A DNA stretch of 36,570 bases, from positions 1 through 36,570 of the forward strand of contig NZ_JAERMU010000027.1 in the NCBI RefSeq assembly GCF_016756775.1. The letters run 5' to 3'. The translations under genes and the position numbers were made by a program. The notes below the pieces were generated by a model that made no database searches, had not been told where the DNA came from, and saw only the letters and a list, made by a program, of their open reading frames with translations. Source of the DNA: Dryocola clanedunensis subsp. sulfonylureivorans. GTDB lineage: Bacteria > Pseudomonadota > Gammaproteobacteria > Enterobacterales > Enterobacteriaceae. How positions within the stretch are numbered: position 1 is the stretch's first letter; every line of letters begins with the position of its first letter. Positions 1 to 36,570 of this stretch are shown here, piece after piece.

Positions 1-216
1 AGAGTGAACATATTTTGTCTCCTTTCACCTGAGCCAACACGTCATTCCAGCCTTGTACATACGAAGTCAGAGCTTCTGGTTACCGTTCGGATTTTGAGTG
101 ACGTGAAAGGTGAAACGGAGGGCTTAAGCTACGAAGAAAGATCGGCGTCTTCAGGGCGGATACAAGCTTCCTCCGTTTCGTGTAACCGGTAGCTAACCAG
201 CTACCGGTCCAAGATA
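1..216. other. Gene-free stretch with two inverted repeats beside ubiA
   Basis: No convincing gene is seen here. By synteny with E. coli, plsB should lie just outside the window, pointing towards ubiA, so this may be its 3' flank. I could not recognise a PlsB C-terminus. A perfect 10-base inverted repeat GAAACGGAGG / CCTCCGTTTC lies at 112-121 and 170-179. A second perfect 10-base repeat ACCGGTAGCT / AGCTACCGGT lies at 185-194 and 199-208 with a 4-base loop. Neither is followed by a T-run on either strand, so they do not look like standard intrinsic terminators. An open frame at 4-192 (+) has no start context and resembles nothing I know. Confidence 0.5.
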
Positions 217-218
217 CA

Positions 219-251
219 AGGGCGGATAAGCACAGCGCCATCCGCCGTTTT
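219..251 (+). repeat. REP-like palindromic unit, possible terminator
   Basis: The stem GGCGGAT (221-227) / ATCCGCC (240-246) surrounds the typical REP centre AAGCACAGCGCC, and GTTTTAT follows on the plus strand. It sits directly after the ubiA stop codon. It has the form of the extragenic palindromic units of enterobacteria. With its T-rich tail it could also end a plus-strand transcript coming from the plsB side. Confidence 0.7.
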
Positions 252-252
252 A

Positions 253-1125
253 TTAGAAGTGCATCAGGCTCAGCGCCAGACCAATAAACAGCACCAGCCC
301 AACGTAGTTATTATTGAGGAATGCTTTGAAGCAGGCATCCCGGTCGCGGTTGGCAATCAACCTCTGCTGATGGATAAACAGCGCGCCCGCAAGGCCAATA
401 GACCAGTAGTACGCCCCACCTAACCCGTTCAGCCAGCCAATCAGCGCCATCAGCGCCAGCACCACCACCTGCAAAATACCGATAATCAGCTTGTCATTGC
501 GGCCAAACAGAATCGCCGTCGACTTGATGCCAATCTTGAGATCGTCATCGCGGTCAACCATCGCGTACTGCGTGTCGTAAGCCACCGCCCAGCAGATATT
601 TGCCACAAACATCAGCCAGCAGCTTAACGGTACGCTTTCGCTCACCGCGGCAAACGCCATAGGAATTGACCAGCCAAACGCCGCGCCCAGCACCACCTGC
701 GGCAGATGCGTATAGCGCTTCATGAACGGATAGATCCACGCCAGCGCAAGGGCGGCAATGGACAGCAGAATCGTCATGATGTTGAGCGTCAGAACCAGCA
801 CAAACGATAACAGCACCAGAATAACGAAAAGATTACGGGCCTCTTTTTCACTCACCGCCCCGCTGGGCAGCGGGCGATGTGCCGTGCGCTTAACGTGTCC
901 GTCAAATTTGCGGTCGGCGTAGTCGTTAACCACGCAGCCTGCGGCGCGCATCATCCACACGCCGGCGATAAAGATGGCCAGGATGGTTAACGGCGGCACG
1001 CCAGGTGTCGCAAGCCATAACGCCCATAGCGTGGGCCAGAGCAGCAATAAAGATCCAATCGGCTTATCCAGCCGCATCAGGCGCATATAGGCCTGAAACT
1101 TCCCTTCGGTCAGACTCCACTCCAT
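253..1125 (-). CDS. ubiA: 4-hydroxybenzoate octaprenyltransferase UbiA
   Basis: UbiA is an inner-membrane prenyltransferase that attaches the octaprenyl tail to 4-hydroxybenzoate, the second step of ubiquinone synthesis. The 290-residue product has the same length as E. coli UbiA and aligns throughout by eye. Both Asp-rich prenyl-diphosphate/Mg2+ motifs are present: NDYADRKFD at residues 67-75 and [13 protein letters not shown] at 183-195. The rest is mostly hydrophobic helices. The start is the ATG at 1125, whose A is also the last base of the ubiC stop (TAATG). An AGAGGAAAA ribosome site lies inside the end of ubiC, so the two genes are very likely translationally coupled. Confidence 0.98.
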
Positions 1126-1634
1126 TATTTTTCCTCTTTGTACAGCGGGGATGCGGGCAGAAACAGTTCCGTGAGCAGCAGAGGCTTATCGGACAATCTC
1201 AGACGGGAACGACGCCCCCACAGCTCCGCGCTGCGGCCAATCTCAATAAAATCGCGTGTCAGGGTTGAAGCACTAAAGAGATAGCGGCCAAGCGGCGTGG
1301 TGCCGAGCTGCTGCAAGGCAAGTTCCGGGCCTGCAAGCGTGGACTCAGGCACGATGGTACGCCCAACCAGCCAGGGAACACCATCGCCACACAGCAGTAT
1401 TTCACGTAGCCAGTAACGTTGAGCTGGCGGAAGCAGTTCTGCTTCGGGCAGCTGGTCATCCGCGCTGACGAACGCCTCGCGAACAATCTCGACCGTCACT
1501 TTAGCGCAGTGCTGTTCAAAGCGTTTAGTCATTGAGTCTTCGAGTAAAAGCCAGTCGAGAAAGCTGGCGCTTAACCCGTCCGGAACCTCAGTGAAGAAAC
1601 TCAGAGCGCGCAATTGTGAAAGCGCCTCAGACAT
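1125..1634 (-). CDS. ubiC: Chorismate pyruvate-lyase UbiC
   Basis: UbiC converts chorismate to 4-hydroxybenzoate and pyruvate, the committed step of ubiquinone synthesis, and supplies the substrate for UbiA encoded just after it. The product is 169 residues; E. coli has 165. The fold-defining stretches [11 protein letters not shown] (residues 30-40) and [10 protein letters not shown] (73-82) are present. Arg77 and Glu156 correspond to the known active-site Arg76 and Glu155 of the mature E. coli enzyme. I chose the ATG at 1634 because it has GGAG about 9 bases upstream and the product begins like UbiC. The open frame runs 40 codons further upstream but enters the malM terminator, so that extension is not real. 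The tail KEEK is slightly longer than in E. coli. Confidence 0.97.
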
Positions 1635-1736
1635 GGGGAATTCTCCGATACATAACCTGCGGGCATTGTAGCGCAGAACAAGGGGAGCGTGGCAGGCTAA
1701 AGAGTTACAACGACGTAACATCAAGGTATGACGGAT

Positions 1737-1765
1737 AAAAAAAGGGTGCGTCACAAGGACGCACC
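1737..1765 (-). terminator. Intrinsic terminator of malK-lamB-malM
   Basis: On the minus strand GGTGCGTC, loop CTTGT, GACGCACC forms an 8-base-pair stem (1745-1752 with 1758-1765) followed by a run of seven T. It lies about 35 bases after the malM stop codon and closes the mal operon before ubiC. Confidence 0.9.
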
Positions 1766-1798
1766 AATCTTACAAGCATCAGCACTGTGGGGAGACGA

Positions 1799-2767
1799 CT
1801 ACCCCTTGCCTTTTACACTGCTGATAAAAGTTTTACGGGCGGAGGTGGAACCCAGACGCTCGGCTTCATTCAGCAGTTTCAGGGCTTTATCGATTTCCCC
1901 TTTATCCACGGCTTGCTTGATGGCCTGGTTGTAATAGCTTTCCGTGTCGGTCAGGATCGGCTCGCTCTTCGCGGCTGGTGCCGGAGCGGCCGTTGCAGCA
2001 GGCGCAGAAGCCGCCACCGCACCGGTTGCCGCTACAGGTGCAGCGTAAACAGGTGCCGCGGTGTTACCCACGGTGACCGGGCCTGGGCCCGATGACCCAA
2101 ACAGCGGGCCGACCAGCACGCTTGAGCTGGAAGAGGTTTTGACTTTCAGCTTCAGCGTGCCGTCCGTGGTATGGCGGGCAACCGGGTCTGGAATATCTGG
2201 TACCGCGTTGCCGGTGCCTTTGGCGTAGGCCTTGGCAGGGTCCAGCAGCGTAGTGGTTTGCTGTAAATCTTTATCCGTCGTGAAGACCAGAACGTAAATC
2301 TTTTGTTGCCCAAGCGCCGGGGTCAAACGCATCAGCCCTTCCAGACGGTCAGCGCTCATCACGCCCGGCTCCTGGTAGGTGAAATATTCGCTCGGGAAGT
2401 AGGCAGCAGGCGTCATATTCTGATCAAGAATCAGCACGTTCGGCGCAAAGACGCTGGTTTGTTTGTTCACTTCGCTGGTCAGCGTGATGTACAGCTCACC
2501 GATGTTTGCCGGTACGCTGTAAGCCGCAACCGGGCCGGTGATACCGGCAACATTCAGACTCTGCCCGCCGGTCGCGAGCGTGGTGGTCTGAGTTTTTGAT
2601 TGGTCGACGGGTGTCCAGGTCAGCTGCTGTAACGCAGCGGCCGGAATAGCAGGCGCCGTGGTGGTGTTCTGCGGCACAAAGTTAACTTCGGCCAGGCTGA
2701 CGGCAGGAACGCTTGCGAGCAACCCTGCGGATAAGCAGAGCGCGACGAGACTTTTTTTCATTTTCAT
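1799..2767 (-). CDS. malM: Maltose operon periplasmic protein MalM
   Basis: MalM is a periplasmic protein of the maltose regulon whose exact role is not settled. The 322-residue product begins with a signal peptide, cleaved probably after SLA at residue 26. It carries the conserved blocks PAIPAAALQQLTWTPVDQS and SVFAPNVLILDQNMTP, and ends in a helical segment KALKLLNEAERLGSTSA. It is longer than the 306 residues of E. coli because the Ala/Pro-rich linker before the C-terminal helix is expanded. The start at 2767 has an AGGTG ribosome site; the open frame upstream of it lacks MalM similarity. It is the last gene of malK-lamB-malM and a terminator follows. Confidence 0.96.
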   Translation of the reverse strand: MKMKKSLVALCLSAGLLASVPAVSLAEVNFVPQNTTTAPAIPAAALQQLTWTPVDQSKTQTTTLATGGQSLNVAGITGPVAAYSVPANIGELYITLTSEVNKQTSVFAPNVLILDQNMTPAAYFPSEYFTYQEPGVMSADRLEGLMRLTPALGQQKIYVLVFTTDKDLQQTTTLLDPAKAYAKGTGNAVPDIPDPVARHTTDGTLKLKVKTSSSSSVLVGPLFGSSGPGPVTVGNTAAPVYAAPVAATGAVAASAPAATAAPAPAAKSEPILTDTESYYNQAIKQAVDKGEIDKALKLLNEAERLGSTSARKTFISSVKGKG

Positions 2768-2911
2768 TGTTATCACCTCGAACGAGAGACGATGGACGTT
2801 AGCCAGGCAATAGCGCGTCCATCTGAAACGGGTTTTGGCATACAAGGGTAAGGCGATGAAGGAGGCAGTGGCTCCTCCCCCATCGTTTCATAACATCAGG
2901 TTAACGCGCTA

Positions 2912-6988
<4,077 letters not shown>

Positions 6989-6993
6989 AAAAC

Positions 6994-7063
6994 TGGCGGG
7001 TGACGCAAGGCTTACCCGCCCTACGAAACCTGTAGGGTGGATAAGCGCAGCGTCATCCACCGC
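6994..7063. repeat. REP pair (BIME) between malE and malF
   Basis: Two palindromic units stand head to head: GGCGGGTGACGCAAGGC with its partner ending at 7020, and GTGGATAAGCGCAGCGTC ending in ATCCACC near 7061. The E. coli malE-malF gap also carries REP sequences, where they are known to stabilise upstream malE mRNA and help give far more MalE than MalF. The same position suggests the same role here. Confidence 0.88.
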
Positions 7064-7089
7064 GTTAAGTCGTTGTAGAGGAAGACCCC

Positions 7090-8637
7090 ATGGATGCTGT
7101 TAAAAAGAAGAGCCACTGGTGGCAAAACGATGTGCTTAAGTGGTCAGCCATCGGCTTGTTGGGCCTGCTGGTTGGCTATCTTGTTGTTTTAATGTACGCC
7201 CAGGGGGAGTACCTGTTTGCCATCATGACGCTGATTTTAAGCTCGGTTGGCCTGTATGTTTACGCTAACCGCAAGGCCTACGCCTGGCGGTATGTCTACC
7301 CTGGCCTTGCCGGTATGGGGCTGTTCGTCCTCTTCCCGCTTGTCTGCACCATCGCCATTGCTTTCACCAACTACAGCAGCACTAACCAGCTCACCCAGGA
7401 GCGCGTTCAGGAAGTGCTGATGGACCGCCAGTATCAGGCGGGCAAAACTTTTGGCTTCGGTCTCTACCCTGCGGGCGACGAGTGGCAGCTTGCCCTCACC
7501 GACGGGGAAAGCGGCAAGAATTTTATCTCTGAAAACTTTAAGTTCGGCGGCGAGCAGCATCTGAAGCTGAAAGAGGCGGATGCCCTGCCCACGGGCGATA
7601 AAGCCAATCTCCGCGTGATTACGCAAAACCGCGGTGCGTTATCGCAGATCACCGCTGAAATGCCGGATGCCAGCACGCTGACCATGAGCTCCCTGCGCCA
7701 GTTCTCCGGCACTCGCCCTCTCTACACGCAGGCCGATAACGGCGAGCTGACCAATAACCAGAGCGGCGTGAAGTACCGTCCGAATAACGACATCGGCTAC
7801 TACCAGTCCGTTAACGCCGACGGCAGCTGGGGCAACGACCAGTTAAGCCCGGGCTATACCGTCACCATCGGCTGGAAAAACTTCCTGCGCGTCTTCCACG
7901 ACGAAGGCATTCAGAAGCCGTTCCTCGCCATCTTCGTGTGGACCGTTGTCTTCTCGCTGCTGACCGTTCTGCTGACCGTTGCCGTGGGTATGGTGCTGGC
8001 GTGCCTGGTGCAGTGGGAATCACTGAAAGGTAAAGCAATTTATCGCGTGCTGCTGATTCTGCCTTACGCGGTGCCGTCGTTTATCTCTATCCTGATCTTC
8101 AAAGGGCTGTTTAACCAGAGCTTTGGTGAGATTAACATGATGCTCAGCTCGCTGTTCGGCATCAAACCGGCCTGGTTCAGCGACCCGACCACCTCGCGCG
8201 CCATGCTGATTATCGTGAATACCTGGCTGGGCTACCCGTACATGATGATCCTGTGCATGGGCCTGCTGAAAGCGATTCCGGACGACCTGTATGAAGCCTC
8301 GGCGATGGACGGCGCAGGGCCGTTCCAGAACTTCTTCAAAATCACGCTGCCGCTGCTGATTAAGCCGCTGACGCCGCTGATGATTGCCAGCTTCGCCTTT
8401 AACTTTAACAACTTCGTGCTGATCCAGCTGTTGACCAACGGCGGCCCGGACCGCCTCGGCACCACGACCCCCGCGGGCTACACGGATCTGCTGGTGAGCT
8501 ACACCTACCGCATCGCCTTCGAAGGCGGCGGCGGCCAGGACTTCGGCTTAGCGGCGGCTATCGCCACGCTTATCTTCCTGCTGGTTGGCGCGCTTGCGAT
8601 TGTTAACCTGAAAGCCACCCGCATGAAGTTTGATTAA
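7090..8637 (+). CDS. malF: Maltose ABC transporter permease MalF
   Basis: MalF is one of the two inner-membrane permeases of the maltose importer. The product is 515 residues (514 in E. coli). Predicted membrane helices occur near residues 17-60 and 72-93. They are followed by the large periplasmic P2 domain (about 95-275), which docks MalE, and then the transporter core helices. The cytoplasmic EAA loop, EASAMDGAGP, that contacts MalK is present at about residue 400. The ATG at 7090 has AGAGGAAG upstream. Divergence from E. coli is concentrated in P2, as expected for its exposed surface. Confidence 0.99.
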   Translation: MDAVKKKSHWWQNDVLKWSAIGLLGLLVGYLVVLMYAQGEYLFAIMTLILSSVGLYVYANRKAYAWRYVYPGLAGMGLFVLFPLVCTIAIAFTNYSSTNQLTQERVQEVLMDRQYQAGKTFGFGLYPAGDEWQLALTDGESGKNFISENFKFGGEQHLKLKEADALPTGDKANLRVITQNRGALSQITAEMPDASTLTMSSLRQFSGTRPLYTQADNGELTNNQSGVKYRPNNDIGYYQSVNADGSWGNDQLSPGYTVTIGWKNFLRVFHDEGIQKPFLAIFVWTVVFSLLTVLLTVAVGMVLACLVQWESLKGKAIYRVLLILPYAVPSFISILIFKGLFNQSFGEINMMLSSLFGIKPAWFSDPTTSRAMLIIVNTWLGYPYMMILCMGLLKAIPDDLYEASAMDGAGPFQNFFKITLPLLIKPLTPLMIASFAFNFNNFVLIQLLTNGGPDRLGTTTPAGYTDLLVSYTYRIAFEGGGGQDFGLAAAIATLIFLLVGALAIVNLKATRMKFD

Positions 8638-8649
8638 GGAGCGACACTC

Positions 8650-9540
8650 ATGGCCATGGTTCAACCCAAATCTCAAAAGCTGCGTATGATCACCACGCAT
8701 CTGTTTTTGCTGCTGTTTATCGCGGCGATTATGTTCCCGCTGCTGATGGTAATTGCGATCTCCCTGCGCCCCGGCAACTTTGCCACCGGCAGCCTGATCC
8801 CGGACCAGATCTCCTGGGAGCACTGGAAGCTGGCGCTGGGCTTCAGCGTCGAGCACGCTGACGGACGCGTCACGCCGCCGCCGTTCCCGGTGCTGCTGTG
8901 GCTGTGGAACTCCATTAAAATTGCGGGGATCACGGCGATGGGTATCGTCACCCTTTCTACCACCTGCGCCTACGCTTTTGCCCGCATGCGCTTCCCGGGC
9001 AAGGCCACGCTGCTGAAAGGGATGCTGATTTTCCAGATGTTCCCGGCGGTGCTGTCGCTGGTAGCGCTGTACGCGTTGTTCGACCGCCTGGGCCAGTACA
9101 TTCCGTTTATCGGGCTGAATACGCACGGTGGGGTGATCTTCGCCTATCTTGGCGGTATCGCGCTGCATGTGTGGACGATTAAAGGCTACTTTGAAACGAT
9201 TGACGGCTCGCTGGAAGAAGCGGCCTCGCTGGATGGCGCAACGCCGTGGCAGGCCTTCCGCCTGGTGCTGCTGCCGCTCTCCGTGCCGATTCTGGCGGTG
9301 GTGTTCATCCTGTCGTTTATCGCGGCGATCACCGAAGTGCCGGTCGCGTCGCTGCTGCTGCGCGACGTGAACAGCTACACCCTGGCGGTGGGCATGCAGC
9401 AGTATCTCAACCCGCAAAACTACCTGTGGGGCGACTTTGCCGCGGCGGCCGTACTGTCTGCAATCCCGATTACCGTAGTGTTCTTACTGGCGCAGCGCTG
9501 GCTGGTGAGCGGCCTGACGGCGGGCGGTGTGAAAGGTTAA
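8650..9540 (+). CDS. malG: Maltose ABC transporter permease MalG
   Basis: MalG is the second permease of MalFGK2. The product is 296 residues, the same length as E. coli. It has six hydrophobic helices, and the EAA loop [12 protein letters not shown] at residues 189-200 contacts MalK. The C-terminal tail LTAGGVKG, which reaches into the MalK dimer in the E. coli structure, is intact. It begins 12 bases after malF with an AAGGAG ribosome site and is followed by a strong terminator. Confidence 0.99.
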
Positions 9541-9612
9541 GTTTTCCTGTAAATCAAAGCTGTACATTGCTTTAAAGCCACTGCAATCCTCATTAGTCCT
9601 CGTATCATTTCT

Positions 9613-9637
9613 GGCGGCCTTCGGGCCGCCCTTTTTT
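9613..9637 (+). terminator. Intrinsic terminator of malEFG
   Basis: GGCGGCC (9613-9619), a TTCG tetraloop closed by C-G, and GGCCGCC (9624-9630) are followed by six T. The T-run overlaps the last bases of the convergent psiE gene. The minus strand lacks a T-run here, so it terminates malG only. Confidence 0.95.
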
Positions 9638-10043
9638 ATTCCCGCTTCAGCCGGCTGCTGTTGCACAGCCACAGCGTGATCACCAGCAGCAGGATCGCCC
9701 CGGAGTAAATCAGCACGTCGACGGGGGATTTATGGTCGATGATGATCAGCCGCACGATGGCGGTAATACCGATATAGACGAAATAACGCAGCGGAAAGTG
9801 ATAACCCGTCTGGAAGTATTTAATAATCAGGGCGATAAATTCGAAATAGAGGAAATAGACCACCAGCCCTTCAATCAGCAGGTATTTACTCGCCTGCTCC
9901 GTGGGGGCAAACAGCACCTTCGCCAGATGGTACGTCTCTTTGCCGAGGAAAATAATCAGGATCACGCCCAGGGCCAGCAGGCCCAAATTGAGCACCGTTT
10001 GCATAACGGTAGAGATCCATTCAACTCGTGGTGTGGCAGGCAT
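9636..10043 (-). CDS. psiE: Phosphate-starvation-inducible membrane protein PsiE
   Basis: PsiE is a small inner-membrane protein induced by phosphate starvation in E. coli; its function is unknown. The product is 135 residues (136 in E. coli) with four hydrophobic segments, at about residues 12-35, 53-75, 82-100 and 107-127. The conserved stretch [20 protein letters not shown] and the basic end NSSRLKRE are present. The ATG at 10043 has GAGGGA upstream. In E. coli xylE lies between malG and psiE; here the two genes are directly convergent and the psiE stop overlaps the malG terminator. Confidence 0.95.
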
Positions 10044-10091
10044 AGCAGTCCCTCAAGAAGGTAGTCCGGAAGGAGTGTTATACGTTAAAAG

Positions 10092-10107
10092 TGTGATCTG
10101 GATCGAG
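10092..10107. promoter_or_regulatory. Possible CRP site upstream of psiE
   Basis: TGTGATCTGGATCGAG matches the left half of the CRP consensus perfectly and the right half partly. It lies about 50-65 bases before the psiE start. E. coli psiE is reported to be PhoB-activated and cAMP-CRP-repressed. I could not place a clear Pho box. Confidence 0.45.
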
Positions 10108-10151
10108 ATTTTTTGCTTATAGCGTCAATGGACCCTCACCGTGAAATATTT

Positions 10152-10183
10152 CGTAGGCCGGATAAGCGCAGCGTCATCCGGCA
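10152..10183. repeat. REP palindromic unit after yjbH
   Basis: GTAGGCCGGATAAGCGCAGC followed by GTCATCCGGC is a nearly ideal enterobacterial REP unit. It lies 6 bases after the yjbH stop codon, the usual extragenic position at the end of an operon. Confidence 0.9.
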
Positions 10184-10188
10184 CTCCG

Positions 10189-12285
10189 TTAGCGGAAGTT
10201 CAGGCTCCGGTCGCTGGTCATGCTGTACAGATCAAACTTGCGGCCCAGCATCTGCCCGCCGTCTCGCGTCAGCGGCGTCCAGCCAATCTGCGCGCGGGAG
10301 CGGGTCGGTGACGAGGTGAAGATATCCAGCGGCACGTTCACGTAGAAGCCTTTGGTGAAGTCCCCTTCCCCATACTCCTCCTTCGAAACGTTAGTGATGG
10401 TCGCGTAGGTCCCCACAACTACACCGCTGTCGAAGCGTTTAGAGATTTCCAGCGTGCCCCCTTTATCCTTTGCCAGATACTGCCCCACGCTCAGCTTCAC
10501 CAGCACATCGTCGGCAAACGGCGGCGTCCAGTAGCCGGTCAGGTGGCCGGTCGGCGCGCTGTAGTCGGTGAACTTCATCATGTCCTGGGCGCTGCGCCAG
10601 TCACGCTGTTTGACGTAGTTGGCGTTGGCACCAATCGCCCAGTTGCTGTCTACCGGACGGTAGAGCACTTCCGCCCCTGCGCCGCCGTACATGGTTTCCA
10701 GATAGCCGCCGTAAACCTGCCCGTACCAGCTGTTACCCAGATACTGGAAGTAGTTGGCCTGCAGGTTGTTGACGTAGATATCATTTTCCACGTAGTCGCG
10801 AACGTGGGTACGCACGCGCGGCAGCGACGAATCATCCGGCGGGTTGGTGTAGTTAAATTTGTCGTAGTTATTGGCGATGTTGGCAAAAATGCTGCCGGTG
10901 GTCAGCAGGTGGTCAGTCACCCACCAGTCGGCGGTGCCCATCACCCCAACCTGATACATATAGAAGCTTTCCGGGCCGCCGATGGACTGGTTCAGCACCG
11001 GGTTGAGCGAGAAGTTCACCTTCGACTTGTCGATGTAATACCCCTGCTCGGTAGTTTCCGGGACGATCGGCTCCTCGCGCTTTTGCACCAGCTGCGTTTC
11101 ATGGCCCAGCGGCTCGCCTTCCAGATGGTGGCGCAGGCTGGAAACGTCGGTTTCGGTGGTCACCTGCGGCATATTCAGACGCGTCTCGGTAATGCGGATG
11201 GTCTGGATATTCTCCGGCAGATCGTTCATCACGATGCGGTTTGCGCGCTCAATGCCTTCGCGGGAGTCACGATATTTCACCTGTTCGCCGGTGACGTACA
11301 GCGTGTCGCCCTTCACCTGAATATTCGGGTTCGCGAGGCCCGCGTTGTATTTCAGCATCGTCAGCTGGCTGGCCACCACGTTGTGCTGGAGGATCTCATC
11401 CTGCGGATTAGGCTGGTACTGCGGGCGACGGTTGTCGTTATAGCCCGGACGGAGATCGTTAAAGTTAGTACGCAGCGTGAAGCCAAACATCAGGGTGTTG
11501 CCGCGCTCATAGCTGACGTTAACGTCGGCCCAATCGGTCACCCGATAGATCGCGCCGACGTTAAAGTTGCTGCGCTGCTCGAGCTTGCCGGCAAAGTCCT
11601 GGCTGTAATTGTTCCCTTCGTATTCCAGCTTCAGGCGCAGCGGCTGCCACGGCGTCTGGTATTCGATACCGCCGAACAGGGAAGCCGGGCCATGGAACAT
11701 GCCGCTGAAGTTGAAGGAGCCCGCCTGGTTGTAGCTGTTATCGCGATTGCAGAAGCTGTTGCTGACTTCGCAGAACGGATTTTTCACGTTGCCGCTGGTG
11801 CCCATGTATCCCCAGCCCATGCCGAGCGAGAAATCGAACGGCCCCCAGGCTTTGCTCGCCACCACGTATTCGCCGTCAAACAGACCCGTACCGCCTAAAT
11901 CCTTTACCCCAGCGGAGACTTCCGGCAGGTAGTAGCCCTCTTCCCACAGGCGCACTTTCATATCGAAAGCCTTATCTTTATAGGTCTGGTCTCCGGAAAA
12001 GGCGTCTACGGAACTGTACTGCCTGGTGCGCACGTCGGTGTAGCGCAGGGTGGTTTCCAGCCACGGGAAAAGCTGGATGGAAGCAGAGTAGAATCGGTAC
12101 TGGTCGTTATCGCGGTAGTTGGCGCTGAACTCGCCGGTACGGGCCATGCGTGCGGTCGGCGTTTGCAGCAGGCCCACGCCGCCGAAGTCGGATTGCGAGG
12201 GGCCAATGGGGGCCGGGGAAGTTTCGGCGTGGCAGGCGGTGGAGACGGCCAGCGCCAGCAGGCTGTAGAGATAATTTTTTTTCAT
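10189..12285 (-). CDS. yjbH: YjbH, outer-membrane exopolysaccharide export lipoprotein-like protein
   Basis: YjbH is the last protein of the yjbEFGH locus, which in E. coli affects exopolysaccharide production under Rcs control. The product is 698 residues from the ATG at 12285, the same length as E. coli. It has a signal peptide ending TACHA at residue 20, then [20 protein letters not shown] and many alternating beta-type segments consistent with an outer-membrane beta-barrel. A Cys in the signal peptide (TACHA) gives a poor lipobox, so lipidation is uncertain. The start overlaps the yjbG stop as TGATG, implying translational coupling. A TTG one codon upstream is an alternative but less likely start. 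Confidence 0.95.
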
Positions 12286-13106
12286 CAATCCGGTATCCGA
12301 TGCGTCAGGGAGGTAAGGATTTGCTGATTCAGCGCGTTGAATGCGGAGTCGAACAGGCGATCGGAGAAGCCGACAAACAGGATGCTGCCCGGCAGCAGCT
12401 CTACGTGGCGCTCGTTCCAGTAGGCGACGGGCGCTTTTTCGGTTTTGCCATCGGGATAAACCACCCAGGCGTAGCTGCGGTCGGCGCCGCTGAGCAGATT
12501 CACATCTTCCAGATACTCAGCCGCAGTGCGTCCGGCAACGAACGGTTTGACGCCCGGCGAACTCACCAGCCCCATCAGTGTGATAGTGGTCGGCTGCGGC
12601 CCCGCCCACAGGCTGTAGTCCCCTTGCAGGGTGACGTTGGAGCGTGGACGCAGGCGAACCCAGTCGGGATCCAGATTGACGAACTGCCGCCCGGTGACTT
12701 TGATGGCCTGCAGCTGCCGGCGCACACTGTTGATTGCGGCGGCGTCATCGCCCTCTTCCTGGGCTGCAAACCCGCCCAGCGCGGCGAGCAGTTTTTGATG
12801 TTGCTGTTCGGCAACCGCCGAAGCCTGCCGCTCGCTAATAACGGCACCCGGCCACCAGGCATTATTCAGAGAAGGCTGGGTAACTAAATCCCCCAGCCGT
12901 TCAACGTTGCTCAGTTTTTGATTGCCGGGGTAAACGGTGACGTTGCCGGCAGCGTAAAGAGAAGAGCTGCCCAGCGTCAGCAGAGCGGCTAAACATAGTG
13001 ATGTCTGTCGGCGGATGACGCCGCGCTTATCCGACCTGCGTGTATCGGCGCCTATTATCGATATGCAGCGCGCCATCCACCGTGTTTTAAAGGCTGTTAT
13101 TTTCAT
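12285..13106 (-). CDS. yjbG: YjbG, periplasmic exopolysaccharide protein with a repeat-derived signal-peptide insert
   Basis: YjbG (capsule biosynthesis GfcC family) is periplasmic and acts with YjbEFH. The product is 273 residues, against 245 in E. coli. The body is conserved, for example [33 protein letters not shown] and the ending LTHRIPD. The start at 13106 overlaps the yjbF stop as TAATG and no better in-frame start exists near the hydrophobic core. Between residues 8 and 36 the reading frame runs through a REP-like repeat (13002-13082), which encodes an Arg-rich stretch. Removing its 27 codons leaves MKITAFKT joined to [17 protein letters not shown], a normal signal peptide, and a 246-residue protein. 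Whether the long N-region still exports efficiently is unknown. Confidence 0.9.
13002..13082. repeat. REP/BIME-like repeat inside yjbG
   Basis: Read on the minus strand, GGTCGGATAAGCGCGGCGTC followed by ATCCGCCGAC is a good REP palindromic unit. A second, degenerate unit of opposite sense (GGTGGATGGCGCGCTGC) adjoins it. The apparent insert is 81 bases, flanked by ACA on both sides (AAAACA before, GACAGACATCA after), and keeps the frame open. REP units are normally extragenic, so this position is unusual. Confidence 0.8.
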
Positions 13107-13741
13107 TATTTCGCCGCCTTCAGCAGAACCGTGGTAATCGGCCAGTAGTCCGGGCCAAGGTATTGTTTTGACTGGCGGATATGACCGTGGCTGTCCACCC
13201 AGAAACGGTTGTGCCAGGTCTTGCCGGAGGCCGTCACCTCTTCATCCAGAACGCGCACCGGCGTGACGCTGCTGCCCACCTTTACGGTGTCGCTGCCATC
13301 CCAACGGAAGGTAGAGCGCGCCGTTGCCATGCGCACCTGCTGATGTTCGGTCCACGCCATTTGCCGTATCCAGGTTGCTCCGTCGATAATCTGGTTCACC
13401 GCAGCCAGCGGATCGTCAGCCAGATTGCTGACCTGCGTCAGGTTGTCACCGAGGCCGACCGTCTTCACTATCCGGCCATTTTGGGTGGCGATAGTCGCCC
13501 GATCCTGCGTCACCCATTTCTGCTGGCCGTTTTCGTCATAGGCCAGTACCACGAATAATTGCGGGCCGCCGTTGATGCTCATGTACTGGCTGGCGTAACG
13601 CATGTTCTGAATATCGTCATCGGTGAGCTGCACACCGTCGGTCCCTACGATGCTGTGCCAGAGCGAAGTGCCAAGACTTTTAGTGGTGGCAGAGCAAGCC
13701 TGGAGTAACAGGCAAACAACAAGAATTGAGAATCGCTGCAC
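13106..13741 (-). CDS. yjbF: YjbF, exopolysaccharide operon lipoprotein
   Basis: YjbF is a lipoprotein of the yjbEFGH locus (GfcB/YmcC-like family). With the GTG start at 13741 the product has 211 residues, close to 212 in E. coli. It begins with the hydrophobic run FSILVVCLLLQ and the lipobox LQAC, with the lipidated Cys at 16. Conserved stretches are DDDIQNMRYASQYMSINGG, KWVTQDRAT and [22 protein letters not shown] is preferred because GGGGA lies about 8 bases upstream. The longer open frame, starting at 13771, would begin inside a hairpin. The stop overlaps yjbG by one base. Confidence 0.88.
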   Translation of the reverse strand: MQRFSILVVCLLLQACSATTKSLGTSLWHSIVGTDGVQLTDDDIQNMRYASQYMSINGGPQLFVVLAYDENGQQKWVTQDRATIATQNGRIVKTVGLGDNLTQVSNLADDPLAAVNQIIDGATWIRQMAWTEHQQVRMATARSTFRWDGSDTVKVGSSVTPVRVLDEEVTASGKTWHNRFWVDSHGHIRQSKQYLGPDYWPITTVLLKAAK

Positions 13742-13762
13742 GACGTGTCCCCGAAGTCTTAA

Positions 13763-13784
13763 TAACCACACCGAAGTGTGGTTA
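13763..13784 (-). terminator. UUCG hairpin between yjbE and yjbF, possible attenuator
   Basis: TAACCACAC / GTGTGGTTA makes a 9-base-pair stem with a C(UUCG)G tetraloop on the minus strand. It is followed by TTAAGAC rather than a long U-run. It could partly terminate transcription or protect the yjbE message from 3' decay, giving more YjbE than YjbFGH. Confidence 0.6.
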
Positions 13785-13804
13785 GGGTTAAAACACCCGT
13801 GAAA

Positions 13805-14050
13805 TTACTGGGTGCTGGTCGTCGTGGTCGTGGTAGTCCCGGTATTAGAACCGTCGCCACCACCGGTGGCAGCAAGCGCTACCCCCACTGCTGACCCGAC
13901 AGTGCTGGCGCTGGTCGCAGTTGAACTTCCTGCGGACACAGATGTGGCCTGCGCGCCAGCTGCTTCACCCACTGCAACCGGGTCAGCACTTGCCGCGCCG
14001 GTCGCTGCCAGCGTGAATATGGCGAGAGCGCCATAAATAACTTTTTTCAT
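13805..14050 (-). CDS. yjbE: YjbE, small secreted protein of the exopolysaccharide operon
   Basis: YjbE is the small first product of yjbEFGH; no molecular function is known. The 81-residue protein has a signal peptide ending ASA at residue 22. The mature part is low-complexity: Ala/Ser/Thr/Gly-rich, with a GGGDGSNTG turn and a poly-Thr tail ending TTSTQ. E. coli YjbE has 80 residues with the same pattern. The ATG at 14050 has GAAGGGA upstream. It is the first gene of the operon, and its promoter must lie in the AT-rich gap behind pgi. Confidence 0.93.
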
Positions 14051-14370
14051 AACAATTTCCCTTCATTGAATGAATGGAGAGTTGCCCAAAAGAGTTTCAG
14101 GCGGGATCGAGTATACACAACTAAAGATGACAATCAGGGCGATGGGGAAATAGGTGGGCAGATTTAAGAAAAGTGGAAATAATAACCTCACAGGCTCATC
14201 AAATATAATATAAATACATACAAATTAGTAGCTTACTGATGCCATAAATAATACATATGATCTCATTAATCCTAAAATAACCCTGAGTGAATATGGGGCC
14301 ATCAATTCTTTTAGGATTAACCTCAGCGGGGAGGATTGCGGATATAACGAGGCAAGGGGAATTATCTTAT
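14051..14370 (-). promoter_or_regulatory. AT-rich upstream region of yjbEFGH with a 12-base inverted repeat
   Basis: This gene-free gap is very AT-rich at 14165-14280, unlike its neighbours. It must contain the yjbE promoter. A perfect 12-base inverted repeat TTAATCCTAAAA / TTTTAGGATTAA lies at 14266-14277 and 14309-14320. Read on the minus strand, TGAGGTTAATCCTA near 14311-14324 resembles the RcsAB box TAAGAATATTCCTA at 10 of 14 positions. E. coli yjbEFGH is Rcs-regulated, so this is a candidate site, but it is about 260 bases from the start codon. No -10/-35 pair could be fixed. Confidence 0.5.
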
Positions 14371-14402
14371 AAATAAGCCGGCGATATTTGCCGGCTTATT
14401 TT
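14371..14402 (-). terminator. Intrinsic terminator after pgi
   Basis: AAATAAGCCGGC (14371-14382) pairs with GCCGGCTTATTT (14390-14401) around a 7-base loop. The A/T arms provide a U-tract on either strand. It lies 18 bases after the pgi stop and probably ends pgi transcription before yjbE. Confidence 0.88.
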
Positions 14403-14419
14403 ATTTACAGCTTAGCTTA

Positions 14420-16069
<1,650 letters not shown>

Positions 16070-16280
16070 AGCGTTACCCTTTTGATTTGAGAACTGTGAC
16101 TGCGGTCAATTGTATATCCACAAAACGGGATTTGTGATGATCTTTCTGCCAATACACAATGAATTGCGTTTCAGATTATGTGTCCGTGAAAAAATGATAC
16201 GGTGCATCTGCACAGGCCGTGACCGCGTCTACACTGAAAAAAACAGTATGGCCTCGTAAACCAGGTAAGGTAAAAATTTT
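16070..16280. promoter_or_regulatory. Divergent pgi / antiporter intergenic region
   Basis: This 211-base gap separates two divergent start codons and must hold both promoters. A minus-strand TATACA about 50 bases upstream of pgi is a possible -10. No convincing -35 pairs with it. For the antiporter, AAGGTAAAAATTTT precedes the ATG. I see no recognisable operator. Confidence 0.4.
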
Positions 16281-18086
16281 ATGGAATTGTCTGTCCCACT
16301 GTTATTGGTCATCATTACTCTCGCCTCGCTGGCGGCACAATGGCTTGCATGGCTTGTTCGCTTACCCGCCATCTTGCCTTTGCTTATATTTGGTCTGATT
16401 CTCGGCCCCTTCACCGGCATCCTTAACCCCGATGCCCTTTTTGGTGATTTGCTCTTCCCTATCGTCTCGCTATCCGTTGCCATTATTTTATTTGAAGGCG
16501 CCCTGACGCTTCGCTTCGACGAGATACGGGGGCTTGGGGGCGTGGTGCGCAATCTGGTCAGCGTGGGGATGCTGATCACCTTTAGCGTGATCGGCCTGTC
16601 ATGCTGGTGGCTGCTGGGGCTTAGTCCGGAGCTTTCCGCTCTGGTGGGCGCCGTCACCGTCGTCACCGGGCCTACCGTTATTTCACCGCTCATGCGGGTT
16701 GTACGTCCGAACGCTGCCATTAACCAGGTTTTACGCTGGGAAGGGATAGTGATAGACCCGGTGGGGGCGATTTTTACCCTGCTGGTCTTCGAATTTATCA
16801 CCCTGCGCCAGGAAGCGGGTTCAGAGTTACATCTGTTAGCCATCTTCGGGCAAACCGTCGCGGTGGGTCTGATTACTGGCGCGCTGTTTGGCTGGCTTTT
16901 AGGGACTGCCCTGAAGCGCGTTTGGTTTCCGGGCTATATGCAAAACTTTGCCGTACTGGCAATTGTGCTGGTGGCGTTCGGCATTTCTAACTCGCTCTCC
17001 GATGAGTCTGGCCTGCTGGCCGTCACGATTCTCGGGATCTGGCTGGCAAACATGCGCGACGTGGATGTCAGCGATATTGTGGCCTTTAAAGAAGAGCTGT
17101 CCGCCATCCTGATATCGGCGCTATTCATTATTCTGGCCGCCCGTCTGGACATTCACGGCGTGCTGACGATGGGCTGGCCGCTGATCGCGCTGCTGCTGGT
17201 GATTCAGTTTATTGCCCGCCCGCTTTGTATTGCCGCCTCAACGATTGGTTCAACGTTGAGCGGGCGAGAAAGGCTCCTGCTTTGCTGGATTGCACCGCGA
17301 GGTATTGTCGCCGCGGCGGTCAGCTCCCTTTTTGCCCTGACGCTGGAACGCAGCGGCTACGAAAACGCAGACCAGCTGGTGAGCGTGGTTTTTGCCATCA
17401 TCATTGGCACCGTGGTCGTGCAAAGTCTGACCAGTGCCCCGCTGGCGAAATTCCTCAAAGTTAAGCAGCGAAAACCAAAAGGGGTGTTGATCATCGGAGC
17501 CAATACCGTGGCCCGTACCATTGCTCATGCTCTGGTGAAACAAAACATACCGGTCTTGCTGACCGACAATAGCTGGGAATATTACCGACTCGCCCGCATG
17601 GAGGGCCTGCCTGCTTACTATGGCAACGCCTGGTCGGAACATGCAGAAAACTATCTTGACCTGAGCAGCACGGCGCAGGTGTTTGCGCTGTCTCCTAACC
17701 GCCATCAGAACGCGCTGGCGGTCTATCATTTCAGCCATCTGCTGGGCAGTGAGAAGGTTTTCGCCATTCGATCCGGCTCGCCGTTAAAAGGGCGGATCAG
17801 CAACGAAAGCGCCCGTTTCCGCCGTCTTGAACGTCTGTTCCCGGAAGATGTGACCTGGAACAGCCTGAGCAGCCAGCTCGCCAAAGGTGCCGTGATCAAA
17901 GCAACGCGACTGAATGAAAACTTCGGCTGGCTGGAATACATGGAGAAAAACAGCGGCATGGTGCCGTTATTTGCATTGCCCGTGAACGGAAGACTCATCT
18001 CTATGAGCGGGAAAACGGCTCCGGCGCTGCCCTGTACGGTGGTTGCGCTAGTACAGAATGAAAAATCTGCAACGTCTAAACGTTGA
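16281..18086 (+). CDS. CPA1-type sodium (cation):proton antiporter with C-terminal TrkA-N domain
   Basis: The 601-residue inner-membrane protein is predicted to exchange H+ for Na+ or another cation. Residues 1-395 hold about 12-13 hydrophobic helices with CPA-type blocks: LFEGALTLRFDEIR from residue 70, VVTGPTVISPLMR at 127-139 and EGIVIDPVGAIFTLL from 154. From about 400, KGVLIIGANTVARTIAHALV begins a Rossmann-like RCK/TrkA-N domain, which usually gates transport by nucleotide binding. The usual Asn-Asp pair of CPA1 members reads Ile158-Asp159 here. The usual GxGxxG nucleotide loop reads GANTVA. Both raise doubt about ion stoichiometry and nucleotide binding. E. coli K-12 has no gene at this site. 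The stop overlaps the lysC -35 element. Confidence 0.88.
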   Translation: MELSVPLLLVIITLASLAAQWLAWLVRLPAILPLLIFGLILGPFTGILNPDALFGDLLFPIVSLSVAIILFEGALTLRFDEIRGLGGVVRNLVSVGMLITFSVIGLSCWWLLGLSPELSALVGAVTVVTGPTVISPLMRVVRPNAAINQVLRWEGIVIDPVGAIFTLLVFEFITLRQEAGSELHLLAIFGQTVAVGLITGALFGWLLGTALKRVWFPGYMQNFAVLAIVLVAFGISNSLSDESGLLAVTILGIWLANMRDVDVSDIVAFKEELSAILISALFIILAARLDIHGVLTMGWPLIALLLVIQFIARPLCIAASTIGSTLSGRERLLLCWIAPRGIVAAAVSSLFALTLERSGYENADQLVSVVFAIIIGTVVVQSLTSAPLAKFLKVKQRKPKGVLIIGANTVARTIAHALVKQNIPVLLTDNSWEYYRLARMEGLPAYYGNAWSEHAENYLDLSSTAQVFALSPNRHQNALAVYHFSHLLGSEKVFAIRSGSPLKGRISNESARFRRLERLFPEDVTWNSLSSQLAKGAVIKATRLNENFGWLEYMEKNSGMVPLFALPVNGRLISMSGKTAPALPCTVVALVQNEKSATSKR

Positions 18087-18111
18087 CATCATCGCCGTAA
18101 CATTTTATTTC
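18083..18111 (+). promoter_or_regulatory. lysC: Probable lysC promoter
   Basis: A consensus -35 TTGACA is at 18083-18088, overlapping the stop codon of the antiporter gene. A 17-base spacer leads to TATTTC at 18106-18111. Transcription would then start about 20-25 bases before the riboswitch P1 strand. Confidence 0.6.
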
Positions 18112-18140
18112 TATATGCCTAACTTGTTCACTTTGAGCAA

Positions 18141-18557
18141 GCCAGAAGAGGCGCGTCGTCCAGGTAGTGTGTTTGAGGAGCCAGTCCGCAGACAGCACAT
18201 GAGGGGGAACGACGCCGAGGTAACGCGCAGAAGGCAATGCGTTTTATCGGCTGCAGGGGCTGAATCCCCTGGGTTGTCACCAGAAGCGTTCGGCAGTCGG
18301 ACGTTTATACCCGAATTAATTGGCGTTGCAGCAAGGCAGCAAGCTAATGAATCCCGATGAGCTTACATAAGTAAGTGATTCGGGTGAGTCAGCGCAGACA
18401 ACGCCGCTGCAGCGTCAAGAAATCGGGTAGACAAGGTGGGGCGCTTCTGGGTGTATCCGTAGTTTTCCCTTCTACGTCTGCCCCGTATCCCGCTCTTCCC
18501 TTGTGCCAAGGCTGAAAATTTACCGCCATACGAATGGCCCCCTGACACGAGGTAGTT
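18141..18557 (+). ncRNA. Lysine riboswitch (L-box) leader of lysC, interrupted by an ERIC element
   Basis: The leader matches the E. coli lysC lysine riboswitch. P1 is CCAGAAG (18142-18148) with CTTCTGG (18444-18450). P2 is GCGTCGT (18153-18159) with ACGACGC (18209-18215). The core GAGGAGCCAGTCC, the P3 hairpin near 18221-18248, P4 CAGGGG/CCCCTG (18254-18259, 18266-18271) and P5 CACC/GGTG (18278-18281, 18435-18438) follow. The aptamer spans about 310 bases, against about 190 in E. coli, because an ERIC element lies in the P5 arm. The downstream expression platform, including the CCTTGTGCCAAGG hairpin (18499-18511) and the start-proximal ACACGAGGTAGTT, is conserved. Lysine binding in E. coli lowers lysC translation and promotes mRNA cleavage. 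Confidence 0.93.
18306..18429. repeat. ERIC (IRU) element in the P5 arm of the lysC riboswitch
   Basis: The central stretch GAGCTTACATAAGTAAGTGA (18358-18377) is the hallmark of ERIC sequences, and the flanks (GTTGCAGCAAGGC, GCTGCAGCGTC) also match the family. The ends TACCCGA (18308-18314) and TCGGGTA (18423-18429) are complementary. Inside, GGCGTTGCAGC (18322-18332) pairs with GCTGCAGCGTC (18406-18416), allowing two G-U pairs. CCCGA/TCGGG (18353-18357, 18380-18384) and CTTAC/GTAAG also pair. A TA occurs on both sides, as expected from target duplication. The length, about 122 bases, is close to the family's usual 127. Confidence 0.9.
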
Positions 18558-19913
18558 ATGTCTTATCCACAAACAGTAGTAGCCAAATTTGGCGGCACCA
18601 GCGTCGCGGACTTCGAGGCCATGAACCGCAGCGCCGACGTTGTGCTGGGCGATGCCAACGTTCGCCTGGTGGTGCTTTCCGCTTCAGCTGGCGTCACCAA
18701 CCTGCTTGTCGCCCTGGCTGAAGGCCTGGAAGCGACGGAACGCTTCGTCAAGCTCGACGCCATTCGCAAAATTCAGTACGACATCGTTGAACGCCTGAGC
18801 AACCCGCAGATTATCCGCGAGGAAGTCGAACGCCTGTTAGAAAACATCACTACCCTCGCCGAAGCCGCCTCGCTGGCGACCTCTACCGCGCTGACCGACG
18901 AACTGGTCAGCCACGGCGAACTGATGTCCACCCTGCTGTTTGTCGAGATCCTGCGTGAGCGTCAGGTTGACGCCCAGTGGTTTGATATCCGCAAAATCAT
19001 GCGCACCAACGACCGCTTTGGCCGCGCCGAGCCGGACGTTGCAGCCCTGGCGGAACTGGCGGAGCAGCAGCTACAGCCGCGTATCGCGGAATCTTTGATT
19101 ATCACGCAGGGCTTTATCGGTAGCGAAGCAAAAGGCCGCACCACGACGCTTGGCCGCGGCGGCAGCGACTACACCGCCGCGCTGCTGGGCGAAGCGCTGC
19201 ATGCCAGCCGAGTGGATATCTGGACGGACGTGCCGGGCATCTACACCACCGACCCGCGCGTGGTGCCTGCCGCAAAACGCATCGATAAAATCGGCTTCGA
19301 AGAAGCGGCAGAAATGGCTACCTTCGGGGCAAAAGTTTTACACCCGGCAACGCTGCTGCCAGCGGTTCGCTGCGATATTCCGGTCTTCGTCGGCTCCAGC
19401 AAAGATCCGCAGGCGGGCGGCACGCTGGTCTGCAACGAGACGGATAACCCACCGCTGTTCCGCGCGCTGGCGCTGCGCCGCAAGCAAACGCTGCTGACCC
19501 TCCACAGCCTGAACATGCTGCACTCCCGGGGTTTCCTGGCCGAAGTGTTCAGCATCCTGGCGCGCCATAATATCTCCGTCGACCTGATTACCACCTCGGA
19601 GGTGAGCGTGGCGCTGACGCTGGATACCACCGGATCCACCTCAACGGGCGACAGCCTGCTGACTACCTCGCTGCTCACCGAGCTGTCGTCCCTGTGCCGT
19701 GTAGAAGTGGAAGAGAATCTGGCTCTGGTCGCGCTGATCGGCAACAAGCTTTCCCAGGCCTGCGGCGTGGGCAAAGAGGTGTTTGGCGTGCTGGAGCCGT
19801 TTAATATCCGCATGATTTGCTACGGCGCATCCAGCTACAACCTCTGTTTCCTGGTGCCGGGCGGCGACGCGGAGCAGGTCGTGCAGAAGCTGCACCATAA
19901 TCTGTTTGAATAA
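18558..19913 (+). CDS. lysC: Lysine-sensitive aspartokinase III
   Basis: LysC phosphorylates aspartate, the first step towards lysine, diaminopimelate, methionine and threonine, and is feedback-inhibited by lysine. The product is 451 residues (449 in E. coli). The kinase domain starts with KFGGTS at residues 10-15 and includes TTLGRGGSDYTAALL and the substrate segment DELVSHGELMS. Two C-terminal ACT-type regulatory regions (from about 315) contain LLTLHSLNMLHSRGFLAEVF and SVDLITTSEVSVALTLD, which carry the lysine site in E. coli. The ATG at 18558 follows ACGAGGTAGTT. It is controlled by the upstream riboswitch and ends at a terminator. Confidence 0.99.
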   Translation: MSYPQTVVAKFGGTSVADFEAMNRSADVVLGDANVRLVVLSASAGVTNLLVALAEGLEATERFVKLDAIRKIQYDIVERLSNPQIIREEVERLLENITTLAEAASLATSTALTDELVSHGELMSTLLFVEILRERQVDAQWFDIRKIMRTNDRFGRAEPDVAALAELAEQQLQPRIAESLIITQGFIGSEAKGRTTTLGRGGSDYTAALLGEALHASRVDIWTDVPGIYTTDPRVVPAAKRIDKIGFEEAAEMATFGAKVLHPATLLPAVRCDIPVFVGSSKDPQAGGTLVCNETDNPPLFRALALRRKQTLLTLHSLNMLHSRGFLAEVFSILARHNISVDLITTSEVSVALTLDTTGSTSTGDSLLTTSLLTELSSLCRVEVEENLALVALIGNKLSQACGVGKEVFGVLEPFNIRMICYGASSYNLCFLVPGGDAEQVVQKLHHNLFE

Positions 19914-19940
19914 AATTTAATCTCATGCGATGAATACAGA

Positions 19941-19966
19941 ATGCCGGGCTCGCTCCCGGCATTTTC
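19941..19966 (+). terminator. Intrinsic terminator of lysC
   Basis: ATGCCGGG (19941-19948) and CCCGGCAT (19955-19962) flank a 6-base loop, followed by TTTTC. It lies 27 bases after the lysC stop and separates it from panS, although the short U-run could allow some readthrough. Confidence 0.85.
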
Positions 19967-20008
19967 ATAACCAGAAACAACACAACAAACCCTTGCAAGG
20001 ATCACAAC

Positions 20009-20956
20009 ATGCTCGCGATTTTAACCCGGCTGTTTCCGCTCTGGGCGGTACTGCTGTCCGTACTCGCCTACTTCTCACCCGGCACGTTCACCCCCATCGG
20101 CCCGTGGGTCAGCACGCTGCTGATGCTCATCATGTTCGGCATGGGCGTGCATCTGCGCATTGACGATTTTAAACGTGTGCTTTCACGCCCGGCTCCTGTC
20201 GCCGCAGGCACCTTCCTGCACTATCTCATCATGCCACTGGCGGCGTGGGTGCTGGCGAAGCTATTCCATATGCCACCCGATCTCTCCGCAGGCATGGTGC
20301 TGGTCGGCAGCGTAGCCAGCGGCACGGCATCAAACGTAATGATTTATCTGGCAAAAGGTGATGTCGCGCTGTCGGTGACCATCTCTTCGGTCTCCACGCT
20401 GGTTGGCGTTTTTGCCACGCCATTGCTGACGCGTTTTTACGTGGATGCCGATATCAAGGTCGACGTGATGGGTATGCTGCTCAGCATTCTGCAAATCGTC
20501 ATTGTGCCGATCGGGCTGGGGTTGATCGTTCACCACCTCTTCCCGCGCCTGGTGAAGCGCGTGGAGACTTATCTGCCCGCGTTCTCCATGCTGTGCATCC
20601 TGGCGATTATCAGCGCCGTGGTGGCAGGCTCCGCCTCGCACATCGCGTCCGTCGGGCTGATGGTGATTATCGCGGTCATTCTGCACAACGGCATCGGCCT
20701 GCTGAGCGGCTACTGGGGTGGACGCCTGTTCGGCTTCGACGAATCCACCTGCCGCACGCTGGCCATTGAGGTGGGCATGCAGAACTCAGGCCTGGCAGCA
20801 ACGCTGGGCAAGATTTACTTCTCGCCTCTGGCAGCCCTTCCCGGCGCGCTGTTTTCCGTCTGGCACAACCTTTCCGGCTCGCTGCTGGCAGGTTACTGGT
20901 CAGGGAAACCTGTTGGTGAGAAAAAAGGGCAGAAGATGAAAAAGCGTCGCGCTTAA
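20009..20956 (+). CDS. panS: Bile acid:Na+ symporter family transporter, likely PanS (ketopantoate/pantoate uptake)
   Basis: The 315-residue protein is hydrophobic throughout, with about nine to ten predicted helices, and belongs to the BASS (SBF) family. The family signatures [20 protein letters not shown] (about residues 100-119) and [13 protein letters not shown] (about 254-266) are both present. PanS of Salmonella, a member of this family, imports pantothenate precursors; the assignment here rests on recalled similarity, not a search. The ATG at 20009 follows AAGGATC. E. coli K-12 lacks a gene at this site. It has its own terminator, so lysC and panS are probably independent units. The C-terminus is Lys-rich ([11 protein letters not shown]). 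Confidence 0.78.
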
Positions 20957-20965
20957 GGTGGCAAT

Positions 20966-20989
20966 AGCCCGGGTTACCGGGCTTTTTTG
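20966..20989 (+). terminator. Intrinsic terminator of panS
   Basis: AGCCCGG (20966-20972), loop GTTA and CCGGGCT (20977-20983) are followed by TTTTTGTTT. It lies 10 bases after the panS stop. Confidence 0.93.
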
Positions 20990-21076
20990 TTTCTGTGCGG
21001 CGAAGAACGTGATTTTTACTGAGGTAGCGGGCGCTTTGCTTTACACTGGAAATCCTTTCCTTAAGAGGTCGCAACG

Positions 21077-21349
21077 ATGTCCACAGCAAAACTGACACAG
21101 CAAGACATGACGGAAAGTGAGCAGCGCGAACTGAAAACGCTGCTCGACCGCGCGCGCATTGCAGAAGGCCGCACGCTGACCAACTCAGAAATCAATCACA
21201 TCAAAAAAGAATACAGCGATAAGCTGATGGCCGAGCGCGAACTGGCAGCCAAAAAAGCTCGCGCCCTGAAAAAACAAAAAGCGTTAAAACCTGATACCTC
21301 AGCGACCTACTCCTGGTCTGCTAATACACATATTCGTGGGAAGCGCTAA
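21077..21349 (+). CDS. yjbD: YjbD family protein (DUF3811)
   Basis: This is a small cytoplasmic protein of unknown function. The 90 residues match E. coli YjbD (90 residues) almost throughout, from MSTAKLTQQDMTE to the ending SANTHIRGKR. It is very rich in Lys, Glu, Arg and Ala, and residues about 10-72 look helical and possibly coiled. It has no signal peptide. The start follows AAGAGGTCGCAACG. It stands alone between panS and rluF. Confidence 0.93.
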   Translation: MSTAKLTQQDMTESEQRELKTLLDRARIAEGRTLTNSEINHIKKEYSDKLMAERELAAKKARALKKQKALKPDTSATYSWSANTHIRGKR

Positions 21350-21420
21350 TTTAGCGATTCAGAGAGAGGATAAAATTGCTGTCGTTGCTGGTCGCAAAGG
21401 CGTCATCAGAAAAAAAGACG

Positions 21421-21488
21421 GAAAATCAATTTATTGATTTTCATCTGCTAACCACAAAGAAGGAAAAAACACGTTTTATCCTTCTTTG
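21421..21488. terminator. Two hairpins between convergent yjbD and rluF
   Basis: GAAAATCAA / TTGATTTTC (21421-21442) and CAAAGAAGGA / TCCTTCTTTG (21455-21464, 21479-21488) stand in the gap between convergent genes. On the minus strand the first hairpin is followed by TCTTTTTTTC, so it can terminate rluF. The second could act for yjbD as a 3' end structure but lacks a clean U-run. Confidence 0.6.
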
Positions 21489-21497
21489 TCAGCAGCC

Positions 21498-22373
21498 TTA
21501 ACGCCCTTTCTTCTTGCGCCCTGGCTGGGCAAAGCGTTTACGTGATGCCAGCTCTGCCGGGGTTTTTGCACTGCTTTTCGGCCCGCTGACGACTGGCTTT
21601 TTGATCGCCGCAGCTGGTTTCGCCTTCGGTTTCTTTGCAGGCTTCGCTTCAGAGGAAGAATCCTCAATCAGCTTAAAGAGCTCCACCAGCTCGTCATCCG
21701 TCAAATCGCGCCATTCGCCCAGCGGTAACCCTTTCATGCTGACGTTCATAATACGGGTGCGCTCAAGCTTCGTGACCTCATAACCAAAATGTTCACACAT
21801 GCGGCGAATCTGACGGTTTAGCCCCTGCACCAGCGTTATGCGGAAAACAAACGGCGCTTCTTTTTTCACCTTACATTTTTTAGTGACGGTGCCCAGCATC
21901 GGCACGCCCGCGCCCATGCCACGAATAAAGTCGTCGGTGACCGGCTTGTTTACCGTGACGATGTACTCTTTCTCGTGGTCGTTCCCGGCGCGAAGGATCT
22001 TATTCACCAGATCGCCGTGGTTAGTGAGGAAGATCAGCCCCTGCGAGTCTTTGTCCAGACGGCCAATCGGGAACACGCGCTTGCTGTGGTTCACAAAATC
22101 AACGATGTTGTCGCGCTCGGCGTCTTCCGTGGTGCTGACGATCCCCACCGGTTTATTCAGCGCGATCAGCACCAGATCGTCTTCATTACGAGGTTCAATA
22201 AGCTGACCGTTGACCTTCACCACATCCCCGGCAAAGACCTGATCGCCAATCGCGGCGCGCTTGCCGTTGATAAACACGTTTCCCTGTTCGATGTAGCGGT
22301 CGGCGTCGCGGCGCGAGCAGATGCCGCTCTCACTGATGTATTTGTTCAGGCGAATGGATGAGTTGGTCAGCAT
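21498..22373 (-). CDS. rluF: 23S rRNA pseudouridine(2604) synthase RluF
   Basis: RluF converts U2604 of 23S rRNA, and a tRNA-Tyr uridine in E. coli, to pseudouridine. The product is 291 residues (290 in E. coli). An S4 RNA-binding domain covers roughly residues 7-60 ([20 protein letters not shown]). The catalytic Asp107 lies in GRLDKDSQG (104-112), and [20 protein letters not shown] is the family's second signature. The last 50 residues form a variable Lys/Ala/Pro-rich basic tail ending GRKKKGR. The start at 22373 follows GGAGGAACC. Confidence 0.97.
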
Positions 22374-22590
22374 GGTTCCTCCGTAAAAAAACGGACTATA
22401 CCCTACCCGTCGGGCGTTGCGAACAGCCCAGCCTCACTTTGCTTGATTATCTGGAGATTTCTCGCAAATGAGTAAAAGGCTTTGCGGCCTACTTTCCAGT
22501 TTAGCGATCACCCTGTTGAATGCCTCGTAACAGGCGGCTATTTTTCGCTCTACCGATAGTCAATTCGTAATTTAAAAACTACAATCATCG
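22374..22590. promoter_or_regulatory. rluF / toxin intergenic region with a -10 close to the toxin start
   Basis: This 217-base gap lies between two divergent start codons. TACAAT at 22580-22585 is a good -10 for the toxin-antitoxin operon, but no good -35 is seen at 17 bases. Transcription would begin at or within a few bases of the toxin ATG (22591), and there is no purine-rich ribosome site before that ATG. No gene was recognised here, and the E. coli pepE gene is absent. Confidence 0.45.
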
Positions 22591-22908
22591 ATGAACGGAC
22601 TCAAACAAACGGATGCTTACCGCCGCTGGGAAGCCAACCTTAAAGATAAAACAGCAAAAGCCTTTATCACCGCGCGATTGCATCGCCTGGTCAATGGCCT
22701 TACCGGGGATGTCAAACCTGTTGGCAACGGTATCAGTGAACTTCGCATTCATTATGGTCCTGGCTACCGTATCTACTTTCAGCAACGTGGCAGAAAAATT
22801 GTTTTGCTTTTATGCGGCGGTGATAAACGCTCGCAGCAGCAGGATATCTTAATGGCAAAATATCTGGCCCGGATTTGGATTGATGATGAGGAAGAGGATG
22901 AAACTTAA
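22591..22908 (+). CDS. Type II toxin, RelE/ParE superfamily (HigB-like addiction module killer)
   Basis: The 105-residue protein belongs to the putative addiction-module killer group of the RelE/ParE superfamily. Group blocks are present: LHRLVNGLTGDVKPVG (residues 30-45), ELRIHYGPGYRIYF (50-63) and LLLCGGDKRSQQQDI (72-86). Relatives cleave mRNA at the ribosome or poison gyrase; which applies here cannot be told. An unusual acidic tail (WIDDEEEDET) follows the usual end of the family, and its codons supply the antitoxin ribosome site. The toxin gene comes first, as in higBA. No ribosome site precedes its ATG. Confidence 0.88.
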   Translation: MNGLKQTDAYRRWEANLKDKTAKAFITARLHRLVNGLTGDVKPVGNGISELRIHYGPGYRIYFQQRGRKIVLLLCGGDKRSQQQDILMAKYLARIWIDDEEEDET

Positions 22909-23185
22909 GATAACGGATTACGATTTTACTTCGGCACTGGTCGATGACGAAGCCATCGCCATTTTCATGGCCGATGCGCTTGAAACGGGCGATGCGGCAC
23001 ATATTGCGAGTGCGCTAGGTATTGTCGCAAAAGCGAAAGGAATGACTTCGGTTGCCGCCGACACAGGCTTATCCCGCGAGCAGCTTTATCGTTCCTTCAG
23101 CGAGGAAGGCAACCCCACCCTGAAAACTACGCTGGCCGTGATGAAGGCTTTGGGTATCGAACTGACGGCTAAAATGCCGAAGTGA
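22898..23185 (+). CDS. Antitoxin of the type II module, helix-turn-helix type
   Basis: The 95-residue protein matches the addiction-module antidote group that partners such toxins. The segment MTSVAADTGLSREQLYRSFS (residues 49-68) looks like a helix-turn-helix DNA-binding unit, so the antitoxin probably represses its own operon. The N-terminal part (residues 1-40) likely wraps the toxin. I chose the ATG at 22898 because GAGGAAG lies just upstream and the protein then starts MKLKITDYDF. Earlier TTG/ATG codons at 22880-22886 are possible but lack a site. It overlaps the toxin stop by 11 bases. Confidence 0.87.
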   Translation: MKLKITDYDFTSALVDDEAIAIFMADALETGDAAHIASALGIVAKAKGMTSVAADTGLSREQLYRSFSEEGNPTLKTTLAVMKALGIELTAKMPK

Positions 23186-23240
23186 ATGATTAAATACAGC
23201 TTACGGGCGACAAACATTAAGTCTGCAGCCCGCCGAAGCT

Positions 23241-23642
23241 TTACTGCGGTTTGGCCGCGATCGCGGCGATTTTTTTCTGAATATCTTTGTCCAGGTTATT
23301 CACCCAGTGATTATATGAACGGTGGATTTCACCGCCTGACGCCAGCAGGTTAACGCTGCTGACGTAATGTATTGAGTAATCTTTTTCACTGTAGTTAATG
23401 CGCACGGTCACGCTGTGCTTACGCACATTCTGCGTCGCATTAATAACGCCCGGACCGGCCACGGACATGATCCAGTCGCGCCCCTGCCCGGCGTTGATAA
23501 TCGCCTCTTTGACCTGTTCGGTCGTCACGTGAGCGGTAATGATTGTCTGTGGGGTACGCACCGGCTCGGTGCGCTCGAGTGCCGAACACCCGGCTAATGC
23601 CGCAATACAAATAGCGCCTGCCAATAGCTGCTTAAGCTTCAT
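23241..23642 (-). CDS. Small lipoprotein of unknown function
   Basis: The 133-residue protein has a lipoprotein signal, MKLKQLLAGAICIAALAGC, with lipobox LAGC and the modified Cys at residue 19. The next residues (Ser-Ala) favour the outer membrane. The mature part has a pattern of alternating strands (SVTVRINYSEKDYSIHYVSS) and a C-terminal helix NHWVNNLDKDIQKKI. I do not recognise its family with certainty. The ATG at 23642 follows AAGGATGA; a longer start adds MIL and is less likely. A perfect -10 TATAAT (minus strand, 23679-23684) lies 37 bases upstream, so it has its own promoter next to the yjbB end. Confidence 0.8.
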   Translation of the reverse strand: MKLKQLLAGAICIAALAGCSALERTEPVRTPQTIITAHVTTEQVKEAIINAGQGRDWIMSVAGPGVINATQNVRKHSVTVRINYSEKDYSIHYVSSVNLLASGGEIHRSYNHWVNNLDKDIQKKIAAIAAKPQ

Positions 23643-23678
23643 CAAAATCATCCTTAAATTTAAAATTTTGCGCAGCAG

Positions 23679-23684
23679 ATTATA
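23679..23684 (-). promoter_or_regulatory. Consensus -10 for the lipoprotein gene
   Basis: TATAAT on the minus strand lies 37 bases before the start codon of the small lipoprotein. The -35 region is poor (TGTTTA at 17 bases), so an activator may be needed. Confidence 0.55.
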
Positions 23685-23707
23685 GCCGGGTGGCTAATTT
23701 ATAAACA

Positions 23708-25339
23708 CTAATATTCGTCCCGCTCGTCGTCATCGTCCGGCTGTTCCAGCACGCTATAAGCCACAGCGCAGAACAGCGAGTTCAGACGTTTCATGTCCCC
23801 CAGCAGCCCCAGGTGCAGCGAACTGGTTTCGATGCTCTGCACGTTTTGCTGATGCAGGCGATCGACGTGCGCGTGGGAGTAGCGGCGGTTCAGAATCCGG
23901 AAGCGGTGTTTGTTACGACGCAAACGGCGGGCGCTATTAACGTCCCCGGAGAAGAACACCGACAGGCTCAGCTTCAGGTTGCTGGTCAGCTGTTGAAGCA
24001 GGGTATCCAGCTCCGTCAGGCCATCCGGGGAAAACGCCCGGCGTGCGGAGAGGGATTTGTCGGCGACCTCGCTACCCATGCGCTCGATGATGTCCGCGGC
24101 CTGTTCAAGGTTCAGCGACATCTCGATAATTTCCGCCCAGCGGCGGGATTCGATTTCAGCCAGATCCTCTTTTTGCATCTGCGCCATGTACAGCTTAATG
24201 GCGGTATAAAGCACGTCTACGTCATCGGCCAGCTTGCGCAGCTCCTTCTCCTGGCGCGGTTCGCCGTGCATCACTTTGCTCCACGTCTCCAGCATCTGCT
24301 CCAGCACATCCCCCATGCGTAACGTTTCACGGGCGGCATTCGACAGGCCAAGCGCAGGCGTATCCAGCGCCGTCGGATCGAGGTGTTTCGGCTTCATGCG
24401 CCCGTCGATTTCCGGCGCTTCGCTGATGACGCGGCGGCAGAAGCGCGCCATTGGCTCGGCGAAAGGCACCATCGCAAGACAGCGAATGAGGTTGTAGAAG
24501 ACGTGGAAGTAGATCACCAGCTCAGATTCAGGGAGCGGCAAATGTTGCATCCAGCGGGCCAGGATATGCACGAACGGCAGGACGATTAAACTGCCCACCA
24601 GCTTGAACAGCAGGCTGCCAAGCGCAACGCGGCGGGCGGCGGCATTGGCGGCGCTGTTGTTGATCATCGCCAGCAGACCAGAACCGAGGTTCGCGCCGAT
24701 GACCAGGCACAGCGCAACGTCAAAGGAGATCACGCCCGTCGACGTTAATGTCGCGGTCAGCAGCACGGCAGCCAGGCTGGAGTAACTGATAATGGCGAAC
24801 ATCGCGCCAATCAGCGCATCCAGCATGATATCGCCGGTTAAAGAAGCGAAGATCACCTGCACGCCGGAGGCTTGGGTGATAGGCGTCACGGCGGCCACGA
24901 TCAGTTCCAGCGCCTGCAAAATCAGACCCAGGCCAATCGCTACCCGTCCCAACTGCCCCGCCCGGGACTGCTTACGGCTGAGGAAGAATATCACCCCGAC
25001 GAAAATCAGCAGCGGCGAAAGCCACGAGAGATCGAACGTCAGCACGCGCGCCATCAGCGCCGTCCCCACGTCGGCCCCAAGCACAATCACCAGAGCAGGC
25101 GTGAGCGCCACGAGATCCTGAGCCACGAACGAGGTGACCAGCATAGTGGTGGCATTGCTGCTCTGGACAAGCGCAGTTACGCCAATGCCCGCACAGAAGG
25201 CGAGCGGTTTTTTTTCAACGCTGCGGCTAAGCACACTACGGAGATTTGCGCCGTAAACGCGCATGATGCCGGTGCGCACAATGTGCGTCCCCCAGACCAG
25301 TAGCGCCACCGCAGAAAGCAGATGCAGTAAAGTAAGCAC
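23708..25339 (-). CDS. yjbB: Na/Pi-cotransporter family protein YjbB (inorganic phosphate export)
   Basis: YjbB is an inner-membrane protein of the Na+/phosphate cotransporter family; overexpressed E. coli YjbB exports phosphate. The product is 543 residues, the same length as E. coli. The duplicated transport core (about residues 1-310) has the family repeats QSSNATTML (from 59) with GADVGTALMAR (from 88), and SYSSLAAVLLTA with GANLGSGLLAM. Residues about 340-520 form a helical PhoU-like domain (EMSLNLEQAADIIERMGSEV). The C-terminus ends in the acidic DDDDERDEY. A BIME lies between its start and metH. Confidence 0.96.
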   Translation of the reverse strand: MLTLLHLLSAVALLVWGTHIVRTGIMRVYGANLRSVLSRSVEKKPLAFCAGIGVTALVQSSNATTMLVTSFVAQDLVALTPALVIVLGADVGTALMARVLTFDLSWLSPLLIFVGVIFFLSRKQSRAGQLGRVAIGLGLILQALELIVAAVTPITQASGVQVIFASLTGDIMLDALIGAMFAIISYSSLAAVLLTATLTSTGVISFDVALCLVIGANLGSGLLAMINNSAANAAARRVALGSLLFKLVGSLIVLPFVHILARWMQHLPLPESELVIYFHVFYNLIRCLAMVPFAEPMARFCRRVISEAPEIDGRMKPKHLDPTALDTPALGLSNAARETLRMGDVLEQMLETWSKVMHGEPRQEKELRKLADDVDVLYTAIKLYMAQMQKEDLAEIESRRWAEIIEMSLNLEQAADIIERMGSEVADKSLSARRAFSPDGLTELDTLLQQLTSNLKLSLSVFFSGDVNSARRLRRNKHRFRILNRRYSHAHVDRLHQQNVQSIETSSLHLGLLGDMKRLNSLFCAVAYSVLEQPDDDDERDEY

Positions 25340-25421
25340 ACTTTCTCCTGGTTAGTTAGATCGGAAATTCCTTCTCTTTCCAGTATATACGGATTGGCGG
25401 CAATAAGGGGGCGGGAGGCAT

Positions 25422-25500
25422 TTGTAGGGTCGATAAGCGCAGGCGCCATCCACCGATAAAATGTTGTCGGGTGAAGCTAACGCTTACCCGACCTACAAAA
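25422..25500. repeat. REP pair (BIME) between metH and yjbB
   Basis: Two head-to-head palindromic units, GTAGGGTCGATAAGCGCAGG with CCATCCACCG and GTCGGGTGAAGC with GCTTACCCGACCTAC, fill this gap. They begin 2 bases after the metH stop, so they form its 3' end structure. They are also upstream of yjbB, outside its start. Confidence 0.9.
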
Positions 25501-25502
25501 CA

Positions 25503-28500
25503 TCAGTCTGCGTCGTACCCCAGGTTCGGGGCCAGCCAGCGTTCGACGTCCGTCACGGACATGCCTTTACGACGGGCGTAGTCCTCAACCTGATCGCGCT
25601 GAATTTGCGCAACGGCGTAGTACTTGCTGTCCGGGTGGCTGAAGTACCAGCCGGAAACCGACGCGCCAGGCCACATGGCGTAGGACTCGGTCAGCTTCAT
25701 GCCAATGACGTTTTCGACGTCCAGCAGCTCCCAGATGGTCGCCTTTTCCGTATGTTCCGGACAGGCCGGATAGCCCGGAGCAGGACGGATCCCCTGGTAG
25801 TTCTCGCGGATCAGCTCTTCGTTGCTGAGGTTTTCCGTCGGCGCATAGCCCCAGTAAACCTTACGCACCCGCTCATGCAGATATTCCGCAAAGGCTTCCG
25901 CCAGGCGGTCCGCCAGCGCCTTCAGCATGATTTTGTTGTAATCATCGTGCTGCGCCTCATAGGCATCCGCGAGCGCGTCTTCTTCCATACCGCCCGTGAC
26001 GGCAAAGGCACCAATGTAATCCGCTTTACCACTGCTTTTTGGCGCCACGAAATCGGCCAGGCAGTAGTTGGCGAAGCCCACCTTCTCCGTTTGCTGGCGA
26101 AGGTGATGCGCGACGGTCAGCACGCGAGTTCGCGTCTCATCGCGATAAATTTCTATGTCATCCACAACGCGGTTAGCCGGGAACAGCCCCACTACGCCGC
26201 GCGGGTTGAGGGCTTTTTCCGCGTGAAGCTTGTCGAGCATTTCGTTAGCGTCTTTGAACAGGCGCTGCGCCTCTTCGCCCACCACCTCATCTTCAAGGAT
26301 GCGCGGGTATTTGCCAGCCAGCGACCAGGTCATGAAGAACGGCGTCCAGTCGATATAGTTACGCAGCGTTTCGATGCTGGCCGTCACTTCCTGCACGCCC
26401 AGACGATGGGCGACCGGCGGCGTATAGCTTGACCAGTCGAAGGCAAGATCGTTTTCACGGGCTGCGGCAAGCGTAACCGGCGGCGTACGTGGTTTCTTGC
26501 GGGCGTGCTGGGTACGCACGGTTTCGTACTCTTTACGCGTGCGGGCAACAAAATCGTCGTGCTGCGTCGAGGAAAGCAGCGCGGAGACCACGCCGACGGT
26601 GCGCGAGGCGTTCTGCACATAGACCGTTGGGCCGCTGTAGTTCTGCTCGATTTTCACCGCCGTGTGCGCCTTGGACGTTGTCGCCCCGCCAATCAGCAGC
26701 GGCAGCGTGAAGCCCTGGCGCTCCATCTCTTTGGCCACGTTGACCATTTCGTCCAGCGACGGCGTGATAAGCCCGGACAGGCCGATGATATCCGCCCCCA
26801 CTTCGCGAGCAGTTTTGAGGATTTTCTCCCCCGGCACCATGACGCCGAGGTCGATAATTTCGTAGTTGTTACACTGCAGCACGACGCCAACGATGTTTTT
26901 GCCGATGTCGTGAACGTCGCCTTTTACGGTAGCGAGGACGATTTTGCCGTTGGTCGAGCCTTTCTCTTTGCTGGCTTCAATGTACGGTTCGAGATAGGCA
27001 ACCGCCTGCTTCATTACTCGGGCAGACTTCACCACCTGCGGCAGGAACATTTTCCCTTCGCCGAACAGATCGCCCACCACGTTCATCCCGGCCATCAGCG
27101 GCCCTTCGATAACTTCAATCGGGCGCGCGGCCTGCTGGCGGGCCTCTTCGGTATCCAGTTCGATAAATTCGGTAATGCCTTTGACCAGCGAGTAGGACAG
27201 GCGCTTTTCGACGTCCCAGCTGCGCCATTCCGCCTGCTGGGCGTTGGCGGTGTCGTCGCTTTTGGTCCCGCGATATTTCTCTGCCAGATCCAGCAGGCGT
27301 TCGGTGCTGTCGTCGCGGCGGTTCAGAATCACATCTTCTACCGCATCGCGCAGCTCCTGCGAGAGGTCGTCATAAATCGCCAGCTGCCCGGCGTTAACGA
27401 TGCCCATGTCCATGCCGTTGCGGATAGCGTAATAGAGGAACACGGCGTGAATCGCCTCACGCACCGGGTCGTTGCCCCGGAAGGAGAACGACACGTTCGA
27501 TACGCCGCCGGAGATCATCGCGTGCGGCAGCTCGCGCTTAATGTCTTCACAGGCGCCGATGAAGTCCTGAGCGTAGTTGTTGTGCTCTTCAATGCCCGTC
27601 GCCACCGCGAAGATATTCGGGTCAAAGATAATGTCTTCCGGCGGGAAGCCGACTTCTTCGGTCAAAATCTTGTAGGCGCGGCGGCAAATTTCAATTTTAC
27701 GCGCACGGGTATCCGCCTGGCCCTCCTCGTCAAAGGCCATCACCACCATCGCGGCTCCGTAGCGACGCACCAGTTTTGCATGGTGGATAAACTGCTCAAC
27801 GCCCTCTTTCATGGAGATGGAGTTAACGATGCCTTTGCCCTGAATGCACTTAAGGCCTTTTTCGATGACGTCCCATTTGGAGGAGTCGATCATGATTGGC
27901 ACGCGGGCAATGTCCGGCTCGCCGGCGATCAGGTTGAGGAAGCGCACCATCGCCGCTTCGGCGTCGAGCATCCCCTCGTCCATGTTGATATCGATGATCT
28001 GCGCGCCGCTTTCGACCTGCTGGAGAGCAACTTCCAGCGCTTCGTTGTATTTCTCTTCTTTGATCAGCCGCTTAAATTTAGCGGAGCCGGTGACGTTGGT
28101 CCGCTCGCCGACGTTCACAAACAGGCTGTCTGCGCCGATATTCAACGGCTCAAGCCCCGCCAGACGGCAGGCAACCGGCAGCTCAGGCAGCTTGCGAGGC
28201 GCAACGCCTTCAACCGCCCTGCTCATCGCCGCGATATGTTCGGGCGTGGTGCCGCAGCAGCCGCCGACGATATTCAGGAAGCCCGCCTGCGCCCACTCGC
28301 CAATCTGTTCGGCCATGGTGCTGGCATCCAGATCGTACTCGCCAAAGGCGTTCGGCAGACCCGCGTTCGGGTGGGCGGTGACGTAACATTCCGCGATGCG
28401 CGACAGCTCGGCGACGTACTGGCGCAGCTCGTCCGGCCCCAGCGCACAGTTCAGACCAAAGGTCAGCGCGTCCGCGTGGCGCAGGGAGTTATAGAAAGCT

Positions 28501-29186
28501 TCTGTTGTTTGTCCGGAAAGGGTGCGGCCTGACGCATCGGTAATCGTGCCGGAAATCATGATTGGCAGATCGACGCCCAGCGCTTCAAATTCAGTCTTCA
28601 CGGCGAAAATCGCCGCTTTGGCGTTCAGGGTATCGAACACCGTTTCGATCATAATCAGGTCAACGCCGCCTTCCACCAGCGCGCGGGTGGATTCGCGATA
28701 GGCGTCCACCAGCTGGTCAAAGGTAACGTTACGGAATGCGGGATCGTTAACGTCCGGGGAGATAGAGGCCGTGCGGTTCGTCGGGCCTAACACCCCGGCG
28801 ACGTAGCGCGGTTTTTCAGGCTGACGGGCCGTCCACTCATCGGCACAGGCGCGGGCCAGCTTCGCGGCTTCATAGTTGATTTCCGCCGACAGGGATTCCA
28901 TCTGGTAATCCGCCATCGCGATGGTCGTGGAGTTGAAGGTGTTGGTTTCGACGATGTCGGCACCCGCTTCAAAGTAGGCATAGTGGATCGCGGCGATAAT
29001 TTCCGGTTTGCTCAGCACCAGAAGGTCATTGTTGCCCTTCAGGTCGGACGGCCAGTCCGCAAAGCGTTCACCACGGAAATCGCTCTCTTCAAGACGGTAG
29101 CTTTGGATCATGGTTCCCATACCACCATCCAGAACCAGAATGCGTTCTTGCAACTGCTTGTGCAGTTTTTCTACTTTGTTGCTCAA
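25503..29186 (-). CDS. metH: Cobalamin-dependent methionine synthase MetH
   Basis: MetH methylates homocysteine using methyl-tetrahydrofolate and cobalamin. The product is 1227 residues, exactly the E. coli length. The homocysteine domain carries the zinc ligands Cys247, Cys310 and Cys311 ([17 protein letters not shown]). The pterin domain follows (residues about 354-650). The B12 domain has [14 protein letters not shown] with the Co-ligating His at about 759. The AdoMet reactivation domain is at about 900-1227. The start codon is TTG at 29186 with GGGAG upstream; E. coli uses GTG, so a weak start is a shared trait. Divergent from iclR. Confidence 0.98.
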
Positions 29187-29299
29187 CTCAGGCTCCCGGG
29201 GACTTAACGGATCGTTGCGGTGCGAAATAGTTCATAACCGGCGAAAAGGCCAGCAGACCATACTGGCATAAGTTACCGGAGGGTAAAAGATATCAAACA

Positions 29300-29312
29300 T
29301 GAGACATGTTCA
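29300..29312. promoter_or_regulatory. Possible MetR site upstream of metH
   Basis: TGAGACATGTTCA fits the MetR consensus TGAANNTNNTTCA except at two positions and lies about 115 bases before the metH start. MetR activates metH in E. coli. A weaker TGAACTATTTC is nearer the gene on the minus strand (about 29224-29234). Confidence 0.35.
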
Positions 29313-29362
29313 ACTGACTGCTCCGATGAGTGGCGTGCTGGTTGCATTATCGCCAAATAAAA

Positions 29363-29377
29363 CGAAAATGATTTCCA
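29363..29377 (+). promoter_or_regulatory. IclR autoregulatory box
   Basis: CGAAAATGATTTCCA closely fits the IclR palindrome TGGAAATNATTTCCA. It lies about 24 bases before the iclR start codon, where E. coli IclR represses its own gene. Confidence 0.7.
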
Positions 29378-29400
29378 CGATATGAAAAAAGGAGTCTGCT

Positions 29401-30234
29401 ATGGTCGCTGCCGTTCCCGCCAAACGTGGTAAAAAGCCTCGCGCTGCCACAGCCGCTGCCCCGCAGCCAACCGGGCAGGTTCAGTCGTTAACCCGCGGCC
29501 TGAAGCTGCTGGAGTGGATTGCCGAGTCCCACGGCAGCGTGGCGCTTACCGAGCTTGCCCAGCAGGCCGGACTCCCTAACTCCACGACGCATCGCCTGCT
29601 GACTACCATGCAGCAGCTTGGCTTCGTGCGCCAGACTGGCGACCTGGGCCACTGGACGATTGGTGCCCATGCGTTTGTCGTCGGCAGCAGCTTCCTGCAA
29701 AGCCGTAACCTGCTGGCCATTGTCCACCCGATGCTGCGCAAGCTGATGGAAGATTCCGGCGAAACGGTGAACCTGGCCGTGCTCGACCACAGCGACCATC
29801 AGGCGATTATTATCGACCAGGTGCAGTGCACCCAGCTGATGCGCATGTCGGCCCCTATCGGCGGGAAGTTACCGATGCATGCCTCAGGCGCGGGGAAGGT
29901 ATTTCTGGCGAACTTAAGTGACGATCAGGTGGGCACTCTGCTGCACCGCAGGGGGCTGCACAGCTACACTCCGGCGACGCTGACGTCACCTTTGCATCTA
30001 AAAGAAGATCTGGCCCAGACGCGTAAACGCGGCTATTCGTTCGATGATGAAGAGCACGCGCTGGGTCTGCGCTGCGTGGCGGCGTGTATTTTTGACGAGC
30101 ACCATGAGGCGTTTGCCGCCATTTCCATTTCGGGGCCGATTTCACGCGTCACAGACGACCGCGTGACGGAGCTGGGCGCGCTGGTCATTAAAGCGGCGAA
30201 AGAGATCACTCAGGCTTACGGCGGCGGGCGCTAA
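29401..30234 (+). CDS. iclR: Glyoxylate bypass operon repressor IclR
   Basis: IclR represses aceBAK and its own gene, and responds to glyoxylate and pyruvate in E. coli. The product is 277 residues (274 in E. coli). After a basic Ala/Pro-rich start, the winged helix-turn-helix [20 protein letters not shown] is at about residues 49-68. The effector domain contains [20 protein letters not shown] and [20 protein letters not shown]. The start has AAAGGAG upstream. Its stop overlaps the stop of convergent aceK by two bases; the arpA gene found here in E. coli K-12 is absent. Confidence 0.98.
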
Positions 30235-31973
30235 CCCGCCGCTTTTAAATCTGCGAAGCGCTGGCAAAAACGCTGGCGGCGCCGGTAGGCGTAGACATCC
30301 TCTACGTGCCCATTGCGGATACGCTCCTGTAGTGCGCGCCAGTAGCTGGCCTGGAAAAGGTCACCGTGCATTTCATCAAACAGCGGACGAATGCGAGGGT
30401 CGGCACAAAGATAGTGGCGAAACTCCTCGGGAAACACATCCCCCGGCGAGACGCTGTACCAGGGCTCGGCGGACAGTTCATCCTCCGGGTAGCGCGGCGG
30501 CGGGATATCGCGGAAGTTCACTTCCGTCATGTAGCAAATCTCGTCGTAATCGTAGAATACCACCCGGCCATGGCGCGTCACGCCAAAGTTTTTAAACAGC
30601 ATATCGCCCGGGAAAATGTTCGCGGCGGCAAGCTGGCGGATGGCATTGCCGTACTCTTCCACCGCATCCCGCAGCTGCTGCCCTTCCACCCTCTCCAGCC
30701 ACAGGTTCAGCGGCACCATCCGGCGTTCAATGTAAAGATGGCTGATGGCAATACGGTCGCCCAGATCGGTGAGTTTTTCGGGCGCTTCTTCCTGTAGCAG
30801 CGCCAGCAGCGGGGCGCTTATCTGGCATTTATCCAGCACGAAGTTTTCAAACTCCTGGGTATCCGCCATGCGCCCGACGCGGTCATGCTCTTTGACCAGC
30901 TGATAGCAGGCCCGTACGCGCTCGGCGGTCACTTCTTTTTGTGGGGCGAACCTGTCTTTAATCACCTTAAACACCCGATCAAATCCCGGCAGCGTAAAGA
31001 CCAGCATCACCATGCCGCGTATGCCAGGAGCCTCGATAAACTGTTCATCGGTGGCGGAGATATAGCTGAGGTATTCGCGGTAGCTTTCCGTTTTGCCGTG
31101 TTTCTGACAGCCAATCGCCATATACAGCTCGGCGGTGGTTTTGCCCGGCAGCAGCTCGCGCAGCCATTCAACCAGCGCTGCCGGCAGCGGGGCGTATACC
31201 ATGAAATAGGAGCGGGCAAAGCCAAACACGATGCTCGCCTCGCTGGCGCTGGTCAGGCAGGTATCCACAGCCAGCCGCCCGTCGTCGGTGCGATGGATCG
31301 GCAACAGAAACGGCATTTTTCCCTCGGGCAGCACCAGTTTGCCTACCAGCCAGGCCGCTTTGTTACGATAGAAAAGCTCGTTGGCCACTTCCAGCTGCGC
31401 ATGGCGCAAAGCATCGGCACCAAATGTTTCATTGAAGTGCGCGACGATATAGCCCGCGTCACGCGTCAGATCCTGCCAGGGCAGCCGCAGCGGTAAATCG
31501 TTGAGCATGTTCCTCAGCATCGGCTGCCATCCCAGCCCGGGGGTAAAGGATTTAGAGAGCGGTCGGGGAATAGTACGAAAGCGCCCTTCGGCCTGGGAGC
31601 TGAAAATAAAAAGCCGCTCGGGTGTCAGCGAGCGGTGGTCAAATAACCGGCAATAGACGGAGTTAAAAAAACTCTCTGCAATTTCGAAGCGAGGGTAATC
31701 CGGTAATAAACTGGTGTACTGCTCTTTCACGCGCAGCAGGAAATCCGCATCCGTGTTTTCACTCCCGGTAATACAGCGCAGCTGCTCAACAACCAGCCCG
31801 ACGTGGTGGTCGTAAAGATGGATACGGCTTTTCATCGCCAGCTGCACGGCGTGCCAGTCAGCCTGTTCGAAGCGCTGCTGGGCACCGGCGGTGATCTCCA
31901 GAAAACGGCCATACTGCGCGTCAAAGCCCTGCAGGATGGTATGGGCAATTAACAGCTCTCTCCGGCGTACCAT
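30231..31973 (-). CDS. aceK: Isocitrate dehydrogenase kinase/phosphatase AceK
   Basis: AceK phosphorylates and inactivates isocitrate dehydrogenase, or reverses this, to set flow into the glyoxylate bypass. The product is 580 residues (578 in E. coli). Near-identical blocks include [37 protein letters not shown] (ATP-site Lys), [19 protein letters not shown], and [20 protein letters not shown] then FYDYDE, the kinase catalytic region. It is the third gene of aceBAK, separated from aceA by a BIME. That agrees with the much lower AceK expression known in E. coli. The C-terminus (ADLKAAG) differs from E. coli. Confidence 0.97.
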
Positions 31974-31989
31974 TCTTAGCCCCTTTCAC

Positions 31990-32062
31990 TTGTAAGGCAG
32001 AAAAGCGCAGCGTTTCCACCTTCTCAAAAGTGGCGGATGACGCGCTGCTTATCCGCCCTACG
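31990..32062. repeat. REP pair (BIME) between aceA and aceK
   Basis: One degenerate unit, TGTAAGGCAGAAAAGCGCAG with CGTTTCCACC, and one good unit, GGCGGATGACGCGCTGCTTATCCGCC split around its centre, lie in the 105-base aceA-aceK gap. E. coli carries repetitive palindromes in the same gap, linked to the drop in expression between aceA and aceK. Confidence 0.87.
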
Positions 32063-32078
32063 CTTTCCTGCGAGTTGC

Positions 32079-33389
32079 TTAGAACTGCTCTTCTTCCGTC
32101 GAGCCGGTCAGCGCGGTCACGGAGGAAGCGCCGCCCTGAATAATCGTTGTCACGCGGTCAAAGTAGCCGGTTCCCACTTCCTGCTGATGGGAGACGAACG
32201 TATAGCCTTCCGGCGCGGCGGCGAATTCTGGCTGCTGCACCTTTTCCACATAGTGCTTCATGCCTTCGCCCTGCGCGTAGGAGTGAGCGAGATCAAACAT
32301 GTTGAACCACATGCTGTGGATCCCCGCCAGCGTGATGAACTGGTATTTGTAGCCCATCGCCGACAGCTCTTCCTGGAAGGAAGCAATGGTTTTGTCATCA
32401 AGGTTTTTCTTCCAGTTGAAGGAAGGCGAGCAGTTGTAGGCCAGCAGTTTGCCCGGGAAACGGGCGTGAATCGCCTCCGCGAAGCGGCGGGCCTGGTCGA
32501 GGTCCGGCTTCGACGTTTCACACCACACCAGATCCGCATACGGCGCGTAAGCCAGCCCGCGGCTGATTGCCTGCTCGATGCCAGCGCGTGTGCGGTAGAA
32601 ACCTTCCTGAGTGCGCTCGCCGGTGACAAATTCACGGTCGTATTCGTCGCAGTCCGACGTGATTAGGTCAGCCGCATCGGCGTCGGTGCGGGCAATCAGC
32701 AGCGTTGGCACGCCCATCACGTCCGCTGCCAGGCGGGCAGCAACCAGCTTCTGAATCGCTTCCTGGGTCGGCACCAGCACCTTACCGCCCATATGGCCAC
32801 ATTTCTTCACGGAAGCGAGCTGGTCTTCAAAGTGAACCGCCGCTGCCCCTGCCTGAATCATAGATTTCATCAGCTCAAAAGCATTCAGTACCCCGCCAAA
32901 CCCCGCTTCCGCATCGGCGACGATCGGCAGGAAGTAATCCACGTAACGCGGATCGCCCGGCTCAATATTCGATGCCCACTGGATCTGATCCGCGCGACGA
33001 AAAGTATTGTTGATCCGATCCACTACGGCAGGGACGGAGTTCGCCGGGTAGAGCGACTGATCCGGATACATGCTCGACGCCAGGTTCGCGTCCGCCGCGA
33101 CCTGCCAGCCCGAGAGATAAATAGCCTCAATACCCGCCTTCGCCTGCTGTAAAGCCTGCCCGCCGGTCAGCGCACCGAGACTGTTGATATAGCCTTTTTT
33201 GGACTCGCCGTGCAGCAGACGCCACATTCTTGCCGCGCCGTTCTGCGCCAGCGTACATTCCGGGTTCACCGAACCGCGTAGCTTCACAACCTCTTCCGCA
33301 GTGTACGGACGCTTGATGCCATCCCAGCGCGGCTGGGTCCAGTCCTGCTGAAGCCGTTCGATTTGTTGGGTACGAGAGATTTTAGTCAT
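32079..33389 (-). CDS. aceA: Isocitrate lyase
   Basis: AceA cleaves isocitrate to succinate and glyoxylate, the first step of the glyoxylate bypass. The product is 436 residues (434 in E. coli). The catalytic loop KKCGHMGGK carries the active Cys at about 197. Substrate and metal segments ([35 protein letters not shown]) are intact. The end STEEEQF is like E. coli. The ATG at 33389 follows AAAAGGAGC. It starts 28 bases after aceB and belongs to aceBAK. Confidence 0.99.
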
Positions 33390-33417
33390 GGCAGATGCTC
33401 CTTTTTATAAGTTGGGT

Positions 33418-35016
33418 TCAGGCAAGCAGGCGGTAGCCCGGCAGCGTCAGGAAGTCTATTAGCGTGTCGGAGGTGGTGATCTGCTCCATCAGACGCGCCG
33501 CTTCGTCAAAGCGCCCCTGGCTGAAACGGCGGTCGCCCAGCTCCTCCTGAATGACGAGCATCTCCTCCGCGAGCATCTGGCGGAACAGCGCTTTGGTTAC
33601 CGTCTGGCCGCTGCTGAGGGTTTTCTCGTGGTGGATCCACTGCCAGATAGAAGTACGTGAAATTTCAGCAGTTGCCGCGTCTTCCATCAGCCCGTAAATC
33701 GGTACGCAGCCATTGCCGGAAATCCATGCCTCGATGTACTGCACGGCTACGCGAATGTTGGCCCGCATACCTTCTTCGGTACGCTCACCGGGACAGGGTT
33801 CCAGCAGCTGTGCGGCGGTAATCGGCGCATCTTCATGACGCGTCACGTCGAGCTGGTTTTGCTTATCACCCAGAGCGTTACTGAACACGTCCATGACGGC
33901 ATCGGCCAGGCCTGGATGGGCAATCCAGGTGCCATCATGCCCGTTGGAGGCTTCCATCTGCTTGTCTGCTTTAACTTTATTGAGCACCCAGTTATTGCGC
34001 TCGCTGTCTTTGCTGGGGATGAACGCCGCCATGCCGCCCATCGCAAACGCGCCGCGACGGTGGCAGGTTTTGATCAGCAGGCGCGAATAGGCGTTCAGGA
34101 AAGGTTTATCCATGGTGACCGACTGACGATCCGGCAGCACGCGATCCGGGTGATTCTTCAGCGTCTTGATATAGCTGAAGATATAGTCCCAGCGGCCGCA
34201 GTTCAGGCCAACGATGTGATCGCGCAGCGCGTGAAGGATTTCGTCCATCTGGAACACGGCTGGCAGCGTTTCTATCAGCAGCGTTGCTTTGATGGTGCCG
34301 CGCGGCAGGGAGAAATGATCTTCGGTGAAGGTGAATACTTCACTCCACCAGGCCGCTTCCTGCCATGACTGAGTTTTCGGCAGATAGAAGTACGGGCCGC
34401 TGCCTTTCGCCAGCAGCGCATCCACGTTGTGGAAGAAGTAGAGGGCAAAATCAAACAGGCTGCCGGGAACTGGCTCATCGCGCCAGGTGACATGCTTCTC
34501 GGGCAGGTGCAGACCACGCACACGGCAGATCAGCACGGCTGGATCCGGTTTGAGCTGATAGATCTTGCCGGCTTCGTTGGTCCAGCTGATAGTCCCGTTG
34601 ATGGCGTCGCGCAGGTTGATCTGCCCGTCGATCACTTTGCTCCAGCTCGGCGCCAGCGAATCCTCAAAGTCGGCCATAAAGACTTTCACGTTGGCATTCA
34701 GCGCGTTGATCACCATCTTGCGTTCAACCGGGCCGGTTATCTCCACGCGGCGATCCTGCAGGTCCGCCGGAATACCGCGAATCATCCAGTTAGATTTACG
34801 AATGGAACTCGTTTCCGAAATAAAATCAGGACGCTCACCTGCATCAATTGCCGCCTGCTGCGCGACGCGCGCTGCCAGCAGCTTATTGCGCTGCGGCGTA
34901 AAGCGGGTAACCAGCTCGCTGAGGAACTCGATGGCATCCGGCGTCAAAATCTGCTGCTCTTGTTCTCCGAAAGGCTGGCTAAAGGCCAGCTCCGCGCTAA
35001 CTGTCTGTTGTGTCAT
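33418..35016 (-). CDS. aceB: Malate synthase A
   Basis: AceB condenses glyoxylate with acetyl-CoA to give malate, the second step of the bypass. The product is 532 residues (533 in E. coli). The malate synthase signature RDHIVGLNCGRWDYIF is at residues 265-280, and the acidic active-site segment KVFMADFEDSLAPSW is at 111-125. The C-terminal helical plug ends TLPGYRLLA. The ATG at 35016 is preceded by AGGGGAAG. It is first in aceBAK, downstream of an IclR box. Confidence 0.99.
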   Translation of the reverse strand: MTQQTVSAELAFSQPFGEQEQQILTPDAIEFLSELVTRFTPQRNKLLAARVAQQAAIDAGERPDFISETSSIRKSNWMIRGIPADLQDRRVEITGPVERKMVINALNANVKVFMADFEDSLAPSWSKVIDGQINLRDAINGTISWTNEAGKIYQLKPDPAVLICRVRGLHLPEKHVTWRDEPVPGSLFDFALYFFHNVDALLAKGSGPYFYLPKTQSWQEAAWWSEVFTFTEDHFSLPRGTIKATLLIETLPAVFQMDEILHALRDHIVGLNCGRWDYIFSYIKTLKNHPDRVLPDRQSVTMDKPFLNAYSRLLIKTCHRRGAFAMGGMAAFIPSKDSERNNWVLNKVKADKQMEASNGHDGTWIAHPGLADAVMDVFSNALGDKQNQLDVTRHEDAPITAAQLLEPCPGERTEEGMRANIRVAVQYIEAWISGNGCVPIYGLMEDAATAEISRTSIWQWIHHEKTLSSGQTVTKALFRQMLAEEMLVIQEELGDRRFSQGRFDEAARLMEQITTSDTLIDFLTLPGYRLLA

Positions 35017-35118
35017 ACGTTCTTCCCCTCATCTCATCCCGTCGAAAAGCCAGATCTATCTGGTAAGGCCAGTGTGTGGTTTTCGCTCAACAGAATTAAG
35101 ACTACTTGAGGATTTATT

Positions 35119-35138
35119 AAAATCAAAAACAATTTCCA
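35119..35138 (-). promoter_or_regulatory. IclR operator of aceBAK
   Basis: On the minus strand TGGAAATTGTTTTTGATTTT matches the E. coli aceB IclR box as I recall it. AGTAGTCTTA, also shared with E. coli, follows nearer the gene. It is about 105 bases before the aceB start codon. The surrounding AT-rich DNA (35101-35190) should hold the promoter. Confidence 0.85.
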
Positions 35139-35218
35139 TTTTTGATTTGAAAATCGTTTATCACATTGAAAAATAGGAGATTAAAATTTATTCAGATGGG
35201 GAATCGGTTTTTAGACAT

Positions 35219-35242
35219 GAAAACAGGCACCCTGAGGTGCCT
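35219..35242 (-). terminator. Intrinsic terminator of metA
   Basis: On the minus strand AGGCACC, loop TCAG, GGTGCCT (35225-35231 with 35236-35242) is followed by GTTTTC. It lies about 30 bases after the metA stop and separates metA from aceB. Confidence 0.82.
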
Positions 35243-35273
35243 TCATGCCGCTAACGGTGGGGCGCTGAAACGC

Positions 35274-36203
35274 TTAATCGAGCGTAGGATTCATGTGGCG
35301 GAGATCGAACGGGGTGATCTGGTAAACGTAGTAGTTGAGCCAGTTGGTGAACAGCAGGTTGCCGTGGCTGCGCCATGTCGCGCGTGGTTTTTTCTGCGGA
35401 TCGTTATCCGGGAAATAGTTGTACGGCACGTCCGGGTTCAGGCCAGCCTCTACGTCGCGGAAATACTCGCCGGAAAGCGTATGCGCGTCATACTCCGGGT
35501 GGCCGGTCACAAAGGCAATACGCTTATCTTTGCTGCCAAAGAGGTAAGCATCCCCCTCCTCCGACTCGGCAAGGATCTCCAGATCGGTATAGTCACGAAT
35601 CAAAGACGCCGGGAAGTCAGCATAGCGAGAATGCGGAGCAAGGAATGAATCGTCAAAGCCGCGCGTCAGCAGCGCATGGGGATAAGTGAGATGGTGTTCA
35701 TACACGCCGGACAGCTTCTCTTTACGGGTTTGTTTAGGGATACCGTAAAGGATATTCAGTGCAGCCTGCACGGCCCAGCAAACAAACAGCGTGGAGGTAA
35801 CGTGATCTTTTGCCCAGTGCAGCACCTGCTCTATCTGCGGCCAGTAGGCAACATCGTTAAATTCCACCAGGCCCAGCGGCGCGCCGGTGACGATCAGTCC
35901 ATCAAAATTTTCATCCTGAATATCTTCGAAATTACAGTAGAAATTGTTGAGGTGCTCCGCCGGGGTATTACGGGACTCACGAGAATCGATACGCAGCAGC
36001 TGAACGTCAACCTGAAGAGGAGAGTTAGAAAGCAGACGCAAAAACTGATTTTCCGTCTCGATCTTTTTCGGCATCAGATTAAGGATAAGTACCTTAAGCG
36101 GGCGAATCTCCTGATTGCTTGCGCGTGAAGTAGTCATGACAAAGACGTTCTCTTCACGCAGGAAATTGACGGCCGGTAACTCATCCAGTACCCGAATTGG
36201 CAT
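35274..36203 (-). CDS. metA: Homoserine O-succinyltransferase MetA
   Basis: MetA activates homoserine with succinyl-CoA, the first committed step of methionine synthesis. It is a heat-sensitive, feedback-inhibited enzyme in E. coli. The product is 309 residues, the same as E. coli. Catalytic Cys142 (FVCWAVQA), His235 and Glu237 (TGHPEYD) are present. I chose the ATG at 36203, preceded by AGGATAGAGG. A start five codons upstream (MRIEV) is open but would cover this ribosome site. Four MetJ boxes lie just upstream. Confidence 0.98.
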
Positions 36204-36221
36204 AACCTCTATCCTCACAGC

Positions 36222-36253
36222 ATACGTTTAAACGTTTAGACATCCAGATAGCT
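36222..36253 (-). promoter_or_regulatory. Four tandem MetJ boxes before metA
   Basis: On the minus strand four adjacent 8-base units, AGCTATCT, GGATGTCT, AAACGTTT and AAACGTAT, resemble the met box AGACGTCT. MetJ with S-adenosylmethionine binds such tandem arrays. A -35-like TTGACA (minus strand, 36271-36276) lies 17 bases upstream, so binding would cover the -10 and start site. Confidence 0.85.
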
Positions 36254-36415
36254 GAAGATAACGCGACCCTTGTCAAATGTCGAGTCTTCATAAGATAGTT
36301 GAAAATGTTTCACTTAACCGGGGGGGTTGATGACAGTGGAATATAGGGATTAATGGCTGTGATTATGGTGTTTTATACCAGGAGCGTCAGAGGTTTTTCC
36401 TAAACCGCAGACGGC

Positions 36416-36444
36416 AAAAAGCCCTGTACAGAGTACAGGGCTTT
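36416..36444 (-). terminator. Terminator of the rrn operon
   Basis: On the minus strand AAAGCCCTGTAC, loop TCT, GTACAGGGCTTT is followed by TTGCCGTC. This is a strong stem with a U-run about 12 bases after the 5S gene, typical of rrn operon ends. Confidence 0.92.
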
Positions 36445-36455
36445 CTACTTGTTTG

Positions 36456-36570
36456 GAGCCTGGCAGTTCCCTACTCTCGCATGGGGAGACCCCACACTAC
36501 CATCGGCGCTACGGCGTTTCACTTCTGAGTTCGGCATGGGGTCAGGTGGGACCACCGCGCTAGTGCCGCC
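36456..36570 (-). rRNA. rrf: 5S ribosomal RNA (5' end cut off by the window)
   Basis: The minus strand carries the 5S rRNA sequence, nearly identical to E. coli along its length. Recognisable parts are CCCATGCCGAACTCAGAAGT and the 3' part GAGAGTAGGGAACTGCCAGG. About 115 of 120 bases are present; the first five fall outside the window. It is the end of an rrn operon reading towards metA, in the position of E. coli rrnE. The base after GGCGGCA is C, where E. coli has G. Confidence 0.97.

Follow-up and report, generated by a model that had tools for sequence, protein, structure and literature searches.

The leader of the aspartokinase III gene in the analysed window (the whole 36,570-nucleotide stretch of a Dryocola clanedunensis subsp. 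sulfonylureivorans contig) holds, with a probability of roughly 0.85, a lysC lysine riboswitch that has captured an ERIC element in its P5 arm, with its core unchanged and P1 still able to close. The Rfam covariance model RF00168 matched positions 18138-18298 at 67.6 bits, above its gathering score of 30, and the core was recognisable, in agreement with the preliminary description of this DNA, which had placed a lysine riboswitch ahead of lysC. The gene is presumably lysC, a name that we take from the riboswitch context and general knowledge. Relatives for comparison included the best 80 named lysC matches, which were 85-95% identical. The leader and the gene comprise the following features:

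18142-18148, plus strand: P1 5' strand CCAGAAG, pairing 7/7 with 18444-18450
18149-18277, plus strand: lysine aptamer core with P2, P3 and P4, from the RF00168 match
18278-18281, plus strand: P5 5' strand CACC, pairing with 18435-18438 in the P1-forced fold
18284-18306, plus strand: P5a hairpin of 9 bp (18284-18292/18298-18306), from the P1-forced fold
18306-18429, plus strand: ERIC element forming P5b, from the ERIC HMM, the fold and alignment with genomic ERIC copies
18308-18314/18423-18429 and 18320-18332/18406-18418, plus strand: outer and inner ERIC stems, from the P1-forced fold
18435-18438, plus strand: P5 3' strand GGTG, pairing with CACC in the P1-forced fold
18444-18450, plus strand: P1 3' strand CTTCTGG, fully complementary to 18142-18148
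18431-18504, plus strand: predicted anti-P1 (ligand-free) stem, a prediction of the free MFE fold only, with pairs 18431-18436/18499-18504, 18438-18443/18491-18496 and 18448-18451/18482-18485
18558-19913, plus strand: lysC, aspartokinase III, 451 aa, an open reading frame

The insert was identified with an ERIC profile of 127 match columns, built from 28 distinct ERIC stretches located elsewhere in the relatives. The profile matched the window P5 insert at 112.6 bits (E 3.5e-33, profile positions 2-116 of 127), compared with at most 9.1 bits among 2250 shuffles (single-base) of long P5 inserts. The earlier ERIC assignment is thereby upheld, and the copy is near full-length, its span set at 18306-18429 (124 nt). 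The ERIC termini pair with each other, and the right end reads GGGTAGA, compared with GGGTATA in many other copies; for this reason, of the TA flanks claimed earlier, a TA at each ERIC end stands and a target duplication is not clear. The ERIC folds into a long hairpin, and the window's entire P5 segment, comprising P5a and P5b, has an MFE z of -7.2. Against the ten E. coli records listed, the leader aligned in two pieces, with 421 query bases against 288-289 record bases, and the stretch skipped between the pieces is ERIC-sized. Searching the window's own genome with another ERIC as query revealed five ERIC-like places, and the lysC-leader ERIC is therefore not the sole ERIC of this genome.

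When P1 was forced in the window fold, P5, P5a and the ERIC stem formed together. This fold recovered the 9-bp hairpin, confirmed that the ERIC lies between the P5 strands CACC at 18278 and GGTG at 18435, and supports the three-way junction that a long ERIC hairpin had been proposed to create in P5. ERIC-free relatives also carry a hairpin at the place of P5a, and short P5s (<40 nt) folded as a single hairpin in 85 of 85 cases. In the P5 tip, ERICs lie directly before CAAGGTGG, at a TA wherever their ends are intact. We propose that the P5 base pairs close a three-way junction, with the old hairpin, P5a, as one branch and the self-folded ERIC, P5b, as the other. Pairing between the two ends of the ERIC would return the distal strands of P5 and P1 to a place beside the core, so that P1 could still close; if so, lysine control is predicted to persist. 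A delay is possible, as 124 extra nucleotides would be transcribed before the P5 and P1 3' strands emerge. To our knowledge, solved lysine riboswitches show no tertiary contact involving the P5 tip.

The Rfam fit of the window leader ends at 18298, inside P5, and closes P1 with a nearer 3' strand. The preliminary description had held that a fit using P5 strands other than those it named would speak against the insertion; the fit is literally of that kind, and we read it as an effect of insert length. The P1 closure near 18288-18298 was rejected on this ground, since the same short fits occur in ERIC-bearing relatives: RF00168 matches span 161-162 nt in ERIC-bearing L085, L025 and L120, and the 180, 181 and 193 nt matched in L290, L284 and L121 are too short for their long P5s. 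At the ERIC-free locus L088 of the same genus (genome G002), the match covers 193 nt at 95.2 bits. We judge the end at 18298 to be an artefact of the long insert. Both P1 strands are retained, as described earlier, and the distal strand is kept 7/7 in 6/6 distinct long ERIC-type leaders; L120 and L134, merged with others in this count, have both strands too. Across leaders, the P1 strands are identical in 143 of 152, and this near invariance accounts for the lack of covariation in P1.

Aptamer-only folds gave a P1 probability of 0.55 for the window and 0.06-0.99 for 11 relatives, values that are noisy, and 0.09 for the window with flanks joined. The full-leader probability was 0.00 in all 13 leaders folded, which is expected for the ligand-free state and lends no support to closure. 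In the free fold of the window, the P5 and P1 3' strands pair instead with 18482-18504, producing the anti-P1 stem. Part of a study of the E. coli lysC riboswitch reports a two-state layout (PMC5234074), and since the free fold yields an anti-P1 stem, a layout of this type seems to be kept in the window.

To place the insertion among relatives, we inspected six genomes of the window genus, from G000 (the window genome) to G005. An ERIC lies in the P5 of G000 and G004, G002 has a short P5, and no RF00168 match was found in G001, G003 or G005. G002 is identical over the lysC locus to a record named Cedecea colo, and shared sequence relates G001 to a record of Dryocola boscaweniae and G005 to a MAG labelled Buttiauxella. 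The insertion reading had presupposed ERIC homology in the region and ERIC-free relatives; both exist, and one such relative (G002) belongs to the same genus. Elsewhere in the genome, an ERIC of G004 corresponds to an empty site in G000, and ERIC places therefore differ between these sister species. Among 12 Buttiauxella genomes (the genus of G024; L228 is the record of B. agrestis ATCC 33320), P5 holds a full ERIC in two (L228, L231), a partly deleted ERIC form in one (L230), a minimal hairpin similar to the termini of the full ERICs in three (L227, L229, L236), another short hairpin in five (L232-L235, L237) and no hairpin in one (L226). The insertion is real, but its earlier portrayal was too narrow, the insert being common to the window, the sister species and two Buttiauxella genomes.

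In the ERIC tree, the copies of the window, G004, L025 and L231 form one clade (support 0.996) that is split by genus inside; 31 other ERIC rows (28 distinct), three other copies from the window genome and L121 fall outside it. A right end found in these four lysC ERICs and in none of the other aligned copies, CAAGAAATCGGG, pairs with their left end. When up to 14 candidates were scored in each of 60 genomes, no other ERIC copy came above 87%. The computation shows that the window and Buttiauxella lysC ERICs are of common ancestry. Independent insertions at a preferred TA, or exchange of leaders between the genera, would accommodate the higher identity between the window and L025 in the ERIC (94%) than in the aptamer (82%), as well as the lack of an ERIC in G002; the separate clade with its internal genus split, the common right end and the 87% ceiling for any other copy argue against both scenarios, which we consider unlikely. 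Inspection by eye showed that, close to the outer end of the ERIC stem, A-U in the window corresponds to C-G in Buttiauxella, and that L227 has A-U where L236 has G-C.

Comparing lysC leaders from related genera, suggested earlier as a way of dating the insertion, revealed ERICs in the P5 of other lineages too and short P5b hairpins as a common feature. In a second genus (g119, 37 genomes), P5 is short in 22 genomes, hairpin-type with 72-88 nt in 10 and 141-150 nt long in four. A further g119 leader, L286, was missed by the parsing pattern; by eye, its P5 is 155 nt long and its ERIC has the ends TACCC and GGGTATA, ending directly before CAAGGTGG. The ERIC profile scored 30.3 bits in L286, 26.7 in L290 and 25.0 in L284 and L291, and did not detect L288 or the ten shorter hairpin-type P5s of this genus, whose similar ends suggest that they, too, would be of ERIC origin. 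At 77.9 bits, G137 clearly carries an ERIC; it lies within a different P5, is unrelated to the others and branches elsewhere in the ERIC tree. L045 and L240 carry a 33-nt piece like two ERIC ends, at a score (10.5 bits) barely above shuffles. Overall, this shows that an ERIC was captured in the lysine riboswitch P5 more than once among related bacteria. The shorter P5 forms in Buttiauxella and g119 look like ERICs eroding to a P5b hairpin; in several lineages, the ERIC centre was apparently deleted and the paired ends kept.

There is about an even chance that Klebsiella, Cedecea and Kosakonia did not derive their short P5b hairpins from ERICs, and that P5b is older, with the ERIC inserted into it or replacing it. 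The ERIC profile left the short hairpins of these three genera undetected, and the window flank GGGTAGACAAGG is common to several short-hairpin Buttiauxella, both in favour of this view. Against it, many of the hairpins have terminal sequences similar to those of ERICs (TACCC...GGGT), and full, partial and minimal forms occur in Buttiauxella.

We then mapped where inserts fall across 257 loci, which were reduced to 170 distinct parsed aptamers after removing 34 duplicates and 53 unparsed loci (39 without an RF00168 match and 14 riboswitch loci missed by the patterns). The loci are a non-random sample, 80 being the best named lysC matches and 18 having been chosen chiefly because their riboswitch matches were weak or long. 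The P1-P4 length was 134-142 nt in 169 of the 170 aptamers, the remaining value (103, L154) being a mis-parse, and the P5 interior ranged from 24 to 220 nt. With up to 700 nt allowed between P1 and P5, ERIC matches fell in P5 in seven aptamers and upstream of P1 in 15, with none in P1-P4 and none downstream (at least 154 nt upstream and at least 267 nt downstream were covered), counts that are subject to the possibility that a P1-P4 insert breaking a riboswitch might go unseen by the Rfam search. Of the 14 riboswitch loci that were left unparsed, L286 has an ERIC in P5 and L141 one upstream. A P2-P4 placement of the ERIC in L113 and L141 was rejected, as the P1 anchor was wrong. The P5 matches come from three or more lineages and should not be counted as seven or eight events. 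Over 106 short-P5 leaders, P1-P4 contains 4.1 TA dinucleotides on average and P5 contains 0.65; being commoner in P1-P4, TA sites by their numbers alone fail to explain the P5 bias. On our preferred reading, the P5 tip tolerates such landings, being probably the only site of the aptamer at which an insert does little harm, and the hairpin is kept as an RNA stem.

Upstream of the aptamer, ERICs end 3-10 nt before P1 in ten leaders (L015, L016, L019, L021, L022, L023, L034, L113, L167 and L245), some of them in tandem; the window has a small hairpin there (18124-18140).

An ERIC that broke the riboswitch would have left lysC constitutive or otherwise controlled and the aptamer a relic. This account draws on the drop in Rfam score from the ERIC-free G002 to the window and on the dispensability of the riboswitch in this family, which follows from the three of six window-genus genomes and the 39 of 39 unparsed lysC loci searched that gave no RF00168 match (two pairs of these loci are from the same genome). 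It is nevertheless improbable, given that the P5 base and P1 strands are intact and that the window and G004 agree at 136/141 positions in P1-P4 and 121/122 in the expression platform, against 227/264 at fourfold lysC sites. The two genomes also agree at 116/118 positions in the ERIC and 144/156 upstream. For the window and Buttiauxella L025, the corresponding values are 111/118 in the ERIC, 116/141 in P1-P4, 109/121 in the platform, 103/156 upstream and 117/234 at fourfold sites. Conservation of the ERIC would suit either constraint on the element or later exchange.

Loci at which the riboswitch is seemingly absent from lysC include L005, L006, L014, L017, L041, L059 and L072, among others, and loci of this kind occur in Dryocola, Enterobacter, Citrobacter, Lelliottia and others. 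Four such Citrobacter loci carry an ERIC (L066:2286-2407, L068:2284-2406, L073:2278-2400 and L078:2182-2305), scoring 67.7-78.1 bits and located 94-319 bases before the start of the lysC match. By eye, ends like those of ERICs are also present in L018, L029 and L032, which gave no profile match.

With fixed P5 ends put on each interior (ends that 169 of the 170 parsed leaders possess), a three-way junction closed by P5 formed in 51 of 63 distinct P5s of at least 50 nt, one of which (L055) is spurious and comes from a locus without a riboswitch, compared with 1308 of 6300 dinucleotide shuffles. The median energy z of the 63 was -4.0, and 12 of them do not fold as a three-way junction. When P5b arms were swapped within sets picked by lineage (49 loci, 48 distinct; other long P5s, among them L121 and the L242 clade, lay outside these sets), an arm's own partner was better than that of other species in 47 of 48 cases (11/11, 12/13 and 24/24). 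An RNAalifold analysis of ten g119 P5s kept the base of P5b, but double-sided changes affected only 2 of 18 pairs, including one in P5a. On the lysC tree, which includes as a hairpin leaf the spurious P5 of the riboswitch-less locus L070, P5b presence (49 of 122 scored leaves) required nine changes, compared with a mean of 38 over 500 label shuffles.

The computation demonstrates the ERIC homology of the insert, its position and the conservation of pairing across species; from this we infer transcription of the leader RNA, lysine binding and switching, and selection that keeps P5b. A tentative extension, to which we give somewhat less than even odds, is that ERICs were repeatedly domesticated as a riboswitch subdomain and trimmed to a co-evolving P5b that tunes aptamer folding, for example through later synthesis of the 3' strands of P5 and P1 or through a more stable P5. 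There is just under an even chance that the riboswitch works and that the ERIC and the P5b hairpins are passengers without effect, which persist for want of anything that removes them and whose arms are kept complementary by palindrome-driven template switching. Many lineages lack P5b (73 of the 160 leaves of the lysC tree have a short P5), and shortened forms and absence are both common, as expected of a neutral element. The complementarity of the arms despite their divergence, and an ERIC that differs at only 2 of 118 positions between sister species, count against neutrality, although a mutational cause could account for either.

The captured ERIC sets this leader apart from known systems. 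The window resembles the E. coli lysC lysine riboswitch (RF00168) in having an aptamer ahead of lysC, in which P1 is predicted to switch against the expression platform; unlike it, the window P5 has a 124-nt ERIC stem and a three-way junction, and P1 would close over about 295 nt. According to part of one source, ERIC (also IRU or RU-1) is an enterobacterial repeat of 127 bp that has inverted termini, is bounded by TA and yields a structured transcript (PMC2229807). The window copy differs from a typical one in lying inside a regulatory RNA domain and in its altered right terminus, which pairs with the left. As recounted in portions of two papers, Yersinia ERICs are transcribed within mRNAs and affect mRNA stability via an RNase E site (De Gregorio 2005, cited in PMC2229807 and PMC10969869); in these portions they are co-transcribed with flanking genes or lie at gene 3' ends, in contrast to the window ERIC in a 5' leader aptamer. 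A section of PMC10969869 regards it as conceivable that MITEs form riboswitches, and it also notes that BOX elements may contain T-box motifs. Titles and abstract beginnings among the matches listed for open-licence literature, a body outside which most subscription papers fall, held no report of an ERIC or MITE in a riboswitch.

The origin of new riboswitch arms is seldom visible, though arm length varies. Here, the path from mobile repeat to arm is readable, because full, part-deleted and minimal forms of what looks like a single repeat occupy one arm in related species, and if the domestication proposal is true, it would provide a traceable route from a mobile repeat to a regulatory RNA part. 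As a natural experiment, the insertions also bear on how much length a peripheral arm can gain before ligand sensing fails. As to annotation, the standard family model sets a wrong end point for ERIC-bearing riboswitches.

Other RNA genes were detected alongside the lysC leader. The enterobacterial sRNA STnc430 (RF02053) matched window positions 14247-14408 at 84.3 bits and was also present in 14 of 20 and 15 of 20 of the relatives' lysC loci searched in two sets. A 5S rRNA, cut by the window edge, occupies 36458-36570 on the minus strand, and three genomes (G051, G149 and G184) have two lysine riboswitch matches.
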